From contig NZ_JQSG02000003.1 of NCBI RefSeq assembly GCF_000754095.2, positions 485,397 to 549,396 on the forward strand: a stretch of 64,000 bases of DNA. Reading direction: 5' to 3'. The position numbers and the translations under genes are program-made. This DNA is from Acidihalobacter prosperus. Lineage in GTDB: Bacteria > Pseudomonadota > Gammaproteobacteria > DSM-5130 > Acidihalobacteraceae. The notes under the pieces were generated by a model. The model did no database searches, was not told where the DNA came from, and saw only the letters and a list, made by a program, of their open reading frames with translations. Of the stretch, positions 1 through 64,000 are shown piece after piece; the stretch's first letter is position 1; each line of letters begins with the position of its first letter.

Positions 1-2
1 AA

Positions 3-146
3 ACCTTGCGTGAGGATATGTTCTGCTTCGAGCTGCCGTTTCTGTTACCGAAAATTAGTGTCTCGATGCTATGGCATCCTCGACTGCACGAGGATCAGGC
101 ACACCGTTGGCTGCGCGGACAGATACGTAACGCATGTGCCGAATAG
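3..146 (+). CDS. LysR-family regulator, C-terminal fragment
   Basis: This is the last 47 codons of a gene whose start lies before the window; the reading frame is open from base 3 to the TAG at 144-146. The peptide contains the run SMLWHPRLHEDQAHRWLR. That fits the C-terminal end of LysR-type regulators of the NodD/NahR/LinR kind, where a WHPR..DPAHRWLR element ends the effector-binding domain. Only the tail is visible, so neither ligand nor target can be inferred. It lies in AT-richer DNA next to the bacteriocin-like genes, on the opposite strand. Confidence 0.6.
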   Translation, partial: TLREDMFCFELPFLLPKISVSMLWHPRLHEDQAHRWLRGQIRNACAE

Positions 147-408
147 ATCGAACGGGCACTCACTTTTACCCAAAATCGTCATACCCCCCCGCCGAACAGG
201 GTGAGTGCTAGGCAGGCCGAACCAAAAAACTGAAGCATGTCACGTGCATTGGTTATTACTGCAGGTGTCGCAACGAGAAATCTGGGAGGCATTTTCTGGG
301 ACCGGACTACAAAACATAATGATGCGTATTTCAAACGCATCGTGCACGGGGAGCAACGAGCAAGGACCACGTGCATATTTACTAAATGAATGAGAGCTTG
401 TTCGTACT
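147..408. other. Gap with no convincing gene
   Basis: AT-richer stretch between the LysR tail and the putative immunity gene, which end towards each other. It contains a 50-codon ATG ORF on the plus strand (237-389) and a 65-codon ORF on the minus strand (179-376). Neither has a clear ribosome binding site or a recognisable sequence. I see no tRNA, terminator or repeat here. Confidence 0.4.
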
Positions 409-783
409 CTACCTGTTGCGTTCGTTAAACCCTAGGATACCGGTCTTCCAAAGAGGAGCTATAGCGACCAAGAAAATTACGAGACTTATTGCTTGTAGCC
501 ACAATGGGATTTCTTTGAACGCCGATAAGCACATGACTAAATTGTAGAGCGTGATTGCGACACCGAGTCTTACGGCTCCCGTTCTACGCCCCCTAAAGTA
601 GCCAAAAAAAGCGGAAACATAGCAAAAGAGGAATGCCAGTGCAACGACAATACTGACCGTATGATCTGAATCTTCTGAGACGTCTATAACGCTGCGATAT
701 GCGAAAAGGGCGAGCGCGACAATACCCACACTCAACAAAGTTGAGAACAGAAGGAAACCGAGCCCACCCTTTGTAGACTTCAT
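409..783 (-). CDS. Small four-helix membrane protein, candidate bacteriocin immunity protein
   Basis: A 124-residue protein with four hydrophobic segments at about residues 8-29, 44-62, 72-88 and 95-113. A basic loop (RGRRTGAVR) follows the second helix, and the C-terminal end is short and polar. I recognise no family. It starts 9 bases after the stop of the double-glycine bacteriocin precursor (793-963) on the same strand, so the two are probably co-transcribed. Small polytopic proteins directly downstream of class II bacteriocin genes are commonly immunity proteins, which is the basis for the proposed role. The ribosome binding site is weak, consistent with translational coupling. Function is inferred from position only; it could be an unrelated membrane protein. 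Confidence 0.6.
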   Translation of the reverse strand: MKSTKGGLGFLLFSTLLSVGIVALALFAYRSVIDVSEDSDHTVSIVVALAFLFCYVSAFFGYFRGRRTGAVRLGVAITLYNLVMCLSAFKEIPLWLQAISLVIFLVAIAPLWKTGILGFNERNR

Positions 784-792
784 GGCCTATTA

Positions 793-963
793 CTAGGCTT
801 CAACAATGGCGTATGCGAGAAGGACCCCGGCAGCAAATGCTGCTCCCGCAGGAGCACCAATTACCCCAGCGACTGTGCCGATCGCACCAATGACTTGCAT
901 GCCGCTTGACAAAGACATTCCACCAGACATTTTTTCGATTTCATCCAAGGGCAATTCACGCAT
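793..963 (-). CDS. Bacteriocin/microcin-like precursor with double-glycine leader
   Basis: A 56-residue precursor. Residues 1-15, MRELPLDEIEKMSGG, fit the double-glycine leader pattern (acidic, Leu and Glu at fixed spacing, Met/Ser before Gly-Gly) cut by C39-peptidase ABC exporters. The predicted 41-residue mature peptide is rich in Gly, Ala and Val, with GxxxG-like spacings and a hydrophobic C-terminal half, typical of pore-forming class II bacteriocins and colicin-V-type microcins. The ATG at 963 is preferred because AGGGAG lies 8 bases upstream. The frame runs open further upstream to 1170, but that part is not bacteriocin-like and starts without such a site. No C39 exporter gene is visible in the window, so export would depend on genes outside it. 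There is no cysteine, so no disulfide or thioether ring is possible. Confidence 0.75.
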   Translation of the reverse strand: MRELPLDEIEKMSGGMSLSSGMQVIGAIGTVAGVIGAPAGAAFAAGVLLAYAIVEA

Positions 964-1182
964 GATGTGCTCCCTAATGATGCTTTGATGTTTTCGGGAT
1001 ACGCCTCCTGCATGCCTCTTGCTGGCGCAAGAACTTACAATGCCGAAAATCGTTGCCGACCGAACGGAGACGGACGAAGCAGAAATTTGGGTTTGCACAT
1101 CTAATCCGTCTTGGTAGTCCACGATGTGTCGCGACGACTCTAACATAAAGCAGATCAATCCCCCTGCCACGCTCCCCTCACA

Positions 1183-1659
1183 TCACTCCCCCTTCTTCCT
1201 CCGCATCATCAACAACGCCCCCATGTCCTCACTAAACCCCCACCGGCGATAAAACGGGATCATCTCGGGCCGGCAGAACAGGTCGATGTAATCCACCTCG
1301 CGCAGGCGAGGGTGGTTGACCACGCGATCCAGCAGCTCGGCGCCGAGACCGCTGCCGCGCCGGTCGGCTCGGACGATGACGTCGTAGAGCGTGGCGCGGT
1401 AGACGAAATCGGTGAGCACGCGGGCGAAGCCGACGAGGGCGTCGTCCGGGCCTTCGACGAGGGCAACGATCACGTCGGTGTGCGCGAGCATGCGTTCGAC
1501 ATCCTCGAGTCGGCGGTTTGCACACCAGGATTCGCCCCGGTAGAGGTCCACCAGTTGGTCGATCTGCGCGTCATTGAGCCGCTCGACCGTGCGCCACGCC
1601 GTTGCGCTGTCCGCAGCCGTCAGATCGTCTCCCGTCACCACACCGCCTTCCGTCGACAC
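1183..1659 (-). CDS. GNAT-family N-acetyltransferase
   Basis: A 158-residue single-domain acetyltransferase. The acetyl-CoA binding motif A is seen as VRADRRGSGLGAELLDRVV, preceded by a hydrophobic strand (ALVGFARVLTD) and followed by a C-terminal strand with FYRRWGF, the usual GNAT motif B. The start is a GTG at 1659 with GGAG 7 bases upstream. The gene begins 4 bases after the stop of the PaiB-like gene on the same strand, so they form an operon; paiA-paiB of Bacillus is likewise a GNAT plus FMN-binding pair. The substrate is unknown and may be a small amine or an amino acid. Family assignment is secure, the reaction is not. Confidence 0.85.
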   Translation of the reverse strand: MSTEGGVVTGDDLTAADSATAWRTVERLNDAQIDQLVDLYRGESWCANRRLEDVERMLAHTDVIVALVEGPDDALVGFARVLTDFVYRATLYDVIVRADRRGSGLGAELLDRVVNHPRLREVDYIDLFCRPEMIPFYRRWGFSEDMGALLMMRRKKGE

Positions 1660-1663
1660 CGCT

Positions 1664-2302
1664 TCACTCCTTTTGCGTTTGCGTCCGTTCGTTTTCCGTC
1701 ATCATCGCCGCCACAGTCCGGTCCGCCTCGCGCGGGGAGGCCGCCAGCCGTTCGGCGAGCTTATGTCGGTCCTCTATGGACCGGTTCTGGCTCAGCTTGA
1801 ACTGGGCCTCGATACGCTCGATGGCGATTTCGAAGCCGACGATGTAGTCGAGCTTTCCGGCCTGTGGATCGCCGCTGCCACCCCAGCGCCAGTCTTCGCC
1901 GACATCCGCCTCGAAGGCCGCTGCCAGGCGGCCGATCAGCGCGCTCAGCGCCTCGCGGTCGGTGACCCGGCGGATGCGGCCGTGCACGTGCACCGCCGCG
2001 TAGTTCCAGGTCGGTACGCCGGGCGACGCGTACCAGACCGGCGAGACGTAGGCATCCGGTCCGGTGAACACGGCCAGCACCGCGTCGCCGTCATCGAAGG
2101 CCGTCGCATGGGGATTGGCGCGCGCGAAATGGCCGATCAGCCGGTCCCCGGGGCCGCCCGTATCCTCGCGCAGCAGGGGCACGTGGCTGACGTGCGGCCC
2201 GTCCGCGCCGCTCCCGCTAACGAGCAGGGCCAGCGGATGGGCGCGCAGCAGGGCATCGATGCGCTGGGGGTCTTCCTCGCGGAAGGCGGCAGGCAGGTAC
2301 AT
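1664..2302 (-). CDS. PaiB-like FMN-binding protein
   Basis: A 212-residue protein of the PaiB / FMN-binding negative transcriptional regulator family. The start MYLPAAFREED and the central TWNYAAVHVHGRIR are hallmark segments of the split-barrel flavin-binding fold. The C-terminal third (KLSQNRSIEDRHKLAERL) matches the conserved family tail. The ATG at 2302 is chosen because AGGAGA lies 8 bases upstream; the frame extends 10 codons further without support. In Bacillus, PaiB with the acetyltransferase PaiA influences sporulation and degradative enzymes; in proteobacteria the role is unproven. The downstream GNAT gene strengthens the pai-like pairing. Confidence 0.85.
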   Translation of the reverse strand: MYLPAAFREEDPQRIDALLRAHPLALLVSGSGADGPHVSHVPLLREDTGGPGDRLIGHFARANPHATAFDDGDAVLAVFTGPDAYVSPVWYASPGVPTWNYAAVHVHGRIRRVTDREALSALIGRLAAAFEADVGEDWRWGGSGDPQAGKLDYIVGFEIAIERIEAQFKLSQNRSIEDRHKLAERLAASPREADRTVAAMMTENERTQTQKE

Positions 2303-2355
2303 GGCGCTTCTCCTGTCGGCGCACCGGCTCATCGCCGGCGCGCCGTCTGCGTTTT

Positions 2356-4053
2356 CTAAGGTGCGGCGTCGCGCGCGTCCGCGTCCGTCGCCAGACTGCC
2401 GGCCGCCAGCGCGCGGTTGACCGCCGAGGTTACGGCGTCGATCGAGGCGCTGAGCACATCGTCGTGCAGCCCCACGCCGAACACCGTGCCGTCCGCCGCC
2501 GCGATCTCGACGTAGGCGACGGCACGGGCGTCAGCGCCGGGGCCGGCGCCGTGCTCACGGTAGTCGACCAGCCGGATGGCGGCGCCGGTCGCCTGTTCGA
2601 GCACGTGCACGTAGGCGTCGACCGAGCCCTTGCCGTGGCCGGTGAGCAGACGCTCGCGTCCGTCCACGGACAGGGTGGCGGAAAGCCTGACCGCTCCGCG
2701 ATCATCCCGCTGTTCGCGGTAGCCGCGCAATTCGATCGTGCCGCCCGCGAGGTATTCGGCCTGGAACAACCGCCACAGGTCGGCCGAGCCCAGTTCGGCG
2801 CCGCTCGCGTCGGCCTCGCGCTGCACTACCCGAGCGAACTCGATCTGCAGCCGGCGCGGCAGGCTGATGCCGTAGTCCTGCTCCAGCAGGTAGGCCACGC
2901 CGCCCTTGCCGGACTGGCTGTTGACGCGGATCACCGCCTCGTAGCTGCGCCCGAGGTCGGCCGGGTCGATGGGCAGATAGGGCACCTCCCAGGCCGCGTC
3001 AGCACGCTGCGCCGCGAAGCCCTTGCGGATGGCGTCCTGGTGCGAGCCGGAGAAGGCGGTGAACACCAGTTCGCCGGCATAGGGGTGGCGCGGGTGCACC
3101 GGAAGCTGGTTGCAGTATTCGGCCACGCGCACCAGTTCGTTGATCTCGCCCAGGTCGAGGCGCGGGTCGACGCCCTGGGTGTAGAGGTTGAGCGCCAGGG
3201 TGACGACGTCGACGTTGCCGGTGCGCTCGCCGTTGCCGAACAGGGTTCCCTCGACGCGCTCGGCGCCGGCGAGCATCGCCAGTTCGGCGGCGGCCACGCC
3301 GCAGCCGCGGTCGTTGTGCGGGTGCACGCTGAGCACGATGGCGTCGCGGTCGCGCACGTGGCGGCCGAACCACTCCACCTGGTCGGCGAAGCCGTTGGGC
3401 GTGGACACCTCCACGGTCGCGGGCAGGTTGATGATGGTCTTGCGCGCGGGCGTGGGTCGCCACACGGCGTTGACCGCGTCGCAGATTTCCACCGCGAAAT
3501 CCAGTTCGGTCGCGGTGAAGCTTTCCGGCGAATACTGGAACACCCAGTCGGTCTCCGGCTGGGCCTCGGCGCAGACCCGCACCCGTTCGGCCCCGCGCAC
3601 CGCGATGTCGATCACGCCGGCGCGGTCGAGGCCGAAGACCACGCGGCGCTGCACCGGCGAGGTGGAGTTGTAGAGGTGCACGATGGCCCGGCGCGCGCCG
3701 CGCAGGGCCTCGAAGGTGCGCTCGATGAGCGCGTCGCGCGCCTGCGTGAGCACCTGGATGGTGACGTCCTCGGGGATCCGGTCGCTCTCGATCAGCCAGC
3801 GGACGAAGTCGAAGTCGGTCTGCGAGGCGGCCGGGAAGCCGACCTCGATCTCCTTGAAGCCGCGGCGCACCAGCAGCGCGAACATGCGCGCCTTGCGGTC
3901 GTGGTTCATCGGCTCGATGAGCGCCTGGTTGCCGTCGCGCAGGTCGACGCTGCACCACACCGGCGCCTCGCGGCAGACGCGCGTGGGCCACTGTCGGTCC
4001 GGCAGGTCGACGGGCTCGAAGGGGCGGTATTTGCCCTGGGGATCGAAATTCAT
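2356..4053 (-). CDS. leuA: 2-isopropylmalate synthase
   Basis: First committed enzyme of leucine biosynthesis; it condenses acetyl-CoA with 2-oxoisovalerate in the cytoplasm. It is 565 residues and of the long type found in Pseudomonas and actinobacteria. The N-terminal TIM barrel carries [13 protein letters not shown] and metal-ligand histidines in VHPHNDRG. A linker follows (about residues 380-430), then the C-terminal LeuA dimer/allosteric domain that binds leucine. The ATG at 4053 has AGGAG 6 bases upstream; an in-frame ATG at 4110 lacks support. No other leu gene is adjacent. The roughly 310-base leader upstream contains short leucine-rich ORFs, suggesting attenuation by leucyl-tRNA supply. 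Confidence 0.97.
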
Positions 4054-4135
4054 GGCGTACTCCTGAAACTGAGATTGAGGGGGTGAACCAGGGCTGGGGC
4101 CGGTGGCCATGCGCGCACGCGCCAGGCCGCCGACC

Positions 4136-4258
4136 CTATCTCAGTCGCAGAAGGGCTAGACGCAGGGCAAGCTCGGGGCTCGCCGCGCCCACGCGCGAAC
4201 GCGACTGCGCGGTGCGCAGGGCGGCGTGGGCAAACAATTTGGAGGGGATGGATTTCAT
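4136..4258 (-). CDS. Leucine-rich leader ORF upstream of leuA (candidate attenuator peptide)
   Basis: A 40-codon ORF in the leuA leader. Its last eleven residues are [11 protein letters not shown], with six leucines written as CTT, CTG, CTA, CTT, CTG and CTG, including the rare CTA, ending in TAG 82 bases before the leuA start. Clusters of codons for the pathway's end product just before a stop are the signature of amino-acid attenuator peptides. The start codon has no obvious ribosome binding site and I could not find a classical GC hairpin plus U-run before leuA, so the mechanism (transcription or translation attenuation) is open. A second leader ORF lies at 4321-4365. Confidence 0.5.
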
Positions 4259-4320
4259 GGACGCATTCTGTGTGTTCGACGGCGAAAACGCGGTGGGCCG
4301 ACGCTCCCTGGGGAGGCCGG

Positions 4321-4365
4321 CTAGCGCAGTCGCAGTGCGTCGAACGTGTGAATGCGGGTGTTCAT
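4321..4365 (-). CDS. 14-codon leaderless mini-ORF at the leuA transcript start
   Basis: Encodes MNTRIHTFDALRLR. The ATG lies 7 bases after the -10 hexamer of a well-formed promoter, so the transcript would start at or within a base or two of the ATG, a leaderless arrangement. It ends in DALRLR, echoing the LLRLR end of the longer leader ORF downstream. With only two leucines it is a weaker attenuator candidate. Confidence 0.35.
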   Translation of the reverse strand: MNTRIHTFDALRLR

Positions 4366-4372
4366 GGCCCGA

Positions 4373-4400
4373 TTTATAACCGCTGACCGGGCCGATGGCA
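4373..4400 (-). promoter_or_regulatory. sigma70-type promoter of the leuA transcript
   Basis: On the minus strand TTGCCA (4395-4400), a 17-base spacer and TATAAA (4373-4378) form a near-consensus -35/-10 pair. Transcription would begin around 4365, giving a leader of about 310 bases before leuA. Confidence 0.6.
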
Positions 4401-4433
4401 ACCCCGGCGGCGCAGGCCGCCAGGGCCGAAGGC

Positions 4434-4721
4434 CTACATGTCCCAGCCGCCGTGCGGCACCCGGCGCAGATAGACGTGGTGCGCCAGGCGGATCATCGGC
4501 CGCGCGAGGAACTGCGCGCTACCGAGGATGAACAGCCAGGTGCCGATGTGGGTCAGCGAGGGGTAGAGGAAAAAAACGCTGCCGACCAGAAACCAGATGG
4601 CGATCAGGAAGTCGTTGAAAATACTGGCGGTTTCGTAGCGCTGATGGATGACGAGCTGTTCGCGTCCGAGCGTCAGGGTGACGTCGCGGCTGTCCTGCAG
4701 GGATTCCTCGGTCGATGCCAT
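4434..4721 (-). CDS. YrhK-like small membrane protein
   Basis: A 95-residue protein. The N-terminal part is soluble (MASTEESLQDSRDVTLTLGREQL). The conserved run HQRYETASIFNDFLIAIWFL leads into two transmembrane helices (about residues 35-55 and 60-78), and the protein ends with a short basic tail. This resembles the YrhK domain family of unknown function. The ATG at 4721 has GAGAGG 7 bases upstream; the frame is open for another 100 codons upstream, but that part is arginine-rich out-of-frame-like sequence. It lies between leuA's promoter and the MocR regulator on the same strand, with 89 bases to the latter. Confidence 0.7.
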   Translation of the reverse strand: MASTEESLQDSRDVTLTLGREQLVIHQRYETASIFNDFLIAIWFLVGSVFFLYPSLTHIGTWLFILGSAQFLARPMIRLAHHVYLRRVPHGGWDM

Positions 4722-4810
4722 GGCGGCCTCTCTTCGGTTTGTGCAGACCGGGCGCGGTCCGCAGCGTGGGTTGGTGTCTAGTTGGTCAAGCAAGCGGCGG
4801 ACGGGTTCCC

Positions 4811-6247
4811 TCACGCCTCCTCGGCAAGCTGGCGCGCGAGGTCGCCGAGAATGAACACCGCCTGCTCGACGGCGCGGCCCCAGGGCAGCGCGGCGTTGAG
4901 ACGAATGAAGGAGCGGTAGCGCCCGGTGGCCGAGAACATCGGTCCGGGCGCGATGCTGATTCTGCGTGCCCGCGCGCGCTCGTGCAGCGCGAGGCTGTCG
5001 ATGGCGTGCGGCAGCTCGACCCACAGCACGCAGCCGCCCTGCGGTCGCGTCATGCGCGTGCCCGGCGGAAAGTATTCGGCCACCGCGTCGCTGAGACGCG
5101 CGACATGGGTCGCGTATTCGCCGCGCACCCGGCGCAGATGGCGCTCGTAGCCGCCCTGCGCGAGCAGCTCGGCGACCGCGAGCTGCGGCAGCGTGGCGGT
5201 GGCGAGGTTGCTGACGTACTTGTAGTAGCTGACCGGCTCGCGGTAGCGACCGGGCACGATCCAGCCCACGCGCAGACCGGGCGACAGGGTCTTGGAAAAG
5301 GACGAGCAGTACAGCACGCGACCGTCGCGGTCGCCCGCGAGCACCGCCGGCGGACGCTCGTGGCCGAAGCCGAGATCGCCCCAGATATCGTCCTCGATCA
5401 GCGGCACGTCGTGCGCGCCGAGCAGTTCGAGCAGCGCGTGCTTGCGTTCGACCGGCATGCAGTAGCCGAGCGGGTTGCTGTGGTTGGCCACCAGCACGCA
5501 GGCCTTGACCGGCCAGCGTTCGAGCACCACCTGCAGCGCCTCCAGCGATATGCCGCGTTCGGGATCTGTGGGCACCTCCAGCGCCTTGAGGCCGAGCGAT
5601 TCGATGACCTGCAGCAGGCCGTAGAAGGTCGGCGACTCGATCGCGACCACGTCGCCGGGCGCGGTGGTCGCGCGCAGCGCCAGGGTCAGCGCCTCCTGGC
5701 AGCCGCTGGTAACGATCACCTCGTCGGGATCGACTGCGCAGCCGGCCTCGGCCATGCGCCGGGCGATCTGCACACGCAGCTCGGGCACGCCCGGCGGGAA
5801 GGCATAGGCCGTCGCGCGTTCGGCGTAGTGCGCCATCGTACGGCGCAGCGCGGCGCGCTCGGCCTGCACCGGCAGGAAACCTTCGGCGGGCACCGCGGCG
5901 CCGAAGGACACGACGCCCGGTTCGTGCGTCGCCTGCACCAGGCGCAGCGCCATGGCCTGCCCGCTGACCAAAGTCGGCCGCGACTGCGGGCGCGACGGCG
6001 AGGGCGGCGACGGCAGGGCGGTGCGCGCGCGCACGAAATGGCCCGCGCGCGGCCGCGCCTCGATGCGCCCCTGGTCCTCCAGCAGCTGCTGCGCCTGCAC
6101 CACCGTGCCCACGCTGACGCCGAACTGCCGGCTCAGCTTACGCACGCCCGGCAGCCGCTCGCCGGGCGCGTACTGCATCCGTTCGATGCGTTCGGCGATC
6201 TGTGCGGCGACCCGCTGGTAGAGCACGCCCGGCACGCTCGCGCTCAT
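4811..6247 (-). CDS. MocR/PdxR-type GntR regulator with aminotransferase domain
   Basis: A 478-residue regulator. Residues about 5-75 form a GntR winged helix (VRKLSRQFGVSVGTVVQAQQ). The rest, from about residue 100, is a fold-type I aminotransferase domain with the PLP-lysine motif SSFSKTLSPGLRVGW and the usual NHSNPLGY and PLIEDDIWGD elements. Such proteins sense PLP or an amino compound and act on a divergent target operon. Here the divergent genes are phzF-like, a class IV aminotransferase and an LctP-type permease. The 154-base divergent region contains repeated CTGTAC-like half-sites that overlap the presumed target promoter. Family assignment is firm; the effector is unknown. Confidence 0.93.
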   Translation of the reverse strand: MSASVPGVLYQRVAAQIAERIERMQYAPGERLPGVRKLSRQFGVSVGTVVQAQQLLEDQGRIEARPRAGHFVRARTALPSPPSPSRPQSRPTLVSGQAMALRLVQATHEPGVVSFGAAVPAEGFLPVQAERAALRRTMAHYAERATAYAFPPGVPELRVQIARRMAEAGCAVDPDEVIVTSGCQEALTLALRATTAPGDVVAIESPTFYGLLQVIESLGLKALEVPTDPERGISLEALQVVLERWPVKACVLVANHSNPLGYCMPVERKHALLELLGAHDVPLIEDDIWGDLGFGHERPPAVLAGDRDGRVLYCSSFSKTLSPGLRVGWIVPGRYREPVSYYKYVSNLATATLPQLAVAELLAQGGYERHLRRVRGEYATHVARLSDAVAEYFPPGTRMTRPQGGCVLWVELPHAIDSLALHERARARRISIAPGPMFSATGRYRSFIRLNAALPWGRAVEQAVFILGDLARQLAEEA

Positions 6248-6262
6248 GCGGCCTCCGGGGCG

Positions 6263-6371
6263 GTACAGAACGCCGCCCCCGCAAGGGGTACAGTTGGCGG
6301 GGCATTGAAACTGTATCGGTTCATTTTAAAAGTTTCTGAATCTGTACCATCGCCAGTATGGCCGCTACAGT
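6263..6371. promoter_or_regulatory. Divergent control region with repeated CTGTAC/GTACAG half-sites and phzF promoter
   Basis: Five related hexamers are present: GTACAG at 6263-6268 and 6288-6293, CTGTAT at 6311-6316, CTGTAC at 6342-6347 and CTACAG at 6365-6370. A sigma70-like promoter for the rightward operon is TGTACC (6343-6348), 17 bases, TACAGT (6366-6371), so the last two half-sites coincide with its -35 and -10. This is the layout expected for a MocR-type regulator acting at the core promoter and near its own gene. Confidence 0.5.
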
Positions 6372-6401
6372 GTGACGACACAAACCCGCCAGGACCCAGC
6401 C

Positions 6402-7199
6402 ATGCGCCGTGACCTCCGACTGTTCCAGGTCGATGCCTTCGCCGACCGCCCGTTCTCCGGCAATCCAGCCGCCGTGTGCCTGCTCGACGCGCCCGCCGAG
6501 CCTGCCTGGATGCAGCAGGTCGCCGCCGAAATGAACCTCTCTGAAACCGCCTTCGTCAGCCCCGCCGAGGACGGTTTCGACCTGCGCTGGTTCACGCCCG
6601 CGGTGGAGGTGGATCTGTGCGGGCACGCCACCCTGGCGAGCGCGCATGTGCTGTTCGAGACGGAAACGCTGGCCGCGGCCACGCCGGCGCGCTTTCACAC
6701 GCGCAGCGGCCTGCTGACCGTCGGCCGCCGCGACGAGGGTTACGAAATGGACTTTCCGGCCGATCCCCCGGCGCCCTGCACGACGCCCGCCGGACTCGCG
6801 GCGGCACTGGGCGCCGAGCCGGTCGCGGTGCTGCAGGGACGGGTCGACCTCGTGGTGCGCCTCGCCGACGCCGCGAGCGTGCGCGGGCTGACCCCGGACT
6901 TCGCCGCGCTGCGCCGGATCAAGGCACGCGGCATCATCGTGACCGCGGCGGGCGACAAGCCCGACTGCGACTTCGTCTCGCGCTTCTTCGGCCCGCAGGT
7001 CGGGATCGACGAAGACCCGGTCACCGGCTCGGCGCACTGCACGCTCGCCCCCTACTGGGCCGCCGAACTCGACCGCGACCGGTTGAATGCCTACCAGGTT
7101 TCGGCACGCGGCGGTCGGCTTTCGCTGGCGCTGGACGGCGACCGCGTGCGCATCGGCGGGCGCGCGGTGACGGTGTTCACGGGGGTGCTGCATGCCTGA
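6402..7199 (+). CDS. PhzF-family epimerase/isomerase-like protein
   Basis: A 265-residue member of the PhzF / diaminopimelate-epimerase-like fold. It shows the N-terminal FQVDAFADRPFSGNPAAVC, the catalytic glutamate in NLSETAFV, the DLCGHATLASAHVLF motif and GIDEDPVTGSAHC in the second half. In phenazine producers PhzF isomerises 2,3-dihydro-3-hydroxyanthranilate, but most homologues have unknown substrates and no phenazine genes occur here. The ATG at 6402 has AGGA 8 bases upstream and is preferred over a GTG ten codons earlier. Its end overlaps the start of the aminotransferase gene by 8 bases, so the two are translationally coupled and probably act on the same amino compound. Confidence 0.93.
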   Translation: MRRDLRLFQVDAFADRPFSGNPAAVCLLDAPAEPAWMQQVAAEMNLSETAFVSPAEDGFDLRWFTPAVEVDLCGHATLASAHVLFETETLAAATPARFHTRSGLLTVGRRDEGYEMDFPADPPAPCTTPAGLAAALGAEPVAVLQGRVDLVVRLADAASVRGLTPDFAALRRIKARGIIVTAAGDKPDCDFVSRFFGPQVGIDEDPVTGSAHCTLAPYWAAELDRDRLNAYQVSARGGRLSLALDGDRVRIGGRAVTVFTGVLHA

Positions 7200-8091
7200 G
7201 CAAAGCGTTGCGCGCTGCTGGTTCAACGGCCGCCTGGTCGATCCCGCCGCGCCGCAGATCTCGGTCTACGACCACGGCCTGCTCTATGGCGACGGCGTGT
7301 TCGAGGGCATCCGTTTCTACGCCCGCCGTCCGTTCCGCCTGCAGGCGCACCTCGACCGACTGCTGCGTTCGGCACGCGCCATCGCCCTGGAACTGCCCTA
7401 CGACGCCGAGGCGCTGACGGCGGCGGTGCACGAGACCATCGCCGCCTGCCCGCTCGATGACGGCTATCTGCGTCTCGTGGCGACGCGCGGCATCGGCACC
7501 CTCGGCATCGATCCGCGCAGCTGCGCCCGGCCCAATGTGTTCGTCGTCGCCGACCGCATCGTGCTCGCCGCCGAATCCAGCCGCACTCGCGGCCTGCGCG
7601 TGGCCATCGCGGCCACCCGGCGCCTGCCGGCGGACGGCCTCGATCCGCGCATCAAGAGCCTCAACTACCTCAACCACATCCTCGCGCGCATGGAGGCGAG
7701 CCGCGCCGGCGCCGACGAGGCGCTGCTGCTCAACGCCCAGGGCCGGGTGACCGAGGGCAGCGGCGACAACGTGTTCGTGGTGCGCGGCGGCGAACTGCTC
7801 ACCCCGCCCGGTATCGACGGCGCGCTGGAGGGCGTCACCCGGGCGGTCGTGCTGGAACTGGCCGCCGCGCTCGGCCTGCCGGCACGCGAGGCCTCGCTCG
7901 CGCCCTACGAACTGCACACGGCCGAGGAGTGCTTCCTCACCGGCACCGCCGCCGAACTGCTGCCGGTGCGCGAGATCGACGGCCGCGCGCTGCCGTCCTG
8001 CCCCGGCCCGGTCACGCGCGCGATCCAGGACGCCTACCTCGCCCTGATCGCACGCGAATGCGGCACGGAGGGACAGGCCGCGCCGACGTGA
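7192..8091 (+). CDS. Class IV aminotransferase (branched-chain-aminotransferase-like)
   Basis: A 299-residue PLP enzyme of fold type IV. Seen are YDHGLLYGDGVFEGIRFY near the N-terminus, the PLP-binding lysine in RIKSLNYLNHILAR, and EGSGDNVFVV plus a C-terminal ECFLTGTAAELLPV, all typical of IlvE-type enzymes. D-amino-acid aminotransferase or aminodeoxychorismate-lyase-like specificity cannot be excluded. It overlaps phzF upstream and, through GTGA, the permease gene downstream. This makes a three-gene operon under the divergent MocR regulator, likely for use or conversion of an amino or hydroxy acid rather than housekeeping branched-chain synthesis. Confidence 0.88.
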   Translation: MPEQSVARCWFNGRLVDPAAPQISVYDHGLLYGDGVFEGIRFYARRPFRLQAHLDRLLRSARAIALELPYDAEALTAAVHETIAACPLDDGYLRLVATRGIGTLGIDPRSCARPNVFVVADRIVLAAESSRTRGLRVAIAATRRLPADGLDPRIKSLNYLNHILARMEASRAGADEALLLNAQGRVTEGSGDNVFVVRGGELLTPPGIDGALEGVTRAVVLELAAALGLPAREASLAPYELHTAEECFLTGTAAELLPVREIDGRALPSCPGPVTRAIQDAYLALIARECGTEGQAAPT

Positions 8092-9548
8092 TACTCGACC
8101 TGCTGCCATTCGCAGGCCTGCTGACGGTCATCGCCAGCCGCCGCGCCGGCGTCTGGGTGGCGGCCCTCGCCGGACTGACGCTCACGCTGCCGGCCTTTCT
8201 CGCGTCGACCGACGCCGCAACGCCGGCGCTCGCGCGCTTGGCCGGCACGTCGCTGCACGGCCTGTGGCTGAGCTGGCTGGCCGTCTCGGTGATAGTCGCC
8301 GGCCTGCTGTTCCACTAGGTGGTGAAGCGCACGCAGGACTTCGGCGCGCCGGGCGCTGGCGCTGGCGCTGGCTCAGGGCGCGCCGGCGACCGCTACCGCA
8401 CGCTGTATGCCCTGTGTTTCCTGGTCGGTCCGTTCTTCGAATCGGTCACCGGTTTCGGCGTGGGACTGGTGGTCACCCTGCCGCTGCTGCTGCGCCTGGG
8501 CATCGCGCCGGCGAACGCCGTTGTCTTCTCGCTGTACAGCCAGATGCTGGTGCCCTGGGGCGGCATGGCCGTCGGCACCACCGTGGGTGCCGCGCTGGCC
8601 GGCTTGCCGGTGCGCGAACTCGGCCTTGTCAGCGCCCTGTTGACGTTCCCTCTGCTCGGTGGCTACCTGTGGCTGTTTTGGCGCTTCGCGACCGCTGAAG
8701 GCCTGCGGCCCTGCTCGAAACAGCGCCTGGACGATCTCGCATGGCTGGCAGCGCTGGCCGGGCTGCTGGCATTGTGCAATGCGCTGGTCGCGGTGCCCAT
8801 CGCCGGCCTGCTCGCAACGGGTGCACTGCTGATCCCGCGTCACTGGCGCGACCGGCGGCCATCGCCGGGCGAGTGGCGGGCCGCCGCACTCGCCGCCGGG
8901 CCGTATCTGCTGGTCGCCGGGCTGCTGCTGATCACCCACACGCTGCCGGTGCTGCGGGACGCGCTGGCGCATCTGTGGGTTTGGCGGCCGGCTCCGGGCT
9001 GGCCGGCCTTCCCGCCGTTTTACGAGGTACCGTTTTGGCTGTCCGCGACGGCGCTGGCCTTCGGCGTCGCCCATCGCTTCGACGCTGCCAACTGGCGGGC
9101 CGTGCTCGCGGACACCCTGGAGGCCGCCTGGCCGCCGACCCGGACCACCGTGCTGTTCGTGGTCATGGCGCAGCTGATGAGCGACGGCGGCGTCGCCGCG
9201 CGCCTGGCCGTCGGCTGGCAACATGCGGCCGGCAGCCTGGCGCTGTATTCCGCGCCCCTGATGGGCGGGCTGGCCGGATTGCTCACCGCCAGCAACACCG
9301 CCTCAAATGCCCTGTTGATGCCGCTGCAGACCGCGCTGGCCGGCGGCGACCCGCGACTGCTGGCCTGGCTGGCCGCGGTGCAGAATCTGGCCGGCAGCAA
9401 TCTCACCGCGCTGTCGCCGATCCGCATCGAAATGGCGCTGGCGCTGGCCGGTCTCGCCGGCGGCGCCGCGCGCGTCTACGCCCGCGCCTGGCCGCTCGGC
9501 GCTGGGGTACTGATCCTGCTCACCGCCACACTGGCCCTGTTGCGCTGA
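8088..9548 (+). pseudogene. LctP-type permease interrupted by an in-frame TAG
   Basis: Read through, this is one 485-residue polytopic membrane protein resembling L-lactate permease (LctP family). It has the signature FFESVTGFGVGLVVTLPLLL, followed by SLYSQMLVPWGGMAVGTT and many further helices. A TAG codon at 8316-8318 interrupts the frame after the second helix (LLFH stop VVKRT); the frame is open on both sides without any shift. The GTG at 8088 overlaps the aminotransferase stop. A single C-to-T change of CAG would explain the stop. Restart at the GTG right after the stop is possible but would lose the first helices. I call it a probable pseudogene; a sequencing error or amber readthrough is the alternative. 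Confidence 0.75.
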
Positions 9549-9568
9549 AGTCGCCCGCGTCCGGGCGG

Positions 9569-9958
9569 TCAGCCGCCGTCGCCCGGCTCGTATTCATCGT
9601 ACTCGTGGTATTTGCGCGACTGGCCGCGTACACGCTCGGCGGGGTATTTGGCGCGGTTGATTTCAAGCTTGCGCAGCGCGACGGCGCGCAGATCGATGTC
9701 CAGACAGTCGGCGAGGCGGATGAGGTAGAGCAGCACGTCGGCCATCTCGTGCTCGATCTCGAGCCGGCGTTTGGCATCCGGCGCGGCACTTTCCTCCGGC
9801 GTCAGCCACTGGAAGCATTCGAGCAGCTCGGCGGCCTCGACCGACAGCGCCATGGCCAGATTCTTGGGCGTGTGGAAGACCTCCCAGTCGCGTTCGCGGG
9901 CGAAAACCTCCAGCGCGGCGCGCAACGTTTCCAGGGCGTCGGTATCGGGCATCGGCAT
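9569..9958 (-). CDS. MazG-like nucleotide pyrophosphohydrolase
   Basis: A 129-residue single-domain all-alpha NTP pyrophosphohydrolase. The metal-binding helices are seen as VEAAELLECFQWLTPEES (E-x-x-E pattern) and EIEHEMADVLLYLIRLAD (E-x-x-D), and FHTPKNLAMALS is the family's conserved N-terminal element. It resembles RS21-C6/dCTPase-type house-cleaning enzymes that hydrolyse non-canonical or excess dNTPs. Two in-frame ATGs (9958 and 9952) are equally weak; a longer frame to 10060 is not supported. It ends 20 bases from the end of the convergent permease gene. Confidence 0.85.
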   Translation of the reverse strand: MPMPDTDALETLRAALEVFARERDWEVFHTPKNLAMALSVEAAELLECFQWLTPEESAAPDAKRRLEIEHEMADVLLYLIRLADCLDIDLRAVALRKLEINRAKYPAERVRGQSRKYHEYDEYEPGDGG

Positions 9959-10007
9959 CTCGCAATGGGCGTCGGATGTCCATTCTACCCGCCCGCGCCC
10001 GAACCGT

Positions 10008-10535
10008 TCAGCGTGCCAGCAGCTTGAAGTCGAGCACGGCAAAACCGTCCACCGCCGCATGCACCGTCACCAGCACGACCGCAACGTAGAGCAGCGCGAA
10101 CCCCATGCCGACGGCAAGGCCGCGCGTGGTGTACGGTGGCGCACCCGCGATTTCGGCCTGGCGGCGACCACGCGCGGCAAGCCAGAGCACGCCGAGATAG
10201 CTCAGGATGACCCAGGCGACGGGTATCGCGATGGCCAGCATCTCGATCGGCACGGAACCCTGGTAGGGCTCGATCAGGCGGTTCTCGAATGCGGTCAGGC
10301 CGAAGAAGGAGGTGATGCCGTGCTGGATCACGTACCAGGGGAACTCCGCCGCCACATAGACGCCGGCCAGCGCCTGCGGCCACGCCACGGGCCTACCCAA
10401 TGGCCAGTGCAGCAGCCAGTGCAATGCCAGCGTCGCCGCCGCGTCCACCGCCAGGAGCGCAAACAGCATGGCGACGCAGAGCCGCCACAGCACCTGCGGC
10501 AGCCGCGCCGGCGCCGATACGCCGGCCGCGCTCAT
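10008..10535 (-). CDS. Integral membrane protein coupled to cytochrome b
   Basis: A 175-residue protein with four hydrophobic segments: about residues 14-34, 48-66, 98-118 and 142-164. There is no recognisable domain. Histidines occur in or near helices (LALHWLLHW, VIQHG, VTVHAAVDG), so haem binding is conceivable but unproven. Its ATG overlaps the stop of the cytochrome b561-type gene by 4 bases (ATGA), so the two are made together and may form one complex. I do not recognise the family. Confidence 0.7.
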   Translation of the reverse strand: MSAAGVSAPARLPQVLWRLCVAMLFALLAVDAAATLALHWLLHWPLGRPVAWPQALAGVYVAAEFPWYVIQHGITSFFGLTAFENRLIEPYQGSVPIEMLAIAIPVAWVILSYLGVLWLAARGRRQAEIAGAPPYTTRGLAVGMGFALLYVAVVLVTVHAAVDGFAVLDFKLLAR

Positions 10536-11179
10536 CGCATGGGCTCCCGCAGGTTGGCGCCGCCGGCTTCTCCACGCGTCCCGTCCGCCGGCAGGAACAT
10601 GCCGCGAATCACGCCCTGACCGGCGGCCTCGTGGATCACCGCGAAGGCGACATGGCCGATCCAGTAGGCCCAGGCCATTACCGAGATGGCATTGTGCACC
10701 ACCGACTCGACGGAATAGATGAAAAAGGTCGGCGCGAAGCCGAAGCTGAACGGAATCGTCACTCCCGGTCGCAGCAGGATGTTGAGCACGCCGGTCAGCG
10801 CCATGCCGAGCATGATCAGCACCCCAAGCCCGTGTACGAACCCGGGCAGGCCCACGGCCGCGCCCGCCGGCGGCAGCCGGCCGCGAAGCAGCGCGCGGAT
10901 CTCCGACCAAACCGGCGCCATGCCGCCGCGCTGCAGCCAGGGGAACAAGCGCTCGCGCATGCGTGGATCGCGGCGTATGCGATGCAGGTAAGCGGCAAGC
11001 ACGGCCGCACACACCACGCCGCCGATCTGGTGCGCATCGAACACGCCGACGGAGGAGGGCGCGGGGAACGCGGCATTCGTCGACACGTCCGACATCAGCG
11101 TGCTGCTGAACAGTTCGAAGCTGATGGCGAACGACAGCAGCCAGTGGTAGACCTTGGATGCGCCGTCCCATGCGTTCAT
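10532..11179 (-). CDS. Cytochrome b561-type membrane protein
   Basis: A 215-residue di-haem cytochrome b-like protein with four transmembrane helices. Candidate haem-ligand histidines sit in YHWLLSF (helix 1), FDAHQIGG and YLHRIR (helix 2 region), FVHGLGVLI (helix 3) and HNAISVMAWAYWIGHVAFAVIHEAAG (helix 4). The layout resembles the b-type subunits of Ni-Fe hydrogenases, formate dehydrogenase and related quinone-linked complexes. No catalytic partner is adjacent, only a second membrane protein overlapping its 3' end. The ATG at 11179 has GGAGGG 7 bases upstream. It probably moves electrons between a periplasmic partner and the quinone pool. Confidence 0.8.
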   Translation of the reverse strand: MNAWDGASKVYHWLLSFAISFELFSSTLMSDVSTNAAFPAPSSVGVFDAHQIGGVVCAAVLAAYLHRIRRDPRMRERLFPWLQRGGMAPVWSEIRALLRGRLPPAGAAVGLPGFVHGLGVLIMLGMALTGVLNILLRPGVTIPFSFGFAPTFFIYSVESVVHNAISVMAWAYWIGHVAFAVIHEAAGQGVIRGMFLPADGTRGEAGGANLREPMR

Positions 11180-11414
11180 GCGTCTGCCCTCCGTTCGATG
11201 TGCATCCACACACCGAACGGAGCAATTATCGCGCCATGATGCTTGGCCGCACGAATTCAACGGATATCTGGATATTTTGGCAATCGATCTGCCGCGATTC
11301 GAAACAGCTCTGATGCAGATCGACCCAGAACGCCCGCCGATCTAAATCGGTACCAATAATTTTTTCAAAAATTAATTAATTTGCGCAACTTATGGCGATC
11401 ACGGGCGAATATTG

Positions 11415-12440
11415 TCAGCGCCCGCTGTTCTGTCTCTCGATCATCCATGCCGGATATTGCGGCTGTGGCGCGGTGATCGCCGACAGACGCTCGATCTGCT
11501 CATCGCTCAAACGCACTCGGGTAGCACCGAGGTTGTCTTCGAGCTGCTGCATGTTTTTTGCGCCGATGATCACGGAGCTGACGCCTGGCCGTGCGAGCAG
11601 CCAGGCCAGAGCCACCTGCGGGATACTCGCTTCCAGCTCGCGGGCGATTTCATCCAATGCATCGACGGCATCGTAAACGCGCGCATCCACCGGCGGGAAA
11701 TCGAATCCGCTGCGACGCGCGCCTTCCGGCCCGCTGTGATCGCGACGGAACTTGCCGGTGAGATAGCCGCCCGCCAGGGGCGACCAGGGCATGATGCCGA
11801 GGCCGGCCTCGACGCAGTAGGGTTGCAGTTCGTGTTCGAGGTCGCGCCCGGCCAGCGCGTAATAGGCCTGCAGCGAGGCGAAGCGCTCCCAACCCCTTGC
11901 ATCTGCCAGGGTAACCGCCTGCGCCAGGTGGCGCGCAGACCAGTTGGACGCGCCGATGTAGCGCACCTTGCCCTGGCGCACGAGATCGTCCAGCGCGCGC
12001 AGGGTTTCCTCCAGCGGCGTGCGGATATCCCAGCCGTGCACCTGATACAGATCGATATGATCGGTACCCAAGCGGCGCAGGCTGGCCTCGCAGGCCGCCA
12101 TGATGTGCTTGCGCGACAGCCCGACATTGTTCGGATCGCCACTGCCTTCGCCGGCCGCCCGACTCATCGGGCTGCGCACCTTGGTCGCGATCACCATTTC
12201 GTCGCGCGGCAGACGCGATCGCGCGAGCGCTTGGCCCAGTATTTCCTCCGATTCGCCATAGGAATAAACGTCGGCGGTATCGAAAAAATTGACGCCGGCC
12301 TCGACGGCGCGGGACACCAGTCGGTCCGCATCCGACTGCCCCACCACCGCGATCGACAGAAAATTGGACCCGAAGGTCATCGCACCGAGACAGAGCTCGG
12401 ACACCTTGAGACCGGTACGTCCCAGTTGCCGGTATTGCAT
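11415..12440 (-). CDS. Aldo/keto reductase
   Basis: A 341-residue NADPH-dependent oxidoreductase with a TIM-barrel fold. The start MQYRQLGRTGLKVSELCLG, the catalytic Asp/Tyr segment FFDTADVYSYG, the catalytic lysine in VIATKVRSP, and QVHGWD place it in the AKR family. The C-terminal SSVIIGAKNMQQLEDNL is the cofactor-binding end. The ATG at 12440 sits 4 bases after GGAGG; a second ATG 12 bases upstream overlaps that site and is unlikely. It stands alone between the cytochrome pair and the GGDEF-EAL gene. The substrate is unknown, but such enzymes usually reduce aldehydes. Confidence 0.93.
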   Translation of the reverse strand: MQYRQLGRTGLKVSELCLGAMTFGSNFLSIAVVGQSDADRLVSRAVEAGVNFFDTADVYSYGESEEILGQALARSRLPRDEMVIATKVRSPMSRAAGEGSGDPNNVGLSRKHIMAACEASLRRLGTDHIDLYQVHGWDIRTPLEETLRALDDLVRQGKVRYIGASNWSARHLAQAVTLADARGWERFASLQAYYALAGRDLEHELQPYCVEAGLGIMPWSPLAGGYLTGKFRRDHSGPEGARRSGFDFPPVDARVYDAVDALDEIARELEASIPQVALAWLLARPGVSSVIIGAKNMQQLEDNLGATRVRLSDEQIERLSAITAPQPQYPAWMIERQNSGR

Positions 12441-12704
12441 GGCACCTCCCATGAATCGAATACGTTCGCCCGCTCGCCGACGGAATGCCGGCAGTCAGGC
12501 ATTCCGATTCATTTTTCCAAATAAAGTTTCGCAGGCACGCGCTACCGCTTAACGGCACCCGCACGGCCCATTGCCGACGATGTGCTATACATTTCCTAAT
12601 AAGCGTTCATATTGACGACAAAAATCAATAAATAATACTTATGAAAAATTATGGAAAATCTCCTTCGCTTTTCCGCCACGACGTGATACCTGAAGACGCC
12701 TCGC

Positions 12705-15700
12705 ATGGATGATGCGTGTCCGCCCTCGCGTGCGCGCGTCGGGGCCCGCGACCTGCTCGATGCCCATGGCGGCGAGGCAGCCTTCGTAGTGGACGCCTCC
12801 GATCCCCGTCAGCCGATCGTCGACTGCAACGCCGCGCTGTGCCGACTCTACGGCTACACGCCCGATCAGCTCCGCGGCGAAAGCTGGCTGTGCCTGCATG
12901 ACGCGCCCGGCGACGACGCGCCGCAGCAGCGCCTGACGCAAGCGTGCCGCGCCGCGGTATCCGCGCAGGCCGCGCGCAGCCTGACGCTCGCCGGCTACCG
13001 TGCCGACGGCCGCGCGATGCGCATGCATCTGCGCCTGATTCCACTCGGGAGCCCGTCGCCCGCAACGCCGGATACCCCCGCGACGCGTTACGTCGGCGGC
13101 ATCGAAACCGACGTGACCACGCCGCACGGCGCCTATCGCATCGTCGACGAGCAGCGCCGCCTGCTGGCGGCCAGATCCGCAATCCAGCATCTGCTCGCCC
13201 GCATGCCGGCACCCAAGCAACCGTTCCACGAGAGCTGCGAAACCCTGATGCGGCGACTGCCCGGGCTGCTAGCCTGGATCAGCGCGCCGGATGCCGGCCG
13301 CGCACGCTTGACCGCCGTCGGCGGCCCGGCCGACTTCGAACCGCCGCCGGCGGTCGACAACATCCCGCTCGATGGCAGCGCCGGCGATCACCCCCTCAGC
13401 ACCTGCTTCGGCAGCGGGCATGTCTATCACGTGCCCGACATCATGGCTCACCCCGCGATGGCGGACAGTCGCGCCTGGGCGGAACGCTGCGGCATGCGCG
13501 CCCTGCTCGCGCTGCCCATCCGCCGCCGCGGGTGCGCGGACTGCGTGCTGTCGCTGCTCGCGCGCGAGCGCGGCTATTTCAATGAGGAACGCATCATCGG
13601 CTGCGAAGGCATCGCTGAGGCACTCGAACTCGGCCTGCGGGCTCTGGAACACGATCGCGAGCTGCGTCTGACGCGCGATTTCTATGCCGCCCTGTCGGAA
13701 ATCAACCAGCTCATCACCCGCCGTCCCGAGCCCGAGGCCTTGTTCGATGGCATCTGCAATCTGATACTCGCCCATGCCGGCATGGACGCGATCTGGGTAG
13801 GCCTGCTGGAACCCGATCAGCGCATCCGCGTCGTCGCCAGCGCCGTCGCGCCCGACATCGAATTCGATCCGCGCGCGCTGGACCTGTCCGCCGACGCGGG
13901 CAGCCCCGACGGCCACGGCGCGGCAGGATTCGCCATCCGCAGCGGGCGCATGCAGGTCGTGGAGGATCTTGCGCACGCCAGCGGATTCGATCACTGGCGC
14001 GAGGTTCACCGTCGCAGCGAACTGCATGCCGTCGCGGCGTTCCCCTTCACCCGCCGCGGGCAGATTCACGGCGTGGTCAGCGTCAGCTCGCGGCGGCCCG
14101 GACTGTTCAGCGATCCGCTGGTCGATCTGCTGCAGCGTCTGTCGGAAAACATCAGCTTCGGCCTGGACGACTACGATCGCGGGCGCGACCTGGCGTATCT
14201 GGCGCTACACGATCCCCTGACCGGCCTCCACAATCGCCCCGCCTTCCAGGATCGCCTGCGCCAGGCCTTGAAGGCATCCGCGCGACGGCCCGGCATGAGC
14301 GCAGTCGCGCTGCTCGACCTCGATACCTTCAAGGAGGTCAACGATCAGCACGGCCATAGCGCAGGCGATCACCTGCTGGTGGAAATCGCGCGACGTCTCA
14401 GACCAGCCGTGCGCGCAGGCGACACCGTCGCACGGCTGGGCGGGGACGAATTCGGACTGCTGTTGCCGCAACTGGACGACGCGGCGACGCTGCGCGGCAT
14501 TCTGGAACGCATTCTCGCCGAGATCGCCCGGCCGATCGCCCTGCCCGACGGCAGCCGCCACCGTATCGGCGGCAGCATCGGCGTGGTCGTCGCCGCGCCG
14601 CACATGACGCTGGAGGATCTGCTCAAGCATGCCGATTACGCGCTCTATCGGGTCAAGCGGCGGGGTGGGCAGGGTTACGCCTTCTTCGACCAGGCACTTG
14701 AAGCCGAAATCCGCTCGCGCAACCGCGTGCGCCGAGACTTCGTACGCGCGCTCGACGAACGCGCCATCGTGCTGCACTACCAGCCGCAGGTCGACCTCGA
14801 GAACGGCCACGTCCACGGCGCAGAGGTGCTGGTGCGCTGGCAGGACGGCGATGCGCTCGTGCCGCCGGCCGGATTCATCGACGAGGTCGAATCGGACACC
14901 GTGTTGGCCTGCGAACTCGGACGCAGCGTGCTCGAACGTGCGGCTGCTCAGCTCGAGCAGTGGCTGGACACGGGCGAAGACCTGCGGCTGAGCGTCAATA
15001 TCGGACTCCGACACCTGTCCAGCAGTCAATTTCCGCACGATATCGCCCGCGTGATCGAACGCCACCCGCAGGTGCTGGGGCGCCTGAGCCTGGAGATCAC
15101 CGAACGCGCCGCGCTGAACAATCCGGAACGGGCAAGACGCCACCTGGAGTGGGCCGCGGCACAGGGCGTGCCGGCCCATCTCGACGACTTCGGCACCGCC
15201 TACGCCTCGCTCGAATGGCTGCAGACGCTGCCGATCGCCGGCATCAAACTCGACGTCAAATTCGTGCGCGGCATCCTCGAACACAGCCACAACCTCGCCA
15301 TCGCCACTTCGATGAGCGTGCTGGCTTCGCTGGAAGGCATGCAGCTGGTCGCCGAGGGCATCGAAAGCCGCGCCGAGCAGGATATCCTGCTCGACCTCGG
15401 CATCACGCTGGGCCAGGGCTATCACTTCAGCCCGGCGTTGCCTGCCGGCGATTTCATCCAGTGGCGGCATCGCCGTGCGACGACCTTGTCGGCCACGCAC
15501 CCGCGCGTGCCGTTTCAGGACCATCTGGGGCTGCAGGTGCTGCTCGCCCAGATAGCGGCGACCGTCCATCTTTTCGAGCTAGCCCCCGCGCAGCAACCCG
15601 CCCCGCCGATACTCGAACACCTGCTGCGCCCGAATGGCCTGCCACTGTACCGCTGGCTCGACCGCCACGCGCCAGGCTTCGCCGGGCGACCCGACTTCGC

Positions 15701-15893
15701 ACGCATCCGCAAAACCGCGGACCGCCTGCGCGAACTGGCGTCGCGCGCCCTTGAAACCTGGCACGGCTATCCGGGCGCGCTGGATCACGCGCAGGTCGAC
15801 ACCCTGCGCGGACTGCTCTCCGAACTGCGCGGGCATGCCTGCAAATTCCTCATGTCCTGCAGCGAACGCGAGTCCGCCGACCTCGGCAATTGA
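12705..15893 (+). CDS. PAS-GAF-GAF-GGDEF-EAL signalling protein
   Basis: A 1062-residue cytoplasmic c-di-GMP protein. A PAS domain lies at about 20-130, two GAF-like domains at about 160-315 and 325-490, GGDEF at about 500-660 (intact GGDEF at 579-583) and an EAL domain at about 675-925. A C-terminal domain of about 125 residues is not recognised. The EAL signature reads EVL (707-709), keeping the catalytic Glu. DDFGTAYASL, KLDVKFV and AEGIES are also slight variants of conserved EAL motifs, so phosphodiesterase activity is likely but not certain. There is no transmembrane helix. The ATG at 12705 has a poor ribosome site; a 23-codon ORF (12641-12712) overlaps it. A strong terminator follows. 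Confidence 0.92.
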   Translation: MDDACPPSRARVGARDLLDAHGGEAAFVVDASDPRQPIVDCNAALCRLYGYTPDQLRGESWLCLHDAPGDDAPQQRLTQACRAAVSAQAARSLTLAGYRADGRAMRMHLRLIPLGSPSPATPDTPATRYVGGIETDVTTPHGAYRIVDEQRRLLAARSAIQHLLARMPAPKQPFHESCETLMRRLPGLLAWISAPDAGRARLTAVGGPADFEPPPAVDNIPLDGSAGDHPLSTCFGSGHVYHVPDIMAHPAMADSRAWAERCGMRALLALPIRRRGCADCVLSLLARERGYFNEERIIGCEGIAEALELGLRALEHDRELRLTRDFYAALSEINQLITRRPEPEALFDGICNLILAHAGMDAIWVGLLEPDQRIRVVASAVAPDIEFDPRALDLSADAGSPDGHGAAGFAIRSGRMQVVEDLAHASGFDHWREVHRRSELHAVAAFPFTRRGQIHGVVSVSSRRPGLFSDPLVDLLQRLSENISFGLDDYDRGRDLAYLALHDPLTGLHNRPAFQDRLRQALKASARRPGMSAVALLDLDTFKEVNDQHGHSAGDHLLVEIARRLRPAVRAGDTVARLGGDEFGLLLPQLDDAATLRGILERILAEIARPIALPDGSRHRIGGSIGVVVAAPHMTLEDLLKHADYALYRVKRRGGQGYAFFDQALEAEIRSRNRVRRDFVRALDERAIVLHYQPQVDLENGHVHGAEVLVRWQDGDALVPPAGFIDEVESDTVLACELGRSVLERAAAQLEQWLDTGEDLRLSVNIGLRHLSSSQFPHDIARVIERHPQVLGRLSLEITERAALNNPERARRHLEWAAAQGVPAHLDDFGTAYASLEWLQTLPIAGIKLDVKFVRGILEHSHNLAIATSMSVLASLEGMQLVAEGIESRAEQDILLDLGITLGQGYHFSPALPAGDFIQWRHRRATTLSATHPRVPFQDHLGLQVLLAQIAATVHLFELAPAQQPAPPILEHLLRPNGLPLYRWLDRHAPGFAGRPDFARIRKTADRLRELASRALETWHGYPGALDHAQVDTLRGLLSELRGHACKFLMSCSERESADLGN

Positions 15894-15919
15894 CGCCGCG
15901 GACAGCCCGACGCACACAA

Positions 15920-15960
15920 ACGACAAGGCCCCGGCGTTTCCGCCGGGGCCTTGTCGTTTT
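15920..15960 (+). terminator. Rho-independent terminator
   Basis: A perfect 17-base-pair GC-rich stem (15920-15936 with 15941-15957), loop TTTC, then TTTT. It ends the GGDEF-EAL gene; tRNA-Pro lies just beyond in the opposite direction, for which the same hairpin could serve, though its T-run is poorer on that strand. Confidence 0.9.
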
Positions 15961-15968
15961 GACCGAAT

Positions 15969-16045
15969 TGGTCGGAGTGAAAGGATTCGAACCTTCGACC
16001 CCTGCCTCCCGAAGGCAGTGCTCTACCAAGCTGAGCTACACTCCG
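15969..16045 (-). tRNA. tRNA-Pro (anticodon CGG)
   Basis: A 77-base cloverleaf on the minus strand, beginning CGGAGTG and ending CACTCCG-A-CCA, so the CCA is encoded. The anticodon stem CTGCC/GGCAG encloses the loop TTCGGGA, giving anticodon CGG (reads CCG). The T arm contains GGTTCGAATCC. The D arm is AGCTCAGCTTGGTAGAGC. Confidence 0.95.
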
Positions 16046-16063
16046 AAGCGTTTCTTGACCGAC

Positions 16064-17032
16064 CTACGAATCCCGCTCCACGGCTACGCGCGTCAGCGAA
16101 ACCAGCGCATCCTTGTACGGGGTATCCGGCAGGACTTCGAGGTGCGATACGGCTAGCTGCGCCTCGCGGCGCGCAATCGACTCAGTGTACGCAATGGCGC
16201 CCGTCGATTCAATGGCCGCGAGCACCTCGTCAAGCCGGTCCAGACCACCCTGCTCGATCGCCGCACGGATCACGTCGCGCTGCGCCGCATTGCCTGTGCG
16301 CAGCGCATGAATCAGAGGCAGCGTGGGCTTGCCTTCGGCCAGATCGTCACCGACGTTCTTGCCCATCTGTTCGGAAGAGGCGCGGTAGTCGAGCACGTCA
16401 TCGACCAGCTGGAAGGCCGTACCGGCATGCATGCCGTAGGCCGCCAGCGCACGCTCCTCGGCCTCCGAACGGCCGGCCAGCACGGCGCCGATCCGGGTCG
16501 CGGCCTCGAACAGCTTGGCGGTCTTGGAGTGTATGACCTCCATGTAACTCGCCTCGGTGGTATCCGGGTCGTTGCAGTTGAGCAGCTGCAACACCTCGCC
16601 CTCGGCGATGGTGTTGGTCGCCTGGGCCAGGATGTCCATGATGCGCATACTGCCGAGATCGACCATCATCTGGAAGGCGCGGGTGTAAAGGAAATCACCG
16701 ACCAGTACCGCCGCCTCGTTGCCCCAGATCGCATTGGCGGTCTCGCGGTTGCGGCGCAGCTTGGAATCGTCTACCACGTCGTCGTGCAGCAGGGTGGCGG
16801 TATGGATCAGTTCGACGATGGCAGCCAGGCCGATATGGCCTTCGCCCGCGTAATCGCAGGCCTTGGCGCTGAGCAGCGCCAGCAACGGACGCAGACGCTT
16901 GCCGCCGCTGTTGACGATATAGCCGCCGAGCTGATTGATGAGCACCACGTCGGAACGCAGGTGTCGGATGATATGCGCATCCACCGCCTGCATATCGGCT
17001 TCGACCAACAGTCGGATAGCGCTCAGCTCCAT
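16064..17032 (-). CDS. ispB: Octaprenyl diphosphate synthase
   Basis: A 322-residue trans-polyprenyl synthase that makes the side chain of the quinones. The first aspartate-rich motif is LLHDDVVDDSKLRR, the second QLVDDVLDYRA, and GGKRLRPLLALL is the substrate-binding N-terminal element. Its length and its divergent position next to rplU-rpmA match the gammaproteobacterial ispB locus. Chain length (octa- or another) cannot be read with certainty. It is transcribed away from the ribosomal protein genes, with about 200 bases between. Confidence 0.95.
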   Translation of the reverse strand: MELSAIRLLVEADMQAVDAHIIRHLRSDVVLINQLGGYIVNSGGKRLRPLLALLSAKACDYAGEGHIGLAAIVELIHTATLLHDDVVDDSKLRRNRETANAIWGNEAAVLVGDFLYTRAFQMMVDLGSMRIMDILAQATNTIAEGEVLQLLNCNDPDTTEASYMEVIHSKTAKLFEAATRIGAVLAGRSEAEERALAAYGMHAGTAFQLVDDVLDYRASSEQMGKNVGDDLAEGKPTLPLIHALRTGNAAQRDVIRAAIEQGGLDRLDEVLAAIESTGAIAYTESIARREAQLAVSHLEVLPDTPYKDALVSLTRVAVERDS

Positions 17033-17163
17033 GACGGATTCAGCCTGCCCAGATGATCTAGAGAAAGAGAATAAGAGGAAGTTAGTAACGGCGCGGTCCG
17101 CGCATGCTAGGGAGGGGGCAGCGGAGTGTCAAGCCGCCCACGCGCGGCGATCGGTCGCGGGCA

Positions 17164-17192
17164 TTGACCCCAGGTCTGGCGCGGGCTAGAAT
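17164..17192 (+). promoter_or_regulatory. Promoter of rplU-rpmA
   Basis: TTGACC (17164-17169), a 17-base spacer and TAGAAT (17187-17192) form a strong sigma70-type promoter about 35 bases before the rplU start. Confidence 0.7.
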
Positions 17193-17230
17193 CCCGCCTC
17201 TTTTTTGACAGCAGTTGCGGAGATACAGAC

Positions 17231-17542
17231 ATGTACGCGGTGATCGCTACGGGCGGCAAGCAATACCGGGTCGCGGAAGGCGACGTCATCCAGGTCGAGC
17301 GCCTGGGCGCGGACGTCGGCAGCGAGATCGAGTTCGACAAGGTGCTCATGGTCGGCGCCGGCGAGAACGTCACCGTGGGCGCGCCCTACATTGAGGGCGG
17401 CAAGGTTTCCGCAACGGTGCGCAACCACGGCCGCGGCGAGAAGATCGAGATCATCAAGATGCGCCGACGCAAGCACCATCGCAAGCAGATGGGCCACCGC
17501 CAGGACTACACCGAGGTCCAGATCGGCGCCATCAAGGGCTGA
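17231..17542 (+). CDS. rplU: 50S ribosomal protein L21
   Basis: A 103-residue ribosomal protein of the usual length. It begins [18 protein letters not shown] and has the conserved basic run [19 protein letters not shown] near the C-terminus that contacts 23S rRNA. GCGGAG precedes the ATG. It is followed after 27 bases by rpmA, the standard pairing. Confidence 0.99.
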
Positions 17543-17569
17543 GCCGGAACAGACGAGAGGTAAAGCAAC

Positions 17570-17827
17570 ATGGCACACAAAAAGGCAGGCGGCAGCACGC
17601 GTAACGGCCGCGATTCGGAATCCAAACGCCTGGGCGTCAAGCGCTTTGGCGGTCAGGTGGTCAGCGCCGGCAGCATCATCGTGCGTCAGCGCGGCACCCA
17701 GTTTCATCCCGGCCTCAATGTCGGCCTGGGCCGCGACCATACGCTGTTCTCCAAGATCGACGGCCAGGTCAGTTTCGTCATCAAAGGCCCGAAGAACCGC
17801 AAGTACGTCAACGTATTGCCTGCCTGA
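17570..17827 (+). CDS. rpmA: 50S ribosomal protein L27
   Basis: An 85-residue protein beginning [20 protein letters not shown], whose N-terminal tail reaches the peptidyl transferase centre. The [18 protein letters not shown] core is diagnostic. There is no N-terminal cleavage extension of the Firmicutes type. AGAGG lies upstream of the ATG. Co-transcribed with rplU. Confidence 0.99.
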
Positions 17828-17851
17828 ACCCGCATCGCGGGCGGCACCCCG

Positions 17852-17877
17852 GAAAGCCCCGCCCCGGCGGGGCTTTC
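17852..17877 (+). terminator. GC-rich hairpin after rpmA
   Basis: The arms GAAAGCCCC and GGGGCTTTC pair around a short GC loop. It lacks a following T-run (CTCGT), so it is at best a weak or Rho-assisted terminator between rpmA and obgE. Confidence 0.5.
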
Positions 17878-17896
17878 TCGTATCGGCAACGCATAA

Positions 17897-20102
<2,206 letters not shown>

Positions 20103-20136
20103 CGGCGGCGCCCGCCGCCTCGGCAAAACGCACACA

Positions 20137-20177
20137 CGAAGAAGGCTCCGGGGTCAGAGACCGCGGAGCCTTCTTCG
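20137..20177 (+). terminator. Hairpin after proB
   Basis: CGAAGAAGGCTCCG (20137-20150) pairs with CGGAGCCTTCTTCG (20164-20177) around a 13-base loop. No T-run follows. A second hairpin (20189-20215, CTTTCGGCGGC with GCCGCCGAAAG) lies nearer rpsT and may end the minus-strand transcript. Confidence 0.5.
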
Positions 20178-20224
20178 CGTTCATCGCGCTTTCGGCGGCT
20201 TGATGCCGCCGAAAGCCGCGGGCA

Positions 20225-20485
20225 TCACATCGCGCGGATGCGTGCGTTCAGGCGGCTCTTGTGACGGGCAGCCTTGTTCTTGTGGATCATGCCCTTGGTC
20301 ACGGAACCGTCGATCACGGGCACCGCAGCCTGATAGGCCTCCTGCGCGACCGTCTTGTCGCCGCTCTGGATAGCCTTGATCACCTTCTTCACGGCAGTAC
20401 GCATGCGCGAGGTGAGCATCATGTTGTGCTCGCGGCGGACCACGGCCTGGCGGGCACGTTTCTTGGCGGAAGCGATATTGGCCAA
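20225..20485 (-). CDS. rpsT: 30S ribosomal protein S20
   Basis: An 86-residue ribosomal protein, very basic, beginning [21 protein letters not shown]. The start codon is TTG at 20485 with a perfect AAGGAG 8 bases upstream; rpsT of E. coli also uses UUG, where it takes part in autogenous control. Divergent from murJ, as in many gammaproteobacteria. Confidence 0.98.
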
Positions 20486-20629
20486 GGTTTGACTCCTTAA
20501 GGGAATTCAGTATCGGGAAAGGTGCCGGATTATCCTTGCGCGGCTTCGCCGTGTCAATCCCGCCGCCGGGCTTGCGTGCGCGGGGGTGCGTACTTATTGT
20601 GTCGTGTCCCTCGAACCCGGAGCCCGCCC

Positions 20630-22192
20630 CTGAGCCGCAAGCTGTTCCGCTCCACCGCCGTCGTCAGCGCGATGACCCTGGTCTCGCGCATTTTCGGCTA
20701 TCTGCGCGACATGGTGCTGGCCGTCTATTTCGGCGCCAACGGCGCGACCGACGCTTTCTTCGTCGCCTTCCGCATCCCCAACTTCCTGCGCCGGCTGTTC
20801 GCCGAGGGTGCCTTCTCGCAGGCCTTCGTGCCGGTGTTCACCGAATACAAGGAACGCCAGTCGCCGGAGGAGCTGCGCGAACTGCTGGCCAGCACCGCAG
20901 GTACCCTGAGCGGGGTGCTGTTCGTGGTCACAGCGCTCGGCGTCGTCGCGGCACCCGTGCTGATCTTCGTGTTCGCCCCGGGCTTCACCACCGACCCGGC
21001 GCGCTATGCGCTGGCCAGCGAGATGCTGCGCATCACCTTCCCGTATCTGCTGTTCATCGCCCTGACCGCACTGGCCGGAGGCGTGCTCAACAGCTTCGGC
21101 CGCTTCGCGGTGCCCGCGCTGACCCCGGTGCTGCTCAACCTCTCGCTGATCGGCGCCACCCTGTGGCTGTCGCCGCACCTGCACGAACCGGTGGTCGCGC
21201 TGGCCATCGGTGTGCTGATCGCGGGCGTGCTGCAGCTGCTTTTCCAGTTGCCTTTCCTGCTGCGTCTCGGCCTGCTGCCGCGCCCCCAGCTGGCCTGGGC
21301 GCACGAGGGCGTGCGTCGGATCATGCGCCTGATGGTGCCGGCGCTGTTCGGCTCTTCGGTGGTGCAGGTCAACCTGCTGTTCGACACCCTGGTGGCCTCG
21401 TTCCTGGCCGCCGGCAGCATCTCGTGGCTGTATTACTCGGATCGATTCGTCGATCTGCCGCTGGCGCTGTTCGGCATCGCGCTCGGCACCGTGATCCTGC
21501 CACAGCTCTCGCGGCACAAGGCACAGGGCGCGGTCGCCGATTTCGAGGCGACCCTGGAATGGGCGATCCGCATCGCGCTGGTCGTCGCCGTGCCCGCCGC
21601 GCTGGGGCTCGCCCTGCTGTCCGGCCCGATTCTCTCCGCCTTGATCGAATACCGCGCCTTCAATGCCGAGGACGCGCGCATGGCCTCGATGAGCCTCGCC
21701 GCCTTCGCCAGCGGCCTGCCGGCGTTCATGCTCATCAAGGTGCTCGCTCCCGGCTTCTATTCCCGTCAGGACACGCGCACACCGGTGCGCATCGGCATCG
21801 TCGCGATGTTGGTCAACATGACGCTGACCGCGCTGATCGTCACGCCCTGGTATCTGCTCAAACTGCCGGGACCGCACGCCGGGCTGGCGCTGTCCACCTC
21901 GCTGGCCGCCTATCTCAACGCCGGATTGCTATACCGCCGGCTGCGCCTCGACGGCGTGTACGCCACCCCGCGCTGGGGCGGCTACGGCTGGCGCGCGCTG
22001 GTCTCCGGCGCCGCCATGGCGGCCTGCCTGTACTGGCTGACGCCGCCGGCCACGGCCTGGACGGGGTGGGATGCGCTGCATCGCGCGCTGCATCTCGGCG
22101 GACTGGTCGGCGCCGGCGCGCTGGCCTACGCGATACCGCTGTGGCTGCTCGGCGTGCGCCCGCGCGCGCTGCTCGGACGTCCCCGCGGCTGA
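20630..22192 (+). CDS. murJ: Lipid II flippase
   Basis: A 520-residue MOP-superfamily membrane protein of about 14 helices that moves lipid II across the inner membrane for peptidoglycan synthesis. The N-terminal SRKLFRSTAVVSAMTLVSRIFGYLRDMVLA and GANGATDAFFVAFRIPNFLRRLFAEGAFSQAF are the MurJ signature. No ATG or GTG lies at the expected start. A CTG at 20630, 7 bases after GGAG, gives exactly the family start (M-SRKL), so I infer a CTG initiation codon; the frame is open further upstream to 20522. It converges on the sigma54-regulator gene with a 6-base gap. Confidence 0.95.
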   Translation: MSRKLFRSTAVVSAMTLVSRIFGYLRDMVLAVYFGANGATDAFFVAFRIPNFLRRLFAEGAFSQAFVPVFTEYKERQSPEELRELLASTAGTLSGVLFVVTALGVVAAPVLIFVFAPGFTTDPARYALASEMLRITFPYLLFIALTALAGGVLNSFGRFAVPALTPVLLNLSLIGATLWLSPHLHEPVVALAIGVLIAGVLQLLFQLPFLLRLGLLPRPQLAWAHEGVRRIMRLMVPALFGSSVVQVNLLFDTLVASFLAAGSISWLYYSDRFVDLPLALFGIALGTVILPQLSRHKAQGAVADFEATLEWAIRIALVVAVPAALGLALLSGPILSALIEYRAFNAEDARMASMSLAAFASGLPAFMLIKVLAPGFYSRQDTRTPVRIGIVAMLVNMTLTALIVTPWYLLKLPGPHAGLALSTSLAAYLNAGLLYRRLRLDGVYATPRWGGYGWRALVSGAAMAACLYWLTPPATAWTGWDALHRALHLGGLVGAGALAYAIPLWLLGVRPRALLGRPRG

Positions 22193-22198
22193 ACCGGT

Positions 22199-23557
<1,359 letters not shown>

Positions 23558-23577
23558 GACGGCTCCGTCAGCATGGC

Positions 23578-23593
23578 CTGACAATCATGTCAG
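23578..23593. promoter_or_regulatory. Palindrome, candidate enhancer site
   Basis: CTGACA-ATCA-TGTCAG is a perfect 6-4-6 inverted repeat located 52 bases before the -24 element and just upstream of the activator gene. A Fis-type dimer such as the divergent regulator would bind this kind of site. A related GTCATGAC lies over the regulator's start codon. Confidence 0.5.
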
Positions 23594-23645
23594 CAACCTG
23601 CCCAGCATACGCCCATAACCGGCGCGCTTTACACCCCTCCCAGGC

Positions 23646-23660
23646 TGGCACAAGTCTTGA
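23646..23660 (+). promoter_or_regulatory. sigma54 (-24/-12) promoter of the dsrE operon
   Basis: TGGCAC (23646-23651), 5 bases, TTGA (23657-23660): this matches the TGGCAC-N5-TTGC consensus except for the last base. It lies 43 bases before the dsrE start, facing the sulfur genes and next to a sigma54 activator gene. Confidence 0.65.
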
Positions 23661-23703
23661 GTGCCAATGGATCATTGTCCAGAGCGCAATGGAGCCTGCC
23701 CAT

Positions 23704-24090
23704 ATGGAAAAGATCAGCATTCTCGTCACCTCGGGCAGCCGCGAGAAACTGCAGATGGCCGGCATGCTTGCCTCGGTCGGCGCGGTCAGCGGCAGCGAGG
23801 TGCTGGTGTTTCTGTCGATGAACGCGCTGGCCCCCTTCGTCAAGGATCACGCCGACGACGTACCGGTCGAAGGCGAGATCGGGAGGCTGCTGCTGGACAA
23901 GCAGGCGCCGCCCTTTCTGCAACTCTTCGAGCAGGCCGCGGAGCTGGGCGACGCCCGCATCCACCCCTGCTCGATGGCAATGGACATCCTGGGCGTGGGA
24001 CGCGACGAACTGTTGCCGTTCCTCGGCGCACCGCTCGGACTGACCAAGTTCCTGAGCGAGGCGCAGGATGCGCAGACCTGGAGTTTCTAA
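23704..24090 (+). CDS. DsrE-family sulfur-handling protein
   Basis: A 128-residue DsrE/DsrF/DsrH-like protein beginning MEKISILVTSGSREKLQMAGMLASVG, with the Rossmann-like DsrE fold pattern and a single cysteine (C89 in HPCSMAMD) at the place where these proteins bind a persulfide. Members pass sulfane sulfur to TusA in sulfur oxidation. The ATG at 23704 gives the family start; an ATG 5 codons earlier is also possible, the GGAG lying between the two. First gene of an apparent operon with tusA, an SQR-like flavoprotein and a DUF1641 protein, behind a -24/-12 promoter. Confidence 0.88.
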   Translation: MEKISILVTSGSREKLQMAGMLASVGAVSGSEVLVFLSMNALAPFVKDHADDVPVEGEIGRLLLDKQAPPFLQLFEQAAELGDARIHPCSMAMDILGVGRDELLPFLGAPLGLTKFLSEAQDAQTWSF

Positions 24091-24110
24091 CCCACGCATG
24101 GAGAGCCGGC

Positions 24111-24341
24111 ATGGCCGAAAGACATCAGATCGACGCTCGCGGCAGCTACTGCCCGGGGCCCCTCATGGAACTCATTGCCCGCATCAAGCAGGCCGGGATC
24201 GGGGATGAGCTGGAAGTACTGTCGACCGACAAGGGCTCGGCCAACGACATCCCCGAGTGGGTGAAAAAGGTCGGCCACGAAATGGTCGACAGTTTTCAGG
24301 CGGACGGGGTCTGGCACGTGGTGATACGCAAGACCAAGTAG
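24111..24341 (+). CDS. tusA: TusA sulfur carrier protein
   Basis: A 76-residue cytoplasmic sulfur carrier. The active cysteine is C14 in the motif RGSYCPGPLMELI, and the usual beta-alpha-beta-alpha-beta pattern follows (VLSTDKGSANDIPEWVKKVGHEM). GGAG precedes the ATG. In sulfur oxidisers TusA carries protein-bound persulfide between rhodanese or DsrE donors and oxidising systems (Dsr or Hdr-like); neither of those complexes is in the window. It sits 20 bases after dsrE and 60 before the sqr-like gene. Confidence 0.93.
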   Translation: MAERHQIDARGSYCPGPLMELIARIKQAGIGDELEVLSTDKGSANDIPEWVKKVGHEMVDSFQADGVWHVVIRKTK

Positions 24342-24401
24342 CACCCGGCGCAGGCGCGCCGGCATGACAACAACACCAATGCAACGCCAAAGGAGAAGGC
24401 C

Positions 24402-25535
24402 ATGAAGATACTGATCGTCGGCGGCGGGATGGGCGGCACCATCCTCGCCAACAACCTCGCAAGACGCCTCAAACACGAGCTCAAGCAGGGCAAGGCGCAG
24501 ATCACCATGCTTTCCGCCTCCGAACGGCACATGTATCAGCCCGGACTGCTCTACGTCAGTATCGGCCGTATGGCCACCGACGCGCTCTACCGCGAACAGA
24601 CCTCGCTGCTGGAGCCGGAGATCGAGTTCCACGTCGACCCCGTGACCACCTTCACGCTCGACCAGAACCAGGTCACCACGCAGAGCGGCAAGACCTACGG
24701 CTACGACATGCTGGTCATCGCCACCGGCTCGCGCGCCATGCCCGAGACCATTCCGGGTTTGGCCGAAAATTCGGTCAACTGCTACACCGAGGCCAACGCG
24801 GTCGAAATGTGGCGTCAGGTGCGCGAATTCCAGGGCGGCACCGTGACCATCGCCGTCGGCGTACCGCACAAGTGCCCGATGATCCCGCTGGAGGTCACCT
24901 TCGTGCTGCACGACTACTTCAAGGAGCGCGGCATCCTCGACAAGGTCAAGTTTCAGTACACCTATCCGATCGGCCGCATCCATTCGCTCGCGCCCGTCGG
25001 CGAGTGGGCCAAGGGCGAGTTCGACCGCCTGGGCATCCAGTACGAGACCCTGTTCAACATGAAGGAGGTCGACGGCGCCAACAAGGTGGTGCACAGCGAG
25101 GAGGGCACCCAGAGCCACTACGACCTGCTGGTCGCGGTGCCGCCGCACAAGGGCATGGCGGTGATCGAGGAGAACGGCCTCGGCCAGAGCGGCTGGATTC
25201 CCACCGACCGCCACAGCCTGAAGATGGAAGGGCGCGACAACGTCTACGTGCTCGGCGACACCACCAACCTACCGATCTCCAAGGCCGGCTCCACCGCCCA
25301 CTTCGAGGCCGAGGCGCTGGCCGAAAACCTGGCCGCCATCGTCAAGCTCGGCGAGCCGGTGCGCGACTACGACGGCAAGGTGTTCTGCTTCATCGAAGCC
25401 GGCAGCGACCGCGCCACCTACGCCATGTTCAACTACAACCAGCCGCCCGCGCCGCGTGCGCCCAATCGCGCCGTGCACTGGTTCAAGATGGCCTACAACC
25501 AGCTCTACTGGGCCTCCGCCCGCGGCCTGCTGTGA
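24402..25535 (+). CDS. Sulfide:quinone oxidoreductase-like flavoprotein
   Basis: A 377-residue FAD-dependent disulfide oxidoreductase of the SQR/flavocytochrome-c family. It has the FAD-binding start KILIVGGGMGGTILANNLA, a second VIATGSR motif and the C-terminal VYVLGDTTNLPISKAG. Three cysteines, C127 (SVNCYTEANA), C158 (VPHKCPMIPLE) and C329 (KVFCFIEAG), lie near the positions of the three redox cysteines of SQR, though the third has an unusual context. It ends with an amphipathic region (HWFKMAYNQLYWASARG) like the membrane anchor of SQRs. AGGAGAAGG precedes the ATG. It probably oxidises sulfide or a persulfide and reduces quinone; an unusual substrate is possible given its partners. Confidence 0.85.
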   Translation: MKILIVGGGMGGTILANNLARRLKHELKQGKAQITMLSASERHMYQPGLLYVSIGRMATDALYREQTSLLEPEIEFHVDPVTTFTLDQNQVTTQSGKTYGYDMLVIATGSRAMPETIPGLAENSVNCYTEANAVEMWRQVREFQGGTVTIAVGVPHKCPMIPLEVTFVLHDYFKERGILDKVKFQYTYPIGRIHSLAPVGEWAKGEFDRLGIQYETLFNMKEVDGANKVVHSEEGTQSHYDLLVAVPPHKGMAVIEENGLGQSGWIPTDRHSLKMEGRDNVYVLGDTTNLPISKAGSTAHFEAEALAENLAAIVKLGEPVRDYDGKVFCFIEAGSDRATYAMFNYNQPPAPRAPNRAVHWFKMAYNQLYWASARGLL

Positions 25536-25545
25536 GGAGATCGCC

Positions 25546-26151
25546 ATGACCGAAACCGCAGACAAGACCGCGGACACGCGGACACGCATTGATGCGCTGG
25601 TCGGCGAACTGGTCGACAACGGCGATCTCGACAGCCTGGTGCACCTGGCGCGCCTCGTCGGCGCGGCGCAGGACGCGCTCACCGACGACATGGTGGGCCG
25701 CCTGGCCGGGCTCGCCGGCGACAGCCTCGACATGCTCGACCGGGTCAACCGCAGCGGCGTGATCCGCGCCCTGCCGGCGATCGCCGCGATGGTCGACAAC
25801 GGCGACCTGGAGCGCATCACCCATCTCGCCCGCCTGCTCGGCTCGGCCGAGGACGCGCTGACCGACGACATGATCGGACGGCTGGCGGGGCTGGCCGCCG
25901 ACGGCCTGGCGCTCGCCGACCGCGTCACACGCTCGCCGGCCGTGCCGCGCCTGCTCGCCCTGCTCGAACGCGACGAGGTTCTGGACGGCGTTGCCGCCCT
26001 CCTCGAAGGGCTCGGCGCAGCACGTGCCGAACTGCGTGCGACACCGTCGGCCGGAGGCGGCCTGGGCGAAATACTGCGGCTCGCGCGGGATCCGCAGACC
26101 CAGGAGGCCCTGCGCTTCATGAACGCGCTGGCGGGACACCTCAAACGCTGA
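25546..26151 (+). CDS. DUF1641-like helical protein with internal repeat
   Basis: A 201-residue, all-helical, acidic protein resembling DUF1641 proteins, which often sit beside SQR-like flavoproteins. It contains a clear duplication of about 65 residues: VDNGDLDSLVHLARLVGAAQ...ALTDDM (about 20-50) recurs as VDNGDLERITHLARLLGSAE...ALTDDM (about 85-115). A short C-terminal domain follows. GAGGAG precedes the ATG 10 bases after the sqr stop, so it is the fourth gene of the operon. There are no cysteines or membrane helices. It may be a structural partner of the flavoprotein, as inferred from position. Confidence 0.8.
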   Translation: MTETADKTADTRTRIDALVGELVDNGDLDSLVHLARLVGAAQDALTDDMVGRLAGLAGDSLDMLDRVNRSGVIRALPAIAAMVDNGDLERITHLARLLGSAEDALTDDMIGRLAGLAADGLALADRVTRSPAVPRLLALLERDEVLDGVAALLEGLGAARAELRATPSAGGGLGEILRLARDPQTQEALRFMNALAGHLKR

Positions 26152-26160
26152 AACCGCACT

Positions 26161-26189
26161 GCCCGCCGTCGCCCGAAGCGGCGGCGGGC
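26161..26189 (+). terminator. GC hairpin after the sulfur operon
   Basis: GCCCGCCG and CGGCGGGC pair around a 13-base loop, directly after the DUF1641 gene. There is no T-run; it may act as a weak terminator before the ribF promoter. Confidence 0.45.
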
Positions 26190-26208
26190 ACGAATTGCGC
26201 CACAAAGC

Positions 26209-26237
26209 TTAAGTCGCCGCCCATCGCCGCGTATAAT
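26209..26237 (+). promoter_or_regulatory. Promoter of ribF-ileS-lspA
   Basis: TTAAGT (26209-26214), a 17-base spacer and a perfect TATAAT (26232-26237), 37 bases before the ribF start. Confidence 0.7.
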
Positions 26238-26274
26238 CAGGCACTTTGCCCCGTCCGGAGACACGCGGCCAGTC

Positions 26275-27207
26275 ATGGAACTCATTCGCGGCGCCCACAA
26301 TCTGCAACCGCAGCATCGCGGCTGCGTCGCCACCATCGGCAACTTCGATGGCGTGCACCTCGGGCATCAGGCCATCCTGGCCCAACTCCGCAGCGAAGCC
26401 GAGGCCCGCAATCTGCCCAGCGTGGTCATCACCTTCGAGCCGCTGCCGCACGAATTCTTCCGCGGCACCAGCGCACCCGCGCGCCTGACCGGCCTGCGCG
26501 AACGCCTGCGCCAGTTCGCACTGCACGGCATCGACCGCGTGCTGCTGCTGCGTTTCGACCGTCAGCTGGCCGATCTTGAGGCCAATCATTTCGTCGAGCG
26601 TCTCCTGGTCGGCGGCCTCGGCATCCGCGCCATGCTGGTCGGCGACGATTTTCGTTTTGGCCGCGACCGCGCCGGCGACTTCGCCAGCTTGCGCCAGGCC
26701 GGCGAGGACCACGTCTTCGAGGTCATTCGCCGCGAGACCTACGAGCTGGGTGGAGAACGGGTGAGCAGCACACGCATTCGCCACGCGCTCGCCGCCGGCG
26801 ACCTCGAACACGCCCGCGAGCTGCTTGGACGTCCCTACACCCTGAGCGGACGCGTACGCCACGGCGATGCCCGCGGGCGCACCATCGGTTTCCCCACCGC
26901 CAACATCGCCCTGCCCACCGGCACGAGTCCGCTGCGCGGGGTGTTCGCCGTGACCGTGACTTCCGAAGAGGGCCTGAACGGCCGCGGCGTCGCCAACATC
27001 GGCACAAGGCCCACGGTCGACGGCCGCCACGCGCTGCTGGAAGTGCATCTGCTCGGCTTCGAAGGCAACCTGTACCATCAACACCTGTGCGTATCGCTGC
27101 AGCGCAAGATCCGCGACGAACAGCGCTTCGATTCGCTCGATGCCCTGGTCCACCAGATACGCCGCGACGCCAGCCTCGCCGAAGCGCTGTTGGCGCAGCC
27201 CACCTGA
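26275..27207 (+). CDS. ribF: Bifunctional riboflavin kinase / FAD synthetase
   Basis: A 310-residue enzyme that makes FMN and FAD. The N-terminal nucleotidyltransferase domain (about 1-180) shows ATIGNFDGVHLGHQAIL and SSTRIRHALAAGD. The C-terminal riboflavin kinase domain (about 185-305) shows GRTIGFPTANIAL and GVANIGTRPTVDG. It opens the classical ribF-ileS-lspA operon. In many gammaproteobacteria murJ comes directly before ribF; here the sulfur module lies between them and ribF has its own promoter. Confidence 0.98.
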   Translation: MELIRGAHNLQPQHRGCVATIGNFDGVHLGHQAILAQLRSEAEARNLPSVVITFEPLPHEFFRGTSAPARLTGLRERLRQFALHGIDRVLLLRFDRQLADLEANHFVERLLVGGLGIRAMLVGDDFRFGRDRAGDFASLRQAGEDHVFEVIRRETYELGGERVSSTRIRHALAAGDLEHARELLGRPYTLSGRVRHGDARGRTIGFPTANIALPTGTSPLRGVFAVTVTSEEGLNGRGVANIGTRPTVDGRHALLEVHLLGFEGNLYHQHLCVSLQRKIRDEQRFDSLDALVHQIRRDASLAEALLAQPT

Positions 27208-27237
27208 TTCAGACACGACGACAACCGGCAGACACCC

Positions 27238-30078
27238 GTGACCGATTACAAACAGACGCTCAATCTCCCGCGCACCGATTTCCCCATGCGCGGCGACCTC
27301 GCCCGACGCGAGCCAGACACCCTCACGCGCTGGGCCGAGCTGGACATTTACCATCGGCTGCGCCGCGAGCGCGCCGGGCGCGAGCGCTTCATCCTTCACG
27401 ACGGTCCGCCCTACGCCAACGGCGACATCCACATCGGCCACGCGGTCAACAAGGTGCTCAAGGACATCATCGTCAAGAGCCGCAGCCTCGACGGGCTGGA
27501 CGCACCCTATGTGCCCGGCTGGGACTGCCATGGCCTGCCCATCGAACACAAGGTCGAGCAGACCGTGGGCAAGGTCGGCGAGGGCATCGACCCCGCAGCC
27601 TTCCGCAAGGCCTGCCGCGAATACGCCGCCGAGCAGATCGAGGGCCAGCGCCGCGACTTCAAGCGTCTCGGCATCGTCGGCGACTGGGACGAGCCCTATC
27701 TCACGATGAATTTCCGCACCGAGGCGGACATCATCCGTGCGCTCGGCCGCACCATCGAGCGCGGCCACGTGATCAAGGGCTACAAGCCGGTGCACTGGTG
27801 CGTGGACTGCGGCTCGGCGCTGGCCGAGGCCGAGGTGGAATACGAGGACAAGACCTCGCCGGCGATCGACGTGCGCTTCGCCGTCGTCGATCCTGAAAGC
27901 TTACTCGCGCGCTGCGAAACTGAGGGCACGGGTTCCGGCCCGCTGTCGGTGGTCATCTGGACCACCACGCCCTGGACGTTGCCGGCGAATCAGGCCGTGG
28001 CGCTGAACGCCGAGCTGGACTATGCGGTCGTCGCCTGCGATGGACCGAACGGCGCGGAACGCCTGCTGCTCGCCGCCGAACTCGCCGAATCGGCCTTGCA
28101 GCGCTGGGGCATCGAGACCTGGCGCACGGTCGCGCGCTGTCGCGGCGCCGACCTCGAAGGCGTGAAGCTGCACCACCCCTTCCTCGACCGCGAGGTACCC
28201 GTGATCCTGGGCGATCACGTGACCCTCGATGCCGGTACAGGCGCCGTACACACCGCGCCCGGCCACGGCCAGGAGGACTATGTCGCCGGCCTGCGCTACG
28301 GCCTCGAGGTCGACCATCCGGTCGGCCCGGACGGGCGCTTCCGTGCCGACACGCCGTTCTTCGCCGGCGAAAAGGTATTCGACGCCAATGCCCACGTGAT
28401 CGAAGTGCTGCGCGAAAGGGGTACCCTGGTGCACGCCGAGAAGCTGCGCCACAGCTACCCGCACTGCTGGCGCCACAAGACCCCGCTGATCTTCCGCGCC
28501 ACGCCGCAGTGGTTCATCAGCATGGACAAGGAAGGCCTGCGCGCCACCGCGCTCGCGGCCCTGCCCGACATTCAGTTCACCCCTGACTGGGGCCGCGAGC
28601 GCCTCGCCGGCATGGTCGCCAACCGACCCGACTGGTGCATCTCGCGCCAGCGCAACTGGGGCGTGCCGCTGGCGCTGTTCGTGCACCGCGACAGCGGCGA
28701 GCTGCACCCCGACACGCCGCGCCTGATCGAGGCGGTGGCCGAGCGCGTCGAGCAGCGGGGTGTCGACGCCTGGTTCGACCTCGACCCGGCCGAAGTGCTG
28801 GGCGCCGAGGCGGCGGATTACGAAAAGGTCACCGACATCCTCGACGTGTGGTTCGACTCGGGCACCACCCACGCCAGCGTGCTCGACCGCCGCCCCGAGC
28901 TCGGCTTCCCCGCCGACCTCTACCTTGAAGGCTCAGACCAGCACCGCGGCTGGTTCCAGTCCTCGCTGCTCGCCTCGGTGGCCATGCGCGGCGTGCCGCC
29001 CTACCGCGGCGTGCTCACCCACGGCTTCACCGTCGACGAGAAGGGCCGCAAGATGTCCAAGTCGCTCGGCAACGTGATCTCGCCGCAGAAGGTGGTGGGC
29101 ACGCTGGGCGCCGACATCATCCGCCTGTGGGTCGCCTCCGGCGACTACCGCCGCGAGATGGCCGTGTCCGACGAGATCCTCAAGCGCATGTCGGACGCCT
29201 ACCGGCGCATCCGCAACACCGCGCGCTTCCTGCTCGCCAACCTGGCCGGCTTCGACCCCGCGATCAACCTCGTCGCGCCAGCGGACATGCTGCCGCTCGA
29301 CGCCTGGATCTGCAGCCGCGCCGCGGCCCTGCAGAGCGAGCTGCGCGAGGCCTACGCGCGCTACGAGTTCCACCTGATCTACCAGAAGGTGCACAACTTC
29401 TGTTCGGTCGAACTGGGCTCGCTGTATCTCGACATCATCAAGGATCGCCAGTACACCACCCAGGCCGACAGCCTGGCGCGGCGCTCCGCGCAGACCGCGC
29501 TGTACCACCTCGCCGAGGCGCTGCCGCGCTGGCTGGCGCCGATCCTGAGCTTCACCGCCGAAGAGATCTGGCGCCACGTGCCGGGCGAACGCGCCGACTC
29601 GGTGTTGCTCGCCACCTGGTACGACTTCCCGGCGGGGCTGGCCGACGCCAGCGTGCTGCCCGCGGACATGGACCCGGCCTATTGGGACGCGGTGATCGAG
29701 GTGCGCGAGGCGGTCAACAAGGTGCTGGAAGGCCTGCGCCAGGGCGGCGCCATCGGCGCCAACCTCGACGCCGAGGTGACGCTGCACTGCGGCCCGCAGA
29801 CCGCCGAGACGCTGGCGCGCCTGGGCGACGAGCTGCGCTTCGTGCTGATTACCTCCGAGGCTGCGGTCAGCCGCGAGCCCGCACCGGCCGACGCCGCCGC
29901 GCAGACCCTCGCCAACGGCGAGACGCTGCACATCATCGCGACGGCCAGCACACACGCCAAGTGCCCGCGCTGCTGGCATCATCGCGCCGACATCGGCCGG
30001 GATGCCGCGCATCCCGAGCTGTGCGGACGCTGCGTCGTGAACGTGGCCGGCGACGGCGAAACACGGCGTTTCGCATGA
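27238..30078 (+). CDS. ileS: Isoleucyl-tRNA synthetase
   Basis: A 946-residue class I synthetase charging tRNA-Ile. HIGH is seen in [21 protein letters not shown] in [10 protein letters not shown], the editing domain [12 protein letters not shown] in the middle, and a C-terminal zinc finger ([12 protein letters not shown], then CGRC). Length is normal. The start is GTG at 27238 with a weak ribosome site, 30 bases after ribF. The last 4 bases overlap lspA (ATGA). Confidence 0.99.
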
Positions 30079-30542
30079 ACCGTCGCGGGTTGCGCTGGCT
30101 CTGGCTCACGATCGCGGTCATCGCCCTCGATCAGGCGAGCAAGTGGCTGGCCCTGCAGTCGCTACCCTACGGCCGGCCGGTACCGATCCTGCCGGGGTTC
30201 GACCTCACCCTGGTGTTCAACACCGGTGCCGCCTTCAGCATGCTGAGCGGCGCCGGCGGCTGGCAGCGCTGGCTGTTCATCGCGCTGGCCGCGGTCGTCG
30301 CCGTCGCGCTGGTGACCTGGCTGCTCCGGCTCGGCCCGCGCGAGCGCTGGGTGGGTGCCGCCGTGTCGCTGATCCTGGGCGGCGCGCTAAGCAACGCACT
30401 CGATCGCGTGATGCGCGATCACGTGATCGACTACATCGACCTGTACTACAAACAGTGGCACTGGCCGGTATTCAACCTCGCCGATTCCGCCATCACCCTG
30501 GGTGCGGCCATCCTGGTCGTACGTACGCTGTTCCGCCGCTGA
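30075..30542 (+). CDS. lspA: Lipoprotein signal peptidase
   Basis: A 155-residue inner-membrane aspartic protease that removes signal peptides from prolipoproteins. It has four helices. The two catalytic aspartates are in [17 protein letters not shown] and [11 protein letters not shown]. Translationally coupled to ileS. The fkpB-ispH genes that follow lspA in many relatives are absent here; a pseudouridine synthase follows instead. Confidence 0.98.
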
Positions 30543-30583
30543 AGCAGCCGGCCGCCAAGCCGGCCTCCGAAGGCCCGTCTCTC

Positions 30584-31117
30584 ATGCTGATCCTGTTCAA
30601 CAAGCCCTACGGGGTGCTGCCGCAGTTCACCGATTCCGACGGTCGCCCGACCCTCGCCGATTACGTTCCCGTGCCCGGCGTGTATGCCGCGGGGCGTCTG
30701 GACCGCGACAGCGAGGGCCTGCTGCTGCTCACCGACGACGGCGCGCTGCAGCATCGCATCGCCGACCCGGCGCAGAAGATGAGCAAGGCCTACTGGGTGC
30801 AGGTGGAAGGCGAACCCGACGAGGCCGCGCTCGCCGCGCTGCGCAACGGCGTCGAGTTGCGCGACGGCCTCACGCTGCCGGCCAAGGCGGTGCGCATCGA
30901 GGCGCCGCCGAACCTGTGGCCGCGCGAGCCGCCGATCCGCGTGCGCCGCGCGATTCCCACCGCCTGGCTGCTGCTCACGCTGAGCGAGGGCCGCAACCGT
31001 CAGGTGCGCCGGATGACCGCCGCGGTCGGCCACCCGACGTTGCGCCTGATACGCTACCGCATCGGCTCCTGGACGCTGGACGGACTGGCACCCGGGGAAT
31101 GGCGCGAACAGCCCTGA
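30584..31117 (+). CDS. rluE: RluE-like 23S rRNA pseudouridine synthase
   Basis: A 177-residue enzyme of the RsuA/RluE branch, without an S4 domain. The catalytic aspartate is in [28 protein letters not shown] opens the protein and [25 protein letters not shown] is the conserved C-terminal motif. Short length and missing S4 domain fit RluE, which modifies U2457 in E. coli 23S rRNA; target specificity is inferred. It follows lspA by 41 bases and probably shares the operon. Confidence 0.9.
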
Positions 31118-31127
31118 ACGCACGTGC

Positions 31128-32345
31128 CTAAACCGGCGGCGCCGGGTCGAGCAGTTCGATCCAGTGACGCACCGGCGTCTCGCTGGCCTGCTGCAGATGC
31201 AGCTGGCAGCCGATGTTGGCACTGACGATCAGCTCCGGCTCCCCGGCCGCCAGTGCGTGCAGCTTGTTGGCGCGCAGCTGGCGAGACAGTTCAGGCTGCA
31301 GGATCGAATAAGTACCGGCGCTGCCGCAGCACAGGTGCGCGTCGGCCACCGGCGCCAGCTCGTAACCGAGCTGACGCAGCAACCCTTCAACCGCCCCGCC
31401 CAGGCGCTGACCGTGCTGCAGCGTGCAGGGCGCGTGAAAGGCGACGCGACGCCCCTCGCCGCGCGGCAGGGACGACAGGTCCTCGGCGGACAGCACCTCG
31501 GCCACATCCCGGGCGAGGGCGCTGACGCGCGTGGCCTTTTCGGCATACGCCGGATCGTCGCGCAGCAGCTCACCGTATTCCTTGACCTGCAGCCCGCAAC
31601 CGCTGGCCGTGATCACCAGCGCCTCCGCGCCGGCTTCGATCGCCGGCCACCAGGCGTCGATGTTGCGCCGTGCCTGCGACAGGCCCTCGGCGTGTGCATT
31701 GAGGTGGTAGCTGACCGCGCCGCAGCAGCCTTGGCCCTGCGGCCGTTCGAGGCGGATACCAAGGCGGTTGAACACGCGTGCGGCGGCGGCATTGGTGAGC
31801 GGCGCCGCGGCCGGCTGCACGCAGCCGTCCAGCAGCAGCATCGTCCGTTCGTGCACGGCGCGCGGCCAGACACCCGCCGGACGCACTGGCGGCAATGCCG
31901 GCCGTACCCGGCGCGGAATGAAGGGTTCGGCCAGCCGCCCCAGCCACAGCAGGGCGGCGAAACGGCCCGTATGCGGCAGCACCCGTCTCAGGCCCCAGCG
32001 GAACGCCCGCGCGCGCCAGTTACGCGGCTGCTCGCGCTCGACGGCGGCGCGGCCGATCTCCGCCAGACGCGCATAGCGCACCCCGGAGGGGCAGGTGGTC
32101 TCGCAGGCGCGGCACTGCAGGCAGCGGTCCAGGTGCAGGCGCGTCGCCTCGCCCGTGACCTCGCCCTCCAGCACCTGCTTGATCTGATAGATGCGCCCGC
32201 GCGGACCGTCCAGCTCGTCGCCGAGCAGCTGGTAGGTCGGGCAGGTGGCGTTGCAGAAACCGCAGTGCACACAGGTCCGCAGGATGGATTCCGCCTCGCG
32301 GCCTTCGGCCGTATCCAGCAGGGCTTGGCTCAAGTGGGTTTGCAT
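31128..32345 (-). CDS. glcF: Glycolate oxidase iron-sulfur subunit
   Basis: A 405-residue subunit that passes electrons from the flavin subunits towards the quinone pool. Two 4Fe-4S motifs are seen near the N-terminus, CVHCGFCNATCP and CLQCRACETTCPSG. Two cysteine-rich CCG domains follow (GCCGAVSYHLNAH, HLCCGSAGTYSI). The ATG at 32345 gives the family start MQTHLSQ; the longer frame is unsupported. Third gene of glcD-glcE-glcF. With the autotrophic-looking gene set it likely recycles the glycolate formed by Rubisco's oxygenase reaction (inference). Confidence 0.96.
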   Translation of the reverse strand: MQTHLSQALLDTAEGREAESILRTCVHCGFCNATCPTYQLLGDELDGPRGRIYQIKQVLEGEVTGEATRLHLDRCLQCRACETTCPSGVRYARLAEIGRAAVEREQPRNWRARAFRWGLRRVLPHTGRFAALLWLGRLAEPFIPRRVRPALPPVRPAGVWPRAVHERTMLLLDGCVQPAAAPLTNAAAARVFNRLGIRLERPQGQGCCGAVSYHLNAHAEGLSQARRNIDAWWPAIEAGAEALVITASGCGLQVKEYGELLRDDPAYAEKATRVSALARDVAEVLSAEDLSSLPRGEGRRVAFHAPCTLQHGQRLGGAVEGLLRQLGYELAPVADAHLCCGSAGTYSILQPELSRQLRANKLHALAAGEPELIVSANIGCQLHLQQASETPVRHWIELLDPAPPV

Positions 32346-32374
32346 GGCTTGCGTTCGCTCGGGGTGGGAAGCGT

Positions 32375-33427
32375 TCAGTTCTGCGGATACAGCGGATGCC
32401 CCGGATTGAGGATGCCGGCCGGATCCAGCGCGCTCTTGATTCGGCGGTGTAGCGCGAGCACCGCGGGCGGCAGCGGCTGATAGCGCGGACCGTCCGCGGC
32501 CACGCCGCGCCACAGCGTGGCATGGCCGCCGGCGCGCACCGCCGCCTGACGCACGCTGGCGGCATCCGCCTCGCCGGCATACCAGCGCTGCGCGCCGGCC
32601 CAGTCGAGCAGCCAATGGCCCGGCAGTTCGATGGGCGCGGCGGACGCGGCCACGCTGAGGCGCCAGAGACGCCCGGGGTGGCGGAAAAACGCGTGCGTCT
32701 GCTCGCGCAGACGACGCCAGAAGTCCGCGCCGTCGTCCACCGGCTCGCCGCCAATGCGTCTTTGTGCGGCGCGCAGCGCCACTTCAGTCCCCGACAGGCG
32801 CAGGTAGACGCTTTCGCCGTCATAGACGCCCGCGGTCAACGGCAGCGGCAGGCCCGCCCAGGTATTGAGCTGGCGGATGGCCTCCTGCGGCGAAAGCTCG
32901 AGTCGCAACGTGGTTTCGGCCTGCGCACGCGGCAGCACCTTGAGACTGGCCTCCAGCAGCACGCCCAGCGTGCCGTGGCTGCCGGCCATCAGACGCGATA
33001 CGTCGTAGCCGGCGACGTTCTTCATCACCTCGCCGCCGAAGCGCAACACCTCGCCACGGCCATTGATCACCCGCGTGCCGAGCACGAAATCGCGGGCGGC
33101 GCCGGCGTAGGGGCGCCGCGGGCCGGAGAGATTGCACGCCAGCGTGCCGCCCAGCGTCGCACCGGGGCCGAAATACGGCGGCTCGAAGGGCAACATCTGG
33201 CCTTGCTCGGCCAGCGCGGCCTCGATCTCGGCCAACGGCGTACCGGCGCGCGCGGTGAGCACCAGTTCCACAGGCTCGTAATGCACGATGCCGCGATGCC
33301 CGTCGACCGCGAGCGTTGACTCGGCCGTCGAAAGGCCGAGAAAGGCCTTGCTGCCGCTGCCGGCGATGCGCAGCCCGCGGTGCGCCGCCGCCGCCTCGCG
33401 GACCTGCTCGGCGAGCGATGTGGTCAT
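32375..33427 (-). CDS. glcE: Glycolate oxidase FAD-binding subunit
   Basis: A 350-residue FAD-binding (PCMH-type) subunit. GLRIAGSGSKAFLG is the flavin-binding start, followed by PYFGPGATLGGTLACNLSGPRRPYAGAARD and GGEVMKNVAGYDVSRLMAGSHGTLG, characteristic of GlcE. The C-terminal tail LDPAGILNPGHPLYP is shared with GlcD-type proteins. Two starts are possible (ATG 33442 or 33427); the second gives the usual N-terminus. It begins within 20 bases of the glcD stop. Confidence 0.95.
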   Translation of the reverse strand: MTTSLAEQVREAAAAHRGLRIAGSGSKAFLGLSTAESTLAVDGHRGIVHYEPVELVLTARAGTPLAEIEAALAEQGQMLPFEPPYFGPGATLGGTLACNLSGPRRPYAGAARDFVLGTRVINGRGEVLRFGGEVMKNVAGYDVSRLMAGSHGTLGVLLEASLKVLPRAQAETTLRLELSPQEAIRQLNTWAGLPLPLTAGVYDGESVYLRLSGTEVALRAAQRRIGGEPVDDGADFWRRLREQTHAFFRHPGRLWRLSVAASAAPIELPGHWLLDWAGAQRWYAGEADAASVRQAAVRAGGHATLWRGVAADGPRYQPLPPAVLALHRRIKSALDPAGILNPGHPLYPQN

Positions 33428-33443
33428 ATCCCCGGTCGCCATC

Positions 33444-34979
33444 CTAGAAGCGCTCCAGTTCGGGGAAGGGCAACGCGCCACCGTGCACGTGCATGGCGCC
33501 GAACTCGGCGCAGCGCTGCAGGGTGGGCACGGCCTTGCCGGGATTGAGCAATCCGTGCGCATCGAAGGCCGCCTTGACGGCGTGGAACTGGCTCAGCTCC
33601 GCGCTGCCGAACTGTACGCACATCTGGTCGATCTTCTCCACGCCGACGCCGTGCTCTCCGGTCACCGTGCCGCCGACAGCCACGCACAGCTCCAGGATGC
33701 GACCGCCGAATTCCTCGGTGCGCTCCAGTTCTCCGGGCACGTTGGCATCGTAGAGAATCAACGGATGCAGATTGCCGTCGCCGGCGTGAAACACGTTGGC
33801 CACGCGCAGGCCATATTCGCGGCTGAGCGCGGCGATACCATCCAGCACCTCGGGCAGACGGGCACGCGGAATGGTGCCGTCCATGCAGTAGTAGTCCGGC
33901 GACAAACGTCCCACGGCGGGGAAGGCCGCCTTGCGGCCCAGCCACAGACGCTGGCGCTCGGCCTCGTCCTGCGCCGTGCGTAGGCGGGTGGCGCCGGCCT
34001 GCTTGAGCAGCGCATGGATCTGCAGCAATTGGTCGGACACCTCCTCGTTGGTGCCGTCCAACTCGCACAGCAGAATCGCTGCCGCCTCGCGGGGGTAACC
34101 TGCGTGCACGAAATCCTCGGCCGCGGCGATCGCGAAGCGGTCCATCATTTCCAGTCCCGCCGGCACGATACCGGCCGCAATGATCGCGCCGACGGCCGCG
34201 CCGGCGGTGGCCACGTCGTCGAAGGCCGCCATCACCACCTGGGCGCGCTCGGGCACCGGCAGCAGGCGCACGGTGACCTCGACGATCACGCCGAGCATGC
34301 CCTCCGAGCCGTGTATCAGCGCGAGCAGATCGTAGCCCGGCGCATCCAGCGCATCGCCGCCGAGGGTAATGCGCTCGCCCTCGGCGGTCACCACCTCCAC
34401 GCGCATCACGTTGTGCACCGTCAGGCCGTATTTCAGGCAATGCACGCCGCCCGCGTTCTCGGCCACGTTGCCGCCGATGCTGCAGGCGATCTGCGACGAG
34501 GGATCGGGTGCGTAATAGAGGCCGTAGGGGCGCGCAGCCTCGCTGATCGCGAGGTTGCGCACGCCGGGCTGCACGCGCGCGGTGCGCGCCAGCGTGTCGA
34601 TCTTGAGGATGCGGTTGAACTTGGCGAGCGACAGCAGCACGCCGCCGGCATGGGGCAGTGCGCCGCCCGACAGCCCGGTACCGGCGCCGCGCGCCACCAC
34701 CGGCACCCGCAGCGCGTGACAGATCTGCATCACGGCCTGCACCTGCTCGACGGTCTCAGGCAGGACCACCAGCATCGGCAGCCGCCGGTAGGCGGTCAGA
34801 CCGTCGCATTCGTAGGGCCTGCGTTCCTCCTCGCTGAGCAGCAGCGTATGCGGCGGCAAACGCGCGCCCAGCGCTTCGATCACGCGCCCGCGGTCGACGG
34901 CCGCAGCCGGCTCGGCCGGTCCACTGTGGTTATGCGCCTCCAAGCGCGCCTCCTGTCGCCCCATCGTATGGGATGCCAT
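33444..34979 (-). CDS. glcD: Glycolate oxidase subunit D
   Basis: A 511-residue FAD-dependent 2-hydroxyacid dehydrogenase subunit. It has the PCMH flavin domain with VPVVARGAGTGLSGGALP and SIGGNVAENAGGVHCLKYG, and a C-terminal FAD-oxidase domain with VFHAGDGNLHP and GTVTGEHGVGVEK. First gene of the glcDEF operon. Two close ATGs (34979, 34964) are possible starts. glcC-type regulators and permeases are not adjacent, unlike in E. coli. Confidence 0.96.
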   Translation of the reverse strand: MASHTMGRQEARLEAHNHSGPAEPAAAVDRGRVIEALGARLPPHTLLLSEEERRPYECDGLTAYRRLPMLVVLPETVEQVQAVMQICHALRVPVVARGAGTGLSGGALPHAGGVLLSLAKFNRILKIDTLARTARVQPGVRNLAISEAARPYGLYYAPDPSSQIACSIGGNVAENAGGVHCLKYGLTVHNVMRVEVVTAEGERITLGGDALDAPGYDLLALIHGSEGMLGVIVEVTVRLLPVPERAQVVMAAFDDVATAGAAVGAIIAAGIVPAGLEMMDRFAIAAAEDFVHAGYPREAAAILLCELDGTNEEVSDQLLQIHALLKQAGATRLRTAQDEAERQRLWLGRKAAFPAVGRLSPDYYCMDGTIPRARLPEVLDGIAALSREYGLRVANVFHAGDGNLHPLILYDANVPGELERTEEFGGRILELCVAVGGTVTGEHGVGVEKIDQMCVQFGSAELSQFHAVKAAFDAHGLLNPGKAVPTLQRCAEFGAMHVHGGALPFPELERF

Positions 34980-35060
34980 CGCGCGCCCGGCGGGACGTGC
35001 CGGGCGCGTAAACGAGGCAGTTTACACGCAGGTGACCGCGATTTTGAATGCGCGCGCGGC

Positions 35061-36314
35061 TCAGACCGTACGGCGAATGCCGTCGGGCTTCCAGGCGGGG
35101 GCGATGACATCGTGCAGGGGCACGCGACCGAGTAGGGAAGCGGTGGCCACGGCCTGACCGCCGAACCGGCGATTGATGCGGTCGACCGCACGGTTCACGG
35201 CCTGTCGGGTCGGCGCCACGGGATCCTCGAACAGATCCAGCTGCACGTCCGCGGGTGCGGGATCGAGGGCGGTGACCTGAACCTGATGCACGCCCTCGCC
35301 CTGCCAGACCCGCGCCAGCACCTGACGGCAAAGCGCGGCGATCGGCTGGCCGTCGTCGGTCGGGCGCGGGGTCAGGTAACGTCCGCCGAGCCAGCCGGTG
35401 TCGGTGCGCAGCCCAATGAACAGCTGCTGCGCCTCCAGGCCGTTGCGGCGCAGGCGCGCGGCAACCTTCTGGGCCATGTGTTCGAGATACTGCTGCAGCA
35501 GGCGCGGGTCGCGCGTCGCCGGTGGCAGGATCTTGCCATGGCCCACGCTCTTGGGCGGCGCCACCGCCGGGCTGACGCCTTCGGGATCGCGCCCCTGCGC
35601 CATCAGCCAGATGCGCCGGCCGACGTTGCCCCAGCGCTGCGCCAGCACGCTGACCGGCAGACGCGCCATGTCGCCGCAGGTCTGCACGCCGCGACTGGCG
35701 AGAAAGCTGCCGATGCCGCGGCCGACGCCGCACAGCTCGGTAACCGGGACGTTGCGCAGGCGGGCGGCCGTTTCCCACGGCGGCACCACGGTCACCCCCT
35801 CCGGCTTGCGCTGCTTGGCCGCCCATTTGGCGGTGGTCTTGTCGCCGGCGACGCCGACCGAACAGGGCAGACCGGAAACCTCGCGCACCAGTCGCTGCAC
35901 CTTTTTAGCGATCACCGGCGGGGCACCGTGCAGGCGCTGCACGCGGGTGACGTCGAGAAAGGCCTCGTCCACCGAGAACACCTCGATGTCGGGCGTGATC
36001 GCCTGCAGCGCGGACATGATGCGCGCCGAGATCTGCGCGTAGCGCGCCGAGCGCGCGGTGATGCGGATCAGCTCCGGGCAGCGCCGCCGTGCCTCGGGCA
36101 GGCGCATGCCGGTATGGATGCCGAAGGCGCGCGCCTCGTAGGAACAGGTGATGATGCAGGTACCCTGGTCGCCGTTGGTGACGGCCACCGGCCGGCCGCG
36201 CAGCGACGGATCGTCGAGCTGCTCGATCGAGGCGAAAAAAGCGTTCATGTCGACAAGGACGATGGCGCGGGGCCAGCGGCGGTCGACGGAGGCTGAAGTA
36301 CCGGCGGCGTTCAT
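35061..36314 (-). CDS. Y-family translesion DNA polymerase
   Basis: A 417-residue DinB/UmuC-type polymerase. The catalytic acidic residues are intact in LVDMNAFFASIEQLDD and VFSVDEAFLDVT, with the thumb helix-hairpin-helix in ELCGVGRGIGSFLASRG and a little-finger domain (about 230-350). A C-terminal segment (QLDLFEDP) looks like a beta-clamp binding motif. It starts 6 bases after the lexA stop, so it is in an operon with its presumed SOS repressor. It performs error-prone bypass of damaged template. Assignment to DinB or a separate Y-family branch is not settled by reading alone. Confidence 0.92.
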   Translation of the reverse strand: MNAAGTSASVDRRWPRAIVLVDMNAFFASIEQLDDPSLRGRPVAVTNGDQGTCIITCSYEARAFGIHTGMRLPEARRRCPELIRITARSARYAQISARIMSALQAITPDIEVFSVDEAFLDVTRVQRLHGAPPVIAKKVQRLVREVSGLPCSVGVAGDKTTAKWAAKQRKPEGVTVVPPWETAARLRNVPVTELCGVGRGIGSFLASRGVQTCGDMARLPVSVLAQRWGNVGRRIWLMAQGRDPEGVSPAVAPPKSVGHGKILPPATRDPRLLQQYLEHMAQKVAARLRRNGLEAQQLFIGLRTDTGWLGGRYLTPRPTDDGQPIAALCRQVLARVWQGEGVHQVQVTALDPAPADVQLDLFEDPVAPTRQAVNRAVDRINRRFGGQAVATASLLGRVPLHDVIAPAWKPDGIRRTV

Positions 36315-36320
36315 GAGGGC

Positions 36321-36908
36321 TTACCGGTAGCGTCGAAACTGGGCGACCAGCACACCCTGGATGCGTACCCGCTCGGGGCTGTAGTGCATCGGCGCCATGT
36401 CGACGTTTTCGGGAATCAGCAGGATTTCGCCGCCGCTGGTACGACGCAGACGCTTGAGCGTGGCCTCCTCGTCGTCGATCAGCGCGGCGACGATGTCGCC
36501 GTCCTCGGCGCTGTCGCGGCGCGCCATGACCACGTAGTCGCCGTCGAAGATGCCGGCGTCGATCATCGAGTCGCCCTTGACGATCAGCGCAAAGCGGTCC
36601 GGCCCCAGCAGCATGGCGGACAGATCGATGTGCTCCTGCCCGGGGATCGCCTCGATCGGCCGGCCGGCGGCGATGCGCCCCGCCAGCGGCATCGCGTACG
36701 GCCCGGCCGGATCCTGCGGGATGCGCAGGCCGCGCCAGCCGGATTCGCGCTCCAGCAAGCCGGCTGCAAGCATCGACTGTACGTGATAGTGCACGGTGTT
36801 GCGGCCGACGCCGAGGGTGGCGCCGATCTCGGCCAGGGTCGGCGAGCGACCGTGGCGGGTGGCGTAGTCGCGGATGCACTGCAGGATCTCGGATTGGCGC
36901 GGATGCAT
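36321..36908 (-). CDS. lexA: LexA repressor
   Basis: A 195-residue SOS repressor. A winged helix-turn-helix occupies the first 65 residues (SPTLAEIGATLGVGRNTVHYHVQSM). The Ala-Gly self-cleavage site is in LAGRIAAGRPIEA, the catalytic serine in VKGDSMIDAG and the lysine in EATLKRLRR. The recognition helix is unlike the E. coli one. The ATG at 36908 matches the family start. GTTC-N7-GTTC elements lie immediately upstream, so it is probably autoregulated together with the downstream Y-family polymerase. Whether a second lexA exists elsewhere cannot be seen. Confidence 0.95.
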   Translation of the reverse strand: MHPRQSEILQCIRDYATRHGRSPTLAEIGATLGVGRNTVHYHVQSMLAAGLLERESGWRGLRIPQDPAGPYAMPLAGRIAAGRPIEAIPGQEHIDLSAMLLGPDRFALIVKGDSMIDAGIFDGDYVVMARRDSAEDGDIVAALIDDEEATLKRLRRTSGGEILLIPENVDMAPMHYSPERVRIQGVLVAQFRRYR

Positions 36909-36913
36909 AAAAT

Positions 36914-36961
36914 GTCCCATGAATGTTCGATGGCAACGCCAATCTAGAACATTCATCGAAC
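36914..36961. promoter_or_regulatory. Two LexA boxes of the GTTC-N7-GTTC type
   Basis: On the plus strand GAAC-ATTCATC-GAAC at 36947-36961 is an exact GAAC-N7-GAAC direct repeat (GTTC-N7-GTTC on the coding strand). GTCC-CATGAAT-GTTC at 36914-36928 is a second copy with one mismatch, 6 bases from the lexA start. This spacing is the one described for alphaproteobacterial LexA, not the E. coli CTG-N10-CAG palindrome. Confidence 0.6.
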
Positions 36962-36983
36962 ATTGGCAAGCGCGGCGTTGCGC

Positions 36984-37805
36984 TCAGCGCAGAATCGACT
37001 TCAATCCCATCTGATGGATGATGTGCGCGGCAATCTCTTCGACCGAGACGTGCGTGGTGTCCAGCGAGGGCGCACCGAGGCGCCGGTAGATGCCCTGCGC
37101 GAGGCGCAGCTCGCGTGCGCACTGTTCGCGCGAGGCGTAACGGCTGTTGGGCAGGCGTTCGCTGCGGATCTGCGCCAACCGTTCGGCGTCGATGGTCAGA
37201 CCGAACAGCTTGCTGCGGAAGCGGGTCAGCGCCTCGGGCAGCCGCTCGGCCTCCAGTATCTCCTCGGTCAGCGGTAGATTGGCAGCGCGCAGACCGTGCT
37301 GCAGCGCCAGATACAGGCAGGTGGGCGTCTTGCCGCAACGCGAGGGCGCGAGCAGGATCAGGTCGGCCTCGGCGTAGTGGTCCATGCGCGCGCCGTCGTC
37401 GTGGGCGAGCGCGAAGTTCACTGCCTCGATGCGCCGGTGATAGGTGCTGGGATTGGCGCCGTGTGCGAGCCCCACGGAATGCGAGGCGCGCACGCCGAGG
37501 GTGTCTTCCAGACGGGCGATGAAGGACTCAAAGAAGTCCATGAACACGCCGTCGGCGGTGGCCAGGATGGCGCGGATCTCGTCGTCGACGGCCGTGCTGA
37601 AGATCAGCGGCGGCTCGCCGTGGCGCTCGCGATAGGCATCGATGCGCGCCACGGTGTCCCGCGCCTTCGACAGGGAGTTGATAAAAGGTATCGTGACGCG
37701 GTCAAATTGCACCCCCGCGAACTGGGTGAGCAGCATATTCCCCAGTGTTTCGGAGGTGATACCGGTCCGATCGGACAAAAAAAATGCACCGCGCACCTTG
37801 GCCAT
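36984..37805 (-). CDS. ppsR: PEP synthase regulatory kinase/phosphotransferase
   Basis: A 273-residue bifunctional regulator (DUF299) that inactivates PEP synthase by ADP-dependent phosphorylation and reactivates it by Pi-dependent dephosphorylation. The start [23 protein letters not shown] and the P-loop-like [19 protein letters not shown] are family hallmarks. The ATG at 37805 gives the usual length (E. coli 277 residues); another ATG lies 6 codons upstream. Divergent from its target ppsA, with 70 bases between. Confidence 0.96.
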
Positions 37806-37875
37806 CTTGCCGTCCGCCTCCATATTGACCGGATTAACCCACCCGATAGTGCCAAAGATCAGACAGGAGATGGTA

Positions 37876-40257
37876 ATGGGAACTGAATACGTCCTCTGGT
37901 TCAACCAGGTGGGCATGCACAGCGTCGGCGAGGTCGGCGGCAAGAACGCCTCGCTGGGCGAAATGATCAGCCACCTGAGCGAACTCGGCGTGCAGGTCCC
38001 CAACGGCTTCGCCACCACGGCCGACGCCTACCGCGAGTTCCTCGCCCACGAATCCCTCGACGCGCGCATCCGCGCACGGCTCGACGCCCTCGACGTCGAC
38101 GACGTCAACGCCCTGGTGGCGGCCGGCGCGGAAATTCGCGGCTGGCTCATGGCCCAACCCTTCCCGCCGGCGCTGGAAGCCGCCATCCGCGAAGCCTACG
38201 CCCGCCTGGAGGCGGAAAGCGGCCCCGCGCCGTCCTTTGCCGTGCGCTCCTCCGCCACCGCCGAGGACCTGCCCGATGCCTCCTTCGCCGGCCAGCAGGA
38301 AACCCTGCTCAACGTCAGCGGCATCGACGCTATCCTCGACGCGGTACGCACCGTGTTCGCCAGCCTGTTCAACGACCGCGCCATCTCCTACCGCGTGCAC
38401 AAGGGCTTCGAGCACAGCGGCGTGGCTCTCAGCGCCGGCATCCAGCGCATGGTGCGCTCGGACATCGGCGCCAGCGGCGTGATGTTCAGCATCGACACCG
38501 AATCCGGCTTCCGCGACGTGGTCTTCGTGACCGCGTCCTACGGCCTCGGCGAGGCGGTGGTGCAGGGGTCGGTCAACCCGGACGAGTTCTACGTGCACAA
38601 GCCCACGCTGCAGGCCGGCAGGCCCGCCATCCTGCGCCGCACCCTCGGCGGCAAGGCCTCCAAGATCGTGTACGCGCCCGACGACCATCACGAAACCGTG
38701 GTCACCGTCGACACCGATCCCGCCGAGCGCCGCCGCTTCTGCATCGACGACGCCGACGTCGAGTCGCTGGCCCGCCAGGCGCTGCTGATCGAGCGGCACT
38801 ACGGCCGGCCGATGGACATCGAGTGGGGCAAGGACGGCCACGACGGCCAGGTCTACGTGCTGCAGGCGCGCCCCGAGACCGTGCACAGCCACAGCGCGCA
38901 GTCGATGATGCGCTACCAGCTCAACGACAAGCGCCCGCGCAAGGTGCTCACCGAGGGCCGCTCGGTCGGCGACCGCATCGGTGCCGGCACCGTGCGCGTG
39001 ATCCACGACCTCAGCGAGATGGACAAGGTGCGCGACGGCGACGTGCTGGTCACCGGCATGACCGACCCCGACTGGGAGCCGGTGATGAAACGCGTGGCGG
39101 CGGTGGTCACCGACCGCGGCGGCCGCACCTGCCACGCCGCCATCATCGCGCGCGAGCTGGGCATTCCGGCGGTGGTCGGCACCGGGCAGGCGACCGAGCA
39201 GCTCGTGGACGGCACCGAGGTCACCGTCTCCTGCGCCGAGGGCGACACCGGCCACGTCTACGCGGGCCGGCTGGACTTCTCGGTGGACAAGATCAGCACC
39301 GGCGCCATGCCCGAGATCCCGGTCAAGATCATGATGAACGTGGGCAACCCCGACCGTGCCTTCGCCTTCGCCGGCATCCCGCACCGCGGCGTCGGCCTCG
39401 CCCGGCTGGAGTTCATCATCAACCGCATGATCGGCATCCATCCCAAGGCGCTGCTCGAATTCGACCGCCTGCCCAGCGAACTGCAGGACGAGATCCGCGA
39501 GCGCATCGAGGCCTACGGCGATCCGATCGAGTTCTACGTCCGCCGCCTCGCCGAGGGCATCGCCACCATCGGCGCGGCCTTCGCGCCGGAAACGGTGATC
39601 GTGCGCCTGTCCGACTTCAAGTCGAACGAATACGCCAACCTCCTCGGCGGCCACCGCTACGAGCCGGACGAGGAAAACCCGATGCTCGGCTTCCGCGGCG
39701 CCTCGCGCTACATCTCCGAGGAGTTCCGTCCCTGCTTCGAGCTGGAGTGCCGCGCGGTGCGCTACGTGCGCGAGACCATGGGGCTTACGAACGTGCAGAT
39801 CATGATCCCCTTCGTGCGCACCGTGGACGAGGCACGCCAGGTCACCGAGCTGCTGGCCGCCAACGGCCTCGCGCGCGGACAGGCCGGACTCAAGGTGATG
39901 ATGATGTGCGAACTGCCGTCCAACGCGCTGCTCGCCGACGACTTCCTCGAATACTTCGACGGCTTCTCGATCGGCTCCAACGACATGACCCAGCTGACCC
40001 TGGGCCTCGACCGCGACTCGGGCGTGGTCGCCGGGCTGTTCGACGAGCGCAACCCGGCGGTGCTGCGCCTGCTCGGCATGTCCATCGAGGCCTGCCGCAA
40101 GGCCGGCAAGTACGTCGGCATCTGCGGCCAGGGGCCGTCCGACCACCCGGATCTCGCCGAGTGGCTGATGGCCCAGGGCATCGAGAGCATCTCGCTCAAC
40201 CCCGACACCGTCATCCCCACCTGGCTGCGCCTGGCCGAGACCGCCGGCGCAAGCTGA
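37876..40257 (+). CDS. ppsA: Phosphoenolpyruvate synthase
   Basis: A 793-residue enzyme converting pyruvate, ATP and water to PEP, AMP and Pi; length equals E. coli PpsA (792). The ATP-grasp domain has [21 protein letters not shown]. The swivelling phosphohistidine domain has [23 protein letters not shown] (His phosphorylated). The C-terminal PEP-binding domain has [17 protein letters not shown] and CGQGPSDHP. The ATG at 37876 lies 6 bases after AGGAG. It directs carbon to gluconeogenesis, in line with autotrophic growth. Confidence 0.98.
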
Positions 40258-40263
40258 CCCCCC

Positions 40264-40288
40264 GGGAGCGCCCGCCACGGGCGCTCCC
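40264..40288 (+). terminator. Hairpin after ppsA
   Basis: GGGAGCGCCC (40264-40273) pairs perfectly with GGGCGCTCCC (40279-40288) around a 5-base loop. There is no T-run, so termination is probable rather than certain. Confidence 0.5.
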
Positions 40289-40411
40289 GCCATTCGTCCG
40301 TTTCCCGGACCAATCATGCAACGCTGGCCGTGCGTCCTGCGTGCTGATCCCATATAAGGCCGCCCGGCCATGCAGGAGGCAATCCGTTACGCCCTCCTCG
40401 GGAGAAGACCC

Positions 40412-40513
40412 ATGAAACCCGTTTCGATCTATCTGATCTACACGCTCGTGGTCCTCGCCATTCTGCTGCTCGATGCAGCCCAGAAGGCGCTCGGCGCCGG
40501 CTGGGCGACCTGA
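40412..40513 (+). CDS. Small single-helix membrane protein (33 residues)
   Basis: Encodes [20 protein letters not shown] followed by a short tail ([13 protein letters not shown]). GGGAGAAG precedes the ATG at good distance, so translation is plausible. One transmembrane helix fills most of the peptide. No function can be given. It lies alone in the 535-base stretch between ppsA and the LysR gene. The remaining 40514-40792 shows no gene I can support and turns AT-rich just before the LysR start. Confidence 0.45.
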
Positions 40514-40792
40514 CTCGCAGGCTGCAGCCTCACGCGCGCAGCGGCCCGGCAACAGCCGTGCGCAGCCCGCCAGCACCATCACCTCGCTCAAGTTGATCGT
40601 AACGATGAGCAAGAGGCGGGCGAGGAAGCCGCATTTGCTGGCGATAAGACCCTGTCGCCCACGTGCCGCGCAAACCAGGCAAGTCGTTTCCATGTGCAAA
40701 TCCAGCCAAACCGGAATCGCCGTCTATACTCACAAAACCGCGAAGTCGAATGAAGATTAATCATTTGAAATAATTATCAAAAAAGGTGGTAC

Positions 40793-41701
40793 ATGGACGA
40801 ACCCGGCAACCATCTGGTTTCCCGCTTGGGAGGAGACCGCCGGCTGACGTTCGAGCAGTTGCGGGTCTTTGTCACCGTGGCGAGCGACGGCGGCTTCGGC
40901 AAGGCCGGCGAGCTGCTGCACCGTTCGCAGTCCGCCATCTCGCAAAACCTGCAGCGCCTCGAAGACATCCTCGGCTACCGGCTGGTGATACGGCGGCAGG
41001 GGCACATCGACGGCCTCACGCAGGAAGGCCAGCGCTTCCTCGGTTACGCGCGCGACATCCTGGCGCGCATGGAGGACGCCGTGCAGGCCATCTGCCGCCC
41101 CGGACTGCGTGGACGCGTGCGCCTAGGCGTGACCGAGGATTTTGCCGTCGCCGAGCTGCATGGCGTGGTTTCACGCTGTCTTGACCGTAATCCGGATCTG
41201 CAGATCGAGATCACCTCGACCTTGTCGAACCGGATCACCGAGCAGCTCGACAGCCAGCAGCTCGACATCGCCATTTTCAAGCGCATCGTCCAGGCGGACG
41301 CGCCCGACCACGATTGCCGTATTCTGCGCAGCGATCCATTGCACTGGCTGTACCATCGACGCGTGGCTATCGATCATTTCGAGTCCGTCCCGCTGGTTGG
41401 CTTTCCCGACGGCTGCATTTACCGCGAAGCGGCGCTGCGCGCGCTCGATGCAGCCGGGCGACCCTGGTTTTTTGCCTACACGAGCGCCTCGTACCACAAT
41501 GTTCGCGGCGCGATCGCAGCCGGTCTGGGGGTCGGGTTTTTGCCACAGCCCCCCTTGAAGAACGCCCCACCCACTCTGACGGCCGACGAGGGTTTCCCGC
41601 CCTTGCCAGAGATCCAGCTGGCGATCTGCCAACGCGCGACCGACGAGGTTACCGCCCAGGTCGCCTCTTACATCATCAACGGTTATCGCCCGACACCCTG
41701 A
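40793..41701 (+). CDS. LysR-family transcriptional regulator
   Basis: A 302-residue regulator. The N-terminal winged helix is LTFEQLRVFVTVASDGGFGKAGELLHRSQSAISQNLQRLE (about residues 18-57), followed by a substrate-binding-type effector domain (about 105-295) beginning RGRVRLGVTEDFAV. AGGTGG precedes the ATG. No neighbour is divergently transcribed close by, so its target is unclear; the following Rrf2-MFS pair is one possibility. It is preceded by AT-rich sequence where its promoter and autoregulatory sites should lie. Confidence 0.93.
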   Translation: MDEPGNHLVSRLGGDRRLTFEQLRVFVTVASDGGFGKAGELLHRSQSAISQNLQRLEDILGYRLVIRRQGHIDGLTQEGQRFLGYARDILARMEDAVQAICRPGLRGRVRLGVTEDFAVAELHGVVSRCLDRNPDLQIEITSTLSNRITEQLDSQQLDIAIFKRIVQADAPDHDCRILRSDPLHWLYHRRVAIDHFESVPLVGFPDGCIYREAALRALDAAGRPWFFAYTSASYHNVRGAIAAGLGVGFLPQPPLKNAPPTLTADEGFPPLPEIQLAICQRATDEVTAQVASYIINGYRPTP

Positions 41702-41735
41702 CCTCCCCGCGCCTTCGGGTAGTCATGCGCGCCAA

Positions 41736-41765
41736 AACTGGATATTATTTATCCAGTTAATATCC
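41736..41765. promoter_or_regulatory. Overlapping palindromes before the Rrf2 gene (probable operator)
   Basis: AACTGGATA-TTATT-TATCCAGTT (41736-41758) is a perfect 9-5-9 inverted repeat; a second perfect repeat, GGATATTA with TAATATCC (41740-41765), overlaps it. The block is sharply AT-rich in GC-rich surroundings and lies 17 to 47 bases before the start codon, so it likely contains promoter and autoregulatory operator. Confidence 0.6.
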
Positions 41766-41782
41766 GCTCATGGGAGACCGCG

Positions 41783-42253
41783 ATGCGCATTGGGCAAGGC
41801 GTGGAATGGGGGCTGCACTGCTGTCTCACGCTGGCCTGGGCGGGCGGCAGCGAGCCATTGCCGACCGCCAGACTCGCGGCCCGCTTCGATCTGCCCGCGG
41901 CCTACCTCAACAAGTGTCTGCAGGCACTCGCACAGGCCGGCATACTTACCTCGACCGCCGGCAGCCGCGGCGGCTTCCGGCTCGCGCGCCCGCCCGCCGA
42001 CATCACGCTATGGGACGTGGTCGCCGCTATCGAGGGCGAGGCGCCTGCATTCCGCTGCACCGAAATCCGCCAGCGCGCCGGCGCGGATGCGGACGAATGC
42101 CGCCAGCCGTGCAGCGTGGCACAGGCGATGCACATCGCCGAGACTGCCTGGCGCGAGGCCCTGTCGCGCCAGACGCTCGCCGACGTGATGGCCGCATCGC
42201 CGCCGCACGCGCCGGCCCGCGCCCGACGCTGGTTCGAACTCAACCGCCGCTGA
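41783..42253 (+). CDS. Rrf2-family transcriptional regulator
   Basis: A 156-residue regulator. The winged helix is TARLAARFDLPAAYLNKCLQALAQAGILTSTAGSRGGFRLAR, the Rrf2 hallmark. The effector region has three cysteines (FRCTEI, then DECRQPC), spaced C-x13-C-x3-C. IscR and NsrR hold an iron-sulfur cluster with three cysteines in this region, but with other spacing, so a cluster or thiol switch is possible but unproven. GGGAG precedes the ATG. It is 55 bases upstream of an MFS exporter gene that it probably controls, and a palindromic operator lies just before it. Confidence 0.9.
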   Translation: MRIGQGVEWGLHCCLTLAWAGGSEPLPTARLAARFDLPAAYLNKCLQALAQAGILTSTAGSRGGFRLARPPADITLWDVVAAIEGEAPAFRCTEIRQRAGADADECRQPCSVAQAMHIAETAWREALSRQTLADVMAASPPHAPARARRWFELNRR

Positions 42254-42308
42254 GCTTGCGCCCCTACGGCGCAGATTTCGCCATTGGGTCGCGAGGAGAA
42301 TCTGGATA

Positions 42309-43481
42309 ATGAACATCCTGAAAATACCACGACGCCAGCTGACGCTCGCCCTGCTCGCGCTCGGCACCTTCACGGTGGGGACCGATGCCTTCGTCGTGGC
42401 CGGCGTGCTGCCCGCCATGGCGAAGGGTCTCGGCGTCACGCCGGCAGCGGCGGGATTGAGCGTGACCCTGTTCGCCCTGGTTTACGCGCTCGGCGCACCT
42501 CTACTCGCCGCGCTGACGGCTGGGCTGCCGCGACGGCGATTGCTGGTCGCGGCGCTCGCCACGCTCGCAGTGGCCAATCTGGCGGCCGCCAGCGCACGCC
42601 AACTGGACGAACTGCTCGCAAGCCGCGCCCTGGCCGCGCTCGGCGCCGCGGCTTACACGCCTGCGGCGGGCGCGCTGGCCGCAAGCTTGTTTGGTCCGCG
42701 CCATCGCGGACGGGCACTGTCGGTGGTGATCGGCGGCCTGACGCTGGCCACAGCGCTGGGCGTGCCGCTCGGCGGACTGGTCGCGCATTGGCTGAGCTGG
42801 CGCGACACCCTGGCCGGCGTCGGTCTGCTCGCCCTTGCGGTGGGCATCGCCCAGATATCGGCCGCCGGCGGTCAACCCGGCTTGCGAGCGCCCGGCCTGG
42901 GCGAACGTCTGGCTGCAGGATTCAGGCCCGGCGTGCCCGCCACGCTGCTGCTGACCATGATCGGCATGACCGCCAGCTACACGCTGTATCCCTACACCCT
43001 GCCCGTGATGACCGCGCTGGGCGCCTCGCCTCCCGCGGCCAACGGCGTCCTGTTTCTGTATGGCGCGGGCGCATTGCTCGGCAACCTGCTCTGCGGACAC
43101 GCCACCGATCGCTGGGGGTCGGAACGGGTGCTCGGCTGGGCCTATGTCGTGATGTGCGCCGCGTTCGCTCTGCTGCTGGCGGCATTCGCGCAGCCTGAGA
43201 CCCGCCCCGCGCTTCTGCCGGTCGCGGCCGCGCTCTGGGGCGGCTCGACCTGGTCGCAGACGCCGCCGCAGCAGCACCGGCTGATCGCGTTGGCCCCCGA
43301 CGCCGGTCAACTGCTGATTGCGCTGAACGCCTCGGCCATCTACTTGGGCATCGGCGCCGGGGCCGTGCTCGGCGGCCTCGCGATGCGCGCCGACGCCCAG
43401 ACGATTGTCTTGACGGGCCTGCTACTGGCGGCGCTGGCGCTGACCCTGCTGCGCCGACGCCCTCCGCCCGGCGGTGCCTAG
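42309..43481 (+). CDS. MFS transporter (drug/sugar exporter type)
   Basis: A 390-residue 12-helix major facilitator of the DHA1/AraJ type. It has a motif D1-like start (LALLALGTFTVGTDAFVVAGVLPAMAKGLGVTPAAAG), the loop 2-3 region GLPRRRLL and the motif C-like GALAASLFGPRHRGRALSVVIGG. Such proteins export drugs, sugars or amino-acid derivatives by proton antiport. The substrate is unknown. It follows the Rrf2 regulator on the same strand and is probably regulated by it. Confidence 0.9.
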   Translation: MNILKIPRRQLTLALLALGTFTVGTDAFVVAGVLPAMAKGLGVTPAAAGLSVTLFALVYALGAPLLAALTAGLPRRRLLVAALATLAVANLAAASARQLDELLASRALAALGAAAYTPAAGALAASLFGPRHRGRALSVVIGGLTLATALGVPLGGLVAHWLSWRDTLAGVGLLALAVGIAQISAAGGQPGLRAPGLGERLAAGFRPGVPATLLLTMIGMTASYTLYPYTLPVMTALGASPPAANGVLFLYGAGALLGNLLCGHATDRWGSERVLGWAYVVMCAAFALLLAAFAQPETRPALLPVAAALWGGSTWSQTPPQQHRLIALAPDAGQLLIALNASAIYLGIGAGAVLGGLAMRADAQTIVLTGLLLAALALTLLRRRPPPGGA

Positions 43482-43822
43482 TCGCGGCGCGCGGCTGCCG
43501 GCGGGCGACGGCGCGGCCCCTGTGCGTCCGGCGGCGACCCCAGTTCATCGATGCGATAGCCATCCGGATAGCTCGCACGCGGCAATCGCGTGCGCAGGAA
43601 CGGCCGACGCCGGGCGGGCGACGGCGCGGCGGCTCGCGCGCGCCGCCCGGCGCACCACGGTTTTTCATCGGCCTTACCCCTCCAGACATCCCGGGAAACC
43701 AACGTCATACGCGAATTCTATGAAACGCTGCCGGGCAACACGGCGTGCTTAGCGGAGAAAGCGACGGGGACGACTTGTACCGGGGGAATCAATCGTACTC
43801 AACGGCTGTTGAGGAGGGCATC
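43482..43822. other. Gap of 341 bases without a supported gene
   Basis: Between the MFS gene and the exported protein gene. A 76-codon minus-strand ORF (43478-43708) is arginine/proline-rich, lacks a ribosome site and looks like chance coding in GC-rich DNA. The last 100 bases are less GC-rich and should hold the promoter of the gene at 43823. Confidence 0.4.
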
Positions 43823-44518
43823 ATGAAGACGAGAACGCTGCAAGACATCGCACTGGCCATCGCCTGCTGTTGCATCACCACCCCGGCGCTCGCGTCCGGC
43901 ACGCCCGCGACGCGCGTGCTGACTGCCGGATACGCGCTGCCGGGCCATCACCGCGTCGATCTCAGCATAGACCCCGCCGGAGTCGTCCGCGAAAACTTCA
44001 CCTACGGCAAGGCACACGCGCTCGGGCGCAAACACGTCACCTACTGGATCAAGGGCGACACCGTGATCAGCCGCTTCAGCGAGCCCGGCGACACGGAGGC
44101 ACGGGCGCATCGCGTCACGCTTGCTCGTCCGCATGCCGCTGATCCGACGATCGGCGATATCCGCATCACGCCGACGCAGCGGCATGTGGAACTGTTCGGC
44201 CAGCAGGGGCGCGAGTATCGCATCAGCGCCCGTATCGACGGCCAGATGCGCAGCTGGACGGCCGTGCTGGCGGGTGGACCGAACGGGGATCGGCTGCGGC
44301 AGGCATTGCGGCAAGCCCTCACCGGGGTCGGCGACCTCCTGCCATCGCATGAGCTGGCCGCAACGCTGCGCGCCATCGAGGGCGACCCGCAGCTGCGACA
44401 CATGGCGCCGCTTGCCATCGGCGGCACGTTCCGGCTGGTCGCATTGAAATCGCAGCACGCATCACAGATACAGCTTCCCTCCATCCCGATCCATGAGGAA
44501 AACACGCCGCGCGCGTAA
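43823..44518 (+). CDS. Exported protein of unknown function
   Basis: A 231-residue protein with an N-terminal signal peptide (basic MKTRTLQD, hydrophobic IALAIACCCITTPALA, likely cleavage after ALASG or ALA). The mature part has no domain I recognise. It contains beta-rich segments (HRVDLSIDPAGVVRENFTYG, KHVTYWIKGDTVISRF) and a C-terminal helical third. GAGGAGGG precedes the ATG at 43823, strongly supporting this start. It stands alone, downstream of the MFS gene and upstream of rarD. Periplasmic location is likely; the two cysteines in the signal (ACCC) do not form a clear lipobox. Confidence 0.75.
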   Translation: MKTRTLQDIALAIACCCITTPALASGTPATRVLTAGYALPGHHRVDLSIDPAGVVRENFTYGKAHALGRKHVTYWIKGDTVISRFSEPGDTEARAHRVTLARPHAADPTIGDIRITPTQRHVELFGQQGREYRISARIDGQMRSWTAVLAGGPNGDRLRQALRQALTGVGDLLPSHELAATLRAIEGDPQLRHMAPLAIGGTFRLVALKSQHASQIQLPSIPIHEENTPRA

Positions 44519-44707
44519 CAGCGTTTCGATGGCATGTCGCGGCGAGTTCCTCGCCCGCGACATGCCATTTTGCGGCGCTCCCGAGCGGCAACTCGGTTTC
44601 TGCGGGACGCTACCGCATACCTGTCGCTTCGGTTATCCTCGGGTGCCTTCACCTGCCGCAATGCTGTCCCGAAACGGGGCGCGGCACCGCCTCCCCGAGG
44701 AAACCGC

Positions 44708-45664
44708 ATGTCTGATATCGGCACCCCGCGCAGCGGCCTGCTGTTCGGCATTACCGCCTATACGCTGTGGGGCGTGTTTCCGCTCTATTTCATGCAGCTG
44801 GCCTTCGCTTCGTCGATCGAGATCGTGGCCGACCGCATCCTCTGGTCGCTGCTGCTTTGCGCCGCCATCCTGGCGGCGACCGGGCGCCTGGGCGATGTCG
44901 TGCAGATGCTGCGCACGCCGCGCCAGCTCGGCTACCTCGCCACAGCCGCCTGCTTCATCAGCCTGAACTGGCTGGGTTACGTCTATGCCGCCAATCACGG
45001 GCAGGTGCTGCAGGCCTCGCTGGGATACTTCATCAACCCGCTGGTGACGGTACTGCTTGCCGTGGTGATCCTGCGCGAGCGGCTACGGCCGCTGCAGTGG
45101 GCAGCCATCGGCCTGGCACTGGTCGCGGTGCTCTGCATCGGCTTCGCCTATGGGCATCCGCCGTGGATCGCCTTGCTGCTGGCCTTCAGCTTCGGGTTTT
45201 ACGGCTTGGCCAAAAAGTTCGCCGGACGTCGCGTGGGCGCGGTGCAGAGCCTGACCATCGAAACCCTGCTGCTCAGCCCGCTGGCGCTGCTGGTGCTGCT
45301 ATGGCTGGGTGCACGCGGCGAGACGCATTTCACCTACGACGGGCTGACCTCGCTGCTGCTGCTCGCCTCGACCGGACTGGTCACCACCGTGCCGCTGACC
45401 AGCTTCGCCGCCGCCGCGCGCCGGCTGCCGCTGAGCACCCTCGGCATGCTGCAGTACATCGCGCCGATCCTGCAGTTCATCGTGGGTTATGCCGTGGTGC
45501 ACGAGCCGATGTCGCCGCTGCGCTGGGTCGGCTTCGCGCTGATCTGGGTGGCGCTGGCCGTGTTCAGCGCCGATGCGATTTCGGTTGGACATCAGGGCAG
45601 GCAGGCGGCGAAGGCCGCCCGCGAACGCGAGGCGCTCGCCGCGCTCAATCAGGAAGTGCATTGA
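44708..45664 (+). CDS. rarD: RarD-type EamA transporter
   Basis: A 318-residue inner-membrane protein of the drug/metabolite transporter superfamily with ten helices in two EamA repeats. RSGLLFGITAYTLWGVFPLYF and NHGQVLQASLGYFINPLVTVLLAVVILRERL are typical of RarD (chloramphenicol-sensitive protein). The ATG at 44708 fits the family; a longer frame is open upstream. Substrate unknown. Its last 20 bases overlap the end of the convergent deacetylase-like gene. Confidence 0.93.
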   Translation: MSDIGTPRSGLLFGITAYTLWGVFPLYFMQLAFASSIEIVADRILWSLLLCAAILAATGRLGDVVQMLRTPRQLGYLATAACFISLNWLGYVYAANHGQVLQASLGYFINPLVTVLLAVVILRERLRPLQWAAIGLALVAVLCIGFAYGHPPWIALLLAFSFGFYGLAKKFAGRRVGAVQSLTIETLLLSPLALLVLLWLGARGETHFTYDGLTSLLLLASTGLVTTVPLTSFAAAARRLPLSTLGMLQYIAPILQFIVGYAVVHEPMSPLRWVGFALIWVALAVFSADAISVGHQGRQAAKAAREREALAALNQEVH

Positions 45665-46592
45665 GCGGGGCGTATTCCAGCAATGCCTTGACGTGCGCGG
45701 CCACGCTGCGGCCCAACGCAGGCAGCGCGTAGCCGCCCTCCAGCGCCGATACCAGGCGGCCGTGGCAATGACGTTCGGCGACGTCGAGCAGACGCCGCGT
45801 GATCCAGTCGTAATCGGCCTCGGTCAGCGCCAGGTGGGCCAACGGGTCGTCGCGGTGCGCGTCGAAACCGGCGGACACGAGCACGAGTTCGGGCGCGAAC
45901 GCTTCCAACGTCGGCATCACGCGTGCCTCGAAGGCCTGCCGGTAGGCGGCGCCGTCCGTGCCCGCAGGCAGCGGCACGTTGACGATGTGATCACTGCACG
46001 TGTCGGCGCCGGAGTAGGGGTACAGCGGGCTCTCGAAGGTCGAACACAACAACACGCGCGGCTCGTCGCGGAAAGCCGCTTCCGTACCGTTGCCGTGATG
46101 TACGTCGAAATCGACGATGGCGACACGTGCCAGCCCGTGCGCGGACAGCGCGTGCGCCGCGCCCACGGCGACGTTGTTGTAGAGACAGAAACCCATCGCG
46201 CGCGCCGGCTCGGCATGGTGGCCCGGCGGGCGCACGGCACAGAAGGCGCGGTGCGTCGGGCCGGTCATCACGCGGTCCACCGCCGTCACCACCGCACCCG
46301 CCGCGTGGCGGGCGGCTTCCAGGCTGTGTGGCGAGATCACGGTGTCTTCGTCCAGCCGTGCGCTGCCATCCGCGGGCGCTGCCGCCTCCAGGGCATCGAG
46401 GTAGGCCGCGGCGTGCACCCGCAACAGCTGCTCGCGGGTCGCGGCCGGCGGCTCGACATGCTGCAGCAGGCCGTCGAGCCCGGCCGCGATGAGCTGATCG
46501 CCGATGGCGCCGAGACGGGCCGGCGACTCTGGGTGCCCGGCGCCGGTCTGGTGAGCCCGGCAGACCGGATGGCTGAACATCAACACCGACAT
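45645..46592 (-). CDS. Histone-deacetylase-family (AcuC-like) enzyme
   Basis: A 315-residue arginase/deacetylase-fold enzyme. The zinc and catalytic motifs are intact: RPPGHHAEPARAMGFCLYNN with the catalytic His pair, and AIVDFDVHHGNGTEAAF with Asp/His zinc ligands; VSAGFDAHRDDPLA gives the second Asp. Bacterial members deacetylate acetyl-lysine (AcuC) or small acetylated amines. It is divergent, with 67 bases between, from a Pat-type protein acetyltransferase, suggesting an opposed acetylation-deacetylation pair. ATG at 46592 is taken; another lies 4 codons in. Confidence 0.92.
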   Translation of the reverse strand: MSVLMFSHPVCRAHQTGAGHPESPARLGAIGDQLIAAGLDGLLQHVEPPAATREQLLRVHAAAYLDALEAAAPADGSARLDEDTVISPHSLEAARHAAGAVVTAVDRVMTGPTHRAFCAVRPPGHHAEPARAMGFCLYNNVAVGAAHALSAHGLARVAIVDFDVHHGNGTEAAFRDEPRVLLCSTFESPLYPYSGADTCSDHIVNVPLPAGTDGAAYRQAFEARVMPTLEAFAPELVLVSAGFDAHRDDPLAHLALTEADYDWITRRLLDVAERHCHGRLVSALEGGYALPALGRSVAAHVKALLEYAPLNALPD

Positions 46593-46659
46593 GTCGTATT
46601 CCCGAAAGCAGGCATCCGCTAAGCTTACCACTCGCCCGCCGGCCATCGAGGGAACCCCC

Positions 46660-49338
46660 ATGCCGTCGTCGCACACCCTGGAGTCGCTGTTCGCCGCCGA
46701 GAGCATCGCCATCATCGGCGCCAGCCCCCGCCCGGAAGCCGTAGGCGGCCGCCTGCTGCGCAATCTGATCGAAGCCGGTTACCGCGGCCGCATCCACCCG
46801 GTCAATCCGAAATACGCGCGCATCGGCCGGCGCCGCTGCCACCCCGACATCGGCGCGGTCGATGATCGCGTCGAACTGGCCGTGATCGCCACGCCGGCCG
46901 CCACGGTGCCCGGCATCCTGCGCCAGTGCGGCGAGCACGGCATCAGTGCCGCCATCGTCATCTCCGCCGGCTTCGGCGAGGGTGGCGCCGAGGGACATCA
47001 GCGACAGCTCGATCTGCTCGCAGCGGCGCGCGCCTACGACCTGCGCGTGCTGGGGCCGAACTGCCTCGGCCTGATCCGCCCGCACCTGGGCCTCAACGCC
47101 ACCTTCGGCAACAATCAGGCACTGCCCGGCGACGTCGCCCTGGTGTCGCAATCGGGCGCGCTGTGCACCGCCATACTCGACTGGGCCGAGCCGAACCAGG
47201 TCGGTTTCTCGGCCGTGGTGTCGATGGGCGATGCCGCCGACGTGGATTTCGGCGACATCCTGGATTTCCTCGCTCTCGACGCCCGCACACGCAGCATCCT
47301 GCTCTATGTCGAGGGCGTGAAGGATGCGCGCCGTTTCATCAGCGGCCTACGCGCCGCCGCGCGCATGAAACCGGTGATCGTGATCAAGGCCGGCCGCCAC
47401 GCGGCCGGCTCGCGCGCCGCCAGCTCGCACACGGGGGCTCTGGTCGGTGCCGACGATGTGTTCAACGCCGCGCTGGAACGCGCCGGCGTGGTGCGCGCCT
47501 ACAGCATCGAACAGCTCTTTTCCGCCGCCCAGATGCTGTCCAGCGGGCACCGCCTGCGCGGCAACCGGCTGCTCATCCTCGGCAACGCCGGCGGTCCCGG
47601 CGTGCTCGCCACCGATCGTGCCAGCGAGCTGGATCTGGCACTGGCGCAGCTCGCGCCCGATACGATTGCCGCGCTGGATCAGGCATTGCCGGCGCAGTGG
47701 CCGCGGGCGAATCCGGTAGACATCCTCGGCGACGCCGAACCCGCGCGTTATGCCAAGGCCCTCGATATCTGCCTCGCCGACGACGGCGTCGATGCCGCGC
47801 TGGTGATGCTCACCCCCCAGGGCATGACCGATCCTTTGGGTTGCGCCGAGGCCGTGATCGGCGTCGAGCACCGCGGCAAGCCCGTAACCGCCTGCTGGAT
47901 GGGGCAAAAACAGGTCGCGCCGGCCTGGAGCCGTTTCGCGGAGGCACATCTACCGTATTTCCACACGCCCGAGGCCGCCATCGAGGCCCTCGACTATCTG
48001 GCCAAATACCATCGCAACCAGCATCTGCTGATGCAGGTACCCGGCTCGCTCTCGCCCCATGCCGAGGCCGATATCGAAGGCGCGCGCATGATCGTCGAAG
48101 GCGTGCTGAACGAAGGGCGCGACACCCTGACCACGCAGGAATCCAAGGCTCTACTCACCGCCTTTCGCATCCCGGTGATGCCGGCCATGCTGGCACGCGA
48201 CGCCAACGAAGCCCTGGTCGCTGCGGAAACGCTGGGCTTCCCGGTGGCGATGAAAATCGCCTCGCGCAATTTGACTCACAAATCGGACGTCGGCGGCGTG
48301 CGCCTGGACATCCGCACCGCGGCAGGCGTGCGCGCGGCCTACCGCGAACTGCTCGACGGCGTGCTCAAGGCGCGGCCGGACGCGGCGCTCGACGGCATCA
48401 CCGTCGAGCGCATGGCGGACACCCGCAACGCGCGCGAACTGATGATCGGCGTCGTGCGCGACCCGGTGTTCGGGCCTGCGATCAGCTTCGGCGCCGGCGG
48501 CACCCAGGTCGAAATTCTCAAGGACCGCGCGATCGCGCTGCCGCCACTCAACGCCCTGCTCATCGACTCGCTGATCGAACGCACCCGCGTGTCGCGGCTG
48601 CTGCGCGATTTCCGCCAGCTGCCGGCGATCGACCGCGCAGCACTGACGCAGGTGTTGCATCGCGTTTCCGAACTGGTGTGCGAGCTGCCGGAAATCCGCG
48701 AGATGGACATCAATCCCCTGATCGCCAACGAGCGCGGCGTGATCGCGGTGGATGCGCGCTTCGTGGTGGCGCCCGCACGCGGCGGACCCGATCCCTACGC
48801 GCACATGGCCATCCACCCCTATCCGGCACATCTGGCGCAGCGCTGGCAGCTCGCCGACGGCACCGATATCCGCATCAGGCCGATCCGCCCGGAGGATGCC
48901 GAGGTGGAGCAGAGCTTCGTGCTCGGCCTGTCCGAGGAGAGCAAATATTTCCGCTTTCGCCAGACGCTCAATGCGCTGACGCCGGAGATGCTGGTGCGTT
49001 TCACCCAGATCGACTACGACCGCGAGATGGCCTTCATCGCGGTCACCGGGCCGGAGGATGCCGAAACCGAGATCGGCGTATCGCGCTACATCGTCAATCC
49101 AGACCGGGAAAGCTGCGAGTTCGCCCTGGTGGTCGCCGACGCCTGGCAGCGCAAGGGCATCGGCAGCCGGCTGATGGAAGCGCTGATGCGCACCGCCCAC
49201 GACCGCGGGATCAAACGCATGGAAGGCGAGGTGGTGGCGCGCAACCAGGCGATGCTTGCCCTGGTGGCCCGTCTCGGCTTCGAAAAACGAACGCACCCCG
49301 AGGATTCCGAGGTGCGCGTCGTGTCGCGGGCGTTGTGA
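46660..49338 (+). CDS. Pat-type protein acetyltransferase (acyl-CoA synthetase-like plus GNAT)
   Basis: An 892-residue multidomain protein. Residues 1-130 form a CoA-binding Rossmann domain (SIAIIGASPRPEAVGGRLLRNL). Next come succinyl-CoA-ligase-like domains (LVSQSGALCTAILDWAE, SSHTGALVGADDVF) and an ATP-grasp domain at about 480-700 (GFPVAMKIASRNLTHKSDVGGV). A C-terminal GNAT domain (about 735-890) has WQRKGIGSRLMEALMRTA. This is the layout of E. coli PatZ/YfiQ and Salmonella Pat, which acetylate and silence acetyl-CoA synthetase and other enzymes. The catalytic-type histidine region of true ADP-forming synthetases should be checked. GAGGG precedes the ATG. Confidence 0.93.
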   Translation: MPSSHTLESLFAAESIAIIGASPRPEAVGGRLLRNLIEAGYRGRIHPVNPKYARIGRRRCHPDIGAVDDRVELAVIATPAATVPGILRQCGEHGISAAIVISAGFGEGGAEGHQRQLDLLAAARAYDLRVLGPNCLGLIRPHLGLNATFGNNQALPGDVALVSQSGALCTAILDWAEPNQVGFSAVVSMGDAADVDFGDILDFLALDARTRSILLYVEGVKDARRFISGLRAAARMKPVIVIKAGRHAAGSRAASSHTGALVGADDVFNAALERAGVVRAYSIEQLFSAAQMLSSGHRLRGNRLLILGNAGGPGVLATDRASELDLALAQLAPDTIAALDQALPAQWPRANPVDILGDAEPARYAKALDICLADDGVDAALVMLTPQGMTDPLGCAEAVIGVEHRGKPVTACWMGQKQVAPAWSRFAEAHLPYFHTPEAAIEALDYLAKYHRNQHLLMQVPGSLSPHAEADIEGARMIVEGVLNEGRDTLTTQESKALLTAFRIPVMPAMLARDANEALVAAETLGFPVAMKIASRNLTHKSDVGGVRLDIRTAAGVRAAYRELLDGVLKARPDAALDGITVERMADTRNARELMIGVVRDPVFGPAISFGAGGTQVEILKDRAIALPPLNALLIDSLIERTRVSRLLRDFRQLPAIDRAALTQVLHRVSELVCELPEIREMDINPLIANERGVIAVDARFVVAPARGGPDPYAHMAIHPYPAHLAQRWQLADGTDIRIRPIRPEDAEVEQSFVLGLSEESKYFRFRQTLNALTPEMLVRFTQIDYDREMAFIAVTGPEDAETEIGVSRYIVNPDRESCEFALVVADAWQRKGIGSRLMEALMRTAHDRGIKRMEGEVVARNQAMLALVARLGFEKRTHPEDSEVRVVSRAL

Positions 49339-49408
49339 TCACGCCTCAGGGTTTGTTCGCACCCGCGGGCAAGACGGGCGGACGCACAGCGGCGCCCGCC
49401 CTGGCCCA

Positions 49409-50122
49409 TCATGCGCCGGCAGGCTCCGCCGCCGGCAGTGCCTTGCCCGCGCGCATCACCCGGTAGAGCAGGCCGGCCGCCATGGCACCGATCGGCGTGG
49501 CCACCAGATACACCCAGATGTCGGTATACACTCCGGAGGCGACTGCCGGCCCGATGGTCCGCGCCGGGTTGAGGCTGGCGCCGGTCAGGCCGCCGAAGAA
49601 CATCACCGAAATCGAGATGGTCAGGCCGATGGCAAGCGGTGCCACGGCACCGGCACGGTCGCTCATCGCGGTGTGCAGCACGGTCGACATCAGAAAGAAG
49701 GTACCGAGCATTTCCAGCACGAAACCGCCCGTGATCGTGGTCAGCTTGGTGTTGATCAGGGTGGCGCCGAGGTCGCCGTACGGGGACATATGCGTGCCGC
49801 TGTGGTCGTGCGCGAAGACGAAACCGAGGATCAGCCCGGCGACGATGCCCCCCGCGATCTGCGCCGCGATGTAGGGCACGATGCGCGCCGGCGGCAGCTT
49901 GCCCGCCACCGCCGCGCCGAGCGTGATCGCCGGGTTCACCAGCCCGCCGCTGATGTCGCCGAACACGAAGGCGGCAATCGCCACCGCCAGGCCATTGGCC
50001 AGCGCCGCATCCAGCAGGCCGGCATGTCCCGTGGCCACCATGGCGGCCGCGCCGCCGCCGAAAAAGATGAGTCCGAAAGTCCCTATGAACTCAGCGATCA
50101 GAGCCTTACTCAAATCTTGCAT
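49409..50122 (-). CDS. Aquaporin / MIP-family channel
   Basis: A 237-residue six-helix channel. Both half-helices keep the NPA motif: ISGGLVNPAITLG after helix 2 and GASLNPARTIGP after helix 5; FIGTFGLIFFGGG is the conserved start. The small residues near the second NPA leave open whether it passes water only or also glycerol or other small neutral molecules; the arginine after NPA (NPAR) is present. GGAG is near the ATG. Not in an operon. It may help osmotic adjustment together with Kup nearby. Confidence 0.93.
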   Translation of the reverse strand: MQDLSKALIAEFIGTFGLIFFGGGAAAMVATGHAGLLDAALANGLAVAIAAFVFGDISGGLVNPAITLGAAVAGKLPPARIVPYIAAQIAGGIVAGLILGFVFAHDHSGTHMSPYGDLGATLINTKLTTITGGFVLEMLGTFFLMSTVLHTAMSDRAGAVAPLAIGLTISISVMFFGGLTGASLNPARTIGPAVASGVYTDIWVYLVATPIGAMAAGLLYRVMRAGKALPAAEPAGA

Positions 50123-50387
50123 TGCAGCGTTCTCCTTTGGACGGATTAAGCCCCATTCGCCGATGCATCAAATCCATTTATGACATATAGATACAACATT
50201 TTCTGGACACTGTTTAATTTTCAGCGCCAAGCATAGGACTGAATTCCACCCCGCCGGTTCTGGGCTTTACGCATTACGCTTTGGTAAGGATTTGGCTATC
50301 GCCGTCCAAGCCGCGGGCTATCGCACCCTTTAAAATCCGAGCAAAAGACTCAACTATTAAGCTTGGGTACACACCTCGGAGGACACG

Positions 50388-51098
50388 ATGGGCCTGTTCC
50401 GCCAGCTATTCGACGACGACAGTTCGACGCTGAGCTATCTGATCGCCGACGAAGTCTCGCGCGAGGCGCTGATCATCGATCCCGTGCTGGGGCAGGTGGC
50501 GCGCGACCTGGCGCTGATTCGCGAATGCGGGCTGACGCTGCGCCATGTGGTGGAGACGCATGTACACGCCGATCACGTCACCGGCGCCGCGCGGCTGCGC
50601 GAGGCCACCGGCGCGAGCGTGGTGGTCGGCGCGGCTGCCGGAGTGGACTGCGCCGACCGCGCCATCGGCAACGGCGAGACGCTGCAATTAGGCGGAGAAA
50701 CGCTTATCGCAATGGCGACGCCGGGCCATACGCGCGGTTGCACCAGCTACCGCTGGCGCGACCGGGTGTTCACGGGAGATACCCTGCTGATCGGCGGCTG
50801 CGGCCGCACCGATTTCCAGCAAGGCGATGCGGGGCAACTGTACGACAGCCTGCAGCGCCTGCTCGCACTGCCCGGCGAGACGTTGGTCTATCCCGCGCAT
50901 GATTACGCCGGCCGTCGGGTCTCGTGTATCGACGAGGAGCGCCGGCTCAACTCCAGAATCGCCGGGCGCGACCGCGAGGCGTTCGTCGCGCTGATGGGTG
51001 GTCTGCGCCTGCCCTATCCCCGCCGCATAGACGAGGCGCTGCCCGCCAACGAGGCCTGCGGACGCGCGCGCCGCAAGGCGGCTGCGGCGCCGGTTTAG
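50388..51098 (+). CDS. Persulfide dioxygenase (ETHE1-like)
   Basis: A 236-residue metallo-beta-lactamase-fold enzyme. Iron ligands are in ETHVHADHVTGA, TPGHTRGC, FTGDTLLIGGCGRTDF and VYPAHDY. This set, with short length and the GGCGRTDFQ segment, marks the ETHE1/Blh sulfur dioxygenases that oxidise glutathione persulfide to sulfite. CGGAGGA precedes the ATG. It is single, convergent with kup (17 bases). Upstream 265 bases to the aquaporin gene hold its promoter region. It links to the sulfur module at 22199-26151 functionally, not physically. Confidence 0.93.
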   Translation: MGLFRQLFDDDSSTLSYLIADEVSREALIIDPVLGQVARDLALIRECGLTLRHVVETHVHADHVTGAARLREATGASVVVGAAAGVDCADRAIGNGETLQLGGETLIAMATPGHTRGCTSYRWRDRVFTGDTLLIGGCGRTDFQQGDAGQLYDSLQRLLALPGETLVYPAHDYAGRRVSCIDEERRLNSRIAGRDREAFVALMGGLRLPYPRRIDEALPANEACGRARRKAAAAPV

Positions 51099-51115
51099 CC
51101 CGTCATCGGCGAATC

Positions 51116-53059
51116 TCAGAGATCGACCTGGATGCCGAGCTCCACCGAGCGCCCGGCGGGCAGGCGGTAGTACTCGACCGCGCCCTGCGCGTTGCGCGCC
51201 ATGAAGGCGAACAGGCGCCGGCGCCAGCGCGACAGTCGTGTGTTGCGGCCGGCGACGGCGATATGCAGGCGGTCGGCGAAATAAGTGGTGGTTTCCGCCT
51301 CCAGGCCGGGAATCGCGCCCAGATCCTGGCACAGCTTGGTCGCCACACTGAGATTGGGCGTCTGCATGAACCCGTAATACACGAACACGCGGTAGAAATC
51401 CGCACCCAGTGGCGTGATCTCCAGGCGGTCCGCCGCCGGCACGCGCGGTAGATCGCGGGTGATCGCGGTCATCAGCAACACGCGTTCGTGCAGCACCTGA
51501 TTGAGCTTGAGATGGTGCAGCAATCCCTGCGGCACGGTATCGCCGGGGCCGCATAAAAACACGCCGGTGCCACGCACCCGCGCCGGCGGCTCGTAGGACA
51601 GGCTCTGCAGGAAGGTCGCCACCGGCATGCCGTGTTCCTGCGCCATCGCACGCCGCAGGCGCATGCCGCGCCGCCAGGTCGTCATCAGCAGCACCACCGC
51701 TGCCGCCACCAGCAAGGGCAGCCAGCCGCCGTCCGGCACCTTGAGCAGGTTGGACGAGAGGAACACCAGATCGGGCAGCAGGAACAAGCCGGCAACCAGG
51801 CCCGCGTGCACGCGCGACCAGTGCCAACGGCTGCGCATGACCCGGAAGGCCAGGATCGTGGTGATCGCCATGGTGGCGCTGACCGCCACGCCGTAGGCCC
51901 CCGCCAGGCGCGCGGTCGAACCGAAGCCCACGACCACCGCGATGGTGGAGATCATCAACGCCAGATTGACGCCCGGCATGTAGATCTGCCCCATCTCCTC
52001 GGCCGAGGTCTGCACGATGTTCAGGCGCGGGCTGAGGCCCATCTGGATCGACTGGCGCGCGAGCGAATAGGCGCCGGAGATGACCGCCTGCGAAGCAATC
52101 ACGGTGGCCACCGTGGCCAGTATCACCATCGGATAAACGCCCCACCCGGGCACTAGGCTATAGAAGGGATGGGCCGCCTTGGCGGGATCCCCGAGCAGCA
52201 GCGCGCCCTGGCCGAAATAGTTGAGCAGCAGCGCGGGCAGGACCACCGCGAACCAGGCCCAGCGGATCGGCGCCGGCCCGAAATGCCCCATGTCGGCGTA
52301 CAGCGTTTCGCCACCGGTAACGACCAGGAATACGCTGCCCAGCACCAGAAAGGCGGTACCCGGCGCCGCCGCCACGAAGCGCCCGGCAGCCAGCGGATTC
52401 ATGGCCGCGAGCACTGCCGGATCCTGCGCGATGCCGTACACGCCGGTCAACGCCAGCACCGCGAACCAGAGCACCATGATCGGCCCCAGCCAGCGTCCGA
52501 GACGGGCCGTGCCCTTGCGCTGGGTGGCGAACAGAAACAGCAGGATCAGCACGGTGACCGGAATCACCCAGGGCTTGAGCATGGGAGCCGCCACGCGCAG
52601 GCCATCGACCGCGCTGAGCACTGAGATCGCCGGTGTGATCATGCCGTCGCCGTAAAGCAGCGCCGCACCGAAGGTGCCGAGCAGGATCAGCACGGTCACG
52701 CTGCGCCCCTGCGCGTGCCAGGGGTCGAGCAGGGCCAGAAGGGCCAGGATGCCGCCCTCGCCGCGATTGTCCGCCTGCATCATGAAGGCAACGTACTTGA
52801 CCGAGATCACCACGATCAGCGCCCAGAAGATCAGCGATAGGATGCCGATCACGTGCGCGGGCGTGACCGCCAGTCCCCCACCACTGTAAAAACAGGCATG
52901 CAGGGCGTAAAGAGGGCTGGTGCCGATATCGCCGTAGACGATACCGAGCGCCATCAGGCTGAGGGCCGCCATGCGGCGCCGCTCGGCGCCGCGCGCCGCT
53001 GGCGCGGCGTGATCGCCGGGATGGCCGGCCGACTCGGCGTTCATCGGCCGCGAGGCCAT
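51116..53059 (-). CDS. kup: Kup potassium uptake protein
   Basis: A 647-residue potassium-proton symporter. About twelve transmembrane helices occupy residues 30-475, starting MALGIVYGDIGTSPLYALHACF (the family signature); a cytoplasmic C-terminal domain follows with VFLCGPGDTVPQGLLHHLKLNQVLHERV. Kup works at low pH and in osmotic stress, suiting an acidic or salty habitat. Two starts (53059, 53044) are possible. Downstream of the ABC transporter genes on the same strand, but about 140 bases away. Confidence 0.97.
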   Translation of the reverse strand: MASRPMNAESAGHPGDHAAPAARGAERRRMAALSLMALGIVYGDIGTSPLYALHACFYSGGGLAVTPAHVIGILSLIFWALIVVISVKYVAFMMQADNRGEGGILALLALLDPWHAQGRSVTVLILLGTFGAALLYGDGMITPAISVLSAVDGLRVAAPMLKPWVIPVTVLILLFLFATQRKGTARLGRWLGPIMVLWFAVLALTGVYGIAQDPAVLAAMNPLAAGRFVAAAPGTAFLVLGSVFLVVTGGETLYADMGHFGPAPIRWAWFAVVLPALLLNYFGQGALLLGDPAKAAHPFYSLVPGWGVYPMVILATVATVIASQAVISGAYSLARQSIQMGLSPRLNIVQTSAEEMGQIYMPGVNLALMISTIAVVVGFGSTARLAGAYGVAVSATMAITTILAFRVMRSRWHWSRVHAGLVAGLFLLPDLVFLSSNLLKVPDGGWLPLLVAAAVVLLMTTWRRGMRLRRAMAQEHGMPVATFLQSLSYEPPARVRGTGVFLCGPGDTVPQGLLHHLKLNQVLHERVLLMTAITRDLPRVPAADRLEITPLGADFYRVFVYYGFMQTPNLSVATKLCQDLGAIPGLEAETTTYFADRLHIAVAGRNTRLSRWRRRLFAFMARNAQGAVEYYRLPAGRSVELGIQVDL

Positions 53060-53196
53060 GCAGACCGCACGCCCGCTTCCCTCACATCACATCGAACCGC
53101 CGCTTCGATCACCGTACACCTCCGGCGCGCGGCATCGCCGCGCATGGAATAGCACTACGACGCAAAGGCCGCGGAATAGTTCCGCGCGCGCTGGGC

Positions 53197-54516
53197 TCAG
53201 CCGTATCGCAAGGCGCCGTCGTCCTCGCCGGGATCCTCGAGACTGAGCACCTCGGCGTCGTCGTCGTAGGCGAAGATCTCGGCATAGCGCCCCCAGTTGA
53301 TCGCCACGTCGAGCACGCGCTGGGATTCCTCGTCGCTGAGGCTGTCCTCCAGCTCGGTGAGGAAGCGGTCGGCCGGCGCGCGGTGGTTGGGGCGCTCGTC
53401 GAGCACGCTGCGGATATGCGCGGCCAGCGGGATATGCTTGAGCAGCTGGCGGGCGAACACCGCCTTGCGCTCCTGGGTGTCGCCGTTGACGTAACGTCGA
53501 CCGATGGCGCTGAGCGCGATCTGTCCCTGCACCACCATGGCCAGATCCAGCAGTTCCAGCGACTCCACCAGCGGAAACAGGTCGTCCACCGACAGCTGCA
53601 TGTCGTCGGCGAGCTCCGGCAGGCTGATGAAACGCTGACCGGAGGTTTCGCTCTCCGCGTCGATGGCCTCGACCAGGCCGGCGAGGCGGTTGATCGCCGC
53701 GGTGGGCAGACGGTAGCTGACGCCCTCGGCGCGCCGCGGCGCCTGCGGGCCGCGACGGGTCATGATCGCGTAGATCTCCTCCACCAGACGGCGGAATTCG
53801 GGCGCCTGGCGGTTGCGCGGCTGCGGCAGGCGCACCGGGATTTCGGCCGCCACCCGCCCGGGGTTGGAGGCGAAGATCACGATGCGGTCGGCCATCAGTA
53901 CCGCTTCCTCGATGTTGTGCGAGACCAGCAGGATGCCGCGCAGCGGAATCTGGCGCGCCTCCCACAGGTCGAGCAGGTCGGTACGCAGGTTCTCCGCGGT
54001 AAGCACGTCGAGCGCGGAAAAGGCCTCGTCCATCAGCAGTACGTCGGGGTCGACCACCAGTGCGCGGGCGAAGCCGACGCGCTGGCGCATGCCGCCGGAC
54101 AGCTCGCGGGGATAGGCCGACTCGAAACCATCGAGTCCGATCAGGTCGATCGCCGCCAGTGCTCGCCGCAGACGTTCCGCGCGCGGCACCCCGCGCGCCT
54201 CGAGGCCCAGTTCCACGTTCTCCAGCACGGTCAGCCAGGGAAACAGCGCGAAGCTCTGGAACACCATCGACAGGCCCGGCACCGGCCCGGTCACCGGGCT
54301 GCCGCGGTACATCACCTCGCCCCCGGTCGGCGGCACCAGCCCGGACATGATGCGCAGCAGGGTCGACTTGCCCGACCCCGAACGACCGAGCAGCACCAGG
54401 ATTTCATCCTCGTGCAGGGTCAGGTCGACGCCGTCGAGGATCTTGAGATCCTCGCCGTCCGGGCTCTTGAAGGCCTTTTGAACGCCGCTCAGGCGCAGGA
54501 TGTCCTTGGCTGCCAT
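53197..54516 (-). CDS. ABC transporter ATP-binding protein with C-terminal AAA-associated domain
   Basis: A 439-residue protein. The ATPase domain of the nitrate/sulfonate/taurine type (about 1-255) has LGRSGSGKSTLLR (Walker A), ELSGGMRQRVGFAR (signature) and VLLMDEAFSALD (Walker B). The extra C-terminal part (about 285-425) matches the 'AAA-associated' domain found in some NitT/TauT ATPases; it is mostly helical and probably regulatory. It starts 13 bases after the permease gene. No periplasmic binding protein gene is nearby, so the substrate cannot be named. Confidence 0.92.
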   Translation of the reverse strand: MAAKDILRLSGVQKAFKSPDGEDLKILDGVDLTLHEDEILVLLGRSGSGKSTLLRIMSGLVPPTGGEVMYRGSPVTGPVPGLSMVFQSFALFPWLTVLENVELGLEARGVPRAERLRRALAAIDLIGLDGFESAYPRELSGGMRQRVGFARALVVDPDVLLMDEAFSALDVLTAENLRTDLLDLWEARQIPLRGILLVSHNIEEAVLMADRIVIFASNPGRVAAEIPVRLPQPRNRQAPEFRRLVEEIYAIMTRRGPQAPRRAEGVSYRLPTAAINRLAGLVEAIDAESETSGQRFISLPELADDMQLSVDDLFPLVESLELLDLAMVVQGQIALSAIGRRYVNGDTQERKAVFARQLLKHIPLAAHIRSVLDERPNHRAPADRFLTELEDSLSDEESQRVLDVAINWGRYAEIFAYDDDAEVLSLEDPGEDDGALRYG

Positions 54517-54529
54517 ATCGGGTGCCCTC

Positions 54530-56248
54530 CTAGTCGAGACGCCAGTGCGTCTCTGCGAACTGATACAGACGGTGCCAGACGAAGCGGTTGATGGTGATGA
54601 CGAACAGGGCCATCACGCCGGTGCCGAGCACGACATGATGCACGTCTCCACGCGCGGTTGCCTGGGCAATGTAGGCGCCTAGGCCTGTGGCGACCAGGGT
54701 GTGGCTGCCCCAGCTCACCACCTCGGCCACGATGCTCGCGTTCCAGGCGCCGCCCGAGGCGGTGATCGCGCCGGTGACGTAGGATTGGAACACGCCCGGG
54801 AACAGCAACCGCCTAAACCGCAGCCAGCCGCGCAGACCGAGGTTGCGCGAGGCTTCCTTGAGGTCGGAGGGCAGGGCCGCGGCGCCGCCGATGACGTTGA
54901 ACAGGATGTACCACTGACTGCCCAGAATCATCAGCGGGCTGACCCAGACATCGACATTCAGGTGGAAACCGACGATCACCACCACCACCAACGGAAACAG
55001 CAGATTGGCCGGGAAGGCGGCGAGGAACTGCGCCAACGGCTGGACCCGCTGCGCGAGGCGCGGGCGCAGGCCGATCCAGATGCCGATCGGCACCCACACC
55101 ACGCTCGCGAGCAGCACCAGCACGAACACGCGCAGCGCGGTGGCACCGCCGAGCAGGAACACATGCCCGACCTCGTCCCAGCCGAAGTCGCGCGGGATGA
55201 TGCGCCACATCTCGATCAGGGTGCCGACCACGGTCAGCGCCAGCGCCAGATTGAAGATCAGGTCGAGCCAGCGCGCGCGGCGCGCATCCTCCTCGCCGGG
55301 AAAGGCCTTCGGGCGGGCGCCCAGGCGCAGGCTGGCCTGCCAGAACACCCCGGGCACCACGGCCAGCAGGCGCATGATGCGCGTCCGCTTGATGAAGTCG
55401 AGCACCATCGATTCCGGCGCGTTGCCGGAGGCGCTGCTTTCGAACTTGAACTTGTCGGCCCAGGCCACCACCGGGCGGAAGAACAGCCAGTCGTAGAGCA
55501 GGATCACGCCGAGCATGGTGACGATCGCCCAGCCGATGGCGCCGAGGTCGCGCTGCTGGATGGCGAGCGCGATGTAGGAGCCGACGCCCGGCACCATGAT
55601 CTGATGCCCACCCACCGTGATCGCCTCCGCGGCGACCACGAAGAACCAGCCGCCCGACACCGACATCATGGTGTTCCACACCAGCCCCGGCATGGCGTAC
55701 GGCAGCTCCAGGCGCCAGAAACGCAGCCACGGCGAAAGCTGGTAGGTCGAGGCCGCCTCGCTCAGGTCGCGCGGCACGGTCTTGAGCGAGTGGTACAGGC
55801 TGAAGGCCATGTTCCAGGCCTGCGAGGTGAACACCGCGAAGATCACGGCCATCTGCACGCCCCACAGGCTGCCTGGAAACAGCGCGACGAAACCGGCCAC
55901 GGTGATCGACAGGTAGCCGAGGATGGGTACCGACTGCAGCACGTCGAGCGCGGGTACCAGGATGCGCTCGGCATAGCGGTTCTTCGCCGCCAGCGTGGCG
56001 TAGACCAAGGCAAACAGCAGCGACAGGCCCAGTGCGGCGGCCATGCGCAGCACCGTGTAGAGCGCGTAACCGGGCAGTGCCGTCGGGTCCAGGGAGATCG
56101 GCAGCGGCTGACCGATCACGTAGGGCGCGCTCATGCGCCCGCCCGCCCAGGCCACCAGATAGATCAGTCCGAACACCAGCGGCAGCGCGATCAGGTCGCG
56201 GCGGTTCGGCAGCGGCAGGCGGGCGGGCAGGGACGGGAGCTGGGCCAC
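54530..56248 (-). CDS. ABC transporter permease, two fused permease domains
   Basis: A 572-residue inner-membrane protein with two BPD_transp_1 permease domains in one chain, at about residues 60-290 and 375-565, each with an EAA-like loop (SEAASTYQLSPWLRFWRLELP; KEASRNLGLRGWLRFRRLLFP). Each half has about six helices. Start: GTG at 56248, 9 bases after AGGAGA; the ATG at 56410 lacks support. It pairs with the ATPase gene just downstream. The fused form replaces a homodimer or heterodimer of separate permeases. Import of an organic anion or similar solute is likely; the substrate is unknown. Confidence 0.9.
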   Translation of the reverse strand: MAQLPSLPARLPLPNRRDLIALPLVFGLIYLVAWAGGRMSAPYVIGQPLPISLDPTALPGYALYTVLRMAAALGLSLLFALVYATLAAKNRYAERILVPALDVLQSVPILGYLSITVAGFVALFPGSLWGVQMAVIFAVFTSQAWNMAFSLYHSLKTVPRDLSEAASTYQLSPWLRFWRLELPYAMPGLVWNTMMSVSGGWFFVVAAEAITVGGHQIMVPGVGSYIALAIQQRDLGAIGWAIVTMLGVILLYDWLFFRPVVAWADKFKFESSASGNAPESMVLDFIKRTRIMRLLAVVPGVFWQASLRLGARPKAFPGEEDARRARWLDLIFNLALALTVVGTLIEMWRIIPRDFGWDEVGHVFLLGGATALRVFVLVLLASVVWVPIGIWIGLRPRLAQRVQPLAQFLAAFPANLLFPLVVVVIVGFHLNVDVWVSPLMILGSQWYILFNVIGGAAALPSDLKEASRNLGLRGWLRFRRLLFPGVFQSYVTGAITASGGAWNASIVAEVVSWGSHTLVATGLGAYIAQATARGDVHHVVLGTGVMALFVITINRFVWHRLYQFAETHWRLD

Positions 56249-56419
56249 GTGCGGATCTCCTGTGGGGCCATGCAGCCATGGCGGCATGCGGGTCGCGGGG
56301 CGGCTCGCGGCATTCCGCTCATCACGGACGTCGCGCGCATTGCCCCGGATGGCGGGGCGGGACCGCGCGCGGCGGGCGCCCTTTATAGCCGTGTGGAAAC
56401 CGAGATACAAGCCCTTGCC

Positions 56420-56761
56420 TCAAGCGTAGGGTTCTTCCTCCCTCGGCTCGACCAGAAACAGGCCCGGTTGCCCAAGAGCGCCGACGCGGTAGAGCGTATG
56501 CGCGAGCGTCTGGGGCGCATGCACCAGGGTCACGTCGGCCCCGCCTGACACCAGCGAGCGCACGGCTTCGAGCATGCCGATCACCGCGCCGGCATCGAGC
56601 AGATCCAGCGTGGCGAGCTCCAGTCGGCATACGGCGGCGCTGCCGGCCAGCACCTGCAGGCGCGCGCGCAGCGACGGCACGCCAGCGGCATCGAGTTCGC
56701 CACAAAGCGCGATCGTGCCGTCGGCTTCACGCCGCAGCACAAACTCCGCTGGCGCCGTCAA
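56420..56761 (-). CDS. STAS-domain protein
   Basis: A 113-residue single STAS domain. The pattern CGELDAAGVPSLRARLQVL, then LELATLDLLDAGAVIGMLEAV is that of anti-sigma-factor antagonists and MlaB. Where SpoIIAA-like proteins have the phosphorylated serine (DSSG), this one reads DAGA, so control by phosphorylation is unlikely. The start is a TTG at 56761 overlapping the oxidoreductase stop (TTGA), with no ATG available. No kinase, phosphatase or sigma factor is adjacent. Its position between the lipid cluster and an ABC transporter leaves its role open. Confidence 0.75.
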   Translation of the reverse strand: MTAPAEFVLRREADGTIALCGELDAAGVPSLRARLQVLAGSAAVCRLELATLDLLDAGAVIGMLEAVRSLVSGGADVTLVHAPQTLAHTLYRVGALGQPGLFLVEPREEEPYA

Positions 56762-57753
56762 GACGCGAGGTCCACCACCATGCGCCCGCGGATACGGCCT
56801 GCCAGCACCTGCTCGAAAACTTCGTCCAGACCCTCCAGGCCTACCGTGCCGGCCACCATTCTCGCCAGATGCCGCGGCTTTAGATCGTCGGCCAGACGCG
56901 CCCATACCGCGCGCCGCAGGGCCGGCGCGCAGTCGACCGAATGGATGCCCAGCAGGCTGACCCCGCGCAGGATGAAGGGCAGTACGGTGGTCTGGAGTTC
57001 GGTGCCTGCGGCCAGGCCCACGGCGGCGATATTGCCGTAGGGCCGCACGCTGCGCGTCAGCCATGCAAGGATTTCGCCACCGACGGCGTCCACGGCGCCG
57101 CCCCACTGGGCCGACTCCAGTGGACGATCGCCGAGCGTCAGTTCGCGGCGATCGAGCACCTGCGCCGCACCCAGCGCCTGCAGATAGGCCGCCGCCTCCG
57201 GCTTGCCGGTCAGGGCATGCACTTCGTAGCCGAGTCCCGCCAGCAGGTCGACCGCGAAACCGCCGACCCCGCCGGTCGCCCCGGTCACCAGAATCGGCCC
57301 CATGTCCGGATGCTGATGGTTGTCCTGCAGGCGCATCACCGCCAGCGCCGCGCTGAAGCCGGCGGTGCCGATGGCCATGGCTTCGTATTCGTCGATTCCC
57401 TCGGGCAGCGGCACCACGCAATCGGCCGGGACCCGCACATAGTCCGCATAGCCGCCATCGCGCGTTTCCGACAGTCCGCAGCCGGTGATCAGCACACGGT
57501 CGCCTGGCGCGAAGGCGGTGTCGGTCGAACTCTCCACGCGGCCGGCGACATCGATGCCGCCGACCAGCGGAAAACGCCGCAGGATGCGACCGCGCCCGGT
57601 ACCCGCCAGGGCATCCTTGTAGTTGACCCCGGAATAGCGGGCGCGGACGACAACCTCGCCCGGATTGAGATCGCCCAGGGTCAACGATTCGACGCCGGCG
57701 CGCACGCTGCCGTCCTCAGCGCGGTGAATGCGATAGGCCCGGAATGCGGTCAT
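56758..57753 (-). CDS. Acrylyl-CoA reductase-like / YhdH-type quinone oxidoreductase
   Basis: A 331-residue zinc-independent medium-chain dehydrogenase/reductase. FRAYRIHRAEDGSV opens it, YSGVNYKDALAGTGRGRILRRFPLVGGIDVAG is the YhdH/YhfP hallmark, and ILVTGATGGVGGFAVDLLAGLG is the NADPH-binding loop. The family includes AcuI, which reduces acrylyl-CoA to propionyl-CoA. It lies 43 bases after the FadL-type gene and overlaps the STAS gene. With fadD, thioesterase and fadL next to it, an acyl-CoA or enoyl substrate is plausible. Confidence 0.92.
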   Translation of the reverse strand: MTAFRAYRIHRAEDGSVRAGVESLTLGDLNPGEVVVRARYSGVNYKDALAGTGRGRILRRFPLVGGIDVAGRVESSTDTAFAPGDRVLITGCGLSETRDGGYADYVRVPADCVVPLPEGIDEYEAMAIGTAGFSAALAVMRLQDNHQHPDMGPILVTGATGGVGGFAVDLLAGLGYEVHALTGKPEAAAYLQALGAAQVLDRRELTLGDRPLESAQWGGAVDAVGGEILAWLTRSVRPYGNIAAVGLAAGTELQTTVLPFILRGVSLLGIHSVDCAPALRRAVWARLADDLKPRHLARMVAGTVGLEGLDEVFEQVLAGRIRGRMVVDLAS

Positions 57754-57796
57754 GCGATTCTCCTCTGCGTTGCGAGCGGCGCGCCGGCGTCGACCG

Positions 57797-59164
57797 TCAG
57801 AAGCGGTAGTTCGCCTGTGCGCCGATCATGTTGACGTGGCCACGGTATTGGCCGGTAAGGGTGTTGCGATAGCTGCCTTCGGTGGTGTTGTCGATGGGCA
57901 CGTTGCGGAACAGGATGTAGGTGTAACCGAGATCCCAGCTCAGCTGCGGGCTGACGCGGTAGCCCATGCCCAGCGACACCCAGGTGCGGTCGCTGCCGGG
58001 CAGTCGCGCGGTGCGGTGCTGCGCATCGGGTACCGGCGTTTGGTCGAAGGCCAGTCCGCCGCGCCAGGTCAGACGCTCGTTCTGCGCGAAGCTCAGGCCG
58101 AGCGCATAACGCAGGGTATTGCGCCAGTTCTCCGTCGTGACCAGATCCGGCTGGCCGTTGCCCTTGACCACCCGCAGACTGGAGAAACGGCTCCACTGGG
58201 TCCAGGTCAGATCGCCGCTCAGCGTCCAGCGCCGGTCGAGGCGTTGCGTCAGGCCCAGCGAGGCCGTTGCCGGCAGGTCCAGCGCAGCCGATGCGCTGGT
58301 GTCGGCCAACTGTGGGTTGCCGGCCAGCAGGGCGGGGATATGACTGTAGGTCACCTGCCCCTTGAGCTTGTGGTCGACCGCCGCGCGATAGCTCAGGCCC
58401 AGCCGCGTGGCCGGGGTGAGATCGTAGATCAGGCCGACGTTCCAACCGAAGGCCCAATCGTGTCCCTTGACCTGCGCCAGGCCGTCCGCCTGCGGGTTGC
58501 CGGGTGTCAGTCCGTAGGCGTTGCAGGTGGCGAATCCGCCCGGCACTTGGCCCTGTGCCGCCGCGCCGTAGCACAGCGAGCCGCTGTCGACGGCGCTGCT
58601 GAGGTTGGCATTGGCGTACTGAGCGTTGAGGCCGGCACCGATGCTCAGGGTCGGACTGACGCGGTAGGACAGCGCCGGATTCAGATTGATCACCTGCACC
58701 TCGCTGGTCAGCGCATGGTAGCGGCCGATCCAGCCGTCCTGATACTGCGTTGCCAGCCCGTACGGCACGCTGAACCCGAAACCGATGCGGGTGCGCGCAT
58801 CCAGCGCATGGCTCAGATACAGATTCGGCACCCATGCCTGCTCGCCAGCATTGCCGCCGTTGTTGCCGTTGGTGATATTGCCGATGCCCGCCACGCTGGA
58901 CCGGCCGTCGCTGAAGCGGATGGTCGGCGCGATGTCGATCAGGCCCGCGCTCAGCTGCGTACCCTGCAGGTCGGCCATGGCCGCCGGATTGAAATACAAC
59001 CCGCTGGCCTCGCCGTTGCCGGTCGTGGCGCCGGCATAGGCGTCGCCGAGGCCGGTGGCATTCTGTTCGGTAATCGCAAACCCGGCAGCCAGGCCGCTCA
59101 ACGGCAGTACGAGCGCGGCCGCGCCCAGCAGGATGCGCGCGCGCGCACGAATGGCATGTTGCAT
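57797..59164 (-). CDS. FadL/OmpP1-type outer membrane porin
   Basis: A 455-residue outer-membrane beta-barrel for long-chain fatty acids or other hydrophobic compounds. It has a signal peptide (cleavage probably after LSGLAA). The mature start GFAITEQNATGLGDAYAGATTGNGEASGLYFNPAAMA is the FadL hatch signature, and alternating strands end with a C-terminal aromatic (NYRF). It is in line with the acyl-CoA synthetase and thioesterase genes upstream. In an autotroph it may take up membrane lipid or hydrocarbon from outside, or handle hydrophobic sulfur (speculative). Confidence 0.93.
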   Translation of the reverse strand: MQHAIRARARILLGAAALVLPLSGLAAGFAITEQNATGLGDAYAGATTGNGEASGLYFNPAAMADLQGTQLSAGLIDIAPTIRFSDGRSSVAGIGNITNGNNGGNAGEQAWVPNLYLSHALDARTRIGFGFSVPYGLATQYQDGWIGRYHALTSEVQVINLNPALSYRVSPTLSIGAGLNAQYANANLSSAVDSGSLCYGAAAQGQVPGGFATCNAYGLTPGNPQADGLAQVKGHDWAFGWNVGLIYDLTPATRLGLSYRAAVDHKLKGQVTYSHIPALLAGNPQLADTSASAALDLPATASLGLTQRLDRRWTLSGDLTWTQWSRFSSLRVVKGNGQPDLVTTENWRNTLRYALGLSFAQNERLTWRGGLAFDQTPVPDAQHRTARLPGSDRTWVSLGMGYRVSPQLSWDLGYTYILFRNVPIDNTTEGSYRNTLTGQYRGHVNMIGAQANYRF

Positions 59165-59208
59165 CGGTCTTCCCCCTATTGATCAGGTTGTTTTGGTAAC
59201 TTGGAATC

Positions 59209-59610
59209 TCATCCGGCCGATTTCGGAACCGGACGCGGTTTGCCCTGCTCGTCGATGGCGACGTAGGTCAACTCCGCCTCGCAGACGTGTATGAATTCCG
59301 GCGGCGACAGCCGGCGGTGCACATACACCTCGACCGCGACCCGGATCGAGGTGCGCCCGACGCTCTCGACGCGGGCGTAAAGGCTCACCAGATCGCCGAC
59401 CTTGACGGGCTTGAGGAACACCAGGCGCTGTACAGCGACCGTGACCACCCGCCCCTGCGCCAGCGCCACCGCCGGGATACTGCCGGCGATGTCGACCTGC
59501 GACATGATCCAGCCGCCGAAGATATCGCCGCCGGCATTGATGTCCGCGGGCCGTGCCGGCACGCGCAGGACGGGTTCATCGCCCGCCAGAAGTTCATGGC
59601 CGTCAGGCAT
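59209..59610 (-). CDS. Acyl-CoA thioesterase (YciA-type)
   Basis: A 133-residue hot-dog-fold thioesterase. RPADINAGGDIFGGWIMSQVDIAGSIPA contains the catalytic Asn/Asp region of the YciA/BFIT group, and LVFLKPVKVGDLVSLYARV is the second conserved strand pair. It hydrolyses acyl-CoA to free acid and CoA. Its start overlaps the end of the acyl-CoA synthetase gene by 8 bases, so the opposing activities are translated together. Confidence 0.92.
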   Translation of the reverse strand: MPDGHELLAGDEPVLRVPARPADINAGGDIFGGWIMSQVDIAGSIPAVALAQGRVVTVAVQRLVFLKPVKVGDLVSLYARVESVGRTSIRVAVEVYVHRRLSPPEFIHVCEAELTYVAIDEQGKPRPVPKSAG

Positions 59611-61423
59611 CGCCGTTTCCCTCGTAAAGGCGTGTGAGATCGCGCTCGTGCAGCGTGAGTATGCGTTTGCGCTTGAGCTTCTGCGTCGGGGTCATCAGAC
59701 CCGCTTCCAGGGTCCAGGGTTCAAGTCTGGCCGACAGCCGCCGGATCTGGGCATAGCCCGGGAAGTCATGCAGGGCGCGCCCGATACGCTGCAGCAGGCG
59801 ACGCTCCACGAAGCGGTCGAGCAGCGCGTCGGGATCCGCTGGATCGACGTCGCACTCGGCGGCGAAGGCCGGCCAGGCTTCCGCGTTGAGCACCACCAGC
59901 GCCGAGAGGTACGGACGGCCCTCGCCGGCCACCACCACCTGGTCGAACAGTTCGTCCAGGCCGATGGCGGTCTCCATCTCCGAGGGCGGCACCTTCTCGC
60001 CGTTGTTGAGCACGATGATGTCCTTGATGCGTCCGGTAATGTACAGCCGACCGGCCTCGTCCTGACGCACCTGGTCGCCGGTACGCAGCCAGCCATCCGC
60101 ATCCAGCACGGCGCGCGTCGCGGTCTCGTCCTGCCAGTAGCCGCGCATCACGTTGGGGCCGCGCAGCTGCAGTTCGCTGCCCGCGCCGATACGCACCTCG
60201 ATACCCTTGAGCGGCGCGCCGATGCTGTCGAAACGGTTGTCCGCCGGGCGGTTGACGCTGACCACCGGGCTGGCCTCGGTCAAGCCGTAGCCCTGCAACA
60301 CAGGCATGCCCAGAGCCGAAAACTCCCGCGCCAGCTGCGGCGACAACGGCGCGCCGCCGCAGACGGCGAAACGCAGTCGACCGCCGAGCTGCGCGCGGAT
60401 CCTCGCGGCGACCAACCGGTCGAGCAACGGCCACAACGCCTGCGTGGGCCGCCAGGCGGCCTGACCCAGTCCGCGCAGATAACGGCGCGCGCCGACCTTG
60501 ACGGTCAGCTCGAAAAGACTTCGCGACAGCGCGGATTTGCGCGACAGCCCCTTGGCGATGCGCGCATGCAGGCGCTCGTACACGCGCGGCACCGAAATCA
60601 GCACGGTGGGCCGCACCGCGCGCAGATCCTCGCCGAGCTGCTGCACCGAGCGAGCGTAGGCGACGCGGGCACCGTAGAACATCGGGAAATAGTAGCCGCC
60701 GGTGCGTTCGAGCGTGTGCGACAGCGGCAGGAAGGACAGAAACACGTCGTCGGCGGTCAATGGCTCCACGTCGCACACCGCCCAGGCGTTGCCGAGCAGA
60801 TTGCCGTGCGTGAGCATCACGCCCTTGGGGCGGCCCGCCGTGCCGGAGGTGTAAACGACGCTGGCGAGGGTATCGGCATCCGCCTCCAGGCGCTGCGGCT
60901 CACCGTGGCAGCCGAAACTCCACTCCGCGAAGGATTCGAGATGCCGGTCGCGCGCGCCGTCCTCGATCTCGATGTTGGCCAGACTGACGATGCGCCGGAG
61001 CGAATCGAATCCGGCCTTGACCTCCTGCAGGCGACGCCACTGGCGTCGGCCGTTCACCACCAGCAGACGCGCCTCGGTTTCCTCGACGATATGAGCGACG
61101 TTGTCGGGCCGGTCGTCGGTATACAGCGGCACCGTCACCAGCCCCAGCCCGAGCGCGGCCTGATCGAGCACCACCCACTCGCGCGCATTGCGCAGCATCA
61201 CCGCGACGCGGTCGCCGGGCTGCAGCCCCTCGCGGCGCATCGCCGCTTGCCAGCGGCCCACTTCCAGCGCCATCTCCCGCCAGGTGGTGTCCACCCAGCG
61301 CTGGCTGCCCGCGTCGAAGTGGGTATAGGCCACCCGCTCCGGCGTGCGACGCACGCGCTCGTGGAACAGTCCGCTGAGATTGCCGGCCTCCTCCAGCCGG
61401 ATCAGGTCTGTTTGCAAGACCAT
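59603..61423 (-). CDS. Long-chain acyl-CoA synthetase (AMP-forming)
   Basis: A 606-residue adenylate-forming enzyme activating fatty acids with ATP and CoA. The P-loop-like VYTSGTAGRPKGVMLTHG, the YGLTEASPVVSVN motif, GWLRTGDQVR and GRIKDIIVLNNGEK are all present, with the C-terminal lysine-containing tail TPTQKLKRKRI. It is closest to the FAA1/eukaryotic-like bacterial branch rather than E. coli FadD. The ATG at 61423 fits the family length. First gene of the lipid cluster, divergent from parA. Confidence 0.94.
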   Translation of the reverse strand: MVLQTDLIRLEEAGNLSGLFHERVRRTPERVAYTHFDAGSQRWVDTTWREMALEVGRWQAAMRREGLQPGDRVAVMLRNAREWVVLDQAALGLGLVTVPLYTDDRPDNVAHIVEETEARLLVVNGRRQWRRLQEVKAGFDSLRRIVSLANIEIEDGARDRHLESFAEWSFGCHGEPQRLEADADTLASVVYTSGTAGRPKGVMLTHGNLLGNAWAVCDVEPLTADDVFLSFLPLSHTLERTGGYYFPMFYGARVAYARSVQQLGEDLRAVRPTVLISVPRVYERLHARIAKGLSRKSALSRSLFELTVKVGARRYLRGLGQAAWRPTQALWPLLDRLVAARIRAQLGGRLRFAVCGGAPLSPQLAREFSALGMPVLQGYGLTEASPVVSVNRPADNRFDSIGAPLKGIEVRIGAGSELQLRGPNVMRGYWQDETATRAVLDADGWLRTGDQVRQDEAGRLYITGRIKDIIVLNNGEKVPPSEMETAIGLDELFDQVVVAGEGRPYLSALVVLNAEAWPAFAAECDVDPADPDALLDRFVERRLLQRIGRALHDFPGYAQIRRLSARLEPWTLEAGLMTPTQKLKRKRILTLHERDLTRLYEGNGDA

Positions 61424-61557
61424 GCCTGTATCCTTATGCCTGCCGCCTCTGGCCAGCGCCGCTGTCCGCCGGACGGTGTTAGAGTATCTGTCGCCCCACC
61501 GCCCCCAGGCGGCCGGACCCAAGTGTAACAGTCCCGTCATAGGGCGCTCACCCCGAC

Positions 61558-62307
61558 ATGAAAACCCTCGCCCTGTTCAATCTCAAAGGCGGCGTCGGCA
61601 AGACCGTTTCAGCGGTCAATCTCGCCGCGCTCGCCGCCGCCAGCGGCTTCAAGACCCTGCTCTGGGATCTCGATCCGCAGGGTGCGGCGGCCTGGTATCT
61701 CGGCGTCGACATGGACGAGACCGGCGGCATGAAACGCCTTGCGCGCGGCAGGACGCCGATCGGCGAATTGATCAGGCACACCGGGGTAGCGCGCCTGGAC
61801 CTGCTCGCCGGCGGCCTCTCCAGCCTGCATCTGGAGGCCGCCCAGGCCGATCACGGCGCCCTGCTGGCACGCCTGTCGGCCCCCCTGGCGGAAGACTACC
61901 ACCTGCTGATCTACGACTGCCCCGCGGGGCTGCAGGCCGTCAACGAGGCGGCGCTCGCGCACGCCGACGTGATCGCCATGCCGATGATTCCCACCACGCT
62001 GTCGGTGCATGCCTATGAGGTGCTGGTGCGATATCTGGCCAAGCGCCGGCTCACCGGACTGCGGTTGTATCCCTTCCTGACCCAGGTGGATCGCCGACGC
62101 CGGCTACACCGCGAACTCGTCGCGGCGCTGCCGGCGCAGATCCGCACGCTGCTGCACACCGCCATTCCCTACGCCTCGGCCGTCGAGCAGATGGGGCCGC
62201 GGCGGCTGCCACTGCCGCTGTTCGCGCCGCGCACGCCGCCTGCGTTGGCCTACGCGGCCCTGTGGCAGGCGCTTGCCGGACTGCTGCGCCTGCACGGCGA
62301 CGGCTAG
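61558..62307 (+). CDS. ParA-type ATPase (orphan)
   Basis: A 249-residue deviant Walker A ATPase. KGGVGKTVSAVNLAALAA is the P-loop, LLWDLDPQGAAAWYLG the switch I region and LLIYDCPAGLQAVNEAAL the Walker B. No parB or DNA-binding partner is adjacent and no plasmid features are visible, so this is an orphan ParA, likely positioning some protein complex or involved in partition with distant partners. It stands alone between fadD (divergent) and a thioredoxin-like gene (convergent). Confidence 0.9.
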   Translation: MKTLALFNLKGGVGKTVSAVNLAALAAASGFKTLLWDLDPQGAAAWYLGVDMDETGGMKRLARGRTPIGELIRHTGVARLDLLAGGLSSLHLEAAQADHGALLARLSAPLAEDYHLLIYDCPAGLQAVNEAALAHADVIAMPMIPTTLSVHAYEVLVRYLAKRRLTGLRLYPFLTQVDRRRRLHRELVAALPAQIRTLLHTAIPYASAVEQMGPRRLPLPLFAPRTPPALAYAALWQALAGLLRLHGDG

Positions 62308-62483
62308 GGTCTGTTCGCGCTAAGAATTGGCGTGCTGCAGAGTCGCTTTTCGTGGCAGGCCAGGTGCCGCGCGCGGCGTGGCCGGTCACATGAGCGCGCG
62401 GCAACACCGCGAAACATGAATAGCGGCCCGACCTTGCGGTTTTTCAGTCACATCGGCACGCCACCCCATCGGGTGACCAGGCC

Positions 62484-63017
62484 CTAGAAACCGCCGCGCG
62501 CCAACCACAGGCGTGCGCGCAAGCCCCAGCTCGAGGTCAGACCGACCAGCCGGAAGCGAATCTGGCCCGCCGGGCCGATCACGAATCCCGCAGGCACGGC
62601 AACCACGCCCCAGCGGCGCGACATCGCGCCCTGCGGATCGGCGATGACCGTGAAATCGAGATGCCGTTCGCGCATGAAGGCCCGGATTTTGGCGGCATCG
62701 CCCGAATCCATGGCCACGGTCACCACCGCCCAGTCGCGCGACAGCGCCTGCAGGGTGCTCAGCTCGGTACGGCAGATCGGGCACCAGGTGCCCCAGAACA
62801 TCACCAGCACCGGGCGGCCATGCAGGGCATCGAGGCTGACGGGGCTGCCGTCGATCGCGTGCGCGGCCAGTGCCGGCGCCGAGCCGCTCGCAAGGTGACG
62901 TGTCTGCCACAGCGATACCGCGGCGTATACGACCAACAGGATGGCGGCGTCGCGCCCCAGCCTCAGCCAGGTCCGGCGACCGGGGCGCAGACGCCTCAGC
63001 CAAGCCGACACGGGCAC
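62484..63017 (-). CDS. TlpA/ScsD-like membrane-anchored thioredoxin
   Basis: A 177-residue protein with an N-terminal membrane anchor (DAAILLVVYAAVSLW, about residues 23-37) and a periplasmic thioredoxin domain with active site WCPIC in VLVMFWGTWCPICRTELSTLQ. VVAVPAGFVIGPAGQI holds the cis-proline loop. It probably reduces or isomerises periplasmic disulfides, or protects against copper as in Scs systems. The start is GTG, one base after the stop of the upstream gene, so the two are coupled. Confidence 0.9.
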   Translation of the reverse strand: MPVSAWLRRLRPGRRTWLRLGRDAAILLVVYAAVSLWQTRHLASGSAPALAAHAIDGSPVSLDALHGRPVLVMFWGTWCPICRTELSTLQALSRDWAVVTVAMDSGDAAKIRAFMRERHLDFTVIADPQGAMSRRWGVVAVPAGFVIGPAGQIRFRLVGLTSSWGLRARLWLARGGF

Positions 63018-63018
63018 C

Positions 63019-63447
63019 TCAGCGGATCACCTCGGCCTGCCCGGGACGTGCGGCAAGCCGCCGACGCTTGGGGCCCTTGCCGGCGGCCTTGCGTACCAGT
63101 GGGTCCTCGTCTCCCAGCAGGCGCTCGCGCTGCGCCTCGGTCAGCAATACGTTGCGGGCGATGAAATAGCGCAGATTGGGGTCGCGGTCCTCGACGCAGC
63201 GTGCCACCTGCTCGGGCGTCAGATCCTCGCGCCGTGCGCAGGTGATGCGCACGGTCTGGTCAGGATCCTCGATCAGCAGGGCGACTTCGTCCGGGCATAG
63301 ATCCGCGCGTCGCCCGAAATAGATCTTGACCAGGCTCCATTGGTCGCGCACCAGATGCGGACGAAACCCCGCGTCGAGATCCGCCGCCAGCGCCAACGCC
63401 TTGCGTTCCTCGATCGACAGGGCCCGGTAGGCCGCCGTATAGTCCAT
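63019..63447 (-). CDS. Helical-repeat (LRV/HEAT-like) protein
   Basis: A 142-residue cytoplasmic protein. From about residue 45 it has three or four repeats of roughly 24 residues with the pattern ...[23 protein letters not shown] ([50 protein letters not shown]), resembling leucine-rich-repeat-variant or HEAT modules. A basic tail follows. The ATG at 63447 is preferred over one 19 codons upstream. Its stop is one base before the thioredoxin-like gene start. Function unknown, possibly protein binding. Confidence 0.75.
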
Positions 63448-63578
63448 TTTTCTGTCCTTCCCGACGAAAGGCGTCAAATTACCGCCTGAGTCGCCGGACG
63501 CCAAGCCCCGCGGGGATGCCGCACTGCAATCGCTGGGTTACACTCGTGATTACGCACAGCCGTGAGAATCGTTCACGC

Positions 63579-64000
63579 ATGAGTCTGGCCGAAGCCATTC
63601 CCGAGATTCCCCGCATCGTCGTGCCGCGAACAGCGGGCGTGATCGCGCTGGACCCCCCGTTGACCGGACCGGCGCGCGATCAGGCCATGGCGCGCATCAA
63701 GCATCTGCTGCGCGAACGCGACGCGGTGCTGGTGGCGCATTACTACGTCGACGAAGCCCTGCAGCGCATCGCCGAGGAAACCGGCGGCACCGTCTCCGAT
63801 TCCCTCGACATGGCGCGTTTTGGTCATGAGCACCCGGCCAGCACCATCGTGGTCGCCGGCGTCCGCTTCATGGGCGAAACCGCGAAAATCCTCAATCCCG
63901 AAAAGCGCGTGCTGATACCTTCGCTCGAGGCCGAATGCTCGCTCGATCTGGAATGTCCGGCGGATGATTTCATTCCCTTCTGCGATGCCCACCCGGAACG
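63579..64000 (+). CDS. nadA: Quinolinate synthase (5' part)
   Basis: The first 140 codons of NadA, which condenses iminoaspartate with dihydroxyacetone phosphate in NAD synthesis; the gene runs off the window. [69 protein letters not shown] are diagnostic; the first 4Fe-4S cysteine ligand lies in EAECSLD. The start codon is at 63579. Divergent from the repeat-protein gene. Confidence 0.96.

Follow-up and report, generated by a model that had tools for sequence, protein, structure and literature searches.

The small genes pep1 and imm1 of Acidihalobacter prosperus very likely encode a CvaC-type precursor resembling class II microcins, along with its dedicated immunity protein; the two have become orphaned in this genome. 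The pair is a remnant of a CvaA/CvaB-type locus and belongs, in decayed form, to a type of system already known. It was found in a 64,000-nucleotide stretch of DNA (the window; C3:485397-549396 of the draft genome G000, which comprises 8 contigs and 3.36 Mb and is rated 100% complete), on a 747-kb contig at around 485.8-486.4 kb. The GC content of the pep1-imm1 stretch is 0.485, compared with 0.677 window-wide. The original prediction had placed the pair in AT-richer DNA at the edge of the genome; it was right about the composition, but the pair is located only at the edge of the window.

The product of pep1 consists of the leader MRELPLDEIEKMSGG followed by the core MSLSSGMQVIGAIGTVAGVIGAPAGAAFAAGVLLAYAIVEA (translation of positions 793-963; Table 1). 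The predicted core has a Gly+Ala content of 44%, a GRAVY value of 1.49, a mass of 3.8 kDa and no cysteines. Its C-terminus, LLAYAIVEA, lacks the Ser/Gly-rich siderophore-attachment motif of class IIb. The imm1 gene begins 9 bases downstream of the pep1 stop codon. Four membrane segments were recognized in its product by hydropathy, and an AlphaFold2 model contains helices at residues 5-32, 37-63, 67-89 and 94-122 (mean pLDDT of 64, i.e. modest confidence, from a two-sequence alignment). The structural features named in the original prediction, i.e. (i) a 56-codon ORF with a double-glycine leader, (ii) a Gly/Ala-rich mature part of 41 residues, (iii) a good ribosome-binding site, and (iv) a four-helix membrane protein 9 bases further on, were all recovered in our analysis.

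Table 1. Coordinates of the features of the pep1-imm1 region and of the corresponding G002 cassette
Feature	Location	Strand	Remarks
LysR regulator, 3' end	1..146	+	L005 14641-15543; part of the LysR-MFS segment between the two pairs
imm1, immunity candidate, four-helix membrane protein, 124 aa	409..783	-	65% identical homologue in the same place in G002
pep1, microcin-like precursor, 56 aa	793..963	-	ATG start; stop codon 793-795; 70% identical homologue in G002
Codons of predicted mature core, 41 aa	796..918	-	predicted cleavage after Gly15
Codons of double-glycine leader MRELPLDEIEKMSGG	919..963	-	agrees with leaders from C39 ABC exporter loci
Upstream stretch resembling the G002 exporter-peptide intergenic stretch	964..1052	-	L005 15817-16449 vs L021 9545-10182, 72%
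Ribosome-binding site AGGGAG	970..975 (+ strand numbering)	-	6 nt ahead of pep1 ATG
Junction where G002 has ~4.3 kb of adaptor and exporter DNA	1053..1149	.	
GNAT acetyltransferase	1183..1659	-	conserved flank of variable site
Second GG-peptide/membrane-protein pair	L005 10482-11356	-	G000 C3 ~480.5-481.4 kb, 4-5 kb before window start
G002 HlyD-type adaptor	L021 5842-7176		
G002 C39-peptidase ABC exporter	L021 7173-9338		Peptidase_C39 E 2e-35, ABC_membrane, ABC_tran
G002 peptide	L021 9632-9808		homologue of pep1, 43-aa core
G002 membrane protein	L021 9819-10190		homologue of imm1
G002 TolC-type protein	L021 10559-12022		OEP E 1e-50

For comparison we used two genomes of the same genus, G001 and G002, of which only G002, from a sister species, carries both genes side by side. 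The G002 pair lies near the same leuA-like and GNAT genes as in the window's genome and is part of a complete cassette, whose genes are arranged on one strand in the order (i) HlyD-type adaptor, (ii) C39 ABC exporter, (iii) peptide, (iv) membrane protein, and (v) TolC-type protein. When compared with known structures, the exporter matched the bacteriocin exporter PCAT1 (E 3e-100), with ComA also among the matches. The motifs described as important in CvaB (Gln, Cys, His and Asp-Pro; PMC3335142) can also be read in its sequence. The closest named exporters among the matches listed (53-54% identical) are those of Rhodanobacter, Andreprevotia, Burkholderia and Dyella. The pair adds to a known kind of system, since exporters and leaders related to these occur commonly among proteobacteria. 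The original view that such a module would be unusual in a chemolithotroph was overstated: related exporters with the same leader type are widespread in beta- and gammaproteobacteria. Downstream, G002 contains a second module, composed of a copy of the exporter 3' end (95.6% identical), a GG peptide (MRELTLGEMQFVSGG leader plus core, 74 aa in all), a 137-aa membrane protein and a tolC fragment. The complete G002 cassette lends good support to the reading of pep1-imm1 as a bacteriocin or microcin gene with an immunity candidate, but in the window's genome the exporter is absent and the pair is orphaned.

Neither a sensor kinase nor a response regulator was found in the G002 cassette, which argues against a different role for the pair, in which the GG peptide would be a signal, or some other small peptide destined for export, and the membrane protein a receptor or a helper in export. 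We consider such a role unlikely, although signals, too, are carried by transporters of this kind (ComA was among the structures matched), and the GG peptides encoded around CvaB-like exporters are very diverse, with few having been tested. The pep1 core is strongly hydrophobic and Gly/Ala-rich, and the two dissimilar cores are each accompanied by their own dissimilar downstream membrane protein, as would be predicted for toxins with cognate immunity.

In the window's genome, the ~4.3 kb that carries the adaptor and exporter in G002 is missing between the GNAT gene and pep1, and the site is contiguous. No match to the adaptor was found in this assembly. Only residues 565-721 of the exporter remain, as a 3' fragment with in-frame stops, and tolC is likewise represented by a fragment (residues 8-102). 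Both fragments lie beside the second GG-peptide/membrane-protein pair, ~4.8 kb from pep1-imm1, and in G002 the second pair is likewise accompanied by exporter and tolC fragments; the peptide of this second pair is identical in the two genomes and its 137-aa membrane protein differs at one residue. Since the exporter and tolC fragments are common to the window's genome and G002, the sequences favour loss of the exporter here over arrival of the pair without it. The original prediction had noted that the exporter was not in view, and had regarded its absence from the genome as grounds for rejecting the microcin reading. There is indeed no exporter in the window, nor was an intact C39 exporter found in the whole assembly, where a broken fragment is left; however, the leader is conserved in the exporter-bearing G002, which points to loss and not to a false call.

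The four C39 hits of the window's genome were considered as candidate exporters and rejected, as none of them is fused to an ABC transporter. They correspond to one FapD-like protein, the two halves of a second FapD-like protein, and one small unrelated protein (the FapD naming is our own interpretation, based on sequence and neighbours). In Pseudomonas, FapD serves amyloid secretion as a periplasmic protease and is not an exporter (PMC5557850). The best full-length ABC match (L031) was also rejected, being an ordinary half-transporter that lacks a C39 domain. The halves of what appears to be one split FapD-like gene are located at L003 1465-1968 (- strand; C3 ~615 kb) and L002 1240-1773 (+ strand; C6 ~538 kb). 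The same 386-aa open frame is present beside both of them (L006 8352-9512 and L009 8612-9772), so that two copies of a mobile element may have recombined here, unless the sequences were joined during assembly. In the region L007 8691-13230 (- strand; G000 C6 ~228-233 kb), the other FapD-like C39 protein is near several repeat-rich, probably secreted proteins, and this region resembles a functional-amyloid (Fap-like) locus.

Could the system still be active in the window's species, with the peptide secreted in trans by a different ABC exporter, or by one hidden in an assembly gap? Class II microcin exporters have been described as promiscuous (PMC10233263), both peptide ORFs are intact, and the genome is a draft in 8 contigs; nevertheless, this draft is rated complete, the C39 domains found in it are not fused to ABC transporters, and the native site is contiguous without the genes. 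Continued activity is in our estimation quite improbable. With adaptor and exporter lost and just a piece of the channel left, the pep1 product is probably no longer secreted in this species. The presence of an intact gene for an unsecreted putative toxin needs explaining, either by recent loss of the exporter or by an unrecognised exporter elsewhere.

The leader of pep1 was evaluated with a 15-position profile, built from leaders ending in GG or GA that are encoded in loci around the best 80 relatives of the G002 exporter (from 84,980 species genomes) and in two plasmid loci; it includes no sequences from the window's genus. A loose pattern was used to collect the leaders, and the profile therefore contains some spurious rows. 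The pep1 start ranked first among the 3,186 possible starts in the window (29.8 bits; runner-up 11.5 bits). Its score was reached by no start in 60 random (Markov-1) 64-kb windows (maximum 15.0) and in none of 2,000 random versions of bases 1-1250 (maximum 17.9). This confirmed that the pep1-imm1 observation is real and beyond chance. The dN/dS values for the window's genome versus G002 are 0.30 (pep1) and 0.27 (imm1), so that both genes show purifying selection and their products behave as selected proteins. That the two ORFs are merely chance open frames in AT-richer DNA, as the low GC content and the lack of a consensus promoter in a sigma-70 scan upstream of pep1 might imply, has a negligible probability and is already contradicted by their conservation, given the order and sequence retained in G002, the dN/dS of ~0.3 and a leader score far above chance.

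The site occupied by the pair is variable within the genus, since in a third species, G001, these flanks enclose different DNA with, among other things, a PIN-like gene; G001 has no C39 protein. The two pairs of the window's genome are separated by a LysR-MFS segment (~3 kb), for which no match was detected in the four relatives searched. With this segment and the PIN-like gene pair of G001, the variable site looks like an insertion hotspot. Synonymous divergence between the window's genome and G002 amounts to 0.69 for the peptide gene and 0.85 for the membrane protein gene, which is far above the values for two flanking genes (0.03-0.05) and for the second pair (0-0.02). On these grounds, the first pair would most simply be a different allele introduced via recombination in one species, rather than one that diverged in place. 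The two modules of G002 are identical over 74 bases before the peptide gene and over the first six leader codons, and then diverge; the duplication breakpoint falls inside the leader codons. The pattern suggests that the exporter end and leader start common to the modules may supply homology for swapping the core and immunity genes that follow.

A stretch of ~320 bases is also present at the variable site in each of the three species (G001 L125 8283-8601, G002 L021 12381-12694, window's genome L005 12293-12606), with 83-85% identity to the G001 copy. Beside the cassette boundary, the GNAT gene of G002 (L021 4743-5141) is shortened and frame-changed at its 3' end relative to that of the window.

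Searches of Pfam and NCBIfam with both proteins gave no matches above the cut-off. Below it, MccV (PF17508; cut-off 27 bits) was matched by pep1 (E 0.013, 16.5 bits) and its G002 homologue (E 0.005, 17.8 bits), and Bacteriocin_IIc (PF10439; cut-off 27.1 bits) by the G002 homologue only (E 0.008, 16.7 bits). In 369 genomes of the class, searched with imm1, pep1 and the membrane protein of the second pair (imm2), we found no convincing match outside the genus: there were none for imm2, and the remaining matches of pep1 (E ~0.007-0.008) and imm1 (1e-3) were short and partial. The imm1 alignment had no match in 84,980 species genomes, a set that may omit close relatives of the window, nor did imm1 have one in plasmids, and these searches revealed no recognised immunity homologue. 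Among the papers searched, we found no relevant literature on bacteriocins or microcins in these acidophiles.

In class II microcins, the precursor starts with a leader of 15-18 aa whose last two residues are GG or GA (PMC10233263), and the leader profile and random controls place that of pep1 in this category. Their immunity is conferred by small membrane proteins (51-216 aa) encoded beside the precursor (PMC10233263), which the candidate imm1 resembles in position, size and its four membrane helices. The cores of verified members comprise 60-90 aa, with mature peptides of ~5-10 kDa (PMC10233263); the predicted core described here is smaller (41 aa and 3.8 kDa; 43 aa in G002). A C39 ABC exporter and membrane fusion protein are encoded nearby in G002, but not in the window's genome. 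Because the core size and the linked exporter, both usual features of the class, deviate here, we do not formally assign pep1-imm1 to the class II microcins; it looks to work, or to have worked, like one of them.

By homology to MccV, and with the anatomy of G002, an intact system would operate as follows: (i) the C39 domain of the CvaB-like ABC exporter would recognise the leader, (ii) the leader would be cut after Gly15, (iii) the hydrophobic core of 41-43 residues would leave via the exporter, the HlyD-type adaptor and the TolC-like channel, (iv) the core would damage the inner membrane of related competitors, and (v) the four-helix protein would shield the producer. In the window's genome, the disappearance of adaptor and exporter and the fragmentation of the channel would have left the pair as a remnant, perhaps retained because it protects against relatives in which production of such a peptide continues.

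All functionally confirmed microcins came from Enterobacteriaceae, as stated in a 2022 review (PMC10233263). If our reading is true, the intact G002 cassette and the decayed copy in its sister would naturally provide a producer and a matching immune non-producer, with which it could be tested whether such peptides work in acid, saline habitats. The locus would also be a clear case of toxin-immunity cassettes swapped behind a common leader. More tentatively, it is possible that in this chromosomal microcin locus of an extreme acidophile exchanged toxin-immunity cassettes are combined with an unusually short, Gly/Ala-rich membrane-active peptide (41-43 aa) that works in acid, and that exporter loss has produced an immune non-producer.

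Among known systems, MccV (colicin V; CvaC/Cvi/CvaB/CvaA/TolC) and the other class IIa microcins share with the pair (i) the 15-residue GG leader, (ii) a small core without a siderophore motif, (iii) an adjacent small membrane protein, and (iv) a C39 ABC exporter and HlyD-type adaptor, the latter two in G002. In contrast to the MccV type, the core described here has 41 aa instead of 60-90 and no cysteines, the pair is chromosomal, a tolC-like gene lies inside the cassette, and the exporter is absent from the window's genome. Gram-positive class II bacteriocins (Bacteriocin_IIc) also have a GG leader, a short Gly/Ala-rich hydrophobic core and a small membrane protein encoded downstream, but export here needs an adaptor and an outer-membrane channel, and only a weak match of the homologue links the two groups. 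Genome-mined putative class II microcins of Enterobacterales and beyond, of which few have been tested (PMC9746304), were predicted in the same manner, on the basis of a GG leader with export genes linked to it, and likewise have divergent cores; pep1-imm1 differs from them in its acidophilic iron/sulfur-oxidising host, its broken locus and the exchange of alleles between sister species.

Follow-up and report, generated by a model that had tools for sequence, protein, structure and literature searches.

The window studied here, a 64,000-nucleotide stretch of DNA from Acidihalobacter prosperus, carries a lexA gene and a Y-family DNA polymerase gene that very probably constitute an autoregulated switch dedicated to mutagenesis, under the control of a LexA belonging to a second gammaproteobacterial lineage, in a family that has no canonical LexA, whose recA carries no operator and whose detectable regulon amounts to this one operon. 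For this lineage we use the label LexA2, coined in this analysis.

The probable lexA-polymerase operon and its predicted promoter

The lexA gene (36321..36908, minus strand) encodes a protein of 195 aa that scored 140.4 bits against TIGR00498 (cut-off 110.95) and that combines a winged helix-turn-helix domain (LexA_DNA_bind) with an S24 peptidase domain (Peptidase_S24). The predicted cleavage site, Ala81-Gly82, and the dyad Ser114/Lys152 are invariant in all 16 aligned LexA2 proteins. Translation was taken to start at the ATG of MHPRQSEI, position 36908, which is the start common to the relatives; a longer lexA reading frame, opening at 36956, would begin within the operator. The gene for a DinB-like Y-family polymerase of 417 aa (35061..36314, minus strand; IMS domain, E 3.4e-46) begins 6 bp past the end of lexA, and its sequence contains the acidic motifs DMNAFF and SVDEAF. 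The two genes look like one operon, as the initial annotation had proposed, and would then be co-transcribed. Upstream of lexA there is ppsR, followed by a divergent phosphoenolpyruvate synthase gene. Neither imuA nor a gene for an inactive ImuB was found adjoining the window lexA, the downstream gene being DinB-like and retaining its acidic motifs.

The exact GTTC-N7-GTTC repeat and the one-mismatch copy that had been reported in front of lexA are both there. Read on the minus strand, the region runs TTGCCA, AT, GTTCGATGAATGTTC, TAGATT, 12 bases, GAACATTCATGGGAC, 5 bases and the lexA ATG. The predicted -35 element TTGCCA (36964..36969, minus strand) and the predicted -10 element TAGATT (36941..36946, minus strand) match the consensus, and the exact repeat, putative operator 1 (36947..36961, minus strand), occupies the 17-bp spacer of this sigma-70-like promoter. 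The one-mismatch copy, putative operator 2 (GTCCCATGAATGTTC, 36914..36928, plus strand), is inverted and lies between the -10 element and the start codon, 33 bp from operator 1 centre to centre, that is, about three helical turns. This arrangement is conserved: the exact repeat is found in all four lexA-bearing members of the family, with TTG and TANNNT at equal offsets, and the frame TTG-17-TANNNT around it is identical in genomes G000, G001, G002 and G004. Three of the four (including loci L075 and L076) also have the inverted copy with an identical single mismatch, and in the fourth (L078) the copy has a spacer of 6. The window holds one further exact GTTC-N7-GTTC, at 18137-18151 on the minus strand.

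GTTC-N7-GTTC in the LexA2 lineage and the origin of the operator

According to the available parts of two papers (PMC8565304, PMC3323433), GTTC-N7-GTTC is the alphaproteobacterial motif and most beta- and gammaproteobacteria have CTGT-N8-ACAG, which bears out the initial attribution of the motif to alphaproteobacterial LexA. In the same way, the portion available of a footprint study that covered 54 lexA promoters of gammaproteobacteria gives only the canonical and the Xanthomonadales motifs. Matches to TIGR00498 above the cut-off were obtained in 92 of 144 relatives and are of two kinds, canonical LexA and LexA2; the window LexA is a LexA2 by its clade placement, by the His in its recognition helix and by the GTTC-N7-GTTC at its gene.

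Within 200 bp of lexA the exact repeat was detected in 4 of 4 loci of the window family and in 40 of the 50 other LexA2 loci, or 44 of 54 altogether, the remaining ten promoters having none at that distance; within 220 bp the number is 46 of 54. The tree-set counts at the same distance were 0 of 16 for canonical gammaproteobacterial promoters, 11 of which have CTGT-N8-ACAG, 0 of 3 for Xanthomonas-like promoters and 0 of 18 for those of other bacteria, where GAAC-N4-GTTC occurs in four of the 18. Canonical loci outside the tree have the repeat in 1 of the 18 scored (L052) and CTGT-N8-ACAG in 9 of 18. The initial view of the motif as foreign to gammaproteobacteria is too restrictive, the motif being typical of LexA2. 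Set aside before the main count were ten unnamed loci (L091, L094, L097, L099, L107, L108, L114, L120, L121 and L128), nine named gammaproteobacterial loci (L222, L223, L224, L226, L228, L229, L230, L233 and L236) and the second LexA of L083, with the repeat in 3 of 10, 5 of 9 and 1 of 1, respectively; with these rows included, 53 of 74 LexA2 loci have it. Scoring for the repeat also covered part of the loci from further phyla and of the unusual S24 proteins. Named carriers of LexA2 include records of Methylococcaceae, Sedimenticola, Thiotrichaceae, Granulosicoccaceae and Ectothiorhodospiraceae, all of them metagenome-assembled. Judged from these sequences, GTTC-N7-GTTC is the common, if still putative, operator of the LexA2 lineage in gammaproteobacteria.

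The promoter frame recurs in the wider lineage, since GTTCTC-N5-GTTCTC makes up exactly the 17-base spacer between a -35 element and TANNNT in 15 of the 30 LexA2 loci where a forward site is present; relative to other LexA2, the window family has the repeat shifted by two bases within the promoter spacer. Forward and inverted repeats occur together in 15 of 50 LexA2 loci. At two loci, L100 and L218 (the latter a Thiotrichaceae record), tandem GTTCG-type direct repeats lie 24 bp apart before LexA2, in contrast with the inverted pairs seen elsewhere. A polymerase relative of at least 400 bits is located beside lexA in 25 of the 54 LexA2 loci, and at one LexA2 locus (L122) lexA is followed by a gene that looks ImuA-like on inspection by eye and by a weak match to the Y family.

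The protein itself is not of the canonical gammaproteobacterial type, given that His-Tyr replaces the Glu-Glu of the recognition helix, which upholds the initial remark that this helix departs from the E. coli form, and that CTGT-N8-ACAG is found in none of the four lexA promoters of the family. The His, at a position which we take to correspond to Glu44 of E. coli LexA, is present in 4 of 4 family proteins, 47 of 50 LexA2 proteins and 16 of 16 alphaproteobacterial proteins, and in none of 16 canonical ones. After it, 47 of 50 LexA2 proteins have a basic residue, Arg or Lys, and 15 of 16 alphaproteobacterial proteins have Arg; the window family has Tyr there, and one residue is missing directly before the helix.

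These likenesses are what makes an acquisition of the lexA-polymerase operon, operator included, from an alphaproteobacterium worth weighing: the same operator stands at 16 of 16 tree-set and 32 of 37 other scored alphaproteobacterial lexA promoters (39 listed), the helix His and the basic residue after it are common to alphaproteobacterial LexA and most LexA2, and the AU test against a group of the window family with alphaproteobacterial LexA reached only p 0.07. The phylogeny nevertheless makes such a transfer, suggested in the initial annotation, quite unlikely. In our main tree, a careful reconstruction with 64 proteins, a 13-row LexA2 set that contains the window family has a support of 97/94, all LexA2 together with L189 are recovered at 99/91, and alphaproteobacterial and canonical LexA form separate clades at 100/100 and 100/99. 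The same picture emerges from a quick 107-row tree (97 for a LexA2 set of 38 that includes the window, 100 for alphaproteobacterial LexA). A tree in which the window family is forced together with alphaproteobacterial LexA is worse by 21 log units, and the identity of the window LexA is 48-57% with LexA2 proteins from other families of gammaproteobacteria and about 33-40% with alphaproteobacterial matches of full length. As far as protein sequences tell, therefore, the window LexA groups with the LexA2 lineage and not with alphaproteobacterial LexA, with the AU test borderline.

The deeper history of the operator is less settled. Alphaproteobacterial LexA and LexA2 are joined at 90/74 by the whole protein and at 72/66 when only its C-terminal domain is used, while the N-terminal domain by itself places LexA2 with canonical LexA at 81/86, and AU tests on the deep grouping rejected no alternative tried. 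Because the two domains disagree, a single origin of the operator is only one possibility, and convergence or an exchange of DNA-binding domains may instead lie behind the shared operator. Tentatively, and with somewhat less than even confidence, we suggest that GTTC-N7-GTTC comes from an older LexA lineage ancestral to both alphaproteobacterial LexA and LexA2, that in gammaproteobacteria this lineage became a switch reserved for a Y-family polymerase, and that families like that of the window have no other switch, with an SOS response confined to mutagenesis and uncoupled from recA.

Counts alone give the repeat no excess: the window has 36 GTTC-N7-GTTC sites with at most one mismatch where 33.5 are expected, and the 3.36-Mb genome has 59 exact sites against 52 for the reversed pattern, showing no genome-wide enrichment. 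It could then be argued that the repeat arose by chance and that LexA uses a different operator. This is very unlikely indeed, since at the density of exact sites a given stretch of 200 bp has a probability of about 0.4% of containing one, and the repeat holds the same position in all four relatives, recurs in the 40 other LexA2 loci and is absent from the 16 canonical ones. It is also bound to a single spacer length, spacers of 2 to 14 other than 7 occurring in at most 3 of the 50 other LexA2 loci (shuffled mean, 0.3). Position and conservation therefore identify the repeat at lexA as real, although weak further LexA targets could be missed with a motif that is not enriched in the genome.

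recA and the wider regulon

A scan for the repeat at recA, which the initial annotation had called for, showed no exact GTTC-N7-GTTC within about 300 bp of recA in any of the five family genomes. In G000 the gene order is cinA-thpR-recA-recX (names assigned by eye), and the upstream region of cinA has no exact repeat either. Among 20 further genomes with LexA2 only that were scored at recA, the repeat was detected in one, G133 (L358), as an exact GAAC-N7-GAAC 63 bp short of where the scan ended; this site is indistinguishable from chance, control of recA by LexA2 in G133 is possible, and the recA-free state is perhaps not universal. Genome G006 (L363), rated 99% complete, has LexA2 and the polymerase and gave no recA match over the cut-off. 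The 300-bp test may overlook operon promoters, because genomes with two LexA proteins also rarely show a site at recA: nine genomes with both kinds have a perfect CTGT-N8-ACAG there in one case and a single-mismatch one in another, one of the nine loci being cut to 53 bp.

The pattern WGTTCN6WGTTCTA matched exactly at lexA in four of the five family genomes and in one other place, near a WrbA-like reading frame (by eye) in G004, and its one-mismatch sites were fewer than those of the reversed control. One such site is common to G000 (C4:64793) and G001, the surrounding G000 reading frames having no evident repair role. A 17-mer derived from both lexA sites gave, beyond lexA, only three-mismatch matches in G000, and for three of these the lists of reading frames showed no repair gene starting behind the site. 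The second Y-family gene of G000 (C4:47185) has no exact site in its locus.

Across the class, GTTCTCN5GTTCTCT occurs 28 times in 20 of 144 genomes, and 21 of the sites are at LexA2 genes by position. The other seven are at six loci, two of them before Y-family polymerase genes (G088 and G123); no evident repair gene was seen at the rest. In both G088 and G123, lexA2 has no adjoining polymerase gene, and a Y-family polymerase gene not linked to it is preceded by the operator, set in a similar frame, with the repeat between TTGAA and a TATNNT-like element. Genome G067 (L307, L318 and L322) has GTTCTC-N5-GTTCTCT at three sites, of which two overlap in tandem, and no LexA by TIGR00498. From the distribution of sites, LexA appears to control little besides its own gene and one error-prone polymerase.

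That the operon belongs to a second SOS system alongside a canonical one, as had been proposed, is hardly credible: canonical LexA and LexA2 do coexist in several of the 144 relatives (nine such genomes were used above), but the window genome, rated 100% complete, has this one lexA, and within about 300 bp of its recA there is no CTGT-N8-ACAG with at most one mismatch. A canonical copy could be present only if it had diverged beyond the reach of TIGR00498 or fell into a gap of the sequence.

Two genomes deserve mention for their lexA content. In G037 the canonical lexA promoter (L052) has an exact GTTC-N7-GTTC, and the same contig has a LexA2 gene at a distance of about 8 kb; the two proteins might cross-regulate. 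Genome G003, of the same family as the window (L077, L327), has no full lexA and instead shows a partial S24 match beside a umuC-like gene, followed by another gene of the Y family; a complete loss of lexA in this genome is possible.

Proposed mechanism and comparison with known systems

We propose that LexA bound to the direct repeat in the spacer between the -35 and -10 elements would keep RNA polymerase away, and that a second LexA dimer near the start codon, 33 bp off, could strengthen repression, so that the protein would shut off both its own gene and the polymerase gene behind it. Upon DNA damage, RecA filaments formed on the damaged DNA would stimulate self-cleavage of LexA at Ala81-Gly82 and release the operon, and the polymerase thus induced would copy past lesions. 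As recA has no site, its expression is expected to be independent of the window LexA.

LexA motifs mark bacterial groups, and the direct repeat has been taken as the signature of alphaproteobacteria; that it also occurs in a broad lineage of gammaproteobacteria implies that predictions based on the E. coli box miss the SOS genes of species with LexA2 only. No report of GTTC-N7-GTTC in gammaproteobacteria was found in the portions of the open-access literature available, and older papers could contain the motif. Within that literature its role as the operator of a broad gammaproteobacterial LexA lineage is apparently new; control by LexA is itself known. The window also offers a natural case of a genome whose sole LexA, on sequence, leaves recA uncontrolled. 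It would represent one stage in a published idea, as given in the part of PMC8565304 available, in which a diverged LexA slowly regains a regulon after loss of the primary LexA.

Several known systems resemble this one in part. The lexA-imuB-C-polY operon of Geobacter sulfurreducens differs in having an ImuB-C gene in between, which the window is without, and its LexA site is GGTT-N10-AACC according to the part of PMC8565304 available. The imuA-imuB-dnaE2 cassette of the Pseudomonas putida type is likewise a second LexA lineage beside a mutagenesis gene, although in the window no imuA lies beside lexA and the Y-family acidic motifs are kept, unlike in ImuB. The P. putida LexA2 site is GTAC-N4-GTGC. 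LexA control of such cassettes is described as persistent in the available sections of PMC3323433 and PMC3765255. Canonical E. coli LexA has the LexA fold and the self-cleavage residues in common with the window LexA, but recognizes CTGT-N8-ACAG and has Glu at the position of the window LexA's His. Alphaproteobacterial LexA, for its part, forms a separate protein clade, with the helix SGIHRL against NTVHYH in the window family, and the alpha/beta core regulon published in the part available of PMC3323433 includes recA and uvrA, whereas recA of the window family is without a site. Nevertheless, the operator of alphaproteobacterial LexA, as in Caulobacter, is the same as that of the window in both sequence and spacer, and its helix His is followed by a basic residue, as in most LexA2.
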